A stretch of 64,000 nucleotides of DNA from Candidatus Kuenenia stuttgartensis (GTDB lineage Bacteria; Planctomycetota; Planctomycetia; Pirellulales; UBA1268), in NCBI GenBank assembly GCA_945891385.1, contig CAMDDJ010000003.1, positions 1 through 64,000 on the forward strand. The letters are read 5' to 3'. The position numbers and the translations under genes were made by a program. The notes under the pieces were generated by a model. That model ran no database searches and had not been told where the DNA came from. It saw only the letters and a list, made by a program, of their open reading frames with translations. Positions 1 through 64,000 of the stretch are shown here, piece by piece; positions within the stretch are counted from its first letter, which is position 1, and every line of letters begins with the position of its first letter.

Positions 1-1
1 A

Positions 2-20
2 GGTTCCGCCCGTCGGAACC
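2..20 (-). terminator. Possible hairpin downstream of sucD
   Basis: A 6-bp inverted repeat (GGTTCC/GGAACC) with a 7-nt loop lies 73 nt beyond the sucD stop in the direction of sucD transcription. It could end the sucCD transcript, but the window stops here, so a following T-run cannot be checked. It could also belong to whatever lies to the left. Confidence 0.3.
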
Positions 21-93
21 GCCGCGTCGGCGCTTGTTTCAACCCTACCTACGCACGCCAGCATCCGCCAGTTCGCGGTCGCCGGGGGCCGGC

Positions 94-975
94 TTACTTC
101 CGCCGGCGTTCGATGGCCCGGACCATGGCGGCACCCATGTCGGCCGGGCTTTCCGCGATCTCGATCCCGGCGTCGCGGAGGGCCGCCAGCTTGGCGTCGG
201 CCGTCCCCTTGCCACCGGAAATGATCGCCCCAGCATGCCCCATCCTCTTTCCGGGGGGGGCCGTGCGGCCGGCGATGAAGGCGGCCACGGGCTTCGTCAC
301 ATGGTGCTTCACGAACTCGGCCGCTTCTTCCTCGGCACTGCCCCCGATCTCGCCCATCATCAGGATCGAGTGGGTGTCGGGGTCGGCCTCGAAGAGCGTG
401 AGGATGTCGATGAAGGAGGAGCCGACGAGCGGATCGCCGCCGAGTCCGACGCAGCTGCTCTGGCCGTGGCCGAGTTGCGTCAGCTGCCAGACCGCCTCGT
501 AGGTGAGGGTGCCCGAGCGGCTCATCACCCCGACGTGACCGGGAGCGTGGATGTAGCCGGGCATGATCCCGATCTTGCACTCGCCCGGCGTGATCACACC
601 GGGGCAATTGGGGCCGATCAGGCGGCTGCCCGAGTCCCTCAGCACGGGCAGCACCCGGGCCATGTCGAGCACGGGAATTCCTTCGGTGATCGCCACCACC
701 AGTTCGATGCCCGCCCCGATCGCCTCGAGGATCGCGTCGGCGGCGAAGGCGGGCGGCACGAAGATCATCGTGGCGTTGCAGCCGGTGGCGTCGCGGGCCT
801 CGGCGACGGTGTTGAAGACCGGGAGATCAGCGACCGTTTCGCCCCCTTTGCCCGGCGTGACGCCGCCGACCATCCGGGTGCCGTAGTCGAGGCAGCCCCG
901 GGTGTGAAACTCACCGACCTTGCCGGTGATGCCCTGACAGATGACGCGGGTGTCGCGGTTGACGAGGATGCTCAT
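94..975 (-). CDS. sucD: Succinyl-CoA ligase (ADP/GDP-forming) subunit alpha
   Basis: Alpha subunit of succinyl-CoA synthetase, which interconverts succinyl-CoA and succinate with substrate-level phosphorylation in the cytoplasmic TCA cycle. The 293 residues match the usual family length. The N-terminal CoA-binding Rossmann part begins [19 protein letters not shown], and the C-terminal part carries the phosphohistidine loop [13 protein letters not shown] with the catalytic His near residue 247. It lies 64 nt downstream of sucC on the same strand, so the two subunits are almost certainly co-transcribed. Nothing in the sequence tells ADP from GDP preference. The identification is secure. Confidence 0.96.
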
Positions 976-1039
976 GGTGGAAAAACCGAACGCAGGAAGC
1001 CGGTAGCCGGCGGGATGGAAGTGATGATCCGAGGATTCG

Positions 1040-2230
1040 TCAGGCCTGGCCGGCCGCGGCGGCGACGACCTTTTTCGCAGCCTCCGTCAGGCCGTCGGCA
1101 GCGATGATCGAGGTGCCGCTCTCGGCCAGAATCTTCTTGCCTTCGGCGACCTCGGTGCCTTCCAGTCGCACGACGAGGGGCACCGTGAAGCCGACGGTCT
1201 TCGAGGCTTCGACCAGGGCGGTGGCGATGGTGGTGCACCGCATGATGCCGCCGAAGATGTTGACGAGGATCGCCTTGACGTGCGGGTCGGAGAGAATGAT
1301 CCGGAAGGCCTCGGTCACCTGATTGACGTCGGCGCCGCCTCCGACGTCGAGGAAGTTGGCCGGCTGGCCGCCGTGGAGCTTGACCAGGTCCATCGTGCTC
1401 ATCGCCAGGCCGGCACCGTTGACGAGGCAGCCGATCGTGCCGTCGAGTTTGACGTACGAAAGACCCGCCGCCGCGGCCCGGATCTCGGCCGGCTCCTCTT
1501 CGGCTGCATCGCGGAGGGCGGCGACGTCTTTGTGGCGGTAGAGGGCGTTGTCGTCGAAGGTCATCTTGGCGTCGAGCGCCACGAGTCCACCATCGGTGGT
1601 AAGCACCAGGGGATTGACCTCGAGCAGCGAGGCGTCGAGATCAACGAAGGCCCGGCAGAGCCTGCGGAAGAAGGTCTCGGCATGCCGCCATGAGGCGGTG
1701 GGAAGGCCGAGCTTCGAGGCCAACAGCCGGGCCTGCCAGCCGGCCAGTCCACGGTCGGGATCGAATGGCTCTGCCAGGATGAGTTCGGGCGTCTTGGCCG
1801 CAACCTCCTCGATGTCCATGCCGCCGGCTGTGCTGGCGATCAAGACCGGCGAGCCGGCGGCACGATCGACCAGGATCGCGCAGTAGAGCTCACGGTCGAT
1901 GCTGCAGCCACTCTCGACGAACACCTGACGGACCACCTGGCCCGCCGGACCGGTCTGGATCGTGACGAGCGTCTGGTCGAGCAGGCCGCTGGCAATTCGT
2001 TCGGCATCGGCCGGGCTCTTGGCGAGTTCCACCCCGCGCTGGCCGGACCCTGGCACCTGTCCTTTGCCGCGGCCGCCGGCATGGATCTGCGCCTTGACCG
2101 CGCAGACCGGGGTCCCGAGCGACTCGTAGGCGGCCTTGGCTTCCGCCGGGGTGCGGGCCACCTTCCCGGCGAGCACCGGCACACCGGCGGCCCGGAGGAG
2201 GTCCTTGGCCTGGTATTCGTGGATCTTCAT
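1040..2230 (-). CDS. sucC: Succinyl-CoA ligase subunit beta
   Basis: Beta subunit, carrying the ATP-grasp nucleotide-binding domain and partner of the alpha subunit. The ATG at 2230 gives a 396-residue protein starting [19 protein letters not shown], the canonical SucC N-terminus; the frame stays open further upstream, but that extension is not SucC-like. The ATP-grasp part (about residues 1-230) includes [13 protein letters not shown], and the C-terminal ligase part contains [15 protein letters not shown] and NIFGGIMRC. It is the first gene of a sucCD pair. The roughly 100 nt between it and the transglutaminase gene upstream shows no convincing promoter. Confidence 0.96.
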
Positions 2231-2333
2231 TGGGCGAGGTCTCGAAGACAGGGAGCTGGCGGGCTGGAGCCGGAAATATCGCAGGAATGGCCGCCGCCGC
2301 AACCCTGCCGGATGGCTGCCCTGCAGACCACGC

Positions 2334-3275
2334 CTATTGCTGCTGCTGCTGCTCGTCCACCTGGCAGACGATTGGGCCCCTGAGCACCGCGTGCATCGGG
2401 ACATCGAGCGGGGCGAGTTGGTCGTGCCAGGTTCGGGACGGGAGTCGGTCGAGGGTGCGGGTGGCCACCCGCACCTCCATTCGCTCGCTCCCCGATCCCC
2501 GGTAGGTGCCCTTGCTCGGGGGCACGTCGGTGTAGTCCCGTCCGATGGCCGTCTTGACGAACTGGCTGCCAACGGGACACCCGTTGGTCGGGTCGAAGCC
2601 GGTCCAGCCGATGTCCGGCAGCCAGACCTCACACCAGGCGTGGCTTTCGGAATCGCGGTTGGGCCGATGGATGTATCCGCTGACATACCGGGCCGGCACG
2701 CCGAAGGACCGGAGGATCGCGATCATCAGATGGGTGAAGTCCTGGCAGACGCCCTGCCCGTGGGTCAGCAGGTGATCGATCGGAGAACTGGCGTCGGTGA
2801 CGTCACGGGCGTAGACGAAGTTCCCGCGGATGTACTCGGCCACCTGGCAGACCCACATCCCAACCCGGATCCGTGGCAGAGGCCGGAGCGCCTCGAGATG
2901 CGGCGTCAACAGCGGTGTGTCGCTGGTCGGCCCGCGGAGCGGCAGGGCGTCGAGGGTGTCGAGCGGGAGCATGGATTCGTCGAGCGGAAAGACGGTCTGG
3001 CTGGCCATCGGGCCGACCGCCGAATCCTCCGTCTCGACGATGCTCGCCGCCAGGATTCGCAGCCGGGTGGACGGAGCGAGCAGATTGAAGTGATGCACCC
3101 GGTTGCCGAAGCCGTCGACGTAGGCGGAGACGGTGGCGGGCTCGTTGACGTCGACACGGAAGGAGTGGCACCGTTGCAGGGTGTCGTTGACGGGCTCCAT
3201 GCGGAGTTCACAGAGCCACTCGCGGACCGGCTCGGTGTATTCGAGCACCGTCTCATGTTGGATTTCGAGGATCAT
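2334..3275 (-). CDS. Transglutaminase-like cysteine protease of the Anbu gene set
   Basis: 313 residues with an N-terminal bacterial transglutaminase-like domain (about 1-80: [17 protein letters not shown]) followed by the papain-like core. The catalytic triad is visible as C177 ([11 protein letters not shown]), H212 ([10 protein letters not shown]) and D228 (GFDPTN). The start at 3275 is preferred because GGGAGAT lies about 9 nt upstream; a longer start at 3308 would overlap the alpha-E gene. It ends in a short poly-Gln tail. It follows alpha-E by 19 nt and completes the ATP-grasp/alpha-E/transglutaminase trio known to travel with Anbu. It probably hydrolyses or crosslinks peptide or isopeptide bonds; the substrate is unknown. 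Confidence 0.88.
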
Positions 3276-3294
3276 GGGTGTGGGATCTCCCTGC

Positions 3295-4245
3295 TCAGTT
3301 GAGGGCATATTGCTGCTGGAGGAGCTGGCCGATCGAACCGCAGCGAACCACGGCGGTCGAGAGGAAGTCGTGGAGCCGTGGCCCGACGAGCTCGTCCGTG
3401 TCGAGGTAGGTCAGTTCGCTGACGAGGCTGCCGACGGTCCGCGTCGATTCGGCGTCGCAGCGGCCCGGCAGCCGCCCACTGATCACCGTCAGCGAGTCGA
3501 GCACCCGCTCGAGGCAGAATCGCACCGAGTGCGGGAAGTCTGGATTCGTGAGTAGGAACTCGATCACTCGCTCCGGTTCCACGCGGCTGACCGAGAGCCG
3601 CTGGTAGGCCTCGTAGGCCCGGCACTTCCGCAGCACGGCCGCCCACTGGAGCGTCCCCACGGGCAGGTCGGATGAGTCGGTGCGTTCAAGCAGCCGAACG
3701 GTCGAATCGAGCGTCCGCAGCACCTTGTCTGCGCGTTCGAGCGAGGTACCCGCCTGGATGAAGTGCCAGCCTTCGTCGTGCATCATCGTGGCGTCGCAGA
3801 CGCCGTGGCAGAGCAGCACGCCCACCTGGGCCTCGTCGCAGAAATCGTGGGGAGACTCGGCCACCCGGGACTGGAATCCGGGGTCGGAGAGCCGCCAATG
3901 AAGTTTGTTGAGTTCCCGCCACATCTGGGTGCTGATCGAGCCGCGGATGCTCCGGGCGTTGTTTCGCGCCCGATTGACGCAGGCCATCACGCTGCCGGGA
4001 TTGGTCATGTCGAGCAGCAGCCAGCGGCTCACCGCCGTGACCGGTGTTTCACCCGGGCGAACCTGGGGCGGCGGCTGCCGGAGCATGGAAAGCAACGCGT
4101 TCCACTCGAGTTCCACCGGATTGGCGAGCACACCGTGCAGGTCGAGGTCGAGATGAAAGGTGATGTCGACCGCCCGGGCGAGGTTGCTCGCCCGTTCGAG
4201 ATACCGGCCCATCCAGAAGAGTGCGTCAGCGACTCGGCTCAGCAT
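3295..4245 (-). CDS. Alpha-E domain protein (DUF403)
   Basis: A 316-residue, mostly helical protein that begins [19 protein letters not shown], the typical alpha-E (DUF403) start. Regularly spaced acidic helices and the segment [13 protein letters not shown] near the C-terminus also fit. The family has no proven activity; it accompanies circularly permuted ATP-grasp proteins and transglutaminase-like proteases, and a peptide-modifying role has been proposed. Its ATG lies inside the end of the ATP-grasp gene (7-nt overlap, ATGCTGA), so translation of the two is probably coupled. Confidence 0.88.
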
Positions 4246-5780
4246 GATTCGGCCTCGCTCCGCGATTCAGGCGCCAGGATCCACGTGTCCTTGCTGCCGC
4301 CTCCCTGGGAGCTGTTGACTACCAGGCTCCCCTTGGGCAAGGCCACCCGCGTCAAACCTCCGGGTGTGACCACGACCCGCTCCCCGCAGAGCACGAAGGG
4401 CCGGAGGTCGACGTGCCGTCCCTCGAGTCTTCCGTCCACGAAGGTCGGATGGGTGGAGAGTTGAATCGTGGGCTGGGCGATGAAATCCCGGGGGTTCGCC
4501 TGGATCGCCCGCCGGAATTCCTCCCGTTGCTCGGCCGTGGAGGCCGGCCCAACGAGCATCCCGTAGCCGCCTGACTCATTGACCCGCTTGACCACCATCT
4601 TTTCGAGGTTGGCCAGCACATGGCTCAGATGGGCAGGCACCTCGGGCCGGAAGGTCTCGACGTTGGGCAGGATCGGATCCTGCTTGAGGTAATAGCGGAT
4701 CATGTCGGGGACGAACGGGTAGACCCCTTTGTCGTCGGCGATGCCGGTACCGATGCTGTTGGCCAGCGCCACGTTGCCGGCCCGGTAGGCATTCACCAGG
4801 CCCGGAACGCCCAGCACGCTGTCGGCCCGGAAGGTCAGCGGGTCGAGGAAGTCGTCGTCGATCCGGCGGTAGATCACATCGACCCGCTTGAGGCCGCGGG
4901 TAGTCCGCATGAACACCCGATTCGCATCCACGACGAGATCGCGGCCCTCGACCAATTCGATCCCCATCCGCTGGGCCAGGAAGCTGTGCTCGAAATAGGC
5001 CGAGTTGTACATGCCGGGACTGAGCAGCACCGTCGTCGGGCTGCCGGCCGATTCCGGGGCGATGTACCGCAGCACGTCGAGCAGGGCCGCCGGATAGTCA
5101 TCGTTCGGCAGGACGTCGTAGTCGGCGAACAGCGCGGGGAACACCCGCTTGAGCACCTGGCGGTTCTGGAGCATGTAGCTCACCCCCGACGGCGTGCGGC
5201 CGTTGTCCTCGAGGACGAGGTAGGAGCCGTCAGCTCCGCGGATCAGATCGGTGCCGCAGATGTGGATGTAGATTCGCCGCGGGACGTTGGCCCCGACGAA
5301 TTCCCGGCGGAATGAGGAGCCCTGGAGGACGAGCCGGGCGGGAACCACGCCGTCCTTGAGGATGTGCTGTTCGTGATAGACGTCCCAGAGGAACTGATTC
5401 AGGGCAGTGATCCGTTGCACGAGACCAGCTTCGATCAGTTCCCATTCCGCCGCGGGAATGATCCGCGGCACGGGGTCCATCGGCCAGACGCGCTCGATCC
5501 CCTCTTCCGCCCGGTAGACGGTGAACCCGACGCCGTCCTGTCGCATCGAGAGGTCGAGCATCGCCTTACGGCGGCTGAATTCTTCGCCCGTGGTCTGCCG
5601 GAGCCGTTTCGCCAGCGGCGCATAATCGGGCCGCGGCACGAGTCGTTCGTCCAGCATTTCGTCGAAGGCCGGCCCGACGGAGTAGTGGCTGAGGAGGGCC
5701 CCTTCTTGCGGAGCGACCGAATGAGGTGAAGCCATCGTTTGATCGCTACGGGATGGCGCCATGACAAATTCCGACATCAT
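4239..5780 (-). CDS. Circularly permuted ATP-grasp protein (DUF404/DUF407)
   Basis: 513 residues from the ATG at 5780 ([14 protein letters not shown]); a later ATG at 5762 has no ribosome-binding site. The body matches the circularly permuted ATP-grasp type 2 family: [51 protein letters not shown] and [13 protein letters not shown]. Such proteins are thought to form amide bonds using ATP, as peptide or glutathione-like ligases. It is the first gene of the trio with alpha-E and transglutaminase and lies divergent from anbu. A long hairpin occupies the 5' region just upstream. Confidence 0.88.
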
Positions 5781-5811
5781 CGCCCCGCCACCATTCGTTG
5801 CGCACGAACCA

Positions 5812-5845
5812 GGCAGCAGGTGCCTGCCCAACAGGCACGGCTGCC
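5812..5845. promoter_or_regulatory. Two-step hairpin/palindrome between ATP-grasp and anbu
   Basis: Within the 198-nt divergent intergenic region, GGCAGC (5812-5817) pairs with GCTGCC (5840-5845), and GTGCCTG (5820-5826) pairs with CAGGCAC (5832-5838) around a CCCAA loop. All 13 pairs are perfect, with a small internal loop. It sits 32 nt before the ATP-grasp start and 134 nt before anbu. It may be a leader hairpin or a palindromic operator; nothing else decides between these. No good sigma-70 boxes were found nearby. Confidence 0.45.
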
Positions 5846-5978
5846 AGGTCTGCTGCGGCGCGGGGCCGGTTTCCTGCGGGTTCTGGAGGTTCCGCCGATC
5901 CGCGGCTGAGACTAGGCTTGTCGAGTGCAAAGCCCGCGCCAATTCAGGCCGGCCGCTGCGAATCACTCGGAGGAAGCG

Positions 5979-6758
5979 ATGACGTATTGCCTGGGTCTCC
6001 GTACGAAAGCCGGCCTCGTCATGGCCTCCGATTCCCGTTCCAACGCCGGCATCGACCAGGTCAACATCTGCTGCAAGATGCACACCTTCGTCGTACCCGG
6101 GGAACGGGTGTTCGTGCTGCTCTCGAGCGGCAACCTCTCGCTCACCCAGTCGATCCTGGCTCGGATCGAGCAGGAGTTTCACAGCGGCCGCGGGCTCGTG
6201 GACGTGGCAAACTTTTATGACGCCGCCCGCTGCGTCGGCCGGCACGTCCGCGAGATCTCGGCACTCGACGGGCCCTTCATGGAGCGGGACAACATCGCCT
6301 ATGCGGTCAATTTCCTGCTTGGCGGACAGATCCGGGGCGAGGAGCCGCAGATCTACATGGTCTACGCCCAGGGGAATCCGCTCCGGTGCACCCGGACCGC
6401 CCCGTTTCTCCAGATCGGCGAGAGTAAATACGGCCGGCCGATCCTCGACCGCGGGATCCGCTACGAGGACACGTCTCTCGAGCAGGCGGTGAAGTACGCG
6501 ATGATTTCACTCGATTCGACGATGCGGTCGAACGTGTCGGTGGGGCCGCCCATCGATTTGATCGTCTACGCGGCTGACGAACTGGAGATTCGCCGGTATC
6601 GGCGGTTCAGCGAACCCGACACGGAGCTGAGCGCGATCCGCTCGAGCTGGGACCGAGAGCTCCGCCAGGCGATCGGCGCCCTGCCGTCGATCACGTTCGA
6701 AGAGCAGCCGCCTGACCGGGAACTGGGGATCACCCACACCTTTTTCCGCGGTCTCTGA
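5979..6758 (+). CDS. anbu: Anbu, bacterial proteasome-like N-terminal nucleophile hydrolase
   Basis: 259 residues from an ATG preceded by GGAGG 6 nt upstream. The N-terminus [20 protein letters not shown] is the signature of Anbu, the ancestral beta-subunit relative of HslV and the 20S proteasome. Removal of Met1 would expose Thr as the nucleophile; D18 (ASDSR) and K33 (CCKM) supply the other expected active-site residues. In solved homologues Anbu forms open-ring or helical oligomers, and its substrates are unknown. The usual partners (ATP-grasp, alpha-E, transglutaminase) lie directly upstream but on the opposite strand, so co-regulation would run through the shared 198-nt spacer. Confidence 0.9.
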
Positions 6759-6772
6759 CGAGACATCGGCAG

Positions 6773-7447
6773 TCAGGTGTAGGCGGCGGCATCGGTGGCC
6801 CGGTCCAATTCCATGCGCCGCCGCCAGTAGGGGACCGTGCAGAGCAGGAGTTTGCCCGTGCCCTCGTAGCTGAAGGTGCGAGCCTGGCCGGCGAGCCAGG
6901 CGCTCCAGAACGACTTGGCCGGCCACCGCATCCGCAGGCGAATGCCTGCGGTATGAGCCACGACGAAGGGCCCGTCACAGACCAGCCGGTCATTGTCGAG
7001 GGTGACCTCTTCGACCGGCCCGTTCACCGCCAGCACCACCGTGCCGCGGCCGGACAACGCCGTCTTGTACCAGAGCAGGCCCTCGCCGGCCCAGAAGGCG
7101 GTCGGCACCGATTCACGGTGGATGCGGAGTTGTACTTCCCCGTCGCTCGCCCAGAAGCAGCGGGTGTCGAGGATCCACCGTTCGCCTGAGTCGATTGTGA
7201 AGACGTGGTACCCGCCCAATGAGGAGTCGAGGAACACGCTGCCGGTGCCGACGTAGCGCGGCCGGAGAATCGATTCGTCGGAAAAGAGCGACACCCACAT
7301 GCTCCGGAGCGAGGGCAATGGCACGGTCATCGTGACCGCGCCTTGCAGGTGGTTGAGGGCTCCCCGCTCGGTGCGGCAGTCGTCATCGAACAGGTCGATG
7401 CGAACCCAGCGCATCGACTGGGATTCCTCGACTTCAAAGATCGCCAT
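6773..7447 (-). CDS. AIM24-like family protein
   Basis: 224 residues resembling the AIM24/TIGR00266 family, an all-beta double-psi-like fold. Supporting segments are TGSVFLDSSLGGYHVFTI, AGEGLLWYKTALSGRGTVVLAV and the C-terminal SYEGTGKLLLCTVPYWR. Bacterial members have no established activity. The gene starts 14 nt inside the end of the UrtA-like gene and is the last of the minus-strand run from 14495; it converges on anbu with 14 nt between stops. No signal peptide is visible, so it is likely cytoplasmic. Confidence 0.72.
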   Translation of the reverse strand: MAIFEVEESQSMRWVRIDLFDDDCRTERGALNHLQGAVTMTVPLPSLRSMWVSLFSDESILRPRYVGTGSVFLDSSLGGYHVFTIDSGERWILDTRCFWASDGEVQLRIHRESVPTAFWAGEGLLWYKTALSGRGTVVLAVNGPVEEVTLDNDRLVCDGPFVVAHTAGIRLRMRWPAKSFWSAWLAGQARTFSYEGTGKLLLCTVPYWRRRMELDRATDAAAYT

Positions 7448-8783
7448 CGATCACCACCTCCTCGCCTTGGGTGAGCCCGTCGGCCGTCCAGTCGCAGTGC
7501 CAGCCGGGAAACGCCACCTGCGGAAAGGGTTCCGGGGGGATCGGATCGACCAACTCATGGATGATGTCGAACTGCCGATCGGGCCGCACCCGTCCCAGCC
7601 GAAAGCGTTTGAAGGTGTGCTGGGTCGCGGGGTCGATGCGGGCTTCGCCGCCCGGCCCGGCAAACCTGAGGTCGTCCTGGAGGGCCTCCCGCACCGCCTT
7701 GGTGTCGAGCGATCCGGCCCGCTCGACCGCCTGCTTCCAGAGGTGCACCAGGCAGTAGGCCGCCTCCATCGGATCGCTCGTCACCCGGTCGTAGCCGAAC
7801 TCCCGGCGAAAGCGGTTCACCCAGCCGCGGTTGGCCTCGGTGGGCAGGCTCTGAAAGTAGCTCCAAGCCGCCAAGTGGCCCTGAACGTGCGCCTGCGGCA
7901 GGTTGCGGAGTTCGTCTTCGCCGATGCTCGTGCTCACCACCGGCACGTCCTCTGGCGACAGCCCGGCCTCGGTCAGGGCGGCGAAGAAGGCCACATTCGA
8001 GTCACCGTTGATCGTCGAGAGCACGGCGTCTGCCTTCGTTGCCTGGATCATCTCGACGGCGCCGGTGAACTGGCGGTGACCGAGCGGCACGTACGCCGCG
8101 CCGGCGGGCTCTACGCCCCGGGCGGCGAGATACCGCTTTACGATCAGGTTGGCCGTGCGCGGGAAGACATAGTCGCTTCCCACGAGGAAGATTCGCTGCC
8201 GCTCCCCGCCCGCCGGCGAGAGCAGCCAGTCGATCGCCGGAAGGATCTGCTGGTTGGGAATCGAGCCACCGTAGATCACGTTGCGCGAGGCCTCGTTGCC
8301 CTCATACTGCACGGGATAGAACAGCAACCGGCCGTATTCCTCGATCACGGGAATAACCGCCTTGCGGCTCGAACTCGTCCAGCAGCCGAAGATCGCCGCC
8401 GCCTCGGCCCGCTCGCAGAGTTCGCGGGCCCGCTTGGGAAAGAGGTCGAGGGGCCGGGAGCGGGGATCGGGGCTGCGAGCCTCGATCGGGCGGCCAAGCA
8501 GGCCGCCGGAGGCATTGATTTCCTCGATCGCACAGAGTTCCGCATCCCGCAGGGCCGTTTCGCTGATGGCGAGCGTGCCGGTCTGCGAATGCAAGAGCCC
8601 TGCCACGATGGGCTTCGAACCACGCGGCAGGCCCGCGGCGCAGCCCGTGAACAGGGCTGGAGCGAGCGCCCGGGCGGCCGCGAGGGTGGCCGCCCCGCCG
8701 GTGCCGGCAAGCAGGCCGCGGCGACTCACACGGCCCGGGCCTCCGGCGGCCGGCTCGTGATCACTCTTCGACCATGTGCGCAT
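7434..8783 (-). CDS. Tat-exported UrtA-like ABC substrate-binding protein
   Basis: 449 residues. The N-terminus has twin arginines (R21-R22, VSRRGLLAG), a hydrophobic stretch and LFTGC at about 44-48, so this is a Tat substrate and probably a lipoprotein. The mature part is a type I periplasmic binding fold matching urea/short-chain amide binding proteins: GLLHSQTGTLAISETALRDA, FGCWTSSSRKAVIPVIEE, LLFYPVQYEGNEAS and GSIPNQQILPAIDWLL. No urt permease or ATPase genes are nearby, so its partner is unknown; it may serve a remote transporter or act as a sensor. The ATG at 8783 has GAGG about 9 nt upstream and overlaps the DUF4239 gene by 23 nt. Confidence 0.82.
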   Translation of the reverse strand: MRTWSKSDHEPAAGGPGRVSRRGLLAGTGGAATLAAARALAPALFTGCAAGLPRGSKPIVAGLLHSQTGTLAISETALRDAELCAIEEINASGGLLGRPIEARSPDPRSRPLDLFPKRARELCERAEAAAIFGCWTSSSRKAVIPVIEEYGRLLFYPVQYEGNEASRNVIYGGSIPNQQILPAIDWLLSPAGGERQRIFLVGSDYVFPRTANLIVKRYLAARGVEPAGAAYVPLGHRQFTGAVEMIQATKADAVLSTINGDSNVAFFAALTEAGLSPEDVPVVSTSIGEDELRNLPQAHVQGHLAAWSYFQSLPTEANRGWVNRFRREFGYDRVTSDPMEAAYCLVHLWKQAVERAGSLDTKAVREALQDDLRFAGPGGEARIDPATQHTFKRFRLGRVRPDRQFDIIHELVDPIPPEPFPQVAFPGWHCDWTADGLTQGEEVVIDGDL

Positions 8784-9546
8784 AGAGATCCTCGAACGGC
8801 TCGGCGGAGATGCTGACCTCGCCCCGGAAGGGATTGTCCATCGCGGCGATCAGGAAGATCATCGTGCCGAGATAGGCCGAAAGCAGCCCGCCGAGAACAA
8901 AGTGGGTGATGAGCCGCATGTCGAAGAGCCAGACCAACGCCATGTTGATCAACGCTCCGGCGATCACCACATACCACATGACCGCCGGGATGCCGGTATG
9001 CACCGAGAACAGCCGCATCCGGCGGAACTCGAGGAACGTGTTGAACTGCCGCAGGGCCTCGGCGTGCACGATCTCCTCGGCGGGAGACTGAGGCTGGAAG
9101 TCGAGCAGTTTCTCCTCGAAGGCCTGCACTCGGACGGCACCGTCCACCGGCACGATGCCCCGCTGCTGGAGCGGCCAGGCGTAGCGAATCACATAGCGGG
9201 TGTAGTCTCGCAGCAGCCAGCGAAGGTTCTGGCCGTAGGGCTCGCGGTAGCGGGAGACGTCTTCGTAGAGCGCCGAAAGCGCCGCTGCCTCGCGGGTGAC
9301 GTTGGCGCCGGTGTCGGCGGCATTCTGGTAGGCCGTGACGGCGATCAGGCCGAGCAGCAGGCCGTAGAACACGCAGAAGCAGGAGAGCACGTAGCCGACG
9401 ACGTCGTTGGCGCCACTCGTCCGCTTGACGAACTGCCGGAGGATCGGCCGCAGCAGAATCGCACCGACCCAATACACCGCCACGGCCAGGCCGGTGGCCA
9501 GGGCCGCGAAGGTCGACGTGGGGATGTCGTAGATCCAATACAACAT
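8761..9546 (-). CDS. DUF4239 (bestrophin-like) membrane protein
   Basis: 261 residues from the ATG at 9546; a TTG at 9564 is an alternative start. Two transmembrane helices lie near the N-terminus (FAALATGLAVAVYWVGAILL and VVGYVLSCFCVFYGLLLGLI) and two near the C-terminus (VMWYVVIAGALINMALVW and HFVLGGLLSAYLGTMIFLIA), with a soluble helical stretch between. The final DNPFRGEVSISAEPFEDLY is typical of DUF4239 proteins, which are distantly bestrophin-like. The function is unknown; an ion-channel role is only inferred from the fold. It overlaps the downstream UrtA-like gene. Confidence 0.72.
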   Translation of the reverse strand: MLYWIYDIPTSTFAALATGLAVAVYWVGAILLRPILRQFVKRTSGANDVVGYVLSCFCVFYGLLLGLIAVTAYQNAADTGANVTREAAALSALYEDVSRYREPYGQNLRWLLRDYTRYVIRYAWPLQQRGIVPVDGAVRVQAFEEKLLDFQPQSPAEEIVHAEALRQFNTFLEFRRMRLFSVHTGIPAVMWYVVIAGALINMALVWLFDMRLITHFVLGGLLSAYLGTMIFLIAAMDNPFRGEVSISAEPFEDLYAHMVEE

Positions 9547-9615
9547 CGAGGAGCCTGCTCGCAAACGGGACCGCCACTCCTACGGCGTCGCGGAGATGGT
9601 AGCACCGGGAAGGGG

Positions 9616-10149
9616 CTACTTCACCTCGTCGCCGTCGAGGGCATAGATTGCGAGGTGCGTCCCGTCGGGAGCCCGCAATTCGTCGATCCGGAACGTGCCC
9701 GCGACCGCCACCGGCCGGATCGAGAAATCGGCCGTTTTGCCTGGTCGCATCCGCACCACGATGCAGTCGTGAAGGGCGGCTCCGGGCCCGAAACAGCACT
9801 CCTGGTTGTCGCGGACGAGCACGAACTGGGTCAGACCCGTCTGCTGGAAACTCGGCAGGATGTAGCCTCGGATTCGAACCGGTGCGCCGGCCAGGGCGGT
9901 GACGGCGACCGGCAGCAGGTCGCGGACGAACGGGTCGCCCTTCTGCATCTCCAGCTTGATGTCGTCGAAGCTGATCTCGCGCGGGCTGCCCACCGGTCGG
10001 GCCGTTCGCTGAACGGCGGGTGCCGGATCGCCGGCCATTCCCGCCGGGGATGCGGTCACCTGGGGTTCGAGCTGCGGCAGCCGATCCCCGCAGCCGCCGG
10101 CAAGGCTGAGAAAGGCGCCGATGACGATCAGGCTCGGCCGTGTGGGCAT
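9616..10149 (-). CDS. DUF3299-domain lipoprotein
   Basis: 177 residues with a short lipoprotein signal (GAFLSLAGGC, Cys about 20). The C-terminal half is a DUF3299-like domain: VRIRGYILPSFQQTGLTQF, then VRDNQECCFGPG with paired cysteines, ending VAVAGTFRIDEL. It is clearly paralogous to the next upstream gene (10156-10854), which shares GYI-P...G.T.F.LVRD...CCFG and GRFRIE. The spacing of 6 nt implies co-transcription. In proteobacteria DUF3299 lipoproteins sit beside FtsX-type ABC exporters in metal-responsive operons, the same arrangement as here. Biochemical function unknown. Confidence 0.7.
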   Translation of the reverse strand: MPTRPSLIVIGAFLSLAGGCGDRLPQLEPQVTASPAGMAGDPAPAVQRTARPVGSPREISFDDIKLEMQKGDPFVRDLLPVAVTALAGAPVRIRGYILPSFQQTGLTQFVLVRDNQECCFGPGAALHDCIVVRMRPGKTADFSIRPVAVAGTFRIDELRAPDGTHLAIYALDGDEVK

Positions 10150-10155
10150 GGCGGG

Positions 10156-10854
10156 CTAGCGAACGGTGGCGTCGTCGAGATGGTAGAGCACTCCTCCGCC
10201 GGCGTCGGGCGCTCCGGCCGGCTCGATCCGAAACCGCCCGGCGATCTTGACGAGACCCGGGGTGAACTCGATCCCCTTCTGGTCGGTCAGCCGCACGAGC
10301 ACCCGGTCGGTGATCTTGGGATTGCCACCGAAGCAGCAATCTCCCTGGTCGCGAACGAGCAGGAAATCGGTGATTCCCCGTTGCCTGGAGCCGGGATAGA
10401 TGTAGCCCTTCAGAAGCACGTCGCGGCCAGCCACCGCACGGGCTGAGTCGGGCACTGCCGTCGGGGGGTCGCCCGGCAACGGCTGGAGGAGTGTGTAATT
10501 GAGCCGGGTGTAGCCGGCGGGCAGTTCGTTGGCGTAGACAATCGCCAGACGAGCGACGCCGCCCACCAACAGGCTTGCAGCCACGGCGAGTGCGGCCGCG
10601 GCGATGCCGGCCCCGCTGACCGCTTCGGGTCGGCGGCGGGTGTCACGGAGGGCGACGGCCGCAAGCACGGTCGCGATCGCCGGGACCGCCACGAACGACC
10701 AGCCGAGGAAGACCAGCGGAGAGACGGCCGCGAGGGCCGCCGCAGCGATCGCCGTGCCGGAGATCGGCCGATAGCCATCGCCGTCGCCGGCAAGGTTGGC
10801 GGAGTTGGTCTGGCGTAGCGGAGTGGAGGGTGAATCGAAGAGGCCGGCGACCAT
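10156..10854 (-). CDS. Membrane protein with C-terminal DUF3299 domain
   Basis: 232 residues from the ATG at 10854, which has GGAG 6 nt upstream; the frame is open further upstream but overlaps the preceding gene. Residues about 25-110 contain hydrophobic helices with a DUF4190-like pattern (GTAIAAAALAAVSPLVFLGW, AGIAAAALAVAASLLVGGVA). The rest is a periplasmic DUF3299 domain with GYIYPGSRQRGITDF, VRDQGDCCFG and VKIAGRFRIEP. It appears to be a tandem duplicate of the adjacent lipoprotein, with membrane anchors in place of the lipid signal. The cysteine pair could bind metal, which is inference. Confidence 0.7.
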   Translation of the reverse strand: MVAGLFDSPSTPLRQTNSANLAGDGDGYRPISGTAIAAAALAAVSPLVFLGWSFVAVPAIATVLAAVALRDTRRRPEAVSGAGIAAAALAVAASLLVGGVARLAIVYANELPAGYTRLNYTLLQPLPGDPPTAVPDSARAVAGRDVLLKGYIYPGSRQRGITDFLLVRDQGDCCFGGNPKITDRVLVRLTDQKGIEFTPGLVKIAGRFRIEPAGAPDAGGGVLYHLDDATVR

Positions 10855-10891
10855 GGCGACTCCGGGGTTGTTCGGGGCGATTCGGCTGAGA

Positions 10892-12379
10892 CTACCCGCC
10901 GGTCGAGCCCGGCTGGAGGGCGGCCCGCCCCAAAACCGCCACGGCCAAAACGACCGCCGCCCATACGGCCCACTTCCAGCCGCTCGCGGCAGGCGGTTGC
11001 GGAGCCGACTCAGCCTCGACCATCGTCCTGGCGCCGTCGCTTCCCGGTGCGTCGTCGGTCGGGTCTTCGTCGCCGACCACGGCACCGATCTGGTCGGCAA
11101 GGACCACCTCTCCTGTGGGCGACCCTGCTCCTTCCGCCGGCGCTTCCGAACCAGCGGCCGCCGTGATGCCGGCCAGGCCGGCCAGGGTGGCGGCACGCCT
11201 GACGGCGTCCGGGTCGATGGCCTCGAGTTCCTCGATCGCCGCGGCCGCCGCCGGGAGCGGACACGCCCGCAGGTAGTTCACGATCGGCTCTCGGACGAAG
11301 ATGTTGTCGGCCTTGGCGTCTTTGAAGATCGTCACGAGCCGGTCAATGACAGACCAATCCTGCCACCTGGCCAGATCGGCGATCACGAGATCGGCCAGCT
11401 TTGGCTCGTCGAGCAGGAGACGGAGTGATTCCAGCACACGCTCCCGCGGCACGAGGTCGGACTCTTCGCCCAAAAACCTCAGGGCCATGACGGCTGCGTA
11501 GGTCTCGGTGAAGGGAGCCGCGTTACCGCCCCGCTTCCGATCGAGGAATAGTTCGTCGACCTGGTCGAGGGCCGGGGCCCCCTGGAGCGCGACGGAGCAG
11601 GCGATCAGCGCATCGAGGCCGCCGCGAACCTCGGCATGCTCCGCCGCGATGCCCTCGCCGGAGAGAATCGCAGCGATCCGCTTGGCTTCGGCATCGCTTC
11701 CGCAGACCCCCAGGAGCGTCGCGTAGAGCCGGCGACGATTGGCCTGGACAGCCGGGTCTTCGATCCAGGCCAGGAGCTTGGCGGGATCGAGCCGGTCCTT
11801 CAGGTTTCGGACGTCGGCGTAGGGTGCTACGGCGAACTCGTCGTAGGCATCCCGGGCCAAGGCATCATCGGCGTCTTCCAGGTGGTCGAGGAAGAAGGCC
11901 AGCCGCTCGGGGCCCTGCTCGGGCAAGTCCTGGAGTTTCCGCAGGTATTCGACCGCCCGTTCACTGACACGCACGGGGCTGCTCCAGACGAGATCAGGTG
12001 CTTCCACGTCCATGCCCATGAGCAGAAACAGCGTGCCGATCGGCTTGTCTTCGAGCAGGATCGTCTCCACCGGCTTCTCCCCACCGGCGGTATGGCCCGC
12101 GTCGGTGACGAGATCGTCCCCCTTGAGGACTTCCACGACCGCAAACTTGCCCTTCGGAAGCGGTCCCTCCGCCGTCGGCCCGAGCGCCGAGGCTGGCGGC
12201 GGCTCGATCAGCCGGGCGATGACTGCCGCCTGGCTTTGGGCGATCTCCTGGGCGAAGGTGAGCGACACGGCGGAGCAGAACGGGCACGCCTGGGCCGGCT
12301 GGCCGAACGAGCCGATACCGGTGGCCGCGGCTACGGTCAGCCAGATCACACGCCGAAGTGATCGATGTGGGGGCATCAT
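10892..12379 (-). CDS. Secreted CPFC-motif protein with a C-terminal membrane anchor
   Basis: 495 residues from the ATG at 12379; a second ATG follows directly. A signal peptide ends at PAQA, and the mature protein begins CPFCSAVSLTFAQEIAQSQ. Residues about 40-160 look beta-rich, followed by helical, HEAT-like material containing many Leu/Ala-rich segments. The C-terminus has a Pro/Ala/Glu-rich linker and one transmembrane helix (WAVWAAVVLAVAVLGRAAL). The CPFC motif could bind metal or act as a redox pair. I do not recognise a named family. It sits between the FtsX permease and the DUF3299 pair, so it is probably part of the same envelope system. Confidence 0.7.
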   Translation of the reverse strand: MMPPHRSLRRVIWLTVAAATGIGSFGQPAQACPFCSAVSLTFAQEIAQSQAAVIARLIEPPPASALGPTAEGPLPKGKFAVVEVLKGDDLVTDAGHTAGGEKPVETILLEDKPIGTLFLLMGMDVEAPDLVWSSPVRVSERAVEYLRKLQDLPEQGPERLAFFLDHLEDADDALARDAYDEFAVAPYADVRNLKDRLDPAKLLAWIEDPAVQANRRRLYATLLGVCGSDAEAKRIAAILSGEGIAAEHAEVRGGLDALIACSVALQGAPALDQVDELFLDRKRGGNAAPFTETYAAVMALRFLGEESDLVPRERVLESLRLLLDEPKLADLVIADLARWQDWSVIDRLVTIFKDAKADNIFVREPIVNYLRACPLPAAAAAIEELEAIDPDAVRRAATLAGLAGITAAAGSEAPAEGAGSPTGEVVLADQIGAVVGDEDPTDDAPGSDGARTMVEAESAPQPPAASGWKWAVWAAVVLAVAVLGRAALQPGSTGG

Positions 12380-12474
12380 GCCTGTGATTGTAGCGGGATC
12401 CCGACCCGACCGCCTGCGACGCGACTTTTGCCGCCCCCGAAGCCGATGAACCACCGCTCGCGGATGCGGTTGCG

Positions 12475-13818
12475 TCACAGCCACTTGGCGACGTCGGTGC
12501 GGTAGGCGGCCAAGGCCGGCAGGAGGGCGGCGAGCACGGCCAGGCCCACGAGCAACGGCACCAGGAGGAGCTCGCCCGCCGGCGCTGCCGAGAAGAACCC
12601 GGCCGAGACGCCGGCGTTGGTCGTGATCAGCGGGCCGATCGCCGCCACGATCCCATGGCCGAGCAGCCAGCCGGCCAGGCCGCCCCCAACGGCCAGGATC
12701 ACCGCCTCGAGCAGCACGGCCGTGAGCACATGGCTCCGGCGGGCTCCGAGGGCCCGCATCACGGCCACGTCCCGGGTTCGCTCGAGGGCCGAGCCGACCA
12801 TGCTCACGAGAATTCCGATCGCCGAAACGATCACGACGAGCGTGGTCACGAGCAGGAGCAGAAGCTCCAGCGGGCGCACGAAGAGATCGAGCAGCGTCCG
12901 GATCTCGCGGATGGGCTCTGCTGCCTGCCCGTCGCGGCCCTCGTTGATCGTCGTCTTGAGGCCCATTGCCAGGAGTTCGGCAGGCATCCCGGCCGGGGCG
13001 GCGGTTTCCACGAGGATCGCGGTCACTTCCCGCTGGGCGAAGGGCAGAGGTGTCGGGTGGGCATCACCGGCTTCGCTGGTCGTTGCGCGGACTTCTGCCT
13101 GCGGCGGTGCATGATCGTGGCCCGCGGCGTCGGCCTCCACAGGCTTGGCATGCCCTTCCTGGAGATAGAATCCTTCCATGTTGACGTAGACGCCCCGATC
13201 CACCGGGGTGTCGGTTCGGGCGAGAATGCCCATGACGATGAACGGATCGTGCTCCAGGCCGTCATCGGCCCCGTGCGTGGGGGCAAAGTGGTCGCCGACC
13301 GAGAGCCCGAGCCGTGTGGCCACCGCGCTGCCAAGCACGCCGCCGAAGAACTCGTCGTCGCGGAAGTTTCGCCCAGCGGAGAAGGCGAACGGCCGGCCGT
13401 CCCCGACGGTCAGCCGGTCGAAGTAGGCCGCGCTCGTGCCCACGACGCGGAAGCTCTTGAAGTAATCCCCCATGCAGATCGGGACCGCCGTCTTCACGCT
13501 GCCAGCGTAGCGGCCCGCCTGGCCGTCGGAACGGGCGGCGGCCGGCAGGAACTCTTGATAGAAGCTCCAGGAAATGTTTTCGATCGGCTTGCTGACGAGG
13601 TAGACGCTGTTGAGCACGAGCTGCAACGGGCTGCCCTTGGCCCCGACGATCAGGTTGTAGCCCAGCCCGGAACCCGAGGCGAAGGCATCACGGACGAGGC
13701 CTCCGATCACGAGCGTGGCCACCACCAGCGCCACGCCGAGCGCGAGCGACAAGGCGGTCAGGCCGCTCGTAAGGAGCCGCTGCCGAATGCTCCGCCAGGC
13801 GATGCCGAAGAGCGTCAT
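12475..13818 (-). CDS. FtsX-like ABC exporter permease with His-rich periplasmic loop
   Basis: 447 residues with the four-helix MacB/LolE architecture: one helix near residues 15-42, a large periplasmic domain to about 310, then three C-terminal helices (LLLLLVTTLVVIVSAIGILV onward). The sequence around residues 338-358 (ALERTRDVAVMRALGARRS) is the typical FtsX coupling region. Residues 222-254 are rich in histidine (EGHAKPVE, AAGHDHAPP, GDAHP), and GDHFAPTHGAD precedes them, suggesting metal handling. The gene overlaps its ATPase partner by 4 nt. The substrate is unknown; the zinc link is inferred from the His loop and the DUF3299 neighbours. Confidence 0.85.
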   Translation of the reverse strand: MTLFGIAWRSIRQRLLTSGLTALSLALGVALVVATLVIGGLVRDAFASGSGLGYNLIVGAKGSPLQLVLNSVYLVSKPIENISWSFYQEFLPAAARSDGQAGRYAGSVKTAVPICMGDYFKSFRVVGTSAAYFDRLTVGDGRPFAFSAGRNFRDDEFFGGVLGSAVATRLGLSVGDHFAPTHGADDGLEHDPFIVMGILARTDTPVDRGVYVNMEGFYLQEGHAKPVEADAAGHDHAPPQAEVRATTSEAGDAHPTPLPFAQREVTAILVETAAPAGMPAELLAMGLKTTINEGRDGQAAEPIREIRTLLDLFVRPLELLLLLVTTLVVIVSAIGILVSMVGSALERTRDVAVMRALGARRSHVLTAVLLEAVILAVGGGLAGWLLGHGIVAAIGPLITTNAGVSAGFFSAAPAGELLLVPLLVGLAVLAALLPALAAYRTDVAKWL

Positions 13819-14495
13819 GATCGTCCCGCCCGGTTGAAGTCTTCCAGCCGCAGCCGACGGGGAAATTGGCGGGCCACTCCCGGATCGTGGGTGACCACCA
13901 AGAGCGCCACGCCGTGCTCGGAGCAGGTGGTGGTGAGCAGGTCGACCACCTGCTGCTGGTGGGCGGCGTCGATGCTGGCCGTCGGCTCGTCGGCCAGAAT
14001 CACCTGTGGCCGATTGGCGAGGGCTCGAGCGACGGCCACCCGCTGCTGCTGGCCGATCGAGAGTTCAGCCGGCTTGTGATGGAGTCGCTGGCTGAGTCCG
14101 ACGGCTTCCAGCAGGGAAGTTGCCCGGGCCCGGTCGGGACGCCCCGATGCGAACGACATCGCCACCAGGACGTTTTCCAGTGCGGTGAAACCGGGCAGCA
14201 GGTTGAACTGCTGGAACACCAGCCCGAGCGTGTCGGCGCGGAGCCGATCGCGGCGGCCCTCGTCGAGGCGGGTCATGTCGGTGCCGGCCACGACCACCCG
14301 GCCGGCGTCGGGCCGCATGATGCCGGAGATCACGAGGAGGAGCGTCGACTTGCCCGAGCCGCTCGTGCCTTCGAGCGCCGCCTGCTCGCCCCGAGCCAGC
14401 ACGAAGCCGGGCACATCGAGCACATCGACTCGCTCACCCCCCGGCATGGCGAAGGATTTCCGAACGTTTTCCAGAAGAATGACGGGTTCGGGCAT
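13815..14495 (-). CDS. LolD/MacB-type ABC transporter ATP-binding protein
   Basis: 226 residues, the normal length for this class. The Walker A motif is GTSGSGKST (43-51), the Q-loop lies in GLVFQQFNLLPG, the signature is ELSIGQQQR (144-152), Walker B is VILADEP (165-171), and the switch His is in VTHD. It powers the FtsX-like permease that begins within its last four bases. It is the first gene of the minus-strand run down to 6773 and is divergent from gapA across a 178-nt spacer. Confidence 0.92.
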   Translation of the reverse strand: MPEPVILLENVRKSFAMPGGERVDVLDVPGFVLARGEQAALEGTSGSGKSTLLLVISGIMRPDAGRVVVAGTDMTRLDEGRRDRLRADTLGLVFQQFNLLPGFTALENVLVAMSFASGRPDRARATSLLEAVGLSQRLHHKPAELSIGQQQRVAVARALANRPQVILADEPTASIDAAHQQQVVDLLTTTCSEHGVALLVVTHDPGVARQFPRRLRLEDFNRAGRS

Positions 14496-14569
14496 GGCTC
14501 CGCGAAAGCCTACCGCGCCCGGACCAGGACGGGCGACCCGGCTGACGGCTCCGATCCGCGGCAGTCGGT

Positions 14570-14599
14570 TTGAGAACCATCTCCCCGCCGGTGTATATT
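14570..14599 (+). promoter_or_regulatory. Predicted sigma-70 promoter of gapA
   Basis: TTGAGA (14570-14575) and TATATT (14594-14599) are separated by 18 nt, each close to consensus. A start about 7 nt downstream would give a leader of roughly 68 nt before the gapA GTG at 14674. AGGAG at 14660-14664 serves as the ribosome-binding site. Confidence 0.6.
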
Positions 14600-14673
14600 C
14601 CGCCGCTTCCGTGGCCCGGTCTCTTCAACGTCGTCGAGATCGGCCCGCCTTCCGTTTTTAGGAGACCTCGCCC

Positions 14674-15690
14674 GTGCCCATTCGCGTCGGCATCAATGGT
14701 TTCGGCCGCATCGGCCGCCTCACCTACCGCGCCATCTACGAGAAGTATGGCCTTGACGGCGACGTTCAGGTGGTGGCGATCAACGACCTCACCGACGCCA
14801 AGACCAACGCCCACCTGCTGGCCTACGACTCAAACTACGGCCCCTTCGCCGCCACGGTCGGCCACGAGGGCAACGACATCATCGTCGACGGTCGGAAGAT
14901 CAAGGTCTTCGCCGAGCGGGATCCCGGAGCCATTCCGTGGGGCAGCGAGGACGTGCAGATCGTGGTGGAGAGCACCGGCTTCTTCACCGATGCCACCAAG
15001 GCCGTCGCCCACAAGCGAGACAGCGTCAAGAAGGTGGTGATTTCCGCCCCGGCGAAGAACGAGGACCTGACGGTGGTGCTCGGGGTCAACAACCAGATGT
15101 ACGACCCGAAGAAGCACCACGTGATCTCCAACGCGTCCTGCACCACCAACGGCCTGGCTCCGGTCGCCAAGGTGCTGCACGAGACGTTCGGAATCGAGAA
15201 GGGCCTGCTGACCACGGTGCACGCCTACACCAACTCGCAGAAGACGGTCGACACGGCCGCCAAGGACCTGCGGGACGCGCGGGCCGCCGCCCTGAATATC
15301 GTTCCCTCGAGCACGGGCGCCGCCAAGGCCGTGGGCCTCGTGATCCCCGAGCTCCAGGGCAAGTTCACCGGGATGGCCTTCCGGGTGCCGGTTTCGACGG
15401 TGAGCGTGGTCGACTTCACGGCCCTGCTCGCCAAGGACGCTCCCGTGGCCGAGATCAATGCCGCCATGAAGAAGGCCGCCGCTGGACCGCTCAAGGGCAT
15501 CCTGCGGTACACCGACGATGAGCTCGTATCGACGGACCTCAAGAAGGATCCCCACAGCTCGATCTTTTCCGCGGTCGACACGGTGGGCCTTGGCAACTTC
15601 GTCAAGGTGGTGAGTTGGTACGACAACGAGTGGGGCTACTCGTGTCGCGTCGCCGACCTGCTCAACTTCCTAGAAGACCAGGGGCTGTAA
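14674..15690 (+). CDS. gapA: Glyceraldehyde-3-phosphate dehydrogenase, type I
   Basis: 338 residues starting at a GTG with AGGAG 9 nt upstream. It oxidises and phosphorylates glyceraldehyde-3-phosphate using NAD in glycolysis, or the reverse. The NAD-binding start is IRVGINGFGRIGR, the catalytic cysteine is C156 in SNASCTTNG, and its His partner is H183 in TTVHAYTNSQ. The C-terminal SWYDNEWGYSCRVADL is the usual family ending. It has its own predicted promoter and is followed by a long hairpin, so it is probably a single-gene transcript. Certain identification. Confidence 0.97.
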   Translation: MPIRVGINGFGRIGRLTYRAIYEKYGLDGDVQVVAINDLTDAKTNAHLLAYDSNYGPFAATVGHEGNDIIVDGRKIKVFAERDPGAIPWGSEDVQIVVESTGFFTDATKAVAHKRDSVKKVVISAPAKNEDLTVVLGVNNQMYDPKKHHVISNASCTTNGLAPVAKVLHETFGIEKGLLTTVHAYTNSQKTVDTAAKDLRDARAAALNIVPSSTGAAKAVGLVIPELQGKFTGMAFRVPVSTVSVVDFTALLAKDAPVAEINAAMKKAAAGPLKGILRYTDDELVSTDLKKDPHSSIFSAVDTVGLGNFVKVVSWYDNEWGYSCRVADLLNFLEDQGL

Positions 15691-15710
15691 GCCTCGTTCT
15701 TCCGCGACCT

Positions 15711-15753
15711 CCCGCGGCCTGCCCATCGGACCTGGATCGGGGCAGGCTGCGGG
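15711..15753 (+). terminator. 14-bp stem hairpin after gapA
   Basis: CCCGCGGCCTGCCC (15711-15724) pairs with GGGCAGGCTGCGGG (15740-15753), giving 14 base pairs with one G.U and a 15-nt loop, 20 nt past the gapA stop. There is no T-run after it, so it may stabilise the mRNA 3' end or terminate with Rho rather than act as a classic intrinsic terminator. Confidence 0.55.
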
Positions 15754-15831
15754 CGACGCTGGAGTACGGTATCGGGCTGCAGCGTCGCGAGCACGAAGGT
15801 CGGGATCGCCGGTATGGGGGCTGGAGTCTCG

Positions 15832-17475
15832 ATGACGACCGTCTTCACGCGACTCGATTGGGCGGTCCTGGGTGCTTATTTCACGGCCACGCTGGTCGTG
15901 GGACTTTGGTTCGGCCTGCGGAATCGAACCGCCGACGGATTCACGGCCGCGGGCCGCTGCCTGCCCGGCTGGGTCTGCGGCCTTTCGATCATGGCCACCT
16001 ACCTGAGCAGCATCAGCTTCCTCGCCCTGCCCGGGAAGGCGTTCGCCGGCAACTGGAATGCCTTCGTCTTCAGCCTGTCGATCCCGTTCGCCGCCGCCGT
16101 TGCGGCTGGCGTGTTCATCCCGCACTATCGGCGCAGCGGCGAGGTGTCGGCCTATGCCCATCTGGAGCAGCGGTTCGGCCCCTGGGCCCGGATCTACGCC
16201 GGTGGTTTTTACCTCCTCACGCAGGTGGCCCGGATGGGCACCGTGATGTACCTGATGGCGCTGCCACTCCAGGTGCTGCTCGGGATCGACATCCATACGC
16301 TGATCCTGATCACGGGCGTGGTGGTGACCGCCTATTCGTTCGTCGGTGGCATCACCGCGGTGATCTGGACCGACGCGCTCCAGGCGTTGGTGTTGATGGC
16401 GGGGGCGATCGTCTGTCTCGGGGTGCTCCTGCTCGGGATTCCTGGGGGGCCGCTCGAAGCGGCCCGATTGGCGGTGGCCAACGACAAGCTCTCGCTCGGC
16501 AGCTGGAATCTACTCGATCTCACGGCCCCGACAGTCTGGGTGGTGCTCGTGTACGGTCTCGCGATCAATCTCCAGAACTTCGGCATCGACCAGAGCTATG
16601 TCCAGCGGTACATCGCCGCCCGCTCCGACGCCGAGGCCCGCAAGGCTGTCTGGCTCGGCGGACTCTTGTACGTGCCGATCTCGGCCCTGTTCTTCCTGAT
16701 CGGCACCTGCCTGTTCGCCTACTACCACACCCACCCCGGCGGGCTCGCCGAACTCCGGGAGAGCGTCGCGGAACGGCAGCTAGCCGCCGAGGGTGTCGAG
16801 GCTGTGAGCCCTGGCTACAAGGAGGCGCTGGCCGTCCGGGCCACCCAACTCGCTCCTGAAGCATTCGGCGACCGGGTCTTTCCGCACTTCATCGGCACCG
16901 TGCTCCCCCCGGGGGTCACGGGCCTGCTGATCGCGGCGATCTTCGCGGCGGCGATGAGCACCGTCTCGACGTCACTGAATTCCTCGGCCACGCTGACGCT
17001 CACCGATTGGTATCTGCCCCACATCCGGCCGATGGCCGGCGACCGGGAGTCGCTCTGGGTGCTCCGGCTGGCCACCATCGTCTGGGGAGTCGCCGGCACC
17101 GGCATGGCCCTGCTGCTCGTCCGGGTCGAGAGCGCGCTCGATGCCTGGTGGGCCCTGGCGGGGATCTTCGGCGGCGGCATGCTGGGGCTGTTTCTGCTCG
17201 GGATTGGTTCGAGCCGTCCCAGTTCGCGGGCTGGCATGGTCGGTGTCACCTTCGGCGTGGCCACGATCGCGGCCATGAGTCTGCCGTCGCTCGCCGATTT
17301 TCTGCTCGGCTTTCCCGGGGCCTCGACCGCGCACGCCTTCGGCGGGATCCTCGAGGCCGCCTGGCCGGCGTGGCTGGTGCATGTTCATCCGTTTTTGATC
17401 CCCGTGATCGGCACGCTGGCGATTCTCGCCGCGGGGCTGGGGGCCGCGGCCCTGGCCGGCCGGAAACGGCCCTGA
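15832..17475 (+). CDS. Sodium:solute symporter (SSS family)
   Basis: 547 residues with about 13 hydrophobic helices. The start at 15832 is chosen because GGAG lies 5 nt upstream; an ATG at 15814 is in frame but lacks a site. Family features are the first helix WAVLGAYFTATLVVGLWFG, then DGFTAAGRCLPGW, SIMATYLSSISFLALPGKAF, and the signature-like region GITAVIWTDALQALVLMAG (helix 5). The later AAIFAAAMSTVSTSLNSSATLTL carries the conserved Ser/Thr-rich sodium site. The solute cannot be told from sequence; sugar/acetate/proline-type relatives all share these motifs. Confidence 0.88.
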   Translation: MTTVFTRLDWAVLGAYFTATLVVGLWFGLRNRTADGFTAAGRCLPGWVCGLSIMATYLSSISFLALPGKAFAGNWNAFVFSLSIPFAAAVAAGVFIPHYRRSGEVSAYAHLEQRFGPWARIYAGGFYLLTQVARMGTVMYLMALPLQVLLGIDIHTLILITGVVVTAYSFVGGITAVIWTDALQALVLMAGAIVCLGVLLLGIPGGPLEAARLAVANDKLSLGSWNLLDLTAPTVWVVLVYGLAINLQNFGIDQSYVQRYIAARSDAEARKAVWLGGLLYVPISALFFLIGTCLFAYYHTHPGGLAELRESVAERQLAAEGVEAVSPGYKEALAVRATQLAPEAFGDRVFPHFIGTVLPPGVTGLLIAAIFAAAMSTVSTSLNSSATLTLTDWYLPHIRPMAGDRESLWVLRLATIVWGVAGTGMALLLVRVESALDAWWALAGIFGGGMLGLFLLGIGSSRPSSRAGMVGVTFGVATIAAMSLPSLADFLLGFPGASTAHAFGGILEAAWPAWLVHVHPFLIPVIGTLAILAAGLGAAALAGRKRP

Positions 17476-17507
17476 GCTGTTCTGTGCCGGGCATTTGGGC
17501 CCATGCA

Positions 17508-18476
17508 TCAGCGAATGGGGATCACGGCTTCAGTTTCGAGCGGGCCGGCGGGGCTGCTGGCCGTCACCTGAAGACGGACGACGTCACCGCTGGGGAGCGT
17601 GCCCTGCCAGGGCAGCTCGAGGAACATGCCACGACGGCGGCCTGTGGGACGGAACCGCGCGGTGGCGTCGGCGGCGGCAATCGTCCAGCTCGCCAGTGGC
17701 GGGCTGCCCGGGAGTGCCGTGGCATCGAAGGCGGCCACGGTCAGGTCGGTGGCGAGCGGTGTGAGTCGTTCCCGATCGTCCCGCGACTCGACCACCAGGG
17801 CGATGCCTTCGCTTTGGCCATCGTGATCGACGTCGATCACCGTGGCCGTCGAGCGGTTGACCAGCAGCCGTGCCGCCGGGCCGTGGCCCACCGGCTCCTC
17901 GTACGACATCTGCACAAGCGCCGGTGGATCGTCGGCGGTCTCGATCGGCCGGGCGTCAGGGTCGATCGAGGCCGTGGCGGGAGCGGGCAGGGAGAGGCTC
18001 TCGCCGGGATCGATCGCAGCCGCCGGGCGGCCGGGCTCATCGGGCAGGGGCGGCACGCCCTCGAGAGTGGGCGGGGCCAGGGTCGCGGGTGGCCCAGAGC
18101 CGCCGGGGGGCGTTGCTCGGGAGGGCTGGAAGGCCGGGGCGTCGGGCAGGGAGATCGACGGCGGCACGGTCGCTGCCGGCGGCACCGCCGGAGATCGGCC
18201 GCGGCCACTGCGGCTTGCCGGGGCTGGATCATCGGCGGCGGAGATCCCCAGTTGTTTCCGCAGGCTCGCGTTCTCGCTCGCGACAACGTCGAGACGGCCG
18301 CATTTCTCCTGGAGTTCGTCCTGGAGCTGGTAGATCTGGTCCTCCTGATACCGCAGTTCCCGTTCGAGAAGCTGCTGGTTCAGGTCGCTTTTGCAGCCGA
18401 CCGCGACCAGAGCCATGAGGCAAAGCCAGCCGGCCCTGCGACCGAATCGTCGCGTGGATCGATCCTGCGGTTTCAT
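17508..18476 (-). CDS. Coiled-coil lipoprotein of unknown function
   Basis: 322 residues. A lipoprotein signal ends LMALVAVGC (Cys about 28). Residues about 30-75 form a likely coiled coil (LNQQLLERELRYQEDQIYQLQ and following). A Pro/Ala/Ser-rich linker runs to about 195. The C-terminal part (about 200-322) looks beta-rich, with ARLLVNRSTATVIDVDHDG and FLELPWQGTLPSGDVVRL. I do not recognise a named family. The layout suggests an envelope protein anchored to a membrane that projects a domain through a flexible linker. It converges on the symporter gene with 32 nt between stops. Confidence 0.72.
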   Translation of the reverse strand: MKPQDRSTRRFGRRAGWLCLMALVAVGCKSDLNQQLLERELRYQEDQIYQLQDELQEKCGRLDVVASENASLRKQLGISAADDPAPASRSGRGRSPAVPPAATVPPSISLPDAPAFQPSRATPPGGSGPPATLAPPTLEGVPPLPDEPGRPAAAIDPGESLSLPAPATASIDPDARPIETADDPPALVQMSYEEPVGHGPAARLLVNRSTATVIDVDHDGQSEGIALVVESRDDRERLTPLATDLTVAAFDATALPGSPPLASWTIAAADATARFRPTGRRRGMFLELPWQGTLPSGDVVRLQVTASSPAGPLETEAVIPIR

Positions 18477-18530
18477 GACGCGCCTCCTTGCGCCTCATCG
18501 GCCCCGCGGGGCCCGTACGTGTTGGTTGGC

Positions 18531-18562
18531 GGTTACCGAAGCGGAGGTGGTTACCGAAGCGG
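18531..18562. repeat. Two 14-nt direct repeats upstream of the coiled-coil lipoprotein
   Basis: GGTTACCGAAGCGG occurs at 18531-18544 and again at 18549-18562, an 18-nt period, in the 102-nt spacer between the clpP stop and the lipoprotein start. It could be a pair of regulator sites for the minus-strand lipoprotein gene; no palindromic symmetry is evident. Confidence 0.5.
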
Positions 18563-18578
18563 CATCCACCCCGAAGAA

Positions 18579-19181
18579 TCAGCCAGCCCCCTTCCCTGTC
18601 GGCATGTGCTCGATCACTTCGTCGATCAGCCGGTAGTCAACCGCTTCCTGCGCCGACATGAACCGGTCTCGATCGGTGTCTTCCTCGATCTTCTCCAGGG
18701 GATGCCCGGTGTGCTTGAGGAGGATGTTGTTGAGCTTGTGCTTGACGTTCTTGAACTCTTTGGCGTGGATCATGATCTCCTCCGCCGTGCCTTCCATGCC
18801 GGCGAGCGGTTGGTGGATCATGATCCGGGCGTTGGGGAGGGCTCGACGCTTGCCCTTGGCACCTGCGGCCAGGAGCACGGCTCCCATGGAGGCGGCCTGT
18901 CCGATGCAGTAGGTGGCCACGTCGCAGGTCACGAATTGCATGGTGTCATAGATGGCGAGGCCTGCGGTGACGCTCCCACCGGGCGAATTGATGTAGAGGT
19001 GGATGTCGCTCTTCGGGTCGTCCTGCTGTAGGAACAGAAGCTGGGCCACGATGGCGTTGGCCATCTCGTCGTTGACCTGAGTGCCGAGAAAGACGATCCG
19101 GTCCTTGAGCAGACGGGAATAGATGTCCATCGCCCGCTCTTCGCGGCCGCTCTTCTCGATCACGTAGGGAATCAGAGGCAT
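18579..19181 (-). CDS. clpP: ATP-dependent Clp protease proteolytic subunit (first copy)
   Basis: 200 residues; serine peptidase that forms the double-heptamer Clp chamber with ClpX/ClpA/ClpC. The catalytic triad is S98 (GQAASMGA), H123 (ARIMIHQP) and D172 (DTDRDRF). [18 protein letters not shown] is the conserved oligomer and substrate segment. It lies 40 nt downstream of a second clpP and follows tig, the usual tig-clpP order, but no clpX is in this window. All catalytic residues are intact. Confidence 0.95.
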
Positions 19182-19221
19182 GGCTGGTTGATCTCAGGGG
19201 GCCAGGACCGCCGCGGCGGGT

Positions 19222-19851
19222 TCAATCTTTTTCTTCCTCGGCCACAGCCGGCGGTTTGGCGAGGACTTCGTCAACGAGGCCGTAGTCCTTGGCCTCGGTC
19301 GCCGACAGGTAGCGGTCGCGGTCGGTGTCTTTGGCGATCCGCTCGATCGGCTGGCCGGTGTGGGCGGCGAGGATGTCGTTGAGGACGGAGCGGGTTTTGA
19401 TGATCTCGTCGGCCTGGATCTCGATGTCGCTCACCTGCCCGCCGACCTGGCCGTAGGGCTGGTGGATCATCACCTTGGCATGCGGCAGGGCGAACCGCTT
19501 GCCCTTCGTGCCACCGGCGAGGAGCACCGCCCCGCCGCTCGCCGCGAGGCCGACGCAGTAGGTCGCGACCGGGCAGGAGAGGATCTGCATCGTGTCGTAA
19601 ATCGCCATCGTGGCGGTCACGCTGCCACCGGGCGAATTGATGTAGAAGTGGATGTCTTTCCGGCGATTCTCGCTCTGGAGATAGAGCAACTTCATCACCA
19701 CTTCGTTGGCGTTGCCGTCGTAGATCTCGCCCTGAAGAAAGACGATCCGGTTCTCGAGCAGGAGATCACCGAGCGTCATTGTTCGCTGCCGCTGGTAGTC
19801 GCGGTGCGCTGACGAGGCTCGGGGCAGGAACTGGCCAGGCATGGTGTTCAT
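19222..19851 (-). CDS. clpP: ATP-dependent Clp protease proteolytic subunit (second copy)
   Basis: 209 residues, paralogue of the adjacent clpP. The triad is S105 (GLAASGGA), H130 (AKVMIHQP) and D179 (DTDRDRY). The N-terminus is longer (about 20 extra residues before [19 protein letters not shown]), and Met after the active Ser is replaced by Gly. Two ClpPs side by side raise the possibility of mixed rings, as known in some actinobacteria and cyanobacteria. The gene is 54 nt downstream of tig. Confidence 0.95.
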
Positions 19852-19905
19852 CGCGCTCTGGGGGAATCGGCAGGGGAAACCGGCTGGAGGATGCGGCCAG
19901 GTCGA

Positions 19906-21405
19906 TCAGCCGCGGCCGCCCGGCCGGGTGGAGGCTTCGGCATGGGCGGCGACAGGGATTTCCTCTTCACCGACCACGACTCCACACACCGCGTGGTCCA
20001 CCGCCTCGGTGTCCGGTGCAGGGAATTCAAACGGCACGTCCTTGAACGAGGCGTGGGACGTGATCAGATCGACCGTCTTGCGTTCGATGATCTGGTTGCG
20101 AAGCACATCCATCAAGCCCCGCCGCTCGAGGCTGGCCCGCACCCGGCGGGGCGATTCGCCCGCCTGCGAGGCGATCGCCCGGATCTCGGCGTCGTAGTCG
20201 GCCGCGGTGTCGGCAATCTGTTCGTCTTCCGCGATCCGCTCGAGAATGAAGTGCTCCTTGAGAGCTCGCGCGGTGCTCGCCATCACCGTCTGCCGCAATT
20301 CGTTCACATGCCGGCGGATCGAATCGTCGTCGAAGCCGCTCCGACGGAGTTCGAGAATCGCTCGCTCCAGTTCCCGCTGCGCCTGCCGGCGGAGCAGTTC
20401 CGGGGGAAGATCCCAGGATGCCGAGGCTGTGAGCGCCGCTGCCACCTGCTGCCGTACCTGCTTGCGGCGGTGCCACTCCAGCTGTCCCTCGAGCTGCTTC
20501 TGCACCGCCTCCCGGAGGGCATCCTCCGTCTCGAAGCCTCCGAGTTCCTCGAGCAAGGCCGGACTCAGGGTCGGGAGTTCGTGCTTCTTGACCTCGAGCA
20601 GTTCGAGTTCCAGCGTCACGTCCTTGCCTCGGTACGCCTCGGCGGCGGCTTCGGCGGAGACGCGAACCGTTGCGGTCACGGTCTCGCCCGGCTTGGCCTT
20701 GGCGACCATGGCCTCGAAGCCCTCGAGTTCAGCGTCTGCGAAGGAGAGCTTCGGCCGTACAACGATCTCCATCTCCTCGACCCGCGAGAGCAGGTCCTTG
20801 CCGTCACGGAAGGAGAGATTGGCGACGACCAGGTCGCCGGCGGCGGCCGGGCCGGTATGAGGAACGTAGCGACCCCGCTCCCGCAGAATATTGCCGAGGG
20901 CCTCTTCGATGTCGACCTTCCCGATCTCGCGGGCGGGGCGGTTGATCGCGAGTCCTTTCCACGATGGCAACTCGAAGTCGGGCCGCACCTCGATGGCAAA
21001 CTCGAACGTGAGCGGGCCTTCCTCGGGAATGACGACCGCGCCGAGATCGAGGTCGGGCTCGCTGATCGGTGCAAGCTTGCCACTCTCCGAGACCTGGGTC
21101 ATCGCGTCGGTGACGAGCTTGGATCGGATCTGCTCGGCCAGTTCCGTCTTGAACCGGCTGCTGACCAATTGACGGGGAGCCCGTCCGGGACGAAAGCCGG
21201 GCAGCAGCGCGGAGGGCATCAGGTCCTTGATCGCGTCATCACGGTAGCGATCGATGTCGGCTCGGGGCACCGTCACCTTCACCCGCCGCTGGCAGGTCGA
21301 GACCTCTTCGATGGCCACATCAAGGTCGAGCGGCTGGGCCGCAACGGCTGCCTCGGCAGCGGGGGAGGTGTCGGCCGAGGGAGCATCGATTGCGGGGGAC
21401 GACAT
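19906..21405 (-). CDS. tig: Trigger factor, ribosome-associated chaperone
   Basis: 499 residues from the ATG at 21405. It meets nascent chains at the ribosomal exit tunnel. The N-terminal ribosome-binding domain holds the signature GFRPGRAP (70-77) after an Ala-rich, acidic lead of about 27 residues. A central segment (about 180-270, GDLVVANLSFRDGKDLL) fills the FKBP-like position, and the long helical C-terminal chaperone arms follow (ELPTLSPALLEELGGFETEDAL onward). The gene starts 33 nt downstream of tRNA-Gly and precedes the two clpP genes, so one transcript from 21581-21608 may cover all four. Confidence 0.93.
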   Translation of the reverse strand: MSSPAIDAPSADTSPAAEAAVAAQPLDLDVAIEEVSTCQRRVKVTVPRADIDRYRDDAIKDLMPSALLPGFRPGRAPRQLVSSRFKTELAEQIRSKLVTDAMTQVSESGKLAPISEPDLDLGAVVIPEEGPLTFEFAIEVRPDFELPSWKGLAINRPAREIGKVDIEEALGNILRERGRYVPHTGPAAAGDLVVANLSFRDGKDLLSRVEEMEIVVRPKLSFADAELEGFEAMVAKAKPGETVTATVRVSAEAAAEAYRGKDVTLELELLEVKKHELPTLSPALLEELGGFETEDALREAVQKQLEGQLEWHRRKQVRQQVAAALTASASWDLPPELLRRQAQRELERAILELRRSGFDDDSIRRHVNELRQTVMASTARALKEHFILERIAEDEQIADTAADYDAEIRAIASQAGESPRRVRASLERRGLMDVLRNQIIERKTVDLITSHASFKDVPFEFPAPDTEAVDHAVCGVVVGEEEIPVAAHAEASTRPGGRG

Positions 21406-21438
21406 CGGCAAATCCGAGAAGGAAGGAGAAGGGGAAAA

Positions 21439-21510
21439 GCGGGTGATGGGATTCGAACCCACGACAACCACGTTGGCAACGTGGTGCTCTACCAACTGAG
21501 CTACACCCGC
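21439..21510 (-). tRNA. tRNA-Gly (anticodon GCC)
   Basis: 72 nt that fold as a full cloverleaf on the minus strand: the acceptor stem GCGGGTG/CACCCGC is perfectly paired, the D-arm is GCTCAGTTGGTAGAGC, the anticodon stem-loop is CCACG-TTGCCAA-CGTGG with anticodon GCC, and the T-arm is GTGGG-TTCGAAT-CCCAT. CCA is not encoded. It sits between a near-consensus promoter and tig. No integrase gene or duplicated 3' end marks it as an integration site. Confidence 0.96.
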
Positions 21511-21580
21511 GGCGATCAGCCGCCGAGAGGGCCGCCGAGCCTGACTCGAATACCGGCTGCCTTCCCGTGGGAACCCCGCG

Positions 21581-21608
21581 ATTATAGGGCGGCGCCAGGG
21601 TGCCGCAA
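21581..21608 (-). promoter_or_regulatory. Strong sigma-70-like promoter for tRNA-Gly and tig
   Basis: Read on the minus strand, TTGCGG (21603-21608) and a perfect TATAAT (21581-21586) are 16 nt apart. The predicted start lies near 21574, about 64 nt before the tRNA 5' end. It is the best promoter match in the window. Confidence 0.7.
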
Positions 21609-21726
21609 GGTCATCGGTCGCGGGCTCCGGGGATTTCGGGTGGTCTGGGAAAAGGACGCCTGGGAACCCGCGGGCTGCAGGTAAACTTCGGTGGTGAGAG
21701 GTCCCGTCCCTTCCGGAAAGCTTGCC

Positions 21727-22551
21727 ATGACTTCGGCGGAGCGATCGCCTCCGGCCCCCGCTCCCCGCCGGGTGACCGTTCACGACATTGCCGCCGCCCG
21801 GGCGGCCGGCCGCCCACTCTCGATGGTGACGGCCTATGACTGGCCGACCGGCCGGCTGGCCGATGCCGCGGGAGTGGATTGCGTCCTTGTCGGCGACAGT
21901 GTGGCCATGGTGGTCGCCGGTCGGGATTCGACGCTGCCCGCCACTCTCGACCAAATGATCTATCACGGGGAGATCGTGGCCCGGGCTGTGGCCCGCGCGC
22001 TCGTGGTGGTCGATCTGCCGTTTCCCCTTCAGCACCTCGGCGTTCGGCGGGCGATTGCAGCGGCGGCTCGGATCCTGAAGGAGACCGGCTGCCAGGCGAT
22101 CAAGCTCGAGGGCACAGCCGGCCAGGCCGACGTGATCGCCGGGATCGTCGGGGCGGGCATTCCGGTGATGGGCCACGTGGGACTCCGTCCTCAGGCGGTG
22201 CATCAGCTCGGTGGCTACCGGATGCAGCGGGATGCCGCCCGGCTCGCTGAGGATGCCGCCGCCGCCGCTGCCGCGGGGGCGTTCGCCGTCGTCCTCGAGT
22301 GCATTCCGCGGGCGGTTGCTGCCGAGATCACATCCACGCTGCCGGTGCCGACCATCGGGATCGGCGCGGGGCCCGATTGCGACGGCCAGGTTCTCGTGAT
22401 GCACGACCTTGTCGGCCTCGCGTTCGACCGCGTGCCGAGGTTCGTCCGGCAGTACGCAGACTCGCGGACGTCGATCGCGGAGGCCCTGGCCACCTGGAGG
22501 GCCGACGTCGAACGCCGGGACTTTCCCGGGGCTGCCGAGACGCTGGGGTGA
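21727..22551 (+). CDS. panB: 3-methyl-2-oxobutanoate hydroxymethyltransferase
   Basis: 274 residues from an ATG with GGAAAG upstream; a GTG at 21691 is a weaker alternative. PanB makes ketopantoate from 2-oxoisovalerate and methylene-tetrahydrofolate, the first step of pantothenate and CoA synthesis. Seen motifs include SMVTAYDWPTGRLADAAGVD, VGDSVAMVVAGRDSTL, VVVDLPF, AIKLEGT, MGHVGLRPQ, VLECIP and TIGIGAGPDCDGQVLVMHD. These cover the Mg-binding and catalytic residues. No other pan gene is nearby. Confidence 0.95.
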   Translation: MTSAERSPPAPAPRRVTVHDIAAARAAGRPLSMVTAYDWPTGRLADAAGVDCVLVGDSVAMVVAGRDSTLPATLDQMIYHGEIVARAVARALVVVDLPFPLQHLGVRRAIAAAARILKETGCQAIKLEGTAGQADVIAGIVGAGIPVMGHVGLRPQAVHQLGGYRMQRDAARLAEDAAAAAAAGAFAVVLECIPRAVAAEITSTLPVPTIGIGAGPDCDGQVLVMHDLVGLAFDRVPRFVRQYADSRTSIAEALATWRADVERRDFPGAAETLG

Positions 22552-22564
22552 GTCGTGTGGATGG

Positions 22565-22972
22565 CTACGGCACGACCAGCTCGTCGGAAATCACCACCGG
22601 CTTGCCAGCGGTCACCCCGGCGGGCGTCGGCATCCCGGCACCGGCCGGCATGCCGCCCATTGCCCCCATGCCGCCCTCCATCATCACCCCGCCGGCCATG
22701 CCTCCATCGCAGTCGTTGCAGCCGCCCATGGCCGCGCCCTGGCAGCCGTTCTGGCACGGCGCCGCCTGCCCGCAGACCCGGGGCGTGGGAGCCGCAGGAG
22801 CCTGAGCTCCCGGTGGCACGAAGCCAGGAGGCAGGTGACCGAAGCACTTCTCGTACTTCCAGACCTCGAGAGCGATGTATCGCTCGTTCAACGTCTTGCA
22901 ACCGATCGACCCGGTGGCGGCCACCAGCGCCGCACCGATCGCCATCGTGGTTCTCCACCCATTCGTGCGCAT
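22565..22972 (-). CDS. Small Met/Gly/Cys-rich lipoprotein
   Basis: 135 residues from the ATG at 22972 with GAGGAGA upstream. The signal ends AATGSIGC (Cys about 25), and a short helical part follows (KTLNERYIALEVWKYEKCFG). The rest is low complexity: Pro/Ala, then CGQAAPCQNGCQGAAMGGCN with four cysteines, then Gly-Met repeats (GGVMMEGGMGAMGGMPAG). The final residues are ISDELVVP. The Cys/Met content could bind metal, but this is only inference. A similar Cys/Gly-rich lipoprotein lies at 30482-30769. Confidence 0.72.
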   Translation of the reverse strand: MRTNGWRTTMAIGAALVAATGSIGCKTLNERYIALEVWKYEKCFGHLPPGFVPPGAQAPAAPTPRVCGQAAPCQNGCQGAAMGGCNDCDGGMAGGVMMEGGMGAMGGMPAGAGMPTPAGVTAGKPVVISDELVVP

Positions 22973-23147
22973 CCCGCCGTCTCCTCGCCAGGCCCGGCCT
23001 TCGCAGGAGCGGATCGCACCCCGCACCAGCGGGCGATTCCGGCGAAAGCCACGCAACACTACCCCATGCAGTGCGCGCGGCAACCGAGTCAGAGCCGCGA
23101 AGAACTCGCGAGAAGCGGTTCGGCACGAATCTGACGCGATTGTGCCG

Positions 23148-23164
23148 CCGGCGGTAGCCGCCGG
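23148..23164. terminator. GC-rich hairpin downstream of the small basic gene
   Basis: CCGGCGG (23148-23154) and CCGCCGG (23158-23164) form a 7-bp stem with a 3-nt loop, 60 nt past the stop of the small basic gene on the minus strand. There is no T-run on the downstream side, so termination is uncertain. The rest of 22973-23224 shows no gene. Confidence 0.35.
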
Positions 23165-23224
23165 AAAAAGACTGGAGGGGGAAGCGTTCCCTGCCGGAGG
23201 ATGGCGAGCGGGTCGTCCCGCCGG

Positions 23225-23314
23225 TCAGCCCTTGCGATGGCGGATACGGGCCCGCATCCGGCGCTTCTTCTGGCCGAGTTTGCGTCGTCCCTTGCCCGTC
23301 TTCTTCACACCCAT
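23225..23314 (-). CDS. 29-residue highly basic protein, possibly ribosome-associated
   Basis: MGVKKTGKGRRKLGQKKRR continues to MRARIRHRKG: 15 of 29 residues are Lys or Arg. GGAG lies 8 nt before the ATG, and a promoter-like TTGAAA-17-TACAAC lies upstream, so a real gene is likely. The composition resembles very small ribosomal or ribosome-associated proteins (bTHX or AURKAIP1/COX24-like), but the match is by character only. It is divergent from the App1-like gene and is monocistronic or leads into the lipoprotein at 22565. Confidence 0.62.
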   Translation of the reverse strand: MGVKKTGKGRRKLGQKKRRMRARIRHRKG

Positions 23315-23366
23315 GAAATAGCTCCAGACCGGCGGCCGACACTCGTCGCGGCCCCCGTAGTTGAAG

Positions 23367-23395
23367 GTTGTAAGATGGGGAGCAACTGATTTCAA
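23367..23395 (-). promoter_or_regulatory. Predicted promoter of the small basic gene
   Basis: On the minus strand TTGAAA (23390-23395) and TACAAC (23367-23372) are 17 nt apart. The predicted start is near 23360, about 46 nt before the ATG at 23314. Confidence 0.5.
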
Positions 23396-23419
23396 GCGAA
23401 CCCGCCCCTGGCCCGCCGC

Positions 23420-24439
23420 ATGATCGTGTTCTTTCCCACCTATGCGCGACGGACCCCGCGGGGCTGGCGGGCGACCGTGGCGGGCATGGTATCCCGGCCG
23501 CTCCCCGAGCGGAGCCGTCGGCGGGCCATCGCGGTCGCCGTGTTCAAGCGGTTGCTCGATCTGGACGAAGCGGAACTCGAGACCGAAATGTTTCGGCGGC
23601 GGGCGGAATCCTTCCTGTTTCAGCGGGTGGCAGGCCGGCGTGTGCGGGTGCAACTCGGAGACCGGCGGATCGAGGCGGGGCCGTCGGACCGCACCGGGCA
23701 CTTTCTGGCCGACGTCGACCTCGACGAGGGATTCGTGGATGCGCACGCCGTCCGGTCGGAGCCGGCCGGCTGTCCCTGGCTCCCCTACACGGAAGTTCCC
23801 GACGATGACGAGCCTGGCGAACCTGGCCCGGGGCAGGGCCGCATCCAAGTGGTGCCCGATACCGGCATCTCGGTGATCTCCGACATCGACGACACCGTGA
23901 AGATCAGTAACGTGGCCGACCGGCGGGAATTGCTCCGCAATACGTTCGTGCGTGAGTTTGCTGCCGTGCCCGGCATGCCGGAGGTGTATCGCCGATGGGA
24001 GGAGGGGGGAGTTTCCTTCCACTACGTCTCGTCGAGCCCCTGGCAGCTTTCGACCAGCCTCACCAGCTTCCTCGGCACAGCCGGGCTTCCGGCTGGCTCG
24101 ATGCACTTGAAGCTTTTTCGGCTCAAGGACTCGACCCCGCTGGGGCGGATCACCGCTCGAAAGCGGTCGAAGCGCCGCGTCATCGAGCAGATCCTGTCCG
24201 ATTTTCCGCTGCGGCGATTCGTGCTCGTGGGAGATTCGGGTGAGAAGGACCCCGAGGTCTATGCTGCAGTCGCCCGCCGACGTCCGGACCAGGTGGCCGG
24301 CGTGCTGATCCGGCGGGTGCCGGTTCGCACCGCCGCCAACCATGCGAGTCTGAGGTTCGACAAGCTCGCCCGCCGGCTCCCCACAGGCATCCTTCGCACG
24401 TTCACTTCCGCCGACGAACTCCCCCCCGGGCCCGCGTGA
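23420..24439 (+). CDS. App1-like phosphatase (DUF2183)
   Basis: 339 residues. The C-terminal half is the DUF2183/App1 catalytic domain of the HAD superfamily, with the nucleophile motif DIDDTVK (155-161), then FHYVSSSPWQL, LKLFRLKDSTPLGR, KRRVIEQILSDFP and VLVGDSGEKDPEVY. Fungal App1 is a phosphatidate phosphatase; bacterial members are thought to act on phospholipids or other phosphoesters. Residues 1-145 match the N-terminal part of bacterial family members. No signal peptide is seen. Confidence 0.85.
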   Translation: MIVFFPTYARRTPRGWRATVAGMVSRPLPERSRRRAIAVAVFKRLLDLDEAELETEMFRRRAESFLFQRVAGRRVRVQLGDRRIEAGPSDRTGHFLADVDLDEGFVDAHAVRSEPAGCPWLPYTEVPDDDEPGEPGPGQGRIQVVPDTGISVISDIDDTVKISNVADRRELLRNTFVREFAAVPGMPEVYRRWEEGGVSFHYVSSSPWQLSTSLTSFLGTAGLPAGSMHLKLFRLKDSTPLGRITARKRSKRRVIEQILSDFPLRRFVLVGDSGEKDPEVYAAVARRRPDQVAGVLIRRVPVRTAANHASLRFDKLARRLPTGILRTFTSADELPPGPA

Positions 24440-24449
24440 GTCAGCCGCG

Positions 24450-24827
24450 TTACCAAGGGCTTTCGAATGCGTTCTGGTAGTGCTCGATGACCGGCCGGGC
24501 TCGAGGCTCCACTGGGAAGGTCACGGCCACGACGTCGATTCGCACGCTCTGATCCTGGAGCCGATGGCGGCGGATGTAGGCGGTCGCCAGTTCGGCGATC
24601 CGTCGCTGTTTCATCGGCCCAACCGTTTCTGCCGGGTGGCCGTGGCTCGTGTCGGATCGCGAGCGAACCTCCACGAACACGACGGTCCGGCCGTCGAGGG
24701 CCACGATATCGATATCTCCCCGCAACACCCGCTCGCGTCGGCCCAGAATCCGATAGCCCAGCGATTGCAGATGCCGAGCAGCCTCGTCTTCGCCGCGGCG
24801 GCCGAGTTCGTCCCGGGCTGAGGGCAT
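24450..24827 (-). CDS. YraN family (UPF0102) endonuclease-like protein
   Basis: 125 residues, the normal size. The restriction-endonuclease-like core is seen as ELGRRGEDEAARHLQSLGY, then GDIDIVALDGRTVVFVEVRSR with the D-X(n)-EVR catalytic pattern, and KQRRIAELATAYI. The role is unknown; homologues are linked to DNA processing. It lies 18 nt downstream of rplS, and this placement after the rpsP-trmD-rplS cluster is common in bacteria. Confidence 0.88.
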   Translation of the reverse strand: MPSARDELGRRGEDEAARHLQSLGYRILGRRERVLRGDIDIVALDGRTVVFVEVRSRSDTSHGHPAETVGPMKQRRIAELATAYIRRHRLQDQSVRIDVVAVTFPVEPRARPVIEHYQNAFESPW

Positions 24828-24845
24828 CGCGGCCCCTTCGTTGGA

Positions 24846-25253
24846 TCAGGCCTTGGCGGTCGCCGGCTTCTTTTTGGCGGCAGGCTTGCTCTTGGCGGTC
24901 GTTTCGTCCCGCTTCTCGCGGAGCCGAGTCGCCTTGCCTGATCGGTCCCGCAGGTAGTAGAGCTTGGCTCGCTTGGCAACTCCGGACCGCTTCACCTCGA
25001 TGGTCGAGATCTTGGGAGAGTGGAGGGGAAACTTCCGCTCGACGCCCTCGCCCGCGACGATCCGCCGCACGGTGAAGGTCTCACGGCTTCCGCTGCCGGC
25101 CTTGGCGATCACCACGCCGTTGAAGATCTGAATCCGCTCCTTGTCCCCTTCGAGGATCCGGGTGTGGACATCGACGGTGTCGCCGATGTCAAACGAGGGA
25201 ACTTCGGACTTGAGGCTCGAGGCCTCGACGGCGGCGAGAATCTTCCGGTTCAT
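24846..25253 (-). CDS. rplS: 50S ribosomal protein L19
   Basis: 135 residues. The L19 core is clear: [75 protein letters not shown] and [16 protein letters not shown] Lys/Ala-rich tail of about 20 residues follows ([19 protein letters not shown]). Its ATG overlaps the trmD stop by 4 nt. Confidence 0.97.
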
Positions 25254-25960
25254 GGGGTGCTCCTCCGGGCCAGGCCCGGCGTAGGTGGGACGGTGGTCCG
25301 CCGACGGGTCGCCTCAACGGCCTGTTCCTGACGCCAGGCCGCGATCCGCCGGTGGTCGCCCGAGAGCAGCACCTCGGGCACGTGCAGGCCGCGAAACTCG
25401 CGCGGCCGGGTGTATTGCGGGCCCTCTACGAGCCGGTCGGCGCCGGAGAAGGAGTCTTGACGTGCGCTTTCCTCATCTCCCAGCACGCCAGGTACGAGCC
25501 GGGCGACGGCATCGACGATCACCATTGCCGCCACTTCGCCTCCGGAGAGCACATAGTCGCCGATCGAAATCTCGTCGGCGGCCACCGTCTCCTTCACGCG
25601 GGCATCGAAGCCCTCGTAGCGGCCACAAACGAGCACCAACCGCTGCTCGGCGGCCAGTTCCTCGACGACGGCCTGGTCGAGCCGGCGACCGCCCGGCGTG
25701 AGCATCAGCACCCGACCCGCAGGACGAGCGGCCTGCTGGACGGCTTCGATGCACGAGACGACCGGGCCGGGCATCAGCAGCATGCCTGGACCACCACCAA
25801 AGGGCCGATCATCGACCTGGCGATGAGGCCCCTCGGCAAAGTCGCGGATGTCGACCAGCCGAATGTCGAGGATCCCAGCCGTCCGCGCTGCACCGAGCAG
25901 GCTCCCATCAAGGAAGCCCGAGAACATGCCCGGAAAGAGCGTAAGGATGTCGATGCGCAT
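25250..25960 (-). CDS. trmD: tRNA (guanine-N1)-methyltransferase
   Basis: 236 residues; SPOUT-class enzyme that makes m1G37 in tRNA. Motifs are [20 protein letters not shown], the cofactor knot [30 protein letters not shown] and [20 protein letters not shown]. The start begins at the beta-strand typical for TrmD. It sits between rpsP and rplS in the classic order, but rimM, normally between rpsP and trmD, is missing: only 63 nt separate them. Confidence 0.96.
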
Positions 25961-26023
25961 GACGGGAAGGCTGCCGCGCGGCGGGAAGCGTCGCCGGACG
26001 GGAGGGCAAAGGTCTGGGTCGGG

Positions 26024-26527
26024 CTATTCGCTCTTCGCCTCGTCGGCTGCCGGTTCCGACGCAGAGGACTCGGACGCAGGTTCCGCTGCTGCCACCGCCT
26101 CCGTTGCATCAACGGCCTCGGCGGCAGGGGTCTCAGTTACCGCCTCCGCGGCAGGGGCTTCCGCCACCGGCGGCTCGGGCTGCTTGACCTCGGGCACGAA
26201 GGCGGGCGGACCGGCGTCGGGCACGATCTTGGGCAGCTTCAGCCGGGCGCGGGCCTGTTCCATCTGCTGCACATGCGTGCCGTTGGTGCCGTACTTCTTG
26301 ATCAAGACCCGAACGGCGTCGCTGGGCTGAGCACCGACGCTGATCCAATACTCGATCCGCGGACCGTTGAGCGTGCAGCGGGCATCTGTTTCGGGGACAT
26401 GCGGATCGTAGGTGCCGAGTTCCTCGATCACCCGGCCATCGCGAGGGCTGCGGCGATCGCTCGCGCAGATCCGGTAATACTCTCGGTGCTTCCGTCCCAT
26501 CCGCTTCATTCGAATCGCAACTGCCAC
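26024..26527 (-). CDS. rpsP: 30S ribosomal protein S16 with a long acidic tail
   Basis: 167 residues, about twice the usual length. Residues 1-85 are canonical S16 (AVAIRMKRMGRKHREYYRI, DGRVIEELGTYDP, PRIEYWISVGAQPSDAV). Residues about 100-167 are an Ala/Glu/Pro-rich low-complexity tail (EAVTETPAAEAVDATEAVAA). Extended S16 tails occur in several phyla and are likely disordered. It follows ffh by 222 nt and precedes trmD. Confidence 0.95.
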   Translation of the reverse strand: MAVAIRMKRMGRKHREYYRICASDRRSPRDGRVIEELGTYDPHVPETDARCTLNGPRIEYWISVGAQPSDAVRVLIKKYGTNGTHVQQMEQARARLKLPKIVPDAGPPAFVPEVKQPEPPVAEAPAAEAVTETPAAEAVDATEAVAAAEPASESSASEPAADEAKSE

Positions 26528-26715
26528 GATCTAGGTCCTCTCGTCTGCCGTACTGATGATGTGTTGAAAATGGCTGGCAGGATCGCGGCCAGTCCGCTAC
26601 GGAGAGCCGCCGCCGGGTCAGCAACGCCCGGTCGCGGAGCCTGGGAAAGGCCATCCGCCGTAGTCCCGTAGCATATTCGACGCCGGCGGAAACCCAAGAG
26701 GCATCCTGAAAACAG

Positions 26716-26733
26716 GTTTTTTCCGGGAAAAAC
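26716..26733. terminator. AT-rich inverted repeat downstream of ffh
   Basis: GTTTTTTCCGGGAAAAAC is a near-perfect inverted repeat with T-runs on both strands, 16 nt beyond the ffh stop (minus). It may act as a weak terminator between ffh and rpsP. The remaining part of the 222-nt spacer shows no gene. Confidence 0.4.
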
Positions 26734-26749
26734 GCCTCGGACGCAGCGG

Positions 26750-28252
26750 TCAATCGGCTTCGTGCCCGCCGCCGGATCGCTTTTTTCGCCGGGCGTCTTT
26801 TTCCCGCTGCTTCTTGAGTTTCCGCCGTTCGTCGGCCGTAAGCCGCTTGCCGGTGTCTCCCTTGGGCTTGGCCAGCCGGGCGGACGGATTGGTCATTTGG
26901 GCCTGCAGACGCTGAACCTGCTGCATCCGTTCCCGCATACCAAGCCCGGCCATGCCCTTCATCATGGCCGCCATTCCATCGAATTGCTTGACGAGGTCGC
27001 CGACCTCGTGCGGCTCGACGCCGGCGCCGGCCGCGATCCGACGGCGGCGGGATTGATCGACGAACCGGCCAGGATTCCGCCGCTCGTCGGGGGTCATCGA
27101 GTCGATAATGCCGAACAGCCTGTTCATGTCCTTCTCGAGGTCGGCCCCGCCGAGCATCTCCTGCATGCCGCCCATGCCCGGAATCATGCCGAGCACCTTC
27201 CCCAGGGGGCCGAGCCGTCTGGTCTGGGAGAGCATCTTCTTGAAGTCGTCGAGCGTGAACTCGCCCGCCTTGAGCCGTTCCTCCTGGCGGCGCATTTCGT
27301 CCTGGTCGAACTTCCGCTGGGCCTCCTCCACGAGCGAGACGACGTCGCCCATGCCGAGAATCCGCCCCGCCATTCGTTCGGGGTGGAAATCTTCCAAGGC
27401 CTCGATCTGCTCGCCCGTGCCGATGAATTTGATCGGGACTCCGGCCACGCTCTTGACCGAGAGGGCCGCACCGCCGCGGGCGTCGCCGTCGAGTTTGGTC
27501 ATGATCACGCCGTCGAGTTCGAGTGCCTCGTTGAAGGCCTTGGCGCTGGCGACGGCGTCCTGCCCGGTCATGGCATCGACCACCAGGTAGACCTGATCGG
27601 GGCCGACGGTGCGGTCGATCTTGGCGAGTTCCTGCATCAATTCCGCGTCGATCGCCAGGCGACCGGCGGTGTCCAGGATGACCGCGGAGACGTTCTCCTT
27701 CCTGGCCCGGGCCACCCCCGCGTTGCAGACCGCCACAGGATCGGTCGCCGCGTCGCCGGGCATGTCGGCCGGAGTGTGAACCGGTACACCAAGCTGCCTT
27801 CCGAGCACGGCGAGCTGCTCGATCGCCGCCGGCCGCTGCAGGTCGGCCGCCACGAGCATCACGCCCCGGCCGGTCGAGAGGATCTTCTTGGCGAGCTTGG
27901 CCGAGGAGGTCGTCTTGCCCGACCCCTGGAGCCCGCAGAGCATCAGGACCGTCGTGCGTCCGGCCTCGAGATGAAGCGAGTGATCCACCGGCCCCATCAG
28001 GTTGACGAGTTCCCGGTGGACGATGCCCACGAGTTGCTGGGCCGGATCGAGCGATTCGAGCACCTTCTCGCCGACCGCGTCTTCGCTCACCCGCTCCAGA
28101 AACTGATCCGCCACGTCGTAGGCCACGTCGGCCTCGAGCAGGGCCGTGCGCACGTCCGCGAGACCCTCCCGCATGTTGGCGGCAGTGAGTTTGCCCCGGC
28201 CGCGGAGCGACGTGAGGGCGGTGGAGAGCGACGCGGTGAGGGATTCGAACAT
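26750..28252 (-). CDS. ffh: Signal recognition particle protein Ffh (SRP54)
   Basis: 500 residues. The N domain (about 1-95) is followed by the G domain with P-loop GLQGSGKTT (107-115), [23 protein letters not shown] and [12 protein letters not shown], and a Met-rich M domain from about 325 ([37 protein letters not shown]). It binds signal sequences of nascent membrane proteins together with 4.5S RNA, which is not encoded in this window. The C-terminal tail is Lys-rich. A TATACT box at 28283-28288 (minus) is the only promoter hint. Confidence 0.96.
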
Positions 28253-28469
28253 GGCAGCTTGAAGACGGGGGGAAAGCCCGGAAGTATATCGCCGCGATCA
28301 CCGCGGCTTCCGGGAGGTTTCCGGAGGACGGGCCGGCGGCCGATGCTCAGCCGGCCCATGGTTGCCGCCGCCGGTATATAACGGAGCACGGACAAGCCGC
28401 GGGCACATGGGCCGACCGCGGCCCTGATGAGCCTCGCTCGACCCGCCCATCACCAGGAGGAACCGTCCC

Positions 28470-28985
28470 GTGAGTTTTCGCAAATCCCTCGACAACGAAG
28501 TCGCCGAGGCCCTCAACGAGCAGATCAAGATCGAAGCCTCGGCCGCCTTCCTCTACTTCTCCCTGGCATCGTGGGCTAACGTTCGCGGGTTGACCGGCAT
28601 GGCCGCCTGGTTCCGAGGTGAGGCCCATGGCGAACTCACCCACATGAACCTGTTCGTCGACTACCTCAATGACCGGGACTACCAGGCCAAGTTCGGCACG
28701 ATCGAAGCACCCACCTGCGAATGGGCCAGTCCGATCGAGGCGTTCGACATGGTCCGCACTCAGGAGCACGTGCTCCTCCAGCGGATGAACGACCTGATCG
28801 ACCTGGCCGACAAGCACAACGACCACCTCACCCACAGCTTCCTGACCCAGTTCGTGCCGCAGCAGATCGCCGACACCGCTGAGGCCGACGATGTTCACGA
28901 CCGGCTGATGCTCGTCGGGGGCGACGGCCACGGCCTGATCCTGATCGACCAGGAACTGGCCCGCGACGCCGAAGCCGAAGCCTGA
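28470..28985 (+). CDS. ftnA: Ferritin (bacterial non-heme type)
   Basis: 171 residues from a GTG with AGGAGG 10 nt upstream. The four-helix ferritin fold shows EALNEQIKIEASAAFLYFSLAS, GMAAWFRGEAHGELTHM with the E-x-x-H ferroxidase pair, TQEHVLLQRMNDLIDLA, and FLTQFVPQQIADT carrying the Gln seen in E. coli FtnA-type centres. It stores iron as ferric mineral in a 24-mer. The residues that make the third iron site in E. coli FtnA (the Glu cluster after FV..EQ) look replaced here. It is divergent from ffh. Confidence 0.9.
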   Translation: MSFRKSLDNEVAEALNEQIKIEASAAFLYFSLASWANVRGLTGMAAWFRGEAHGELTHMNLFVDYLNDRDYQAKFGTIEAPTCEWASPIEAFDMVRTQEHVLLQRMNDLIDLADKHNDHLTHSFLTQFVPQQIADTAEADDVHDRLMLVGGDGHGLILIDQELARDAEAEA

Positions 28986-28999
28986 GGGTAGGGGTCCCC

Positions 29000-30340
29000 G
29001 TGCAAGCCCGAGAGCAGACCGCCGTGCCGTTGTCGGGCTTTCTGCTGGCAGTGGCGGTCTGTCTCCTCCCCGCGGTCTGTCGAGGGCTCGACTTATCCAT
29101 CTCGGACACCGGCGCCGTGGCCGGGAGCGACCAGGTCTGCACGGTCGCGATCCAGCGGGCGATCGATCGCGTCAGTGCCGCCGGGGGCGGCCGGGTGACC
29201 GTGCCGGCCGGTGTATTCACGACCGGAGCGGTCACGCTGAAGCAGGGGGTCGAACTCCACCTGGCCGCGGCCGCGGTGCTCCTGGGCTCGACCGACCTGG
29301 CGGACTATCCCAAACAGATGACCAGGATCGAGGGGCATTTCGAGCCTTGGCGGCCGGCGGTCGTCAACGCCTCCGGGCTGACAGGCGTGAAGATCACCGG
29401 GCCGGGCACGCTCGATGGCAACGGCCGGCCCTTCTGGCAGGCCTTCTGGCAGCGGCGGGCCGAGAATCGGAAGTGCACGAATCTCGAGGTGGAGCGGCCC
29501 CGGCTCGTGTACCTGGCTGAATGCCGAGACGTGACCGTCTCAGGCATCAGCCTGAAGGATTCCGGGTTCTGGAACCTCCACCTTTACGCCTGCCGCGACG
29601 TGCTCGTGGAGGGCGTGACGATCACGGCCCCCCATGGCGATCCGCCCGCGATCGTGGGAGCCGAGCAGCCCTGGGACGAGGTGGCGATCAATCGGGCTCC
29701 CAGTTCCGATGGAATCGACGTCGACAGTTGCCAGCGGGTCACGATCCGCCGGTGCCTGATCTCGGTCGGTGACGACTGCATTGCGCTCAAGGGCACGAAG
29801 GGGCCGCTCGCGCTCGCGGATGAGTCGAGCCCGCCGGTGGAGCACATCACGATCGAAGACTGCGATTTCCAGAGCGGCCACGGCGCGGTCACCTGTGGCA
29901 GCGAGGCCACGATCGTGCGGGATGTGACCCTCAGAAACTGCCGACTCGGCGCCGATGTGCCGCTCGTGCGGCTCAAGCTCCGCCCCGACACGCCGCAGCT
30001 CTATGAAGGGATCGTCGTGGACGGCATCCAGGCAACCGACGCCCAGGCGATCTTCGACGTCAAGCCCTGGACGCAGTTCTTCGACCCCCAGGGGCACGCG
30101 CCGCCGCAGTCGATCGTTCGCGACGTGACCGTTCGCAACGTGACCGGTTCGTTTCGCTCGCTCGGCGAACTGCGAGGCAATCCCGGCGATCTGATCGAGC
30201 AGATCAGGCTCGCCGATCTCGGCATCACCGCCGAAACGCCGCGACTGACCGTGGCTGAAGGGCAGGCCCTCGAATGCACCGACGTGCTGGTCAACGGAGA
30301 GTCGTTTTCGCTGGGCGAACCGGCGACGGCCGCACGTTGA
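29000..30340 (+). CDS. Glycoside hydrolase family 28 (polygalacturonase-like)
   Basis: 446 residues starting at a GTG, with a signal peptide of about 29 residues, so exported. The right-handed beta-helix has all GH28 catalytic motifs: SSDGIDVDS, GDDCIALKG, SGHGAVTCGSE and VRLKLRP (the R-x-K motif). It starts with the typical TVAIQRAIDRVSAAGGGRV and VPAGVFTTGAVTLK. It likely hydrolyses pectin-type galacturonans or related polysaccharides. It lies 14 nt after ferritin and may share its transcript, though no functional link is evident. Confidence 0.9.
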   Translation: MQAREQTAVPLSGFLLAVAVCLLPAVCRGLDLSISDTGAVAGSDQVCTVAIQRAIDRVSAAGGGRVTVPAGVFTTGAVTLKQGVELHLAAAAVLLGSTDLADYPKQMTRIEGHFEPWRPAVVNASGLTGVKITGPGTLDGNGRPFWQAFWQRRAENRKCTNLEVERPRLVYLAECRDVTVSGISLKDSGFWNLHLYACRDVLVEGVTITAPHGDPPAIVGAEQPWDEVAINRAPSSDGIDVDSCQRVTIRRCLISVGDDCIALKGTKGPLALADESSPPVEHITIEDCDFQSGHGAVTCGSEATIVRDVTLRNCRLGADVPLVRLKLRPDTPQLYEGIVVDGIQATDAQAIFDVKPWTQFFDPQGHAPPQSIVRDVTVRNVTGSFRSLGELRGNPGDLIEQIRLADLGITAETPRLTVAEGQALECTDVLVNGESFSLGEPATAAR

Positions 30341-30364
30341 GCGGACGGACGCGACGAACCCCAA

Positions 30365-30470
30365 CTGCTCCCCGCGGTGACGAGCCGCCCGGATCGGGAC
30401 GCGGCACACGACGTGCCGCGGTTCTCCCGACGCGTGGCCGGCGAAGGCGGCGCGTCACCGCGGGGAGCAG
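30365..30470. repeat. 106-nt palindromic element with 18-bp perfect arms
   Basis: CTGCTCCCCGCGGTGACG (30365-30382) is the exact reverse complement of 30453-30470. Inside, TCGGGA (30394-30399) pairs with TCCCGA, and CGCGGCAC (30400-30407) pairs with GTGCCGCG (30413-30420) around an ACGAC loop. It fills the 141-nt gap between the convergent GH28 and Cys-rich lipoprotein genes, so a bidirectional terminator is likely; arm length and size also fit a non-autonomous mobile element. No obvious target duplication is seen. Confidence 0.7.
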
Positions 30471-30481
30471 CCAAGAGCCAT

Positions 30482-30769
30482 TCAGCTGAAGGTGCCCTCG
30501 GCATGCCCGACCGGGGCCCCCATCGGCACTCCGGCGGGCAGCGACGACATTCCGCCTTCGCAGCAGGGAGCCGCGGCCGGCATTCCGCCGCACGGCTCAC
30601 AGACCGGGCCGCAGGGCGCGGCCATCGGTGGCGGGCAGTCACCGCCGCCGCAGGGTGAGCGGAACTCCATGAACGACGGACGGCGGCAGTTGCCACCCAT
30701 GCAACTGCTGCACCCCGGCGCGGCAGCCAGGGCAGCCAGGGCGAGCGCCAGACATCCGAACCGCACCAT
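30482..30769 (-). CDS. Small Cys-rich lipoprotein
   Basis: 95 residues from the ATG at 30769 with GGAGAG 8 nt upstream. The signal MVRFGCLALALAALAAAPGC ends in a lipobox. The mature part has many cysteines in short Cys-Gly-Pro units (SSCMGGNC, CGGGDCPPP, CGPVCEPCGG, APCCEGG) and ends with Met/Pro/Gly repeats. No known family; composition resembles the lipoprotein at 22565-22972. It may bind metal or crosslink through disulfides (inference). The upstream spacer to 31091 shows no other gene. Confidence 0.72.
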   Translation of the reverse strand: MVRFGCLALALAALAAAPGCSSCMGGNCRRPSFMEFRSPCGGGDCPPPMAAPCGPVCEPCGGMPAAAPCCEGGMSSLPAGVPMGAPVGHAEGTFS

Positions 30770-31090
30770 GACGAATCTCTCCGGGAAGGCGACCGGCAGC
30801 GAGGCCGGCGGCGACGGGAACGAGGGGAAGGACATGGCGTCGGTCGCGACGCCATCCAAACAGTAGCTCACGATTCGTGACCGTGACGGTGAGGGCCCCT
30901 GAGAAACCCGCGCGGCCAGACAGCGCGACCCGCAGGTCCGGTCGTAGCGGTCGTGCCGGGTGGCAAACCCTGGCACATTCTCCGCTCCAGGGCATGCCGC
31001 GCCGGGCCGCATGCTACGGTTGGATCGTCGCCGCCAAACCCGATTCGTCGGCTTCTGGCGGCCGCCGGAACCGACGCCGATATCTGAGCC

Positions 31091-32101
31091 ATGTACCCGC
31101 AGTTGTACCGCCGCCGTTTCGCCGTTGTGGTCGCCTTGTTCGTGGGCGGGGCGGTCGCCGCCTGCCCGGGGGCGACGTTGACCGACGCCGTCACGGAAGG
31201 GCCAGTCGCTGGCGAGGTCGATCTCGAGGCGGAATGTTCCTCGGGGCTCGACGTCTGGATCGCGAGTACCCGCCGCCTGCCGGGTATCTGCCGCGGCCCC
31301 GCTCCTGCTGATTTCGGAGTCGAGCGGCTGGCAGGCGGCGGCTCCTGCCGGTTCTGGGAGCGATCCGATCTCGATTCGCTGCTGGCGTCGCCCGACCGGC
31401 CGCTTGTCATCTTCGTTCACGGGAATCGGTACGACGCCGGCGATGCCAAGTCGCAAGGCATCGAACTTGCTCGCCGCCTGGCGGCATGCCGGCCCGGCAA
31501 TCGATCGCCCCGCGTCGTCATCTTCTCCTGGCCGAGCCAGAAACAAGGAATGCTGCTCAAGGATGGCCGGCGGAAGTATGAGCGGGCGTATGCCGACGGC
31601 CACTATCTCTCCTGGTTCCTCGGGCAGGTGCAGCCGGAGCAGCCCGTGGGAATCGTCGGCTATTCCTTCGGGGCGCTCGTGGCCGCCGAAGCGCTCGAGG
31701 ATCTCTCCGGCCAGGATCTGCCGGCCTTCCCGGGCCAGCGTTGGGCCAACCGGCCGGGCCGCACCCACCTCGTCTTCGTCGTGCCCGCGATCCGGAGCGA
31801 CGCCGCCGCACCCCGCGGGCCTTTCCGCAGCATGCTCGACGGCCTCGATCGCTTCACGCTCGTGATCAATTCCCGCGACGAGGCGCTCAAGTTTTTCCCG
31901 CTGCTCGAACCCGAGGTGCAGTCGGAGGCGATGGGCTACGTGGGCATGCCCCGACGTTGGCTGCCCGACGGACTCGAATACGTGGCCACCGACGCGGCGA
32001 GCGTCGTGGGCAAGATGCACACCATGCGGCGATACCTCGATTCGGGAGTCCTCTCGAATCGGATCGCCGGCGGCCTGCTCGACGGCATCGCCGACGAGTA
32101 A
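31091..32101 (+). CDS. Secreted alpha/beta hydrolase
   Basis: 336 residues with an N-terminal signal peptide ending near VAAC (Cys 25, a weak lipobox). The alpha/beta hydrolase core is seen as PLVIFVHGNRYDAGDAKSQG (oxyanion strand), RVVIFSWPSQ, and the nucleophile elbow GIVGYSFGALVAAEAL with Ser192. The pattern resembles the DUF900-type esterases. Candidate His lies in KMHTMRRYLDSG near the C-terminus. Substrate unknown. It converges on gmd with 12 nt between stops. Confidence 0.8.
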   Translation: MYPQLYRRRFAVVVALFVGGAVAACPGATLTDAVTEGPVAGEVDLEAECSSGLDVWIASTRRLPGICRGPAPADFGVERLAGGGSCRFWERSDLDSLLASPDRPLVIFVHGNRYDAGDAKSQGIELARRLAACRPGNRSPRVVIFSWPSQKQGMLLKDGRRKYERAYADGHYLSWFLGQVQPEQPVGIVGYSFGALVAAEALEDLSGQDLPAFPGQRWANRPGRTHLVFVVPAIRSDAAAPRGPFRSMLDGLDRFTLVINSRDEALKFFPLLEPEVQSEAMGYVGMPRRWLPDGLEYVATDAASVVGKMHTMRRYLDSGVLSNRIAGGLLDGIADE

Positions 32102-32113
32102 CCCCCGCCCCGG

Positions 32114-33133
32114 TCAGGCAGCCCGGCGGGCAGGGCCAGCCGCCTCTCGGGCGATCCTGGCCTCGACCATCATTCGCACCACGTCGGGCATGGTGTAGGT
32201 CGCCGTCCAGCCGAGCCGCGCGGTCGCCCGCCGGGTGTCGGCCCGACCGCACGCGATCTCGCTCGGCCGCACGAGTCGCGGATCGCGTGTGACATGCCGC
32301 CGCCAGTCGAGGCCGACCGTCGCGAAGGCCGCCGCCACGAACTCCTCGAGGCTCGTCGTTCTGCCGGTGGCGATCACGAAGTCCTCGAGTTCGTCGAGTT
32401 GCAGCATCTGGTGCATGGCCACCACGTATTCAGGCGCCCAGCCCCAGTCACGGCGGACGGAGAGATCACCGAGCGTGAGCGACTCCTGCTCCCCGCGGGC
32501 GATGCGGCAGGCCGCGGCCACGATTTTCTGGGTGACGAACCGCTCCGGCCGCAGGGGGCTCTCGTGGTTGAACAGGATTCCGGTGGCGGCGGCGATCCCG
32601 TAGGCCTCACGGTATTGGGCGATCTGCCAGAACGAGGTGGCCTTGGCGATGCCGTAGGGGCTCCGCGGCTTGAGCACGGTCGTTTCGCTTGCCGCCTCAT
32701 CGCCGGCGTTGCCGAACATCTCGGAGCTGCCCGCGTTGTAGAGCCGCACCGGTCGGCCCAGCATCCGGATCGCCTCGAGAAGGTTGATCGTACCGACCAC
32801 GATGCTCTCGAAGGTCTCGACCGGCTGGTCGAAGGAGAGCCCCACGCTCGTCTGGCCGGCGAGGTTGTAGATCTCGTCGGGCTGGGCCTTCTTGAGCGCT
32901 TGGAAGGAGGAGCGAAAGTCGACGAGCGACATCGAGACCACGCTCACGCGGTCGCGGATGCCGAGGGCGGTGAGTCCCTCGAATCGGCCATGCGCATCGC
33001 GGCTGGTGCCGACGACGGTGTAGCCGAGGTCGAGGAGGTGGGCGGCGAGGTAGGCACCGTCCTGACCGCCGATTCCGCAGATCACGGCGGTCCGGCCGGC
33101 GTAGTCACGGCGTGGATGGGGCGGGGAGGGCAT
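32114..33133 (-). CDS. gmd: GDP-mannose 4,6-dehydratase
   Basis: 339 residues from the ATG at 33133 (MPSPPHPRRDYAGRTAVI). It is an extended short-chain dehydrogenase with GIGGQDGAYLAAHLLD (20-35, the GMD form of the NADP motif), NLAGQTSVGLSFDQP, NAGSSEMFG and the catalytic Y160/K164 in SPYGIAK. FNHESPLRPERFVTQKI and RRDWGWAPEYVVAM complete the GMD pattern. It makes GDP-4-keto-6-deoxymannose for fucose, rhamnose or perosamine branches. It follows the epimerase gene by 85 nt and belongs to the glycan region. Confidence 0.9.
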   Translation of the reverse strand: MPSPPHPRRDYAGRTAVICGIGGQDGAYLAAHLLDLGYTVVGTSRDAHGRFEGLTALGIRDRVSVVSMSLVDFRSSFQALKKAQPDEIYNLAGQTSVGLSFDQPVETFESIVVGTINLLEAIRMLGRPVRLYNAGSSEMFGNAGDEAASETTVLKPRSPYGIAKATSFWQIAQYREAYGIAAATGILFNHESPLRPERFVTQKIVAAACRIARGEQESLTLGDLSVRRDWGWAPEYVVAMHQMLQLDELEDFVIATGRTTSLEEFVAAAFATVGLDWRRHVTRDPRLVRPSEIACGRADTRRATARLGWTATYTMPDVVRMMVEARIAREAAGPARRAA

Positions 33134-33218
33134 GGCGGCCGGACGGTAGCAGTCCGCCCGTGGCCAGCCAACGCCAAATCGCCCGTCGATCGAGGTCTGA
33201 AACGGTCTGCCGCCGGGC

Positions 33219-34190
33219 TCAGCCCCCGCTGGCAAACCAGGCGGCGGTACGGGCCAGGCCGTCGGTCAGGCTCACCTCGGGTCGCCAGCCGAGGACCGTC
33301 GCGGCCGAGGCCGGGTCGACCATGTTGCTGCGAAGGTCGCCAGCCCGGGCCGGACCATGTTCGGGCAGCGGGAGAGAGGCCGGCTTTCCACGGGCGGCGA
33401 GCACGTCCTGCATGGCGCCGCGGATCATCGCCTCGAGCTCGTTGACATCCGCGCCGTGGCCGGTGCCGATATTGAGGCTCACGAGCGAGCCGGACCGCAC
33501 CTGCGGCAGATCGCCCGTGAGGGCCACGAGGTTGGCCCGGGCCACGTCGGGGCCATAGATGTAGTCCCGCACGTACCGCCCGTCGCCATTGATCCGGGCG
33601 GGTTCGCCGGCCAGAAACTTTTTGCAGAAGATCGCCACCACGCCCGCTTCGCCATGCGGATTCTGCCGCGGGCCATAGACGTTGGAGTAGCGCAGGGCCA
33701 CCGTCGCCAGGCCGTGCTCGCGGGCATAGAACTCGAGATACCGCTCCCCGACCCACTTCGTGATCCCGTAGGGGCTGACCGGATTGGCGGGAGTATCCTC
33801 CGGAGCTGGAGTGGTGACGTCGCCATAGAGCACGCCGCCGGACGAGGCGAACACGACCCGCTTCGACCCGTGCCGGACGGCGGCGTCGAGCACGTTGACG
33901 AGGCCGATCACGTTGACGCGGGCATCGAAGGCCGGCTCCCGGACCGACCGGCTGACCGACATCTGCGCCGCCTGATGGCAGACGGCGTCCGGCCGTTCGG
34001 CGGCGACGACCCGCTCGACGGCGTCGGCATCGGCGATGTCGGCGACATGGAGCGGCACGCCCGCCGGGAGGTTTTCGCGGGAGCCGCTCGAAAGGTCGTC
34101 GAGGACCGCCGCCGAGTGGCCCGCCGCGAGGATTGCATCGACGATGTGGCTGCCGATGAAGCCCGCCCCGCCGGTGACCAGAATTTTCAT
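33219..34190 (-). CDS. NAD-dependent sugar epimerase (UDP-glucose 4-epimerase-like)
   Basis: 323 residues. The Rossmann motif is GGAGFIGSH (7-15), followed by LDDLSSGSRENLP, CHQAAQMSVSRSVREP, the active-site FASSGGVLYGD and SPYGITKWVGERYLEFY (Y-x3-K), and NVYGPRQNPHGEAGVVAIF. The NIGTGHGADVNEL segment matches the WbpP/GalE-type family. It interconverts nucleotide sugars at C4; whether glucose or N-acetyl sugars cannot be told. First gene of a minus-strand pair with gmd, divergent from 34298. Confidence 0.85.
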   Translation of the reverse strand: MKILVTGGAGFIGSHIVDAILAAGHSAAVLDDLSSGSRENLPAGVPLHVADIADADAVERVVAAERPDAVCHQAAQMSVSRSVREPAFDARVNVIGLVNVLDAAVRHGSKRVVFASSGGVLYGDVTTPAPEDTPANPVSPYGITKWVGERYLEFYAREHGLATVALRYSNVYGPRQNPHGEAGVVAIFCKKFLAGEPARINGDGRYVRDYIYGPDVARANLVALTGDLPQVRSGSLVSLNIGTGHGADVNELEAMIRGAMQDVLAARGKPASLPLPEHGPARAGDLRSNMVDPASAATVLGWRPEVSLTDGLARTAAWFASGG

Positions 34191-34297
34191 GAATGCCTCG
34201 GAGGGGAAGAAAGGGAATGGGCCGGAGCCATGCCGGGGAATCTGCCGCGGATTCCGCCTGGTCGCAGGTTTTCCGGGAGCGGTAGCATACCCGCCGC

Positions 34298-34963
34298 ATG
34301 ATCCTGATCCACGAGCGTTACACGTCGTCCGATTCCATCCGCGAGGCGGAACTGGCCCGGGTGCGGCAGCTCAACGCGGCGGCCGGACTGTTCGCCGCCA
34401 TCCAGCCGGTGGCCGACGGCGGGCGGAAGACCTTCGCCGACCTGTTCGCCCTGGCCGCCGAGCGGTTCGCGGGGGACCTGTGCGTGGTGGCCAACAGCGA
34501 CATCGCCTTCGACGACTCGCTCTCCCGAGTCGAAGAGCTTTTCGAGCGGCACGACCGCCCGCTGCTCGTGGCCTTGTCTCGCTGGGACGATCCCTCCGGG
34601 CCGTCGATGGAGGGCCGGATCGATCCGACGACCTGGCGGTTCTATTCTCATTCCCAGGACACCTGGATCTTTCGCGCCGGACACCTGCCTCCCTTCGACG
34701 CCCGGTTTACGCTGGGGATTCCCGCCTGTGAGAGCCGGCTGGCCTACGAGGCCGTCGCGGCTGGGGTGGCCGTGCTCAATCCGGCGCTCTCGATCCACAC
34801 CTGGCATCACCACGCCTCGGCCGTCCGGAGCTGGCGGTTGCAAGACGCCTACAAGGGGCCGCTCTATTTCCCCCGGCTGACGACGCTCGAGGCCGACGGC
34901 TGCGAAGGGTATGTGCTCGATCGGAGCCGCTGGAAAACCCGCAAGCAGGTGCTCCGGTCCTGA
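34298..34963 (+). CDS. Glycosyltransferase-like protein
   Basis: 221 residues with no signal peptide. The segment LCVVANSDIAFDDSLSRVEE carries a DxxxDD-like acidic motif placed as in GT-A enzymes, and VALSRWDDP, SQDTWIFRAG and FTLGIPACESRLAYEAV resemble proteins annotated as family 2-like transferases. The match is not strong enough to name a substrate. Position beside gmd and the epimerase supports a role in surface sugars. It is divergent from the epimerase across 107 nt. Confidence 0.6.
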   Translation: MILIHERYTSSDSIREAELARVRQLNAAAGLFAAIQPVADGGRKTFADLFALAAERFAGDLCVVANSDIAFDDSLSRVEELFERHDRPLLVALSRWDDPSGPSMEGRIDPTTWRFYSHSQDTWIFRAGHLPPFDARFTLGIPACESRLAYEAVAAGVAVLNPALSIHTWHHHASAVRSWRLQDAYKGPLYFPRLTTLEADGCEGYVLDRSRWKTRKQVLRS

Positions 34964-35071
34964 CGTCCGCGGCGCGTCGAGGCAGTGGGTGAACGCGAGC
35001 ATGCTCTTCAGAAGAAGCCCCAGACCCGAGTCCCGCGGACGCTGGGCCGTTCGGCGAGACCTGTGCGAGGT

Positions 35072-35099
35072 TTGACCCGCGGTTCGGGCTCCGTATCCT
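35072..35099 (+). promoter_or_regulatory. Predicted promoter of the DUF1559 gene
   Basis: TTGACC (35072-35077) and TATCCT (35094-35099) are 16 nt apart. The spacer includes GGTTCGG, and the same TTGACCC...GTTCGG...GTA layout appears at 36030-36057 upstream of the next gene. A 9-bp inverted repeat (34964-34972 and 35033-35041) lies further upstream. Confidence 0.5.
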
Positions 35100-35120
35100 T
35101 CCTGTGGGAGAATACCTCGC

Positions 35121-35981
35121 ATGGGACCACCCGCCGGATGGAAGATCGCGATCCGGGCCGGGCTGGTGCGGCGGGGCTTCAGCCTCGTTGAACTCTTGGC
35201 GGTGGTCGCCATCATCGGCACGCTCGTGTCGCTCTCGCTGCCGGCCGTGCAGCAGGCCCGTGAGTCGGCCCGGCGGAGTTCGTGCGGCAACAAGCTCCAC
35301 CAGATGGGCCTCGCCTTGACGGGCTACGAATCGGCCCGCCGGAGTTTTCCACCCGGTGACGATGCGATCAGCTTCCGTCACCATGCCTGGAGTTCGTTCA
35401 TCCTGCCGTATCTCGAGGAAGCGAACCTCGGTCGCCGGATCGATTATTCGCGTCCCTGGAACGCCCCCGGCGGCAACGCGGATCTCGCCGACCAGGTCGT
35501 CTCCACCTACGTCTGTCCCGCGGCCATGGAGCGGTTTCCCGGCAAGCAGGATTACGGCGGCATCCTCGGCACGAGTGTGAACCTTTCGGACGATGCCGTG
35601 CTGCCGCCTGGCTTCGAGCACGGCGGCGTGCTCTACGCGACCGCCGCCGCCTGTCCGCGGCCCTGCCGCACCGCCGAGATCACCGACGGACTGTCTCACA
35701 CCCTCGTGGTCACCGAGGGCGTGGACCGCGGGTTCGCCGACGCCGACAGCCGGTCGCCGATCGGCAATGCCCGCTGGGCCTGCGGTACCAACTGCTTCCT
35801 CCACAACTCGCCGGTGCTCAACACCCGCGAGGTGGATGGCTTTCGCAGCAACCATCTCGGCGGCGTGCTCGGCCTGTTCGGGGATGGACGGGTGGCGTTC
35901 ATGACCGACCAGACGAGTCCGCTGGTCTTGATCGCGGCCTGTACGAAGGCGGGCGGGGAGACCGACGCAACGCTCCCGTGA
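35121..35981 (+). CDS. DUF1559 prepilin-like protein
   Basis: 286 residues from an ATG with GGGAG 10 nt upstream. The N-terminus has a type IV prepilin-like leader and helix: RRGFSLVELLAVVAIIGTLV, with cleavage expected after RRG. The body (QARESARRSSCGNKLHQMGL, ESARRSFPPGDD, HAWSSFILPYLEEANL) is DUF1559, and the C-terminus has the H-X9-DG motif at NHLGGVLGLFGDGRVAFM. This family is hugely expanded in planctomycetes, with unknown function, probably pseudopilin-like envelope or fibre subunits. No other pilin gene is adjacent. Confidence 0.93.
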   Translation: MGPPAGWKIAIRAGLVRRGFSLVELLAVVAIIGTLVSLSLPAVQQARESARRSSCGNKLHQMGLALTGYESARRSFPPGDDAISFRHHAWSSFILPYLEEANLGRRIDYSRPWNAPGGNADLADQVVSTYVCPAAMERFPGKQDYGGILGTSVNLSDDAVLPPGFEHGGVLYATAAACPRPCRTAEITDGLSHTLVVTEGVDRGFADADSRSPIGNARWACGTNCFLHNSPVLNTREVDGFRSNHLGGVLGLFGDGRVAFMTDQTSPLVLIAACTKAGGETDATLP

Positions 35982-35990
35982 GCGGCGAGC

Positions 35991-36022
35991 CGGCGGAAGC
36001 CGGGCGTTCTGCGGGTTTTTTG
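35991..36022 (+). terminator. Likely terminator of the DUF1559 gene
   Basis: CCGGC-GGAA-GCCGG (35991-36004) forms a tetraloop hairpin 10 nt after the stop, and a run of six T ends at 36022. The T-run is about 12 nt from the stem, so the fit to an intrinsic terminator is fair. Confidence 0.45.
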
Positions 36023-36029
36023 CCGGTTT

Positions 36030-36057
36030 TGACCCTGCCGTTCGGACCTGTAGGATA
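36030..36057 (+). promoter_or_regulatory. Predicted promoter of the 36157 gene
   Basis: TTGACC (36030-36035) and TAGGAT (36052-36057) are 16 nt apart; the expected start near 36064 gives a leader of about 93 nt. It resembles the promoter at 35072 in the spacer as well as in the boxes. Confidence 0.5.
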
Positions 36058-36156
36058 CGAGAGGCTGATGGAAGGCGGTGGAGGCGGCTCCGTCGACCTT
36101 CTCCAGACTTGCCACTCACTCGCTCGTCGTTCGCTTGCCTTTGAAAGGGTTTCGCC

Positions 36157-36540
36157 ATGATTCAGCGCACTGTTTCGGTCGCTGCCGCCTTCGCGGTTGT
36201 CGTCGCCATCTCCGCCAGCGTGTTCGCCGGCGGTGGCACGCAGATTCCGATCCGGATGAAGAACGTCGGCCCGGCCGCGGTGGCCGTCGCTGCTGGACCC
36301 AATGCCGCGACCGAGAGCCAACTGATCAGCGGTGCCCGGACGCTGGCTGCCAACGGAATCTCGCAGTTCTCGGTGCCGCAGGGCTCCTTCAAGGCACTCG
36401 CGGCCAATCCCAGCACCCCTTCGACCGTCAACAAACTGCGGACCTTCGACACCCGCACGTTCAAGACGATTTATCTCTATGCCCAGCAGGACGGCACCAC
36501 GGCGACGCTCGTCGGCGCTCCTGGTGGCGTCAAGTTCTGA
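36157..36540 (+). CDS. Small secreted protein of unknown function
   Basis: 127 residues, ATG with AAAGGG upstream. A signal peptide ends SASVFA, and the mature part starts GGGTQIPIRMKNVGPAAVAV. It is rich in Ala, Thr and Gly and looks beta-stranded (FKTIYLYAQQDGTTATLVG), with no cysteine. No known family. It has its own promoter candidate and a strong terminator, so it is a single-gene unit, possibly abundant. Role unknown. Confidence 0.78.
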   Translation: MIQRTVSVAAAFAVVVAISASVFAGGGTQIPIRMKNVGPAAVAVAAGPNAATESQLISGARTLAANGISQFSVPQGSFKALAANPSTPSTVNKLRTFDTRTFKTIYLYAQQDGTTATLVGAPGGVKF

Positions 36541-36596
36541 GCGAAGCCGGTGGCGATCGCCCGATCGCTGCCAGGATGAGCGACTGACAAGACATG

Positions 36597-36630
36597 ACGG
36601 CGGACGGATCGGCTTCGGTCCGTCCGCCGT
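36597..36630 (+). terminator. 12-bp hairpin terminator
   Basis: ACGGCGGACGGA (36597-36608) pairs perfectly with TCCGTCCGCCGT (36619-36630) around a 10-nt loop, then TCTCGTTC. It lies 56 nt past the stop at 36540 and 21 nt before lnt, so it probably insulates lnt from upstream transcription. Confidence 0.7.
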
Positions 36631-36651
36631 TCTCGTTCAAGGCACCAGGCC

Positions 36652-38220
36652 ATGACCGCCGACTCCCGCCCCGCGCTCTGGATTGCGGCGATCGTCAGCA
36701 CGGGGGTGCTCGTGGCGGCGCCCTGGCTCGCCGAAGAACTGGTGCCGGCAGGTTGGCTCGGCTGCGGCGGAGGGCTGATGCTCGTCACCGGCCGCCGCGG
36801 CTGGCGAACGGAACTCGCCGTGCTGGCGGCTGCCACGCTCTCCATTGGCCTGGCCTTTCACTGGACGCCGGCGGTGCTCGCCGATGCAACCCGCTCGAGC
36901 ACTGCTGTCGGGTTTGCCTTCGCCACGCCGATCGTGCTCTGGGATGCCTGCCGGCTGGCGATCCCTTTCTGGCTCGTCGCCCGGTTCATCTCCGACCCGC
37001 GAAACGCCTGGCTCCCGGCCGGACTCGCCGCCGTTGTGGTGGAGGCCGTGATGCCGGGGGTGTTTCCCTGGAAGCTGGGCTACTCACAACTGGCCTGGCT
37101 GCCGGTGGTGCAGTCGGCCGATCTGCTCGGTCCGGAGGGCCCCACCTTCATGCTGTTCGCCGCCGCCGGGGTGCTCGTCGTGCTCGGCGGGCTTCTGTCT
37201 CAACACCGCGGGACCCCAGCCACGTTGATCGCCGTTGCCGCCGTGGGTGTGACGGTCGCGAATCTCGCCTACGGCTGGTTTGCCATGGGGCGGGAGACGG
37301 CCCGGATCGCCGCCGCGCCGAGCCTGCGGCTGGCGCTCGTCCAGGCCGACCCCGATCACGCCACCGCGGTGGAGACGCTCCAATCGTTGTCACGCCGGGC
37401 CTGCGGTGACGCCCTGCGGCCCGAACTCGTCTGCTGGCCGGAGTGCAGCGGGGGCTCGTATGAAGAGGGGCTGACGGCCTTTGCCGATGAAACGGAGGTG
37501 TTTCGTCGATCCCGCGAGCCGCTTCGGGGTCTGCGGCCGTGGCCCAAGCCGGACTGTCCTCTCTTGTTCGGTGGCCGCATCTACCGCGGCTATCGCGAAA
37601 AACCCGAGCGGATCTATCAGGCGGCCCTACTCCTCGACGAGCGCGAGGCACTGGTCGGTTCATACCACAAGCGGCACCTGATGCCGTTCGGCGAATATGT
37701 TCCCTTTGCCGACGTGATTCCGGAACTCAGGCTCTCGTTTCCCGTGACTGTGCCTTACGACACGGGCGGCGAGCCGGAGGTGATCGTCTGTGGACCAGCC
37801 CGGATCGGTAGCCTTCTCTGCTACGAAGACATGGTGCCGGTCGCGGCGGCGGCGGTCGTCGAGCGGTCGGCCAACCTGCTCATCTCACTGATTCACGGGG
37901 CGGCCTTCACCAACCCGCTCACGCTCCTCCAGCACCGCCTCCTCGCACAGCAACGCGCCATCGAACTGCGGCGGTGTCTGGTGCGGTGCAGCTCCACGGG
38001 CGAGACCTGTGTGATCGAGCCGACGGGCCGAATCAGCGGGCGGCTCCCGCTGGGTGTCGAGGGAATCCTCCTGGCTGACGTGCCCCTCCTCGAAGGCACC
38101 ACGGCCGCAACCCGCCTCGGCTCTGCATTTCCCGCGGCCTGCGGGCTTGGACTCGGCGGTCTCGCGGCGGGCCGCAGGCTGCGGAGATTGGGGGCTCTCG
38201 GCCGTGGATGCGAGGCCTGA
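36652..38220 (+). CDS. lnt: Apolipoprotein N-acyltransferase
   Basis: 522 residues. The N-terminal third is membrane (about six helices to residue 210), and the C-terminal part is the nitrilase-like catalytic domain. The triad is E264 (VCWPECSGG), K340 (SYHKRHLMPFGEYVPF) and C390 (GSLLCYED). It transfers the third acyl chain to lipoproteins in the inner membrane. NLLISLIHGAAFTNP replaces the usual NLSNDAWFG-type segment, a modest divergence. Several lipoproteins in this window would be substrates. Confidence 0.9.
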   Translation: MTADSRPALWIAAIVSTGVLVAAPWLAEELVPAGWLGCGGGLMLVTGRRGWRTELAVLAAATLSIGLAFHWTPAVLADATRSSTAVGFAFATPIVLWDACRLAIPFWLVARFISDPRNAWLPAGLAAVVVEAVMPGVFPWKLGYSQLAWLPVVQSADLLGPEGPTFMLFAAAGVLVVLGGLLSQHRGTPATLIAVAAVGVTVANLAYGWFAMGRETARIAAAPSLRLALVQADPDHATAVETLQSLSRRACGDALRPELVCWPECSGGSYEEGLTAFADETEVFRRSREPLRGLRPWPKPDCPLLFGGRIYRGYREKPERIYQAALLLDEREALVGSYHKRHLMPFGEYVPFADVIPELRLSFPVTVPYDTGGEPEVIVCGPARIGSLLCYEDMVPVAAAAVVERSANLLISLIHGAAFTNPLTLLQHRLLAQQRAIELRRCLVRCSSTGETCVIEPTGRISGRLPLGVEGILLADVPLLEGTTAATRLGSAFPAACGLGLGGLAAGRRLRRLGALGRGCEA

Positions 38221-38350
38221 GCGGCCGACCGGCCTTGCGGTGACGCCCGGAAGTGTGGGATAGCCCCGCGCGACGCCGCGTTTTGCCGAGTGTTGTCCGG
38301 ACCAGCTGCGGCGGGTCGATCCCGGGAACGAACCCAGCCAAAGTCGTTAC

Positions 38351-38404
38351 CCCCTGCCAAAGCGGATACCCCTGCCAAAGCGGATACCCCTGCCCATGCG
38401 GATG
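38351..38404 (+). repeat. Three tandem 18-bp units spanning a start codon
   Basis: CCCCTGCCAAAGCGGATA occurs at 38351-38368 and 38369-38386, and a diverged third unit (CCCCTGCCCATGCGGATG) at 38387-38404 contains the ATG of the TylF-like gene at 38396. The period equals six codons, and the downstream reading frame runs open through the repeats (PLPKRI units). It may be a slippage product that changed the 5' end of the gene. The 175-nt gap after lnt holds no other feature. Confidence 0.75.
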
Positions 38405-39127
38405 CCTCGCTTGTTTCGAAAGCCCCGCTCGCGTCGCAGCCCGACGCTCCCTCCCGACCTTGATCCGGTCGCCCGGCGGGTGATCGAGCGGGTGGCTCCA
38501 TACACGATGACCAGCCCGGAGCGGATCCTGGCGGTCCGCGACGCCGTCACGCATGTCTGCCGGCACGGGATCGAAGGAGACATCGTCGAATGCGGTGTCT
38601 GGCGCGGCGGCAGCATGATGGCCGCCGCCCTGACGCTTCTCGAACTCGGCCATGCGCGACCGCTGCATCTCTTCGACACCTTCGAGGGCATGCCGCCGCC
38701 AGGATCGATGGATCGCGACATCGGTGACGTCGCCGCCGAGGAACTGCTGGCGGTTGAGGATCGGGAGACCGGCAGCACCTGGGCCTTCGGTCCGCTCGCC
38801 GAGGTCCGGCAGAACCTGGCATCAACCGGTTATCCGGAGCATCTCGTCCGCTATATCCAAGGACGGGTCGAGGAGACGCTTCCCGAGCGGGCGCCCCCGC
38901 GGATCGCCGTGCTTCGGCTCGACACCGATTGGTACGAATCGACCAGGCACGAACTGATCCATCTCTTTCCGCGGCTTGCCGTCGGGGGTGTCCTGATCAT
39001 CGACGACTATGGCCACTGGAAGGGTGCCCGGCAGGCGGTGGACGAATACCTCTCAGTGACCGGCGTCCAACTCTTTCTGTCTCGGATCGACTACACGGGA
39101 CGCATCGCCGTCAAGCTTGCATCCTGA
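38396..39127 (+). CDS. TylF/MycF-type O-methyltransferase
   Basis: 243 residues. Motifs of the macrocin O-methyltransferase family are seen: GIEGDIVECGVWRGGSMMAA, LFDTFEGMPPPG, VLRLDTDWYESTRHELI and LIIDDYGHWKGARQAVDEY. These supply SAM and metal binding. Family members methylate sugars in antibiotics and also in bacterial surface glycans. The start lies in an 18-bp tandem repeat and the frame is open upstream, so an alternative CTG start at 38354 or further up cannot be excluded. It is the first of four glycan genes on this strand. Confidence 0.85.
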   Translation: MRMPRLFRKPRSRRSPTLPPDLDPVARRVIERVAPYTMTSPERILAVRDAVTHVCRHGIEGDIVECGVWRGGSMMAAALTLLELGHARPLHLFDTFEGMPPPGSMDRDIGDVAAEELLAVEDRETGSTWAFGPLAEVRQNLASTGYPEHLVRYIQGRVEETLPERAPPRIAVLRLDTDWYESTRHELIHLFPRLAVGGVLIIDDYGHWKGARQAVDEYLSVTGVQLFLSRIDYTGRIAVKLAS

Positions 39128-39142
39128 CCCCTCTTGGACCTC

Positions 39143-39979
39143 ATGTCGTCTGTTCCCATGATCCGCTTCGCCTCCCGCCGCCGTCCTCGACCGATCACCA
39201 GCAGCCGGCTCAATCTGGGCTGCGGCGAACATCGGCATCCGGATTGGACCAATGTCGACCTGGCTCCGGCGGGCGACGACGTGATTTCCTGTGATCTCCG
39301 GCAGCCGCTTCCGTTTCCGTCGGAGTCGTTCACGGCCGCCTATGCAGCGCACGTCCTGGAGCACCTCGCACCGATCGAGGCTCGGCGGCTGCTCGGCGAG
39401 ATGCGGCGGTTGCTCGCATCCGGCGGGATCGTGCGGATCGTGGTTCCCGACCTCGAGGGGATCGTGCGGGCGTACCTCACGAGCCTGGAGCAGGCGGCCG
39501 CGAGCCCCACTCCGGACCGCCGCTGGCAGCACCGCTGGATGACCGTCGAACTGCTCGACCAGCTCGTGAGGGGCCGCTCCGGTGGTGCGATGCGCCGTTG
39601 GTGGAGCTGTGAACCGGTGCCGTGTCGGGAGTTCATCGAGTCGCGGCTGGGGCAGGAAGCGGCTCGCGGCATCGCCGCCCTCGCGGCGCACCGCGAGCTC
39701 CACGCCGAGCCGCTGATGCCGCCGGGCGAGATCCTGCTGGCCGAGCCGCCAAGTCCGCGCGAGGTCGCCCGATTCGAGGCCCGCGGCGAGCGACACCGCT
39801 GGATGTACGACCGGATCTCGCTCGCCGATCTCCTCGTCGAGGCCGGCTTCACGGATGTCCGGCAGACCGACGCCGTGACGTCGCGGATTCCCGACTTCGC
39901 CGCGGCTCGGCTCGATGCCGACGAGTCAGGCCGCCCCCGGAAACCCGACTCGCTCTACCTCGAGGGCGTGAAGACATGA
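39143..39979 (+). CDS. Class I SAM-dependent methyltransferase
   Basis: 278 residues from the ATG at 39143 (a TTG at 39134 is also possible). The methyltransferase core has motif I RLNLGCGEHRHPDWTNVDL, DLRQPLPFPSESF, AAHVLEHLAPIEARRLLGEM and GGIVRIVVPDLEGIVRAYL. The DEPxxE-like long insert and a C-terminal DRISLADLLVEAGF resemble methyltransferases in lipopolysaccharide and capsule clusters. The target is unknown, perhaps a sugar or lipid carrier. It overlaps the following glycosyltransferase by 4 nt. Confidence 0.8.
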   Translation: MSSVPMIRFASRRRPRPITSSRLNLGCGEHRHPDWTNVDLAPAGDDVISCDLRQPLPFPSESFTAAYAAHVLEHLAPIEARRLLGEMRRLLASGGIVRIVVPDLEGIVRAYLTSLEQAAASPTPDRRWQHRWMTVELLDQLVRGRSGGAMRRWWSCEPVPCREFIESRLGQEAARGIAALAAHRELHAEPLMPPGEILLAEPPSPREVARFEARGERHRWMYDRISLADLLVEAGFTDVRQTDAVTSRIPDFAAARLDADESGRPRKPDSLYLEGVKT

Positions 39980-41391
39980 TGTCGGCCGCCGTGCCTCGGA
40001 ACCAGCCGCGGATCGCTTGTCTGGCAACCCACGGGGGCCACGCCGGCGGTGCCGCGATTGCGATGGAACGGCTGGTGTCCGGCCTGCGCGGTGCCGGCGT
40101 TGACGTCGGAATCGTCACCCGGGCGAATTGTCCGTGGCCGCCCGCGATCCGCCGGCTCGACCGACGGATCCGCCGGAAGATCCGCCATGGTCGCACGCCG
40201 CTGTCCAACACGCTGTTCACGGCCGACTGGCCGGCCTGGGATCTCTCGAGCCACCCGGCCGTGACCCGCAGTAACGTCGTGAATGTCCACTGGGTGGCGG
40301 GGTTTCTTGCGGCCGAGGGCATTCGCCGGATCGTCGCCTCGGGCCGACCCGTCGCCTGGACGCTGCACGACATGCGGCCCTTCACCGGCGGTTGCCACTA
40401 CGCGGCAGGCTGCACCGGCTTCACGACCACCTGTCAGGGCTGCCCGCAACTGGCTCCGACCGTTGCGGAACTGGCAGCCCGCGGGCTGGCCCGCTCCCGC
40501 CGTCGACTCCACGGCGTCCCGCTGACCTTCGTCGCGCCGAGCCACTGGCTGGCGGGCGAACTCGCCCGCTCGAGTCTCTTCGATCCCGACAGCCACGCGG
40601 TCCAGGTCATCCCCAACGGCATCGATCTCGCTCTGTTCACAGCCGGTGACAGGGCCCAGGCCCGGCGGGCGTTGGGCCTGCCCGCCGAGGGACTGGGGAT
40701 CCTCTTGGGCAGCGTGTCGCTCGACGAGCGGCGGAAGGGAGGCGACGCAGCCGTGGCGGCGATCGCTCGCACGGCCGCAGATGTCGCTGCGTCGTCCGAC
40801 GCCGGTCCGCAGCCCTTCGTGGTGACGTACGGGGCCGGTGGATCGACCGTGCCCGGCCTGCCGTGTCGGCATCTGGGCACGGTGAACGAGGCGGGAGTCC
40901 GCCAGGCGCTCCATGCCTGCGACGTGCATCTCACCATGGCCCGCGAAGACAACCTGCCCAACACGGTGGTCGAGGCGATGGCCTGCGGCGTGCCCGTGGT
41001 GGCGGCTGCGGCCGGAGGCCTGCCCGAGATGATCGCTCACGACCGCACCGGCTGGCTCGTGCCCGTCGATGACACCGCGGCAGCCGCAGCGATTCTCGGA
41101 GCGTTGTGCCGGGATCCGCTCCGGGCCGCCGCAGCCGGCCGCGAGGCCCGTCGCCATGCCGAAGCCGCCTGGGACGTCCGGCTCCAGACCACCCGCTACC
41201 TCGAGCTGGCCCGGAAACTCACGGCTGGGCATGCGCCGTCCACCAACGGCAATGCTGCCTCCGGCGGCGACGGCGTCCCTGCGCCGCTCACGCCGGCCGT
41301 CGCGCCCTTCGCCCATCCGGCGGCTCGACTGCGGGCTCCACTTCGCCGCCTCCGCCGCACCGCGTCGCTCCCGTGGAGGCGAGCCGCCTGA
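39976..41391 (+). CDS. Family 4 glycosyltransferase
   Basis: 471 residues from the ATGATG at 39976. The GT-B fold is seen with an N-terminal ATHGGHAGGAAIAMERLVSGL, WTLHDMRPFTGGCHYAAGC, IPNGIDLALF and the C-terminal GT4 signature REDNLPNTVVEAMACGVPVV. The CHYAAGCTGFTTTCQGCPQL segment with four cysteines is typical of WcaC-like enzymes of exopolysaccharide clusters. It uses a nucleotide sugar to extend a glycan chain. The C-terminus past about residue 400 is Pro/Ala-rich and likely disordered. Confidence 0.88.
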   Translation: MMSAAVPRNQPRIACLATHGGHAGGAAIAMERLVSGLRGAGVDVGIVTRANCPWPPAIRRLDRRIRRKIRHGRTPLSNTLFTADWPAWDLSSHPAVTRSNVVNVHWVAGFLAAEGIRRIVASGRPVAWTLHDMRPFTGGCHYAAGCTGFTTTCQGCPQLAPTVAELAARGLARSRRRLHGVPLTFVAPSHWLAGELARSSLFDPDSHAVQVIPNGIDLALFTAGDRAQARRALGLPAEGLGILLGSVSLDERRKGGDAAVAAIARTAADVAASSDAGPQPFVVTYGAGGSTVPGLPCRHLGTVNEAGVRQALHACDVHLTMAREDNLPNTVVEAMACGVPVVAAAAGGLPEMIAHDRTGWLVPVDDTAAAAAILGALCRDPLRAAAAGREARRHAEAAWDVRLQTTRYLELARKLTAGHAPSTNGNAASGGDGVPAPLTPAVAPFAHPAARLRAPLRRLRRTASLPWRRAA

Positions 41392-41423
41392 GCTTGCGCA
41401 TCAACGTGACCCAGAGCCTCCCC

Positions 41424-42419
41424 ATGCCGCCGCTCGACGCCGCCGACTTCACGGCGGCGGTGTTTCCCGAGCACGCCTTTCCGCCACTGCCGGAACACGC
41501 CGACGAGTACTACGCCGCCTGCCGCCGCGGCTACGCCATCATGGCCGCCAGTCGTGTCGCGATCGCCGGCCTGGCCCGCAACGTGGGAGCGATCCTGCCG
41601 CTGACGATCAAACGGGTGGAAAACCTGGCCCGCTGCTTCGCCGACTATCGGGTGGTCGTGTTCGAGAACGACTCCGAAGACGACACCAAACTGCTCCTGG
41701 CCCGGTGGGGCCGAGGCAATCGGCGAGTCTTGGTGACGAGCGAGGATCTCGCTGACCCAGTGAACCCAACCACCCGCTGTCTCGACCGTGCCGCGCGGAT
41801 GGCCTTCTACCGCAGCCGGTGCCAGGAGACAGTCCTCGACCATTGCCACCGGTACGACGCGGTCATGCTGCTCGACTTCGATGTGCAGGGCGGCTTCAGC
41901 ATCGACGGCGTGGCCAACAGTTTCGGCCATCCCGGCTGGGACTTCGTCGGTTCCAACGGTCTGATCTGCCGGCGGGACGGCCTGCGGATGAATGCCCTGC
42001 GGCAATACGACACCTGGGCCTTGCGGTTCGACGCGGCGCTCACCCCGCTCTCGACGGCGGCGGCTGGAGGCATGGTGTACGACCGCGGCGCCGGGCTCGT
42101 CCCTGTGACGAGTTGCTTCGGCGGTCTCGGGATCTACGCGCTGGACGCCTACGCCGCGGGCCGCTATGGCACCGACGATCTCGAGCATGCCACGTTCCAC
42201 CGAACCATGATCGCCGAGGGCTATTCACGGCTGTTTCTCAACCCCAGCCAGCTTGTGATCTACGGCCGGCGGCATCGGTTCGGCGACGGCGTCGTCGCGA
42301 GGTTGCTCCAGGGCTGGGCGCGGCTCGGCGGCCGCCAACGGAGCGACGAACTCTTCGCCCGAACCCGGCGGCTGGCGGCCGGTCCTGTCCCTGCGCCGGC
42401 TCGCCGCCGCGCAGCCTGA
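41424..42419 (+). CDS. CAP59/GT69-like glycosyltransferase
   Basis: 331 residues from the ATG at 41424; there are in-frame GTG and TTG starts at 41406 and 41394, and GGAGG at 41375-41379 suits an earlier one. The sequence shows VVVFENDSEDDTKLLL (80-92), YDAVMLLDFDVQGGFSIDG with a DxD-like pair, WDFVGSNGLICRRDG and YDTWALRFDA. This pattern resembles cryptococcal mannosyltransferase 1 (CAP59, GT69) and its bacterial relatives. The donor is unknown; mannose is possible, given gmd nearby. It follows the GT4 gene closely. Confidence 0.72.
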   Translation: MPPLDAADFTAAVFPEHAFPPLPEHADEYYAACRRGYAIMAASRVAIAGLARNVGAILPLTIKRVENLARCFADYRVVVFENDSEDDTKLLLARWGRGNRRVLVTSEDLADPVNPTTRCLDRAARMAFYRSRCQETVLDHCHRYDAVMLLDFDVQGGFSIDGVANSFGHPGWDFVGSNGLICRRDGLRMNALRQYDTWALRFDAALTPLSTAAAGGMVYDRGAGLVPVTSCFGGLGIYALDAYAAGRYGTDDLEHATFHRTMIAEGYSRLFLNPSQLVIYGRRHRFGDGVVARLLQGWARLGGRQRSDELFARTRRLAAGPVPAPARRRAA

Positions 42420-42443
42420 CGCAAAAAGGGGACGCAGTTCGTT

Positions 42444-42472
42444 GCCCGCCACCCAGGCGGCGGGAGGCGGGC
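42444..42472 (+). terminator. Possible terminator after the glycan genes
   Basis: GCCCGCC (42444-42450) pairs with GGCGGGC (42466-42472) 25 nt past the stop, preceded by AAAAAGGGGACGCAG. No T-run follows. The rest of the 148-nt gap before moxR shows no clear promoter. Confidence 0.4.
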
Positions 42473-42567
42473 GAGCCGGCGCGTGCAGCGTCTCGAGCGG
42501 GGAGGCATACTAGGCGGGTCTGGGTGGCCCGCGCCGCCGTGTTCCCTGTTCCCCTCCGGGAGACCCG

Positions 42568-43593
42568 ATGGCCACCGTTTCCGACGCCGCCCGGCTGGGC
42601 GATGACGATGTCGCCGCGCTCGACCGCCTTCGGGCGATCCACGCCCGGCTCAAGGCCGAACTCGGCCGGGTGATCATCGGCCAGGAGGAGACGATCGAGC
42701 GGCTCGCGATTTGCCTCTTCGCCCGGGGGCATTCGCTGCTGATGGGCGTGCCGGGCCTGGCCAAGACGCTGCTCGTCAGCAAGCTGGCCGAAACGGTGTC
42801 GCTCAAGTTCAGCCGGATCCAGTTCACGCCCGACCTGATGCCGATGGACATCACCGGCACCGATATTCTTCAGGAGACGGCCGACGGGCGACGGGAATTC
42901 CACTTCGTGCCCGGCCCGGTGTTCGCCAACATCGTGCTGGCCGACGAGATCAACCGCGCGCCTCCCAAGACCCAGGCCGCGATGCTCGAGGCGATGCAGG
43001 AGCACCGCGTGACCGTGGTGGGCAAGACCTTCAAGCTCGAGCCACCGTTCTTCGTCTTGGCCACGCAGAACCCGGTCGAGCAGGAGGGCACCTACCCGCT
43101 GCCGGAGGCCCAGCTCGACCGGTTCATGTTCCTCGTCGAACTCGACTACCCGAGCGAGGAAGAGGAGGTCGCGATCGCCCGGACCACGACCGGCGAGGCC
43201 CCGCCTGCGCTCGAGCATGTGCTCACCGGTCCCGAGATCGTCGAATATCAGCAGCTGGTGAGGCGGGTGCCGGTGCCCGACCACATCTACCGATTCGCGG
43301 CGCGGCTCGTGCGAAAAACGCGGCCGCGCGGCGAGACCGCCCCCGCCTGGCTCAAGCCGCTCGTCTCCTGGGGGGCGGGGCCGCGGGCCGTGCAATATCT
43401 CGTGCTCGGGGCCAAGTCGCGGGCTGCCCTGGCAGGCAGCTACATGGCGCGGCTTGAGGACGTCGAGGCGGTGGCGGCGCCGGTGCTCACCCACCGGCTG
43501 ATCACCACCTTTGCCGCCCAGGCCGAGGGCATCGACGCCAAGGCGATCGTGGCCCGACTGGTCAAGGAAACGATTGACGAAGAGGCGGGGTGA
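42568..43593 (+). CDS. MoxR family AAA+ ATPase
   Basis: 341 residues. AAA-3/MoxR motifs are Walker A MGVPGLAKT (59-67), FTPDLMPMDITGTDI, Walker B IVLADEINRAPPKTQAAML (122-140), VTVVGKTF and FVLATQNPVEQEGTYPLPEAQLDRF. These ATPases act as chaperones that load or activate VWA-domain partners; the four genes behind it include three VWA proteins. It is the first gene of the operon that runs to 56587, and a 10-nt gap separates it from the DUF58 gene. Confidence 0.92.
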   Translation: MATVSDAARLGDDDVAALDRLRAIHARLKAELGRVIIGQEETIERLAICLFARGHSLLMGVPGLAKTLLVSKLAETVSLKFSRIQFTPDLMPMDITGTDILQETADGRREFHFVPGPVFANIVLADEINRAPPKTQAAMLEAMQEHRVTVVGKTFKLEPPFFVLATQNPVEQEGTYPLPEAQLDRFMFLVELDYPSEEEEVAIARTTTGEAPPALEHVLTGPEIVEYQQLVRRVPVPDHIYRFAARLVRKTRPRGETAPAWLKPLVSWGAGPRAVQYLVLGAKSRAALAGSYMARLEDVEAVAAPVLTHRLITTFAAQAEGIDAKAIVARLVKETIDEEAG

Positions 43594-43603
43594 GGGCCCC
43601 GTC

Positions 43604-44542
43604 ATGTTCTCCGACCGCCAGCCCCGCAGCTTTCTCGATCCGGCCGCACTCGCGCGGCTCGCGGGTGTGCCGCTGGTCGCGCGACGGCCGATGGTGGGCA
43701 GCGTGTCGGGCCGGCATGCGAGCCCCCATCGAGGCTCGAGCGTCGAGTTCGCGGAATACCGCAAGTATGTACCCGGCGATGATCTGCGGCGGCTCGACTG
43801 GCGGGCCTTCGGCCGATCAGACCGGTTTTACGTCAAGGAATATGAGGCCGATACCAATCTCCGGCTCATGCTCGTGCTCGACACGAGCGGGTCGATGGCC
43901 TACCACTCGATCAAGCCGGCGGCCGTCCCGGGAGTCCAGCCGCTCTCGAAGCTCGACTACGCCCGGCGGATCTGCGGCGGGCTCGGGTATCTCGCCAGCC
44001 AGCAGGGCGATGCGGTGGGCATCACCTGCGCCGCCGGTGGAATCGTGCGGAGCCTGCCGGCCCGGCGGAGTCCGGCCCATCTGCGGCTGGTCTTCGATGT
44101 GCTCGACGAGGCCGCGCCCGCGGGGCCCACGCGGCTGCCCGACGTACTGCACGAACTGGCCGAGACGACCCGGCAGCGGGCGCTGGTCGTGATCGTGTCT
44201 GATTTGTTCATGCCGCCGGAAGACCTGGCCAGTGCCTTCGGCCACCTCCAGTTCCGACGGCACGACGTGGCGGTGTTTCAGCTGCTCGATCCGCAGGAGC
44301 TCGCCTTCGACTTTCAACGGCCGACCCGGTTCCTCGACCTCGAAGGCGGCGGCACGATCTTCGCCGATCCGATCGAGATCGCCGACCGCTACCACCAGGC
44401 CGTGGCCGCCTATCTCGAGCAGCTCCGCGGGATCATGCTCGAGACGGGCGTGGACTATCACCGGGTGGCCACCGACGGGCCCGCCGAGCAGGTGCTGGCC
44501 CGGTTTCTGGTGGGCCGGGCGGCCGGGAGGAGCCTGCGATGA
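43604..44542 (+). CDS. DUF58 domain protein with VWA-type MIDAS
   Basis: 312 residues from the ATG at 43604. The DUF58 signature is VPGDDLRRLDWRAFGRSDRF (57-76), preceded by RGSSVEFAEYRKY. A MIDAS metal site, DTSGSMAY (93-100), follows in the VWA-like region, and ALVVIVSDLFMPPEDL is another VWA strand. The function is not known; DUF58 proteins are partners of MoxR ATPases in assembly of membrane complexes. Its last four bases overlap the start of the next gene. Confidence 0.9.
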   Translation: MFSDRQPRSFLDPAALARLAGVPLVARRPMVGSVSGRHASPHRGSSVEFAEYRKYVPGDDLRRLDWRAFGRSDRFYVKEYEADTNLRLMLVLDTSGSMAYHSIKPAAVPGVQPLSKLDYARRICGGLGYLASQQGDAVGITCAAGGIVRSLPARRSPAHLRLVFDVLDEAAPAGPTRLPDVLHELAETTRQRALVVIVSDLFMPPEDLASAFGHLQFRRHDVAVFQLLDPQELAFDFQRPTRFLDLEGGGTIFADPIEIADRYHQAVAAYLEQLRGIMLETGVDYHRVATDGPAEQVLARFLVGRAAGRSLR

Positions 44543-46578
44543 CGTTCCTCCAGCCCTGGGTGCTCGCGGCGCTGCCGCTGGTGGCGTTGCCGCTGATCAT
44601 CCACCTGATCAATCAGCGGCGATTCCAGACGGTGCAGTGGGGCGGCATGATGTTCTTGGTGGCAGCGAAGGCGCTTTCGAGCGGCTACTCGCGGCTGCGG
44701 CACTGGCTGATCATGCTCCTGCGGATGCTGGCGGTGGCCGGTGTGATCCTGGCGGTGGGACGCCCCTTGTCCCGAGGCTGGCTGGCGCTGGCCGGCGGTG
44801 GCCGGCCCGACACGGCGATCGTGATCCTCGACACGAGCCCGAGCATGCAGGCCCGCGATCCGAATGTGGCCGATTCGAAACTGGCCTCGGGCCGCCGTCA
44901 GCTGGCCCAGTCGCTGGCGACACTCGCGCCAGCCCACTGCCTGTTCCTGCCGGCGACCGGCCGTCCGCTCGAAATCGAGCCCGAAGAGCTCATCGACCTC
45001 CCCGCCGCCGCGCCGACCGCCGCGCCGACCGCGATTGCCGACCGGCTCCAGACCGCCTACGACTTCATTCGGGAGAACGCGGCTGGCACCGCCGAGATCT
45101 GGATCTGTTCCGATGGCCGGGCCAACGACTGGGCGATCGACACCGGGGGCTGGGCGGGCATGCGGGACGCGTTCGCCAAGCTGCCGCAGCAGGTGCGGTT
45201 TCAGCTGGTGGCCTTTCCGGCGCCGGCCGTGGGCAACCTGGCGGTCCGCGTGACCGACCAGCGGGTGCAGCGGCGGGGAGAGGCCCGCGAACTGGTGGTT
45301 CGCGTGCAGGTGACACGGACCGACGTCCAGGGCACACCCGAGCCGGTGACGATCCCGCTCAAGTTCGAGATTGATGGCGTGGTGACCGTCGTGGATCTGG
45401 CCGTGACCGGCCGCGAGGCGGTGCTCGCCGATCATGTTCTGCCTCTGGGCCGCGGGGCCGAGGCCCGCGGCCATGGTCGGATTTCGATTCCCGCCGATGC
45501 CAACCCGGCGGACAACGAGTTTTATTTCGTGTTCGACGATCCGCCGCCGCGCGTGACGCTCGTCGTGGCCGACGACGACGGGGTCGGTCGACTGCTGGAA
45601 CTGGCCGCCTCGATCCCGCCCAGCAAGGACTTCGAGAGCCGCGCCGACCGCGTGCCCCGCGGTGCGTTGGCCACGGCCGCCTGGGATGAAGCCGCGGCCG
45701 TGCTCTGGCAGGGTCCGCTGCCGAGCGGCCGCGAGGCCGAACTCGTCGGGGCGTTTCTGGCCCGCGGGGGCCAGGTAATCTTCTTTCCTCCCGAGCATCC
45801 TGTCGCCGAGTCCTTTGCCGGAATCTCGTGGCGGACGTGGGTGAGTCACGAGCCGGCCCTCGCACCCGAGCAGTGGCGAACCGACCAGGACATTCTGGCG
45901 AACACCCTCGCAGGTGGCGCCTTGCCTTTGGGGGAACTCATGATCCGGCGCACCTGCGAACTCGCCGGTGAGGTCGTGCCGCTCGCCTCACTCCCCGGTG
46001 GCGTGCCCCTTTTCGCCCGCACCCCGACGGGGACGGGCGTGTATTGCTGCACCACGCTGCCTACGAGCCGCGACTCGTCGCTGGCCGGCGAAGGCATCGT
46101 CTTCTATGCGATGGTTCAGCGGGCGATCGATCGTGGACTCACCCCGCTCGCCGGCGCGCGGCAGCTCGACGCGGGTTCGGCCGCGGCCGTCCAGGCCCAG
46201 GGAGGCACGGCGGCCTGGACCCGACTCGTCGGACCTGACGGAGCGCTCTCGAGCGACGCGGGGTTCGTGTCGGGGGTCTATGCGGCCGGCGGCCGGCTCG
46301 TGGCGGTGAATCGACCGTTGGCCGAGGACACGGCACCGGTCCTGTCGGACGAGCGAATCGACGCGCTCTTTCGCGGGCTCTCCTACGCCCGGATCTCCGG
46401 AGAACCCGGCAGCGGCGAGAGCGTGGTGCAGGAAATCTGGCGGGCCTTCCTGATCGCGATGCTCGTGGCGCTCGTCGCCGAGGGAATTCTGAGCCTGCCG
46501 CGGAGCCAGTCGGCCAGTGATGGCAGGTCGCGATCGTTCGCTCCGGGCGGACGACCGCTCGAGGAGGCGCTCGCATGA
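44539..46578 (+). CDS. BatA-like membrane protein with VWA domain
   Basis: 679 residues. The N-terminal aerotolerance-type region FLQPWVLAALPLVALPLIIH (1-21) and a second helix (LIMLLRMLAVAGVILAVGR) anchor it. The VWA MIDAS begins VILDTSPSM (95-103; D-x-S-x-S kept). A long periplasmic part follows, including a beta-rich domain and a Rossmann-like segment (WQGPLPSGREAELVGAFLAR), and a C-terminal helix at about 638-660 returns to the membrane. It overlaps both neighbours by 4 nt, so translation is coupled. Role in envelope complex assembly or stress is inferred from the family. Confidence 0.85.
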   Translation: MTFLQPWVLAALPLVALPLIIHLINQRRFQTVQWGGMMFLVAAKALSSGYSRLRHWLIMLLRMLAVAGVILAVGRPLSRGWLALAGGGRPDTAIVILDTSPSMQARDPNVADSKLASGRRQLAQSLATLAPAHCLFLPATGRPLEIEPEELIDLPAAAPTAAPTAIADRLQTAYDFIRENAAGTAEIWICSDGRANDWAIDTGGWAGMRDAFAKLPQQVRFQLVAFPAPAVGNLAVRVTDQRVQRRGEARELVVRVQVTRTDVQGTPEPVTIPLKFEIDGVVTVVDLAVTGREAVLADHVLPLGRGAEARGHGRISIPADANPADNEFYFVFDDPPPRVTLVVADDDGVGRLLELAASIPPSKDFESRADRVPRGALATAAWDEAAAVLWQGPLPSGREAELVGAFLARGGQVIFFPPEHPVAESFAGISWRTWVSHEPALAPEQWRTDQDILANTLAGGALPLGELMIRRTCELAGEVVPLASLPGGVPLFARTPTGTGVYCCTTLPTSRDSSLAGEGIVFYAMVQRAIDRGLTPLAGARQLDAGSAAAVQAQGGTAAWTRLVGPDGALSSDAGFVSGVYAAGGRLVAVNRPLAEDTAPVLSDERIDALFRGLSYARISGEPGSGESVVQEIWRAFLIAMLVALVAEGILSLPRSQSASDGRSRSFAPGGRPLEEALA

Positions 46579-48776
46579 CCGCCCTACCCGCCTTCGAAGG
46601 CCTGCGGTTTTTCACCACGCCCTGGACCATCGTGCTCTCGACCGCGCTCGTGCTGGCCGCGATGGTCGTGGCGGCGATCACCTGGCGGCGGAGCGGCTAC
46701 GCCTGGGGCACGGGAGTCGTGGAACTGCTTCGCGTGCTGATTGCCGGAATCGTGGCCCTGCTGCTCAACCAGCCGGAGTGGGTCGAGGAGTACCGGCCCA
46801 CCGAGAAGCCGGTGGTCGCCATCCTCGTCGATGCCTCGCCCAGCATGGACACCCAGGATGTGGTTCGACCCGGTGGTCCGGTCTCACGGCGGCAGGCGGT
46901 CGCCGAATTGGCGACGAGCGATTTCTGGTGGTCGCTCGCCGAGCGGTTTCGCGTCGTGATCGAGCCCTTCTCGGCGGGAACCGCGGCGGCGGGAACCGAC
47001 CTGGCCCGACCGCTGGCCGCCGCCGCCGATCAGTTCGCGAGCCTCCGGGCAGTGGTGCTTGCGAGCGACGGCGATTGGACCGAAGGCGAACCGCCGCTCG
47101 AGGTGGCGCAGCGGCTCCGGCTTGCCCAGGTGCCCGTGTTCGCAGTGGCGGCAGGCAGTCCCACCAAATTGCCCGACGTCGAACTCGTCAGCCTCGACTG
47201 CCCCACGGTCGGCGTGGTCGGCAAGCCGGTGCGGGTGCCGTTTACGGTCCGTTCCACGCTGCCGACCGAGCGGGTGATTCCCGCCATTCTCACGACTTCG
47301 AGCGGAGAAACGCTCCGCAAGGACATTCGGCTGCCGCCGATGGCCACGGTCAGTGAGTGGCTGTATTGGACGCCCGCGACCGTGGGCGACTACACCCTCA
47401 CGCTCAGCCTCCCCGCGGAAGCCGATGAGCTCCTGCCTGACAACAACGAGCGGACGGCTCCGATCGCCGTTCGGGAGGAGCGGCTCAAGGTGCTCGTGGT
47501 GGAGAGCGTGCCGCGGTGGGAGTATCGCTATCTGCGAAACGCCTTGTCCCGCGATCCGGGGGTCGAGGTCTCCTGCCTGCTCTTCCAGCCGGGCTTGAGC
47601 AAGCGGGGCGGTGGCAACCGCGACTACATCCGGGAGTTTCCCAGCGGCCTCGACGAGCTCTCGCAATTTGACGTCGTGTTCCTCGGCGACGTGGGGCTTT
47701 CGCCTGAACAACTCACCGAAGAGGATTGCCGACTCCTGAAAGGCCTCGTCGAGTATCAGGCCAGCGGCCTCGTGTTCATGCCGGGCTGGCGGGGCGAGCA
47801 GGCTTCGTTCATCGGCTCACCGCTCGAGGATCTCGTGCCGGTGGTGATCGATCCGGCGACGCCCGAGGGAACTGCGACCGACTCTCCCAGACGGCTCGTG
47901 CTCACCGAAGCCGGTCGCAAGAGTCTGCTGACCAAGCTCGCCGACTCTCCGACTGAGAACCTCGCCGTCTGGGAGAGCCTGCCGGGAGGGCAGTGGTACG
48001 GGCCGGTGCTGCGGGCCAAGGCAGGCAGCGAGGTGCTCGCGGTCCACGAGGACGTGGCCAATGAATATGGTCGGATCCCGCTGCTCGTCACCCGCACCTA
48101 CGGTGCCGGCAAGGTGCTCTACATGGCGACCGACGGGGCGTGGCGGTGGCGGAAGGGGGTCGAGGACAAATACCACTACCGCTTCTGGGGCCAGGTGGTC
48201 CGCTGGATGGCCTACCGCCGCAACATGGCCAAGGGTGAGCGGATGAGCCTCTCGTTCTCTCCGGAGCAGCCCGAGCTCGGGCAGGCGATCGTGCTCGATG
48301 CCCGGGTCGCGACCACGTCGGGCGAGCCGCTCATCCGAGGCGAGGTGGCCGCGCGGATCACGGCGCCGAGTGGCCGGGTGGAGACGGTGCGGTTCGCGCC
48401 GCCGGCGGGTGATGGTGAGTGGGGCGTGTTCGCCGGCTCGTTCACCGCAGCCGAGCCGGGTCGGCATGAGATCATGCTCAGTTGTCGGGAAACGTCCGAT
48501 AGCCTCGAGGCCTCGCTCTTCGTCCAGGGCTCGGCGGCCGAGGGAGTCGGCGCCGCCGCCCGGCCCGAGGTGCTTGCCGAGATCGCCCAGGTGACCCGCG
48601 GCCGGGTGCTGCCGCAGGACGACCTCGCCGGTTTGATCGCCACGCTTGCGGAATTGCCGGAATCGCCCCCCGAGGTTCGTCGGCTTCAACTCTGGTGTCA
48701 CCCGGCAGTGGCTGGGCTGCTCGTAGGCCTCCTGGGGTTGTTCTGGGTGGGACGCAAGCGGCAGGGGCTCGTATGA
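46575..48776 (+). CDS. VWA/glutamine-amidotransferase-like membrane protein
   Basis: 733 residues. Two N-terminal helices (IVLSTALVLAAMVVAAITW and LLRVLIAGIVALLL) precede a VWA domain with MIDAS VDASPSMDTQD (85-95). A beta domain follows, then a class I glutamine-amidotransferase-like fold (VLVVESVPRWEYRYLRNAL, FDVVFLGDVGL), without a clear nucleophile Cys. A C-terminal helix (HPAVAGLLVGLLGLFWVG) ends the protein. It is paralogous in layout to the preceding gene and overlaps it by 4 nt. The operon is then interrupted by a 318-nt gap with a repeat. Confidence 0.83.
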   Translation: MTALPAFEGLRFFTTPWTIVLSTALVLAAMVVAAITWRRSGYAWGTGVVELLRVLIAGIVALLLNQPEWVEEYRPTEKPVVAILVDASPSMDTQDVVRPGGPVSRRQAVAELATSDFWWSLAERFRVVIEPFSAGTAAAGTDLARPLAAAADQFASLRAVVLASDGDWTEGEPPLEVAQRLRLAQVPVFAVAAGSPTKLPDVELVSLDCPTVGVVGKPVRVPFTVRSTLPTERVIPAILTTSSGETLRKDIRLPPMATVSEWLYWTPATVGDYTLTLSLPAEADELLPDNNERTAPIAVREERLKVLVVESVPRWEYRYLRNALSRDPGVEVSCLLFQPGLSKRGGGNRDYIREFPSGLDELSQFDVVFLGDVGLSPEQLTEEDCRLLKGLVEYQASGLVFMPGWRGEQASFIGSPLEDLVPVVIDPATPEGTATDSPRRLVLTEAGRKSLLTKLADSPTENLAVWESLPGGQWYGPVLRAKAGSEVLAVHEDVANEYGRIPLLVTRTYGAGKVLYMATDGAWRWRKGVEDKYHYRFWGQVVRWMAYRRNMAKGERMSLSFSPEQPELGQAIVLDARVATTSGEPLIRGEVAARITAPSGRVETVRFAPPAGDGEWGVFAGSFTAAEPGRHEIMLSCRETSDSLEASLFVQGSAAEGVGAAARPEVLAEIAQVTRGRVLPQDDLAGLIATLAELPESPPEVRRLQLWCHPAVAGLLVGLLGLFWVGRKRQGLV

Positions 48777-49094
48777 ACCGAGGCGTGAGCGTCCGACGAG
48801 AAGCCACGGGCAACCCCGGACCGGGAAAAACGGTCTCCGGGACTCGCTTCTTCTTCCTGGAGAGGCGAGAATGAGGCTTTGCGGGCTTCATCCAGCGCGG
48901 GCCGGGGTTGCCCATGCCATCTCGCCGGACGTTCGCTCCGGCCTTCGTGGCCTTTGCTCACTCGGAGGAAACCTCGCTTCGCCTTCCTGGCTCCGCTCGG
49001 TTTCCTACGCCGCTCGATTGGCACGGGCAACCCCTCAAACCAATGAGCGTCCCGGAAGGAACAGACAACGGGATCGGGCCCAGGAGGCGGTGCG
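48777..49094. other. 318-nt gap inside the MoxR/VWA operon
   Basis: It holds no convincing gene. It contains the structured repeat at 48904-49034. A further copy of the terminal motif, GCCACGGGCAACCCCGG at 48803-48819, can pair with 48902-48918 at most positions, so a second stem-loop may precede the first. An in-frame small peptide is readable at 48908-49108 but is not conserved in the second copy. No promoter stands out. Confidence 0.6.
48904..49034 (+). repeat. Dispersed structured repeat, copy 1
   Basis: 131 nt bounded by GGGGTTGCCCATGCCA (48904-48919) and TGGCACGGGCAACCCC (49019-49034), inverted arms with one mismatch. Inside are GCCGGA-CGTTCGC-TCCGGC, GGCC-TTCGT-GGCC, and an AGGAAACC...GGTTTCCT stem. 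The inner 90 nt agree with copy 2 (59131-59221) at about 80 positions by eye. Arm changes compensate: T-A at 48908/49030 here is C-G there, and G-C at 48916/49022 is A-T there. The mobilising enzyme, if any, is not here. Confidence 0.85.
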
Positions 49095-52000
49095 ATGAGT
49101 TTCGCTAGCGACGCGGGCCAAGGGGGAGCGGCCGGCATCCAGCTGCCGAGGGATTTGGCCGCGCGGCTCTACGCCTTTCGCGGCCGGGTCTGGCTCGTCA
49201 AGATCGTCGAGGCGGTCTGCGCGGCGATCGTCGGCGTCCTGGCCGGCTACCTGCTGCTCTTTCTCGTCGATCGCCTGATCGAGACGCCATCGTGGCTGCG
49301 GTATGCCTTGTTCGCGGTGGCCGTGGTCGCGTGTGGCCTGGTGCCGGTGGCGTTTCACCGCTGGATCTGGCGGCACCGTGGTCTCGATCAGGTGGCGCGG
49401 CTCGTCGGCCGGAGGTTCCCCGGGCTCGGTGATCAGCTGCTGGGCATCATCGAATTGGTTCGCGACCAGGGCCGGGCGGAGGCCACGGGCACCAACCGCT
49501 CGCGGCGGCTGTGCGAGGCGGCGATCGAGCAGGTGGCCGAGCGGTCACGGGCCTTCGATTTCTTCGTGGCCGTTCCCCGGCCGCGGCATCGCCGCTGGCT
49601 GGTGGCGGCGGCCCTGCTCGCGACCGTGACCGGAGCCGTCGCCTGGGTGACGCCACCCGCGGCGGCCAACGCCTGGGCGCGGCTGCTCGCACCCTGGCGA
49701 GACGTCGAGCGGTTCACGTTCACCCGCGTCGCTCCTCTGCCCGACGCGGTCGTGATTCCTCACGGCGAACCGGCCGAGATCACGGTGCCGCTGGAGCCGA
49801 CGACCAGGTGGCGGCCCGCCACGGCTTCCGCCCGGGTCGGCCGCCAGACGCCTCTCGCTGCCGAGCTTGTCGATGGCCGCTATCGCTTCACGCTGCCGCC
49901 GCAATTGGCCTCGGCCCCGCTCGCCATCGCCGTGGGCGACGCCCGGCCGCGGGCTCGGATCGAACCGATGCTCCGGCCTGAGATCAACGTGTTGATGGCG
50001 GAGATCAGGCTGCCGGACTACCTGCAGCGGACCGCCCTCGAGCGGCAGGAGATTCGCGGCGGCACGCTGTCGGCTCTCGTCGGAAGCACGGTCGCGCTCG
50101 AGGCGACCGCCGATCGGGAGCTCGCGGCGGCGACCTTTGCTGGCGAGCTGCTCCAGCCGGCTGGCGCGGTCATTCGCACGCCGCCGATGCCGGTGGAGTC
50201 GAAGGCGACGCTTGTGCTCGATTGGCAGGACCGCCACGGCCTGGCCGGCAGCCGGCCGCTCGAGCTGGCGGTCGTGCCGCGGGAGGACGAGCCGCCGATG
50301 GTCGTCGCGGTCGATCTGCCCCCCAATCGCGACATCCTCTTGAACACCGACACCCTCCGGTTTCGGGTGGCCGCCCGCGACGACTTCGGCGTGCGGCGAG
50401 TAGGCCTCCAGTGGAAGGGTATCGGTGACTGGACGGGCACCGACGATCCGGCGGCTCAGACCGGCGGAGAGCGGCTGCTCCAGGCCGGCGGCCCGGAGGT
50501 CGACTCGCTCGAAGCGGTGGCCACCTTCTGCCCCGACGCGCTCGGCATCACGCCGCAGCCGATCCTGCTCTCCGCCTTCGCCGAGGACTACAAGCCCGGC
50601 CGCGACCGCTCGACCTCTCCGCCGCTGTTGATCTATGTGCTCGATCGAGCCGAGCATGCACTCGTGCTCAACACCCGGCTCCAGAACTTCCGGCAGCAGG
50701 CCAGTGAGGTCCGCGATCGGGAGATGGGGTTGTTGGCCACCAACAAGGAACTGCGGGAACTGCCCCCCGAGCGGCTGCTCGACGAGGACATGCGGGGACG
50801 GCTGCAGGGGCAGGCGATCGCCGAAGAGGCCAACGCCCGGCGTCTCGAGCGTCTGGTCGAGGATGGCGGGAAGCTCGTCCGCGAGGCGATGAAAAATCCC
50901 GACTTTGAAGCGGCCACGCTCGAACGGCTCGCCGAAGACATTCAGTCCCTGGCCGACATCGCGGCCAACCGTATGCCGGGCGTGGCCGAGCTCCTCGAGC
51001 AGGCGGCGACGGCTCAGGTCGCATCGGCGTCAGGCGGCACGCCGGGCGAGCCGGCGGCCGGTCAGCCAGGCCAGCCTCGGCCAGGGACAGCTGAGTCTCC
51101 GCCGGGTGATCCGGGTGACCAGCCGCCACGGGTGGGAGAGAACCGCAGCCAACCGGGAGCCGGCTCGGAGGATCCCTCGTCCGGCGCGGAGCCTGGGCAG
51201 CCACCTGTGCCGCAGGTCGTCGACCAGGAGTCGTCGCAGCAGCCACCCGCCGATGCCGCTGAACCGCCGAAGGCGGGCCCCGGCGGGCCGGGCCGGCTAG
51301 GCCTGCCGACCACGCAGGCTGGGGTGTCGCCCCCGCAGCCGAATGGTGAACCTCGAGAGGCGGACGACCTGCCGGCCGACGAGGCGCTCGACTCGGCGAT
51401 CGCCAAGCAGGAGGAACTGCTCGCCCAGTTCGCCGAGGTCGCCGATGAACTGGCGGCCGTGATGGCCCGACTCGAGGGCAGCACGTTCGTGAAGCGATTC
51501 AAGCTCGCCTCGCGGGAACAGGCTTCGATCGGCGGCCGGCTCGCGGCGATGGCTGCGGAAGCGTTCGTGGCTCCGGCCGTTCAGCCCGATGGCGTGCGGG
51601 CGGCGCTTGAAGGCGTCGAGGCGATGAACACCCGGGAGACCGAGAAGATCTCGGCCCTGATGGATGATCTTCAGGCCTACTTCGACCGACGCCAACTGCC
51701 CGCCTTCCAGACCGTGCTCGAGGAGATGAAGGAACTCGACGCGCTCGGCAGCCTCCGGCAATTGTCGGAGTCGATTCCGACCGAAGCCGGGATGTCGATC
51801 GCCCAGACGGAGTTTTGGTCGGACACCTTCGATCGGCTGGCGGACGATCTCGTGCCCCCGGCCCAGGGGGGCGAGGGGGGCGGGGACGGACCGCCCCGGG
51901 AGAGCGTGCCGCCGGAAGTGGTGCTCGAGATGATGAAGATCCTGGAGGAAGAGATGAACCTGCGGGAGGAGACTCGGGTGGTCGAGCAGACCCGGGGGGC

Positions 52001-52499
52001 GGTCGGCGACGATCCCCATGCCGAAGCGGCCCTCGCCCTGGCCGATCGCCAGGAGGGGCTCGCCGACCGCATCGTGGGCCTCGTCGATCGCCTGCTCGAG
52101 GAACCGGAAGGGGAGCGGGAGTTTGCCCAGGAAATCCAGCTCTTCGACAAGGTGGAGGAGGTGATGGTGGAAACAATCGACATCCTCGCCGCCCCCGACA
52201 CCGGCCCCAAGGCGCTCGGCGCCGAGACCGAAGCGATTGAACTTTTGCTCGCGGCCCAGGCGGCCGCTGCCAACCGTGGCGGTGGCGGCGGTGGTGGTGG
52301 TGGGACGACGCCCGGCGGGGGAGGCACCGGCACCGCTACGACGTCGGCACTCGCGCTCGTCGGCGCCGGCAATCGCACCGTGGCCGAAGCCGGTGGCGAA
52401 GACGAGCAGGCGACGGGTGTTTCCGGCCGGGTGTTGCCGGAGGAGTTTCGGGCCGGGCTCGATACCTACTTCAACCGACTCGAGAGGCAGCGGCCATGA
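49095..52499 (+). CDS. Large membrane-anchored protein (DUF4175-like)
   Basis: 1134 residues. Two N-terminal helices lie at about 36-57 and 66-86, and a third at about 170-188 (WLVAAALLATVTGAVAWV). A long periplasmic part has beta-rich domains to about 510, then helical segments with strong heptads (LNTRLQNFRQQASEVRDREM). A Pro/Gly/Gln-rich linker covers about 640-760, and a Gly-run of nine residues with GGGGG occurs near 1065. The layout resembles DUF4175-like proteins. It starts 318 nt after the VWA gene, has a coupled junction with the next gene, and its role is unknown. Confidence 0.75.
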   Translation: MSFASDAGQGGAAGIQLPRDLAARLYAFRGRVWLVKIVEAVCAAIVGVLAGYLLLFLVDRLIETPSWLRYALFAVAVVACGLVPVAFHRWIWRHRGLDQVARLVGRRFPGLGDQLLGIIELVRDQGRAEATGTNRSRRLCEAAIEQVAERSRAFDFFVAVPRPRHRRWLVAAALLATVTGAVAWVTPPAAANAWARLLAPWRDVERFTFTRVAPLPDAVVIPHGEPAEITVPLEPTTRWRPATASARVGRQTPLAAELVDGRYRFTLPPQLASAPLAIAVGDARPRARIEPMLRPEINVLMAEIRLPDYLQRTALERQEIRGGTLSALVGSTVALEATADRELAAATFAGELLQPAGAVIRTPPMPVESKATLVLDWQDRHGLAGSRPLELAVVPREDEPPMVVAVDLPPNRDILLNTDTLRFRVAARDDFGVRRVGLQWKGIGDWTGTDDPAAQTGGERLLQAGGPEVDSLEAVATFCPDALGITPQPILLSAFAEDYKPGRDRSTSPPLLIYVLDRAEHALVLNTRLQNFRQQASEVRDREMGLLATNKELRELPPERLLDEDMRGRLQGQAIAEEANARRLERLVEDGGKLVREAMKNPDFEAATLERLAEDIQSLADIAANRMPGVAELLEQAATAQVASASGGTPGEPAAGQPGQPRPGTAESPPGDPGDQPPRVGENRSQPGAGSEDPSSGAEPGQPPVPQVVDQESSQQPPADAAEPPKAGPGGPGRLGLPTTQAGVSPPQPNGEPREADDLPADEALDSAIAKQEELLAQFAEVADELAAVMARLEGSTFVKRFKLASREQASIGGRLAAMAAEAFVAPAVQPDGVRAALEGVEAMNTRETEKISALMDDLQAYFDRRQLPAFQTVLEEMKELDALGSLRQLSESIPTEAGMSIAQTEFWSDTFDRLADDLVPPAQGGEGGGDGPPRESVPPEVVLEMMKILEEEMNLREETRVVEQTRGAVGDDPHAEAALALADRQEGLADRIVGLVDRLLEEPEGEREFAQEIQLFDKVEEVMVETIDILAAPDTGPKALGAETEAIELLLAAQAAAANRGGGGGGGGGTTPGGGGTGTATTSALALVGAGNRTVAEAGGEDEQATGVSGRVLPEEFRAGLDTYFNRLERQRP

Positions 52500-53548
52500 G
52501 CGGCGGGGGCTGGTGCTCGACCGGAACAAGCTGCGGCCGGCCACTCGGCGGGACGGTGGCGACCGCATTCGTCATTGGCCTGGCATTCGCGGGTCAGTTG
52601 CCTGCCGCCGACGATGTCGTGGTCGAGGAGTCGGCGGAGCAGGTCCGGAAGGATTCTTCGGCCATCCCGGCCGCCGGTCTGCGAGCCTTCGTCGTGATGG
52701 GCAACCACCCCCTGGTCGGCCAGCAACGGGTCGTCTTGCCGGGTGGACCGATCCCGGTTTCACCGACGGTGGAGCTCGGCAGTCTCTTCGATCGCATAGT
52801 CTTCGGCCCCGAGTCTCGGGCGGGTCGTCCGGCGGAAGACATCGTGGCCCAACTCCGGCACAACGGCGAGAAACGGCTTGCCTTGCTCGGCGACGTGTGC
52901 AGCCTCTCGGGCGATCAGCAGCGGATCTTGCGGCTCGCGCTCGCGAGTGACCTCAATGGTTTCGCCACACACGTGGCCGCCGCCCGGTCGCGGTATGCGG
53001 GGATCGAAATGTCCGTACGGCCCGGATCGCTCGATCGCGAACTCGTGGTCGAACTGCGGGCCGAGGCCACGGCCTGCCGCTCGCGGTGGCAGCAATTCTT
53101 CGGCCCTGCATCCCTGTTCGCCTCCACCATGCCCGGTGTGCTCGAGTCCGACCAGTCCGATCGGCTGGCCGAATGGGTTGCCACCCGCCGGGCTGACCGG
53201 TGGCGATCGATGCTGGAGAGCGTTCTGCTCGACGACGGCACCCCTGCGCTGTGGCAGTCGGATGCGGCTGCCGCCGAGGCCCTGGCGATCCTCGCCGCGG
53301 ACGTGCCACCGTTGGCGGTGTTCGCCGCGGCCTGCGATCCCACGCTCGACGCCCGCATGACGAAACTCCAGCGCTCGCTGGTCATGGCACGGATGGGACG
53401 GATTCCGGAGCAGGTCCTGCGGCCGTTGGTTCAGCCGAGGGCGTGGGTTCCCGTGCGGCACGAAATCGATCGGTCCGAAGAGCCAGGGGTCGGACACGTC
53501 GAACGGCAGTTGACCATGAGACAGGTGCTCGAGGAGCCACGGCCATGA
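52496..53548 (+). CDS. Secreted helical protein, paralogue 1 of 3
   Basis: 350 residues with a signal-like N-terminus (GTVATAFVIGLAFAGQLPAA). The core is helical: GEKRLALLGDVCSLSGDQQRILRLALASD and SRYAGIEMSV match 55643-56587 strongly (GEKRLERIETACELTAAQRRRLQLAIESD, DRYAGMEVNM); in each the LS/LT-x-x-Q pattern follows Cys. The SLFASTMPGVLESDQSDRLAE part also matches. LTxxQ motifs recall Spy/CpxP periplasmic chaperones, but this is only a motif likeness. ATGA overlaps on both sides couple it to its neighbours. Function unknown. Confidence 0.7.
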   Translation: MSGGGWCSTGTSCGRPLGGTVATAFVIGLAFAGQLPAADDVVVEESAEQVRKDSSAIPAAGLRAFVVMGNHPLVGQQRVVLPGGPIPVSPTVELGSLFDRIVFGPESRAGRPAEDIVAQLRHNGEKRLALLGDVCSLSGDQQRILRLALASDLNGFATHVAAARSRYAGIEMSVRPGSLDRELVVELRAEATACRSRWQQFFGPASLFASTMPGVLESDQSDRLAEWVATRRADRWRSMLESVLLDDGTPALWQSDAAAAEALAILAADVPPLAVFAAACDPTLDARMTKLQRSLVMARMGRIPEQVLRPLVQPRAWVPVRHEIDRSEEPGVGHVERQLTMRQVLEEPRP

Positions 53549-54657
53549 CTTCGCACGTCGTCAGATCACGGTTCGTTCGCTGGCTCACCGTCGTGGCCGT
53601 TGGTCTGCCCGCGGTCGGCAGGCTGCCCGTGCGGGCAGAGGGGCCGCTCGTACGGTATGGGGATCCAGTGCCCCGCGATGTGCGCGAGGTCTACGAGGCG
53701 GGAATTCGCTATCTCCTCTCGACGCAGGACGAATCGGGTGGTTGGAAGGATGGTCAGGCGGGGCCGGGGGTCACCGGGATGGCGGTGATGGTGCTTCTCG
53801 CCTCGGGCGAAGATCCCAACTTCGGTCCGTACCGCGTCCCGATCCGCAAGGCCCTCCGGAGCATGATTCTCGAGCAGGACCCTGAAACCGGGTTTCTGGG
53901 GAGCAGCCGCGGGCACGACAGCATGTACCAACACGGCTTCGGCATGCTCGCCCTGGCGGAGGCCTACGGCGTGGTCGACGATCGGGCGCTCTGGAGCGAG
54001 GTGCCCGCGGTAAAGGGGCGGGGCGTGGGCCGCTCGCTCGGCCAGGCGCTGGAATTGGCGGCCCGTTGTGCGGTCACCTCGGCCAAGAACAATCCCTATA
54101 GCGCCTGGCGGTATTCGCCCGACGCCAGGGATGCCGACACCTCGGTGAGTGGGGCCGTCTTGATGGGGCTCCTGGCGGCCCGCAACGCCGGCGTGGAAGT
54201 ACCCGACGCGGTGATCGACAAGGCGATCAAGTATTACGCCGCGATGACCGGACCCAACGGGCAGGTCGGCTATTCGGGCAGCCCAGGCGGCGGTAGCGAC
54301 GCGGTGACGAGCATCGCCGTGCTCGTCACCGCCATTGCCCGACAGAAATCGCTGCCGCACTATGGCAGGTCGCTCGGCTATCTCAAGGGCCGCAGCCGGG
54401 CGGGTGAGGCCGGGATGGAGGGCTACCCGACCTATACGCGATACTACCGAGCCCAGGCGCTCTTCCAGGGCGATGTGGAGGCCTGGGAAGAGTGGAACGC
54501 GGGACTCGTGCAGGAACTCAAGAAACTCCAGGATAAGCAGGGCAGTTTCGCCGGCTTCGCTGGCCGCGGCGGTGGTTTCGGTGGCACGGTCGATACGGCG
54601 ATGGCGCTGTTGGCGCTCGCAGTGAACTACAAGTTTCTTCCGGTGTACGAACGATGA
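53545..54657 (+). CDS. Prenyltransferase/squalene-oxidase repeat protein
   Basis: 370 residues from the ATG at 53545 with a signal peptide to about residue 31 (VGRLPVRAEG). It consists of alpha/alpha-toroid repeats: YLLSTQDESGGWKDG, TGMAVMVLLASGEDPN, YQHGFGMLALAEAYGV, SAWRYSPDARDADTSVSGAV and a final GGTVDTAMALLALAV. These QW-like repeats occur in terpene cyclases and in secreted protein-binding proteins. The DXDD motif of hopene cyclases is not seen, so cyclase activity is unlikely and a scaffold role is more probable. ATGA overlaps bind it into the operon between two paralogues. Confidence 0.85.
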   Translation: MTSHVVRSRFVRWLTVVAVGLPAVGRLPVRAEGPLVRYGDPVPRDVREVYEAGIRYLLSTQDESGGWKDGQAGPGVTGMAVMVLLASGEDPNFGPYRVPIRKALRSMILEQDPETGFLGSSRGHDSMYQHGFGMLALAEAYGVVDDRALWSEVPAVKGRGVGRSLGQALELAARCAVTSAKNNPYSAWRYSPDARDADTSVSGAVLMGLLAARNAGVEVPDAVIDKAIKYYAAMTGPNGQVGYSGSPGGGSDAVTSIAVLVTAIARQKSLPHYGRSLGYLKGRSRAGEAGMEGYPTYTRYYRAQALFQGDVEAWEEWNAGLVQELKKLQDKQGSFAGFAGRGGGFGGTVDTAMALLALAVNYKFLPVYER

Positions 54658-55646
54658 GATCGACAGGGCACTCTGATCGCCCGCAGGCGGGCCACCTGGT
54701 CGCCTGGCTGGGCCTCGTGGCGGGCAGTGCCACCAACCTTCCGGCGGAGCAGTCGCCTCTCGCACCGGTCAACGTGATGCCACTCGAGTTCGAGGAGGGG
54801 ATCGCGCCAGTGCCGCCGGCCGTCGAGCCAGCGGTGCCGCTGCGGCCGCCCCAGCAGGTCGAGGCCGCCGCCGTCGAGGCCGCCCAGCGAGATGCCCGGA
54901 TCCTCGGCTGGGTGCTCGAACGCGGGCTCGAGGCGCTTGCGGCACCGGTGGCCAACGCCCCGGCAGTCGTGCTCGATCGTCAGCGGCGGCTCCAGATCGA
55001 CCAGCAGGCTCAGCAGATGGAACGGTTCTTCCAACCGGTCCTGGCGAGCGAATTGGAGCTGATTCGCCAGGCCTGCGGCAGCCTTGAGCCTGACGCCCGC
55101 CGGAAACTGCTCGCCGCCGGTCGGGCGGCGGTGAAGACCACCGCGAAGGAGTTCGCCACCAGGCAGCTGACCGGCGGGCTCGGGCAGGACGCCTTCGAAC
55201 CGCGGGCCGAAATCCGGCGGCCGCTGGCGGCCCTGCTCCAAACGCTGGCCTTGCCAGGCGAATTTGCCGCCTATGAGGCGGAGCAACATGCTCGGGACGC
55301 CCGCCGGGCCGAAGCGGCCCGGGTGATCATCGTCACGAAGCTCGATCGGCAGCTCGACCTCACGAGCGACCAACGGCGGGCGATCGAAGCCGATCTCGAG
55401 GGGCAGTGGCAGGCCGACTGGCTCCGGTCACTCGGGGAGCATCACGGGCTGATCAACGGCTATCCCGCCGCTCCCGACTACGCCGCGGCCTGTATTGCGC
55501 CCCACCTGCGGCCCGAGCAGGCGACGGCCTGGTCGGACTGGTGCCAGGCCGCCGGGGAGCGGCTGATCGGGCGGCAGCACGGCATCAACCTGGACAACCA
55601 GGGCATTCAGACGATCGACGCCTGGTGGCCGGGAGCCGAGCGATGA
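54654..55646 (+). CDS. Secreted helical protein, paralogue 2 of 3
   Basis: 330 residues with a hydrophobic N-terminal segment (GHLVAWLGLVAGSATNL). It is the most diverged of the three. IRQACGSLEPDARRKLLAAG aligns with the Cys-centred helix of its relatives, and KLDRQLDLTSDQRRAIEADL aligns with KLDDQLGLSTRQHDLLETEL of 55643-56587. It also has an N-terminal Pro-rich stretch (PPAVEPAVPLRPPQQVEAAA). Position between the QW-repeat protein and paralogue 3, with ATGA overlaps, suggests a shared complex. Function unknown. Confidence 0.68.
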   Translation: MRSTGHSDRPQAGHLVAWLGLVAGSATNLPAEQSPLAPVNVMPLEFEEGIAPVPPAVEPAVPLRPPQQVEAAAVEAAQRDARILGWVLERGLEALAAPVANAPAVVLDRQRRLQIDQQAQQMERFFQPVLASELELIRQACGSLEPDARRKLLAAGRAAVKTTAKEFATRQLTGGLGQDAFEPRAEIRRPLAALLQTLALPGEFAAYEAEQHARDARRAEAARVIIVTKLDRQLDLTSDQRRAIEADLEGQWQADWLRSLGEHHGLINGYPAAPDYAAACIAPHLRPEQATAWSDWCQAAGERLIGRQHGINLDNQGIQTIDAWWPGAER

Positions 55647-56587
55647 AAGCCGACGGATACGGGCTCCGGCAGGTCGGGTTCCTCACGGCGCTGCTGCACG
55701 GGGTCGCAGTCGCCGCCCCGGCCTGGGCGGTCGACGACGAGGTGACGGCCGAGCCGCCCGCGGGCCAGGCGGTTGCCGCCCAGCCGCACCAGGTCGATCT
55801 CGGAGCGAACTTCGATGCCAACCTCTTCGAGCAGCACGGCAACGGCTGGGTGTTGCGGAGCGGGGTCGTGCTCGGCCGCCGGCCCGGTCGCCTGTCCGCC
55901 AGTGGCGACACGGGCACCGCCGCCCGGGGCCGGAGCCTGGGTGAGAAACGGCTCGAGCGGATCGAGACCGCCTGCGAACTCACGGCTGCGCAGCGCCGCC
56001 GGCTGCAACTCGCGATCGAGTCGGACGTGCGGCGGTTCGTCGCCGAGATCGACGCCGTCCGGGATCGGTACGCAGGCATGGAGGTCAACATGAACGATCC
56101 TGCGGGCCAGAAGCAGTGGCATGCCTTTCAGCAGGACGTGCAGCGGTGCCGGGATGCGATGCGGGGTCTGTTTGAGACCGGGTCGCTGTTCTCCACGATC
56201 CTCGAGACCACCCTCGACGATGAGCAGCGACGGTGTCTGGCTGCCGAGCAGGCCGAGCGGCGGAGCTTCCATTGGCGGAGCATGGTGCTCGAGGCGCTCG
56301 TGAAGCTCGACGACCAACTCGGGCTGAGCACGCGGCAGCACGATCTGCTCGAGACGGAACTTCTGGCCCACGAGCCTCGGTTGCGAACCGACGAGTCGGC
56401 GCTCGCCCGAGACGATCAGAACCTTCGGCGGAACCTCGTGTTTCTCGTGCTCTCGCAGATCGACCAGAAGAAGATCCGGGCCGTGGTCACCGACCGCCAG
56501 TGGCCGCTGTTGGCCGTGTACCGCAACCAGGGCCAGGCGATGCGGTCGTGGATCGAGCAGCAGGGCGTGCTCGAAGGCAAGCCCTGA
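55643..56587 (+). CDS. Secreted helical protein, paralogue 3 of 3
   Basis: 314 residues from the ATG at 55643 with a signal peptide (FLTALLHGVAVAAPAWAV). Two helical units are seen: CELTAAQRRRLQLAIESDV and DDQLGLSTRQHDLLETELL, each with an LT/LS-x-x-Q element, and the conserved RDRYAGMEVN and GSLFSTILETTLDDEQRRCLAAEQ. The sequence ends YRNQGQAMRSWIEQQGVLEGKP. It is the last gene of the operon and converges on the TolC-like gene with 23 nt between stops. Whether it binds lipid, protein or metal is not evident. Confidence 0.7.
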   Translation: MKADGYGLRQVGFLTALLHGVAVAAPAWAVDDEVTAEPPAGQAVAAQPHQVDLGANFDANLFEQHGNGWVLRSGVVLGRRPGRLSASGDTGTAARGRSLGEKRLERIETACELTAAQRRRLQLAIESDVRRFVAEIDAVRDRYAGMEVNMNDPAGQKQWHAFQQDVQRCRDAMRGLFETGSLFSTILETTLDDEQRRCLAAEQAERRSFHWRSMVLEALVKLDDQLGLSTRQHDLLETELLAHEPRLRTDESALARDDQNLRRNLVFLVLSQIDQKKIRAVVTDRQWPLLAVYRNQGQAMRSWIEQQGVLEGKP

Positions 56588-56610
56588 CCATGGCTCTCAC
56601 CGGCCGTGAC

Positions 56611-58773
56611 TCACCGACCCGCAGCGGAGAGGGCCGGGGCAGGGAGGAGTTCCGGTGGGCTGCCACCCGGCATCGCCGGCAGTTCTTCCTTCGTCGGGAG
56701 TTCGTCTTGGCGGGTCGCGGGGTCCATCGGCGGCAACTGCACCGCCCGTGACCCACCACCCAGGGACTCGAACTCCTGGGAGATCGGCCCGCGGCTGAAC
56801 ACACCGGGTCGCGAGTGGCCGTAGTCGAGGTAGAGGCTCGCATCCCGCTGCCGGGCCCGGCGGTGGGCGTCGAAGTAGGCCTTGCCGGGCCAGGGGCCTT
56901 CCGCGAGGAAGACGCCGTTGTATTCGAGCAGCGAGCCCTTGCGGAAATGGAGCTGGGAGATGGAACGGTTGTAGTCGACGAGGGCCCGGTAGTAGGAACT
57001 CTCCGCCTCCGCCCGCCGTCGCTGGGCGTCGAGCAGCTGGTCGAAGGTGACGGTGTTGGCATCGTAGGCGGCCTGGACGGCCTCCACCTGCCGTTCGGCT
57101 GCGACCCGCCGGTTGTAGTTGGTCTGGGCGAGCGCGAAGTTCGTGTCGACGTTGCGGACGGCATCGACCAAGGCATGGGATGCCTCGAGTTCCTCATCCT
57201 GAAGTTGGGCCCTGGCCTTCGCGAGTTGCAGTTGATGATGCCGCACCGTGGCCAGTTCCCGACGGAAGCCGAGCGGCATCTGAAACTGGGCTCCGGCCTG
57301 CCATTCCTGGAAGCGGCCCGAGAACAGCGTCGAGTAGGCATCGGTGCCGAACAGCGGGTCGACGGGATTACTCGCCTCGTAGGGGTTGTAATTTTGATTG
57401 ATGAGGTCTTGGCCCATGCCGAGGAACCGCCACCTGCCGATCAGGTCGAGCCGCGGCAGGATCAGGTTCTTGGCGGCCACGAGCTCGAGTTCCCGCTGCT
57501 TGATGAACCACTTCTGCCTGCGGAGTTCGGCCGAGCGGGAGAGCGCCTCGACGAGCGACTGCTGCCAGTCGAACGTGATCCGGGCGGTGGTCGGTTCGTC
57601 GGAGGGCCGGATCAGCCGGCCGTCGCTGGCCGAGATGCCCATCATGAATCGCAGGCGGTTCTCCGCCCGGTAGACGTCGGTGAGCGCCTGCTCGACCTCG
57701 CTCCGGAAGAAGAAATACTGCTCGCGGGCCTGGGCCTCTTTGTCGGCCTCACCGCCGCGGGACTGCTCGACGTAGAGCGCGTGGACCTTTCGCCAGGCTT
57801 CGAGGGCGCTGTCACGACCGGCCTTCCGTGCCTCGAGGTTCCGGTAGGCAAAGTAGAGTTCCCAATACGACTGCTCGGTGTCGCTGACGAGATTCCGCAC
57901 CCCGGCTTCGAAGTCGGCCAGTGAAATGTCGGCGTTCACCCGGGCCAGGAGCACGCCGCGGAACACAGGCCGACCGTAGAGGTTTTCGAAGGCGTCGGGT
58001 CCGGCGATCCGGTTGTAGGTGGCGCCCGCTCCCTGGAGGAGCGGCTGGCTGAAGCTGAAGTCGTAGTTGGTGGTCCAGGTCGAGGGCACGACCACCTGGC
58101 CCGTGACCGGATCTCGTTCGCGAATCGGCGAATTGTTGTTGTCGTACAGCGTCTGGTTTGAGAAGCCGAAGGTGGCACCGGTGGCTGTCCGCTTCGTGAT
58201 GCCTGTGGTCATGTTGCCAGTGTCACCCAGCAGCACGCGAGGGAAGATGCTGCCGCCCGCGATATCGATGTTTTGGGGCCGATTCTGCCGGTCCCAGGTG
58301 AGTGAGCTCGTCAGCTGGGCATCGAACAAGGCCAGGGCGCTCTCCACGCCGCGGAATGGGTCGGTTTCGACGATGGCGGGGTCATACACAGTCGGCGTCT
58401 GGTTCGGTGCCGTCAGCAGCGAGACGGCTGGCTCACCGGTCTGTGGCCGAGGACCTCCGAAGCTCGCGAACCGACCGCCGAGATTGCGCAGCACCTTGCC
58501 ATTCTCAAGGGCCGTGCGGATTGCCTCTTCGAGCGACAATTCCCAGATTTCTTCGAAGTTTGGATTCGAGAGCGTCATCGGGTCGGTCGCACCGGCGGCC
58601 TCGTCGAGCGGCTCCTGGCATGTGTCGGGATACTCCATCTTTTGGACGGCCCCGACGTAATGCGACAGGTCGCCGTCCTCGAAGAAGTAGAACGGCTGCC
58701 GCGGTGCACAGCCGGAGCCCACGAGCGTGATGCTGGTGAGCAGAACCCAGGCTTGTCGAATGATGCGTGGCAT
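56611..58773 (-). CDS. TolC family outer-membrane efflux lipoprotein
   Basis: 720 residues. The signal has a lipobox at VGSGC (Cys 22). TolC-family repeats are seen in LSLEEAIRTALENGKVLRNL, ALFDAQLTSSLTWDRQ, NADISLADFEAGVRNLV, QSYWELYFAYRNLEARKAG, and VEAVQAAYDANTVTFDQLLDAQRR with YYRALVDYNRSISQLHFRKG. These helices make the periplasmic tunnel. It is longer than E. coli TolC (about 470), with a C-terminal Pro/Glu-rich tail of about 80 residues. No inner-membrane pump is adjacent; the partner is unknown. Confidence 0.88.
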   Translation of the reverse strand: MPRIIRQAWVLLTSITLVGSGCAPRQPFYFFEDGDLSHYVGAVQKMEYPDTCQEPLDEAAGATDPMTLSNPNFEEIWELSLEEAIRTALENGKVLRNLGGRFASFGGPRPQTGEPAVSLLTAPNQTPTVYDPAIVETDPFRGVESALALFDAQLTSSLTWDRQNRPQNIDIAGGSIFPRVLLGDTGNMTTGITKRTATGATFGFSNQTLYDNNNSPIRERDPVTGQVVVPSTWTTNYDFSFSQPLLQGAGATYNRIAGPDAFENLYGRPVFRGVLLARVNADISLADFEAGVRNLVSDTEQSYWELYFAYRNLEARKAGRDSALEAWRKVHALYVEQSRGGEADKEAQAREQYFFFRSEVEQALTDVYRAENRLRFMMGISASDGRLIRPSDEPTTARITFDWQQSLVEALSRSAELRRQKWFIKQRELELVAAKNLILPRLDLIGRWRFLGMGQDLINQNYNPYEASNPVDPLFGTDAYSTLFSGRFQEWQAGAQFQMPLGFRRELATVRHHQLQLAKARAQLQDEELEASHALVDAVRNVDTNFALAQTNYNRRVAAERQVEAVQAAYDANTVTFDQLLDAQRRRAEAESSYYRALVDYNRSISQLHFRKGSLLEYNGVFLAEGPWPGKAYFDAHRRARQRDASLYLDYGHSRPGVFSRGPISQEFESLGGGSRAVQLPPMDPATRQDELPTKEELPAMPGGSPPELLPAPALSAAGR

Positions 58774-59322
58774 GGGGGCTTAGCCGTGCGGTGGCGTTGA
58801 TGTCGATCCGGTTGCCGCCGTTGCGCCTCGAGGGGTTGGCTGTCGAATGACAGTCCCTCCCGGCACGGGGCCCCCCGACTCCGTGCCTGCAGGACCGCAC
58901 CCGAGGCGCAGCGGCAGCATCGGTGGTATCGGACGCTCGAACCCGCAAACTTGGAGCAATCGTCACAGTCGCGCCGGGATCGCGCGAAGCTGGAAAGCTT
59001 GGGGTTTCTGGGGTTGGAGGCAGCGTCACCTGAGGGGTCGGGTTGACCCATACCCCGTCGCCGGATGTTTGCTGCCGGATGGAGGGGCGGAGGCGACGTC
59101 ATCTGGGTGGTCGGGGCTGCCCGTACCCCGTCGCCGGACGTTCGCTCCGGCCCTCCAGGCCGTCGCTCACTCGGAGGAAACCGTCACTTCGCCATCCTGG
59201 CTTCGTTCGGTTTCCTACGCCAGCTCTCGGGATACGGGCAGCCCCGACCTTGTAACCCGGACCAGGTGGCTTCGAATCAGGAGGACTTGTTCACTCAGGC
59301 CCGGCGGGCGCTGCAACAGCGG
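58774..59322. other. 549-nt gap between the TolC gene and oppF
   Basis: No gene is supported. It contains a 7-bp hairpin (58862-58868 with 58881-58887) in the tolC leader, a partial left-end of the dispersed repeat near 59040-59090 (ACCCATACCCCGTCGCCGG), and the complete copy 2 at 59109-59249. No clear promoter was found for tolC. The right-hand part (59250-59322) carries nothing visible beyond the oppF stop region. Confidence 0.6.
59109..59249 (+). repeat. Dispersed structured repeat, copy 2
   Basis: 141 nt bounded by GGTCGGGGCTGCCCGTA (59109-59125) and its perfect reverse complement at 59233-59249; pairing continues with one mismatch inward. The core has GCCGGA...TCCGGC, GGCC-CTCCA-GGCC and AGGAAACCG...CGGTTTCCT. 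Compared with copy 1, the loop between GGCC arms differs while the arms stay the same, and a 1-nt indel breaks any shared reading frame, which argues for structure over coding. It lies between the TolC gene and the opp genes. Confidence 0.85.
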
Positions 59323-60348
59323 TCAAGCCACATGGCAGGCGACGGTGTGGCCGCGGGCGACCTCGCGGAGCACTGGAACCTCGTGGCGGCAGCGTTCTTC
59401 TCGGAGCGGGCAGCGGGTGTGGAAGGGGCAGCCCGCAGGCGGATTGAGTGGGCTCGGCACTTCACCCTCGAGCACGATGCGTTGCCGGGTCTGCTCGGCG
59501 ACGGGGTCGGGGGCGGGAACGGCGGAGATCAGCGCCTGCGTGTAGGGATGCCGGGCGGCCGCGACGATCGTGACGGCGTCGGCCAGTTCGACGATTCGGC
59601 CGAGGTACATGACGGCGATCCGGTCGCTGACGAGCCGTACCGCCGCCAGATCGTGGGCGATGAAGAGCATCGTCAGCCCCAGGTCCCGCCGCAATTGCTG
59701 GAGGAGGTTCAGAATCTGGGCCTGGATCGAGACGTCCAGCGCGCTGATCGGTTCGTCGGCCACGATGAGATCGGGACCGAGGGCCAGGGCGCGGGCGATC
59801 CCGATCCGTTGCCGCTGGCCACCGGAGAACTCGTGGGGATACCGGCGGATCATCCGGGGATCCAGGCCCACGGTCTCGAGCAATGACTGGATCCGGGCCC
59901 GGCGGTCGGAGCCATCGGCCAGGCCGAAGTTCCGCAGCGGCTCGGCGAGGATGGCTTCGACGGTCATCCGCGGGTTCAGCGATGCGAACGGATCCTGAAA
60001 GATCATCTGCATCCGCCGCCGCAGGGCCCTGAGTTCCGGCCCCCAGGCCCAGCTGCGGCCCCGCCGCACCCAGAGGTCGTGGAGCGGCAGGCCGTCGAAC
60101 ATGACCTCGCCGCGAGCGGGCCGCAGCAGCTGCAGCACGCCGCGTCCGGTCGTCGACTTGCCGCAGCCGCTCTCCCCCACGAGGCCGAGGGTCTCGCCGC
60201 GACGCACCGAAAAGCTCACGCCATCCACGGCACGAACCTCCTGGCGGTGGCGGGTCAGCCAGCCCTCGCCCACCGTCACCGGAAATCGGATCTCGAGGTC
60301 ATGGACGTCGAGGAGCGGCCGTTCGGAGGCGGTTTCGTCGGAACTCAC
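59323..60348 (-). CDS. oppF: Peptide ABC transporter ATP-binding protein (OppF/DppF)
   Basis: 341 residues from a GTG at 60348 with GGAGG upstream; it overlaps oppD by 4 nt (GTGA). Walker A is [13 protein letters not shown], the signature [14 protein letters not shown], and Walker [21 protein letters not shown]. The C-terminal [19 protein letters not shown] with conserved cysteines is the Opp/Dpp C-terminal domain that binds an iron-sulfur cluster in some members. With OppD it powers import of oligopeptides. Confidence 0.93.
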
Positions 60349-61331
60349 GAGGGTTCCTCCATGTTCCAACACGCGGCCGCATGGGTGGCCGACAGCCTTG
60401 TGAATGGCGGATATTCCGATCGACACCGATCGATCGAGCGGCTGCAGCGCACGTGGAACGGGCAGCCGGCCGGAAGGTGACCCAGGTCTGGCGGCATACC
60501 CGGGATCGCCTCGAGGTGGCTGCCGGGGGGCGTGTCGATCCGGGGTGTGCTCGCCAGGAGACCACGGGTGTAGGGATGCCGCGGACAGGCGAAGACTTCC
60601 GCGGTGGGGCCTGTCTCGACGATCCGGCCGGCATACATCACCGCGACGCGATCGGTGCTGCCGGCGACGACGCCGAGGTCGTGGGTGACGAGCACCACGG
60701 CCGTGCCTGCCGAGCGTTGCAGGTCGGCGATCAATTCCAGGATCTGCGCCTGGATCGTGACATCGAGGGCCGTCGTCGGCTCGTCGGCAAAGAGCACCTC
60801 CGGTTGACAGAGCAGCGCCATTGCGATCATCACCCGTTGCCGCATGCCTCCGGAAAATTGGTGGGGATACTGGTCGATCCGCCGGTCGGCATCGGGAATG
60901 CCGACCCGTTCGAGCATCGCAATCGCGGCCCGGCGGGCCTCGGCGCCCGAGGTCCCTTTGTGAACCTCGAGCACCTCCGTCAACTGCCGGCTGATCCGCA
61001 GATAGGGGTTCAGAGACGTCAGCGGATCCTGGAAGATCATCGCCAGACGGTCGCCCCGAATCGCCTCCAGCTCCCGCTCGCTGCACCGCAACAGGTCGCG
61101 TCCGCCGTACCAGACCTCGCCGGACGGGTGAAACGCCGGTGGCCTGGCCACGAGCCCGAGCAGCGAGAGGCAGGCCACGCTCTTACCCGAGCCGCTCTCC
61201 CCGACGATTCCGAGCGTCTCGCCGCGGCGCACGGAGAAACTCACGCCATCGACCGCCTTGACGATGCCGTCGTCGCTGTGGAAGTAGGTCCGCAGGTCGG
61301 AGACAGACACGACAGCTTCGGGTTCACTCAC
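60345..61331 (-). CDS. oppD: Peptide ABC transporter ATP-binding protein (OppD/DppD)
   Basis: 328 residues. Walker [14 protein letters not shown], the Q-loop [20 protein letters not shown], signature [15 protein letters not shown] and Walker [20 protein letters not shown] are complete. The C-terminal [18 protein letters not shown] matches the Opp/Dpp extension. It forms the ATPase heterodimer with OppF, which begins in its last bases. A hairpin with flanking direct repeats separates it from oppC (91 nt). Confidence 0.93.
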
Positions 61332-61348
61332 CTGTCCGGGCCTCAGGA

Positions 61349-61441
61349 TTTCATCTTCGGGAGCGATTGTCGCGCCGGCGCCGCCGACCCGCGTCGGCTC
61401 CGGCGCGGGCCACCGAGTGTGATCACCGTTTCATCTTCGGG
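61349..61441. repeat. Hairpin between 13-bp direct repeats in the oppC-oppD spacer
   Basis: TTTCATCTTCGGG occurs at 61349-61361 and at 61429-61441, the second being the end of oppC (DPKMK). Between them, CGCGCCGG (61371-61378) pairs with CCGGCGCG (61400-61407), and GCCGAC (61383-61388) with GTCGGC (61393-61398). A duplication of the gene end or an insertion with target duplication would both give this pattern. The hairpin may reduce ATPase expression relative to the permeases. Confidence 0.6.
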
Positions 61442-62319
61442 TCGAGCGCATCCCGCACACCGTCGCCGAGGAAGTTCAGGGCGAAGAGCATCAGGGCCAT
61501 CACCCCGCCGGGGAAGGCGAGCGTCCACCAGAAGACGAGCATTTGGTTGGCCCCGTCGTTGATCAGTGCTCCCAGGCTGGGCCGCGGGGCCTGCACGCCC
61601 AATCCCAGGAACGATAGGAAAGCCTCCTGCAGGATCATCGAGGGTACCGTGAGCGTGAAGGTGACGATCACCGGCCCGAGGGTGTTCGGAATGAGGTGAC
61701 GGAAGATGATGTCGCTGGCCGGGGTACCCAGGCTCCGGGCCGCGGTCACGAAATCTTGTTCTTTGAGGCTCATCACCTGGCCGCGGACGATCCGGGCCGT
61801 GAGCAGCCAGCCCACCGCGCCCAGCGCCAGAAACACGAGCAGCAGGCTCTTGCCCAGGATCGTCACCAGGATGATCACCAGAAACATGTAGGGCAGTGCG
61901 TAGAGGATATCGACGGCCCGCATCATGACCGAGTCGACCAGGCCGCCGGCGTAGCTCGCCACGGCTCCGTAGACCGTGCCGATCGTGGCGGCCACGGTGG
62001 CCGCTAGGAGACCCACCGTGAGGCTGACCCGGCCGCCATAGAGCACGCGCGTAAGCAGATCCCGGCCGTAGAAGTCGGTGCCGAAGGGGTGGCTCCAGGA
62101 CGGGGGGCGGGCGCCGTAGGCGAGGTCTTGGGTCTCGTAGTCGTAGCCCCAGGTGGCCGCGATCAGGGCCGGCCCAACGAGGCTCGCCCCGGCCAAGAAC
62201 AGAATCACGACCCCGCTGGCCACGGCCAGGCGGTTCTTCCGGAGCCGCCGCCAGGCGTCCTGCCAGAGCGAGGTGCCGGTCACGAGGCTGGCTGCGGAAG
62301 GCGAGGCCGTAGCGGTCAT
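61423..62319 (-). CDS. oppC: Peptide ABC transporter permease (OppC/DppC)
   Basis: 298 residues from the ATG at 62319 (MTATASPSAASLVTGTSLW). The N-terminal OppC-N helix (LAVASGVVILFLAGASLVGP) precedes HPFGTDFYGRDLLTRVLYGG and five permease helices with the EAA-type loop around EQDFVTAARSLGTPASDIIF. The final FALNFLGDGVRDALDPKMKR is the usual OppC end. It overlaps oppB by 4 nt. Confidence 0.93.
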   Translation of the reverse strand: MTATASPSAASLVTGTSLWQDAWRRLRKNRLAVASGVVILFLAGASLVGPALIAATWGYDYETQDLAYGARPPSWSHPFGTDFYGRDLLTRVLYGGRVSLTVGLLAATVAATIGTVYGAVASYAGGLVDSVMMRAVDILYALPYMFLVIILVTILGKSLLLVFLALGAVGWLLTARIVRGQVMSLKEQDFVTAARSLGTPASDIIFRHLIPNTLGPVIVTFTLTVPSMILQEAFLSFLGLGVQAPRPSLGALINDGANQMLVFWWTLAFPGGVMALMLFALNFLGDGVRDALDPKMKR

Positions 62320-63233
62320 GGATACTCGATCCGCGGGTCGAGGAAGCCGTAGATCACGTCCACGACCAGGTTCAGCAGGAGCAGGAAGAAGGCGTAGAGC
62401 ACCACGATCCCCATCACGAGGAAGTAGTCGCGATTGAAGGCCGCGTCGACGAAGTAGGGACCGATCCCCGGCACGTTGAAGATCTTCTCCACCACCACGC
62501 TCCCGGTGAGCATGCTCGCGATGGCGGGTCCGAGATAGCTCACCACCGGCAACAGGCCTCCCTTGAGCATGTGCCGCCAGATCACGAGCCGCTCGGAGAG
62601 ACCCTTGGCCCGGGCGGTGCGGATGAAGTCGCTTCGCACCACTTCGAGCATGCCGCCGCGGGTCAGCCGGGCGATCGAGGCGGCGTAGATCGTTCCCAGC
62701 GTGATGCCGGGCAGGATCACGTGCCGGAGGTCGCCCCAGCCGGCGGGAGGAAGCAGGTGGAGCCGCAGCGAAAAGAGCAGCACGAGCAGGGGGCCGAGCA
62801 CGAAGCTGGGAATGCTGATCCCGATCAGGGCCGCCGCCATCGCGGCATGATCCCAGACGGTGTTCTGCCGCACCGCGCCGATGATGCCGGCTGTGATGCC
62901 CACGAGCAGCGACCAGACGAGGGCAACCCCGGCGAGCGTGAGCGAGACAGGAAAGCCGTCGGCGATGATCTCGTTGACGCTCCGCTGGGGATACTTGGTC
63001 GAGGGGCCGAGATCGCCCACGAGCAGATTGCCGAGGTAGCGGACGAACTGCTCGGGAAGCGGTTTGTCGAAGCCATACTTGGCGTCGAGCTGCCGACGAA
63101 CCTCCGGCGGAATCTCCTTTTCGCTCGAGAAGGGCGAGCCGGGCGCCAGCCGGACCAGGGCGAACGACCCGAGGATGATGATCAGGGCGGTGGGAATCAG
63201 CTCCAGGAGCCGGCGGATCACGTAGGCCTTCAT
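62316..63233 (-). CDS. oppB: Peptide ABC transporter permease (OppB/DppB)
   Basis: 305 residues. It starts MKAYVIRRLLELIPTALIIILG, the typical OppB helix, with a periplasmic part (SSEKEIPPEVRRQLDAKYGF) and the coupling segment RSDFIRTARAKGLSERLVIW. The C-terminal NLVVDVIYGFLDPRIEYP is the family ending. It forms the membrane channel with OppC. Overlaps of 4 nt on both sides show tight coupling. Confidence 0.93.
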   Translation of the reverse strand: MKAYVIRRLLELIPTALIIILGSFALVRLAPGSPFSSEKEIPPEVRRQLDAKYGFDKPLPEQFVRYLGNLLVGDLGPSTKYPQRSVNEIIADGFPVSLTLAGVALVWSLLVGITAGIIGAVRQNTVWDHAAMAAALIGISIPSFVLGPLLVLLFSLRLHLLPPAGWGDLRHVILPGITLGTIYAASIARLTRGGMLEVVRSDFIRTARAKGLSERLVIWRHMLKGGLLPVVSYLGPAIASMLTGSVVVEKIFNVPGIGPYFVDAAFNRDYFLVMGIVVLYAFFLLLLNLVVDVIYGFLDPRIEYP

Positions 63234-64000
63234 GCCGCCTTCTCCTTGGCTGCCGCTGAGGGATGGACTGCCGCCGGTGGACGGGGGGGCGCGGGCGGTC
63301 GGCCGGCGGGTGCGGGCTGACGATCGCGATCCGGTCGTCGCTCGTCGATCCAGATGTGCTTCCAGGGATGGCGATCCTGGTGGTTGCCCTCGATCCCACG
63401 GACATAGGGCTTGATCAGCTGGGAGCGGGTATAGACGTAGAGCGGGATCAACGGCTGGGCCTCGAGCATCAACGCCTCGGCCTCCCGCAGCCGGGCCAGC
63501 CGCCGGGAAGGGTCGCTCTCCCGGTTGGCGGCCGCCAGGAGCTCGTCGTACTCAGCGTTCGACCAGGCCGAGTGGTTGTTGCCGCACTCGGTCGTGAGCA
63601 GTTCCAGGAACGTGAAGGGATCGGCGTAGTCACCGGTCCAGCCCATCCGGCAGATCTGGAAGTTCATCTGTTCGGCATTGGCCAGGAACACCTTCCACTC
63701 CTGGTTCTCGAGTTCGACGCGGATTCCGAGTTCCTTCTTCCACATCTGCTGGATCGCCTCAGCCACCTGCTTGTGGCCCTCCGACGTGTTGTACATGAGC
63801 GTTACCGGCGGCAGATCCTCCGGCCGCTCGTAGCCGGCCTCCCGCAGGAGCTGCCTGGCCCGGTCGGGATCGAAAAGCGGCAGGGGAATCGCCTCGTAGC
63901 CGGCCAGCCCGTCGGGCACGAGCGCTGCCGACGGGATCTGGCCGCCCCGGGCCACGTGGGCCACGAGCGCCTCCCGGTCGATCGCCAGCGAGAGGGCCTG
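63230..64000 (-). CDS. oppA: Peptide-binding protein OppA, C-terminal part (gene runs off the window)
   Basis: The frame continues to the window end at 64000, so the 5' part is missing. The visible 256 residues match the C-terminal lobe of extracellular solute-binding family 5: QALSLAIDREALVAHVARGG at the edge, then FDPDRARQLLREAGYERPED, EAIQQMWKKELGIRVELEN, CRMGWTGDYADPFTFLELL and EAEALMLEAQPLIPLYVYTR. A Pro-rich tail ends the protein. It captures oligopeptides outside the membrane for the Opp permease and starts the operon upstream. Confidence 0.9.
   Translation of the reverse strand, partial: QALSLAIDREALVAHVARGGQIPSAALVPDGLAGYEAIPLPLFDPDRARQLLREAGYERPEDLPPVTLMYNTSEGHKQVAEAIQQMWKKELGIRVELENQEWKVFLANAEQMNFQICRMGWTGDYADPFTFLELLTTECGNNHSAWSNAEYDELLAAANRESDPSRRLARLREAEALMLEAQPLIPLYVYTRSQLIKPYVRGIEGNHQDRHPWKHIWIDERRPDRDRQPAPAGRPPAPPRPPAAVHPSAAAKEKAA

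Follow-up and report, generated by a model that had tools for sequence, protein, structure and literature searches.

The window, meaning the whole 64,000-nt stretch of DNA analysed here, contains two copies of an element that the initial annotation had described as a recurrent intergenic unit of 131 nt. Copy 1 lies between two plus-strand genes, one for a protein of 733 aa, whose GATase1-like match stays below threshold, and one for a protein of 1134 aa that matches nothing in Pfam, so that the strand on which the element folds is antisense to both. Copy 2 lies between two minus-strand genes, encoding an outer-membrane efflux protein and an oligopeptide ABC ATPase, and its folded strand is accordingly sense. 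The features of the two loci are as follows.

48904..49034, minus strand: element copy 1, with its conserved fold on this strand (match to model R2 at 48900-49038, 145.2 bits)
49019..49034, minus strand: closing stem P1, 5' strand in RNA orientation, pairing with 48904-48919
48904..48919, minus strand: closing stem P1, 3' strand in RNA orientation
48966..49006, minus strand: P2, one arm of the predicted three-way junction, with AGGAA as apical loop (48984-48988)
48931..48961, minus strand: arm P3 of the predicted three-way junction, with the internal-loop design of P2 and apical loop ACGAA at 48944-48948
59109..59249, minus strand: element copy 2, type II, with a 22-bp closing stem (R2, 135.8 bits)
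59036..59073, minus strand: partial unit adjoining copy 2
48780..48818, plus strand: weak remnant of one element end, inverted relative to copy 1 (limits set by eye)

The terminal inverted repeats of about 16 bp that had been claimed for copy 1 are present (16 nt, 94% complementary), and those of copy 2 extend to 22 nt (95% complementary). Copy 2 matches copy 1 at E=1.6e-30, which bears out the reported recurrence at 59109-59249; 111 of the 141 aligned columns agree, and over the inner 90 nt, where agreement at about 80 positions had been estimated by eye, the computed figure is 79. The two paired changes noted between the copies (T-A to C-G and G-C to A-T) are real, and the closing stem holds a third double change (A-T to C-G), the remaining differing pairs being mismatched in one of the copies (A-C versus G-C, C-G versus C-A, plus two pairs at the stem's inner end). 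The partial unit next to copy 2 belongs to a direct repeat of that copy's start, with a spacing of 73 nt and 78% identity over 63 nt. The weak remnant lies 85 nt from copy 1, inside a low-scoring match at 48730-48821 (E=0.0026 with model R1, 0.049 with R2).

The element had also been said to interrupt an otherwise tightly coupled operon. This applies to copy 1, whose neighbouring genes are 318 nt apart here versus approximately 26-146 nt in relatives (stop codon included, start sites estimated from protein alignment), but not to copy 2, which splits no tightly coupled operon since its flanking genes lie 335 and 73 nt away. In all 11 relatives with both genes flanking copy 1 readable, the R1 search finds no element at the junction, its sole match in a relative's locus (17 bits, E=0.08) falling inside the upstream gene of L177. 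Copy 1 is a lineage-specific insertion, although the insertion is not seen at nucleotide resolution because the flanks of the compared relatives are only about 63-87% alike.

The two copies are part of a large dispersed family. A covariance model built from 31 copies yields at least 105 matches at E<=0.01 in the 3.77-Mb draft of the host genome, with 150 of 4176 candidates scored; approximately 10 of these are incomplete, and several of the incomplete ones lie at contig ends. A DNA search in which 40 of 134 candidates were scored recovers at least 47 matches, of which around 40 are nearly complete, with identities of 80-100%, and the end motif alone occurs 148 times versus 0 for the reversed control pattern. 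For further analysis 91 of the 105 matches were cut out with their flanks, and 85 of these score at least 60 bits. The element is not part of any gene, as had been stated: with genes predicted by a purpose-written caller, any overlap with these is limited to 40 nt or less in 90 of the 91 copies, and likewise in all 66 copies examined in relatives. The many intergenic copies with covarying arms that the initial annotation had named as support for such a family are hence at hand.

Several subfamilies can be recognized, between which one arm, P2, swaps whole stems while its pairing is kept (for example GGAAACC/GGTTTCC, TGCAGAC/GTCTGCA, GAGAAC/GTTCTC and GCTGGC/GCCAGC). One young subfamily comprises 8 copies at different loci that are 91-99% identical (median 96%). 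Partial units adjoin at least six type II copies besides copy 2, often approximately 73-78 nt apart. Five copies (L116, L130, L135, L138 and L146) carry an extra hairpin of about 28 nt within an arm, at one place in P3 in three copies and at one place in P2 in two, as if a smaller palindrome nested in the loop. A further copy at a contig end (L120, G000:C80:13915-14055) combines P2 arm halves from two subfamilies that do not pair, pointing to recombination or misassembly. Two other palindromes were encountered alongside the element. A second dispersed palindromic repeat, seen at L155:1860-1990 (G000:C42:22759-22889) and at many other loci of the host genome, starts GGCTCGGGG and ends CCCCGAGCC, shows a tandem spacing of about 100 nt, gives at least 78 matches with 40 of 215 candidates scored, and flanks several element copies; a short palindrome, (T)CAGGCACGCAGCG...CGCGTGCC, is met repeatedly on the downstream side of type II copies such as L022, L028 and L030.

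The initial annotation had pictured three nested hairpins; the predicted structure is instead a closing stem, P1, that leads into a three-way junction whose two arms, P2 and P3, resemble each other. In both, the internal loops are purine-rich (GA/GA and GNA/GNA) and may be read as sheared G-A pairs in tandem; the apical loops are mostly GGA, in place of which the P3 arm of copy 1 has ACGAA. Many internal and apical loop columns are invariant or nearly so. In a minus-strand MAFFT alignment of 56 copies, scored against the RNAalifold consensus of that same alignment, 96.8% of the cells are paired versus 84.5 in shuffled alignments, helix 1, formed by the terminal inverted repeats, reaching 97.2%. 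Double changes occur in 30 of the 41 pairs versus 15.8 in shuffles (sd 1.7), and covariation is scored at 0.342 versus 0.123 for shuffled and 0.034-0.065 for slid controls. Thus the proposal that compensatory changes reflect selection for pairing holds well beyond the two copies from which it was made, and the covariation above shuffles, seen on a defined strand, is what is expected of a structured RNA.

The strand in question is the opposite of the one that had been read. On the reader's strand the exceptions to stem pairing are far more often A-C than G-T, and the RNAalifold energy is -25.6 kcal/mol versus -50.9 for the reverse strand. Folding z-scores from dinucleotide shuffles are -4.3 and -8.25 for copies 1 and 2 on the reader's strand versus -6.9 and -10.4 on the opposite strand, and the latter folds better in 74 of 80 host copies with RNA parameters and in 79 of 80 with DNA parameters. 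Counting events on a tree gives 48 A-C versus 16 G-T on the reader's strand (p=8e-5), of which 39 versus 11 arose from G-C pairs; unpaired sites show no matching bias (30 G-to-A events from 14 root sites, 50 C-to-T events from 26). The events from A-T pairs (9 versus 5) add nothing, as unpaired sites likewise favour T to C (42 from 17) over A to G (6 from 5). Alignment A3 held 80 copies, namely 79 of the 85 at or above 60 bits together with L161 (53 bits), leaving out the five with extra hairpins and the chimeric-looking L120. When P1 is read on the minus strand in another set of 80 host copies (the 85 minus the five with extra hairpins), G-U pairs number 95 and A-C mismatches 13.

The same asymmetry recurs in P1 of the relatives' copies (G-U 38 versus A-C 4, p=6e-8; 64 of 66 copies, two with insertions being dropped), and the minus strand folds better in 63 of these 64 versus 59 of 127 control windows. 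The arms of the relatives' copies give 48:47, a count that is uninformative because the subfamily arms were forced onto the register of copy 1, so that it is P1 on which the asymmetry depends; omitted from this count were one arm pair (40-66 in the fold of copy 1) and two junction pairs, as they are not consensus pairs. Taken together, the wobble pattern shows the minus strand to be the folded one. The conservation of its shape hints that the element is handled as a folded RNA or single-stranded DNA, and the tolerance of G-U makes RNA the likelier of the two. This placement of the selected fold on the minus strand is new; the original observation was right, and its extent is larger than had been supposed.

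The phyletic pattern of the family is narrow. The R2 search, run on 246 genomes of the order with stricter filters and 13 candidates scored per genome, finds the element in 44, every one of which belongs to the 50 genomes sampled from the host's own family (11 of 12 genera), and in none of 196 genomes from other families of the order. Within one genus (g3) covered by this search, G077 is rich in the element and G023, G070, G233 and G247 are free of it. The R1 search finds it in 34 of 60 genomes, namely all 22 of the genus (the host included) and 12 of the 15 from elsewhere in the family, and in none of 23 outside it. The suggestion of a planctomycete-specific family is therefore upheld in a narrower form, a single family of the order within this sample. 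An exact-pattern search of public genomes returned 29 stretches. Two metagenome-assembled genomes under the title Candidatus Kuenenia stuttgartiensis account for 15 of them and three labelled Planctomycetota for 12; of the remaining two, one bears the title Planctomycetia and the other Verrucomicrobiales. The Kuenenia and Verrucomicrobiales titles are taken to be mislabels, given that the coordinates of one or more of the Kuenenia-titled stretches are those of a copy in the same-genus genome G006. The assignment of the window to the planctomycetes is itself based on the titles of these stretches. Collections of phage, plasmid and viral contigs gave no match to the element. Rfam gave no match at the gathering threshold in the window and, at four loci searched to E<=5, none that overlaps the element, and the papers screened by title and the start of the abstract included no description of it.

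Short (<200 bp), non-coding, dispersed, mobile and bounded by terminal inverted repeats, the element has several of the features by which bacterial MITEs and ERIC-like sequences are recognized (as given in the portion of PMC2229807 drawn on here). A target-site duplication, TA or longer, is not among them: across 147 copies there is no general excess of flanking repeats (mean length 3.97 versus 4.12 permuted), and no flanking target motif apart from short fixed words at subfamily ends. Matches of 3-4 nt at a few fixed offsets do exceed expectation (22 versus 7.4, 17 versus 4.7 and 14 versus 3.4), but each is mostly a single word (CGAC, ACGG or CTCG), and they are therefore read as subfamily ends. 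Sequence conservation drops within approximately four bases of the element ends, and in old copies a target duplication could have been lost.

Among 78 copies from relatives, at least two of which look as though they were fetched twice (L060/L087 and L063/L086, with the same scores), five share both site and orientation with a host copy, two of them with the same one, in a comparison with the flanks of the 91 host copies. These shared sites could mean long persistence. When compared with up to 60 host copies, four of the five are closer to a copy elsewhere and one ties, so that re-insertion or gene conversion is indistinguishable from descent, and such orthologous copies were accordingly set aside as a test of selection in place. 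At two further pairs (L211/L107 and L229/L118) a relative's flank matches a host flank with the opposite relative orientation of the element, which hints at insertion hot spots (one flank each).

Relative to the neighbouring genes, the 91 host copies, taken in RNA orientation, are sense to both in 29 cases, antisense to both in 13, between convergent genes in 27 and between divergent genes in nine, with one side unknown in 12 and one copy overlapping a gene; the corresponding figures for the 66 relatives' copies are 20, 21, 16 and two, with one side unknown in seven. In both sets together, convergent sites number 43 versus 11 divergent ones, and divergent, promoter-bearing gaps are avoided by the element. 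The direction of the neighbouring genes leaves the wobble signature of P1 unaltered, its G-U to A-C ratio being 30:5 in sense, 12:3 in antisense, 30:4 in convergent and 7:0 in divergent sites. This equality suggests that what is constrained is the element itself, in its own cycle during mobilisation, more than read-through transcripts.

Given these observations, the reading that we favour, with a probability of roughly 0.6, is that of a non-autonomous mobile palindrome of about 131 nt, present in around 100 copies, similar in kind to ERIC and REP sequences and recognized as a folded single strand. A trans-acting enzyme of the host or of a mobile element would recognize this strand, either as an RNA transcript or as single-stranded DNA, and the same enzyme would copy or insert the element, mostly near the 3' ends of genes and rarely between divergent ones. 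Once inserted, the copies could still have a passive effect by forming very stable hairpins within 3' untranslated RNA. Of the MITE-like and REP-like labels that had been offered, the notion of a mobile palindromic family is retained, but each label is only partly apt, a target-site duplication as in MITEs and, in this genome, a Y1 transposase as in the REP/RAYT systems having been sought and not detected.

It appears unlikely that the element is instead a functional structured RNA, such as a stabiliser in the 3' untranslated region, a terminator-like structure or an RNase III site, selected at each locus with dispersal being secondary. The RNA-type wobble, the conserved purine internal loops and the GGA apical loops are what such an RNA would show, some sites are common to several species, and in the host genome 61 of 83 copies lie 3' of a gene on the same strand (p=2e-5). 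In the relatives, however, this sense bias is weak (38 versus 23, p=0.07) and co-directional sites split 20:21; being strong in the host genome and not clearly replicated, it was rejected as proof of a 3'-UTR function. An intrinsic terminator was likewise rejected, as inspection by eye found no T-run directly past the stem. The equal wobble signature in antisense copies, the lack of the element at the copy 1 site in all 11 relatives, and the affinities of the five shared-site copies to copies elsewhere (with one tie) also speak against selection in place. On the terminal branches of the tree, compensation and the preference for G-U persist alongside more mismatches (compensatory changes 42, G-U 38, A-C 12, mismatches 43), which leaves room for some selection in place and would also fit that alternative.

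The enzyme searches covered the Y1 transposase (PF01797), the reverse transcriptase (PF00078) and DDE_Tnp_1. The Pfam model of the Y1 transposase has no match in the host genome, which is 94% complete; it has matches in 17 of 40 genomes of the family, and the element-rich G012, G017, G020, G026 and G032 are not among these. The reverse transcriptase model likewise has no match in the host genome, and matches six of the 40. Neither domain follows the occurrence of the element across these genomes, and both were rejected as its mobiliser. The host genome has one DDE_Tnp_1 gene, in an IS at L147:1-1615 (G000:C76), whose ends are unrelated to those of the element, and as the parent transposon it is improbable. 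This IS appears to be inserted in the arm hairpin of an element copy, of which only the right half is seen as the contig starts there, and it carries another element copy between the transposase and its right end.

A REP- or REPIN-type element, mobilised by a transposase of the RAYT (Y1 HUH) kind that works on single-stranded DNA in folded form, would account for a palindrome that folds on one strand, is intergenic, gives more than 100 matches and shows no detected target duplication. The likeness to REP, BIME and REPIN sequences extends to the IS apparently lying in a hairpin, as some IS target REPs. We nevertheless consider such an origin decidedly improbable, in view of the distribution of the Y1 transposase described above, of the predicted three-way junction, and of the length of 131 nt, far above the 20-40 bp of the REPs treated in the part of PMC3733652 considered here. 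According to that source, GTAG and CGTC REPs occur in phyla including Planctomycetes; in the element, at 131 nt, the internal GTAG is replaced in several subfamilies, and the conserved CGTC is internal rather than at an end. A MITE moved as double-stranded DNA by a DDE transposase through its terminal inverted repeats, though in keeping with repeats of 16-22 nt, high copy number and lineage-specific insertion, is highly improbable in light of the missing target-site duplication, the unrelated ends of the sole DDE_Tnp_1 gene found, and the covarying internal arms and strand-specific fold, neither of which is required for recognition of such repeats.

In the host genome and in G012, G026 and G032, the Pfam models find neither a Y1 transposase nor a reverse transcriptase. 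A more far-reaching reading, which we regard as speculative and rather unlikely, is that of a dispersed bacterial element moving via an RNA intermediate, or one whose folded strand is recognized by a new class of enzyme. It is suggested by a minus-strand three-way junction with twin GA-rich arms that appears to be selected regardless of local transcription.

These results bear on the old question of how ERIC, YPAL and similar palindromes move; transposase-driven movement of such sequences was, as stated in the consulted portion of PMC2229807, then (2007) without experimental support. The wobble asymmetry reveals which strand is folded and sets it apart from the direction in which the host transcribes, and the 91 host and 66 relatives' copies amount to considerably more than 100 natural variants of this structure. 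The question of the mobiliser thereby becomes a search for a protein that binds the fold, and the covariance model offers an annotation resource for a family without an Rfam match. The two hairpins with GGA loops recall, in our estimation, the TwoAYGGAY motif. The Rfam result is no test of this likeness, because the motif is listed without an Rfam number in the part of PMC2864571 used here, where the structured RNAs include Rhodopirellula-1 and not all motifs have a number, so that the absence of an Rfam match does not prove the element to be missing from earlier lists.

Among known systems, the ERIC or IRU sequences, enterobacterial repeats of 127 bp, resemble the element in size, imperfect palindromy, intergenic location, number of copies and character as small mobile sequences (PMC2229807). 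They differ in having TA termini and target duplications, of which no equivalent duplication was found in the element, and a strand-specific wobble signature is not noted for them in the passages of PMC2229807 that we draw on. The NEMIS/Correia and YPAL sequences, in the account given by the same passages, are likewise small stem-loop repeats proposed to act through transcripts, and YPAL shares with the element the lack of TA ends; both differ in their reported target duplications and in their unrelated hosts. The STAXI motif, as described in the excerpted part of PMC2864571, poses the same question as the element, namely whether the folded molecule is RNA or single-stranded DNA.
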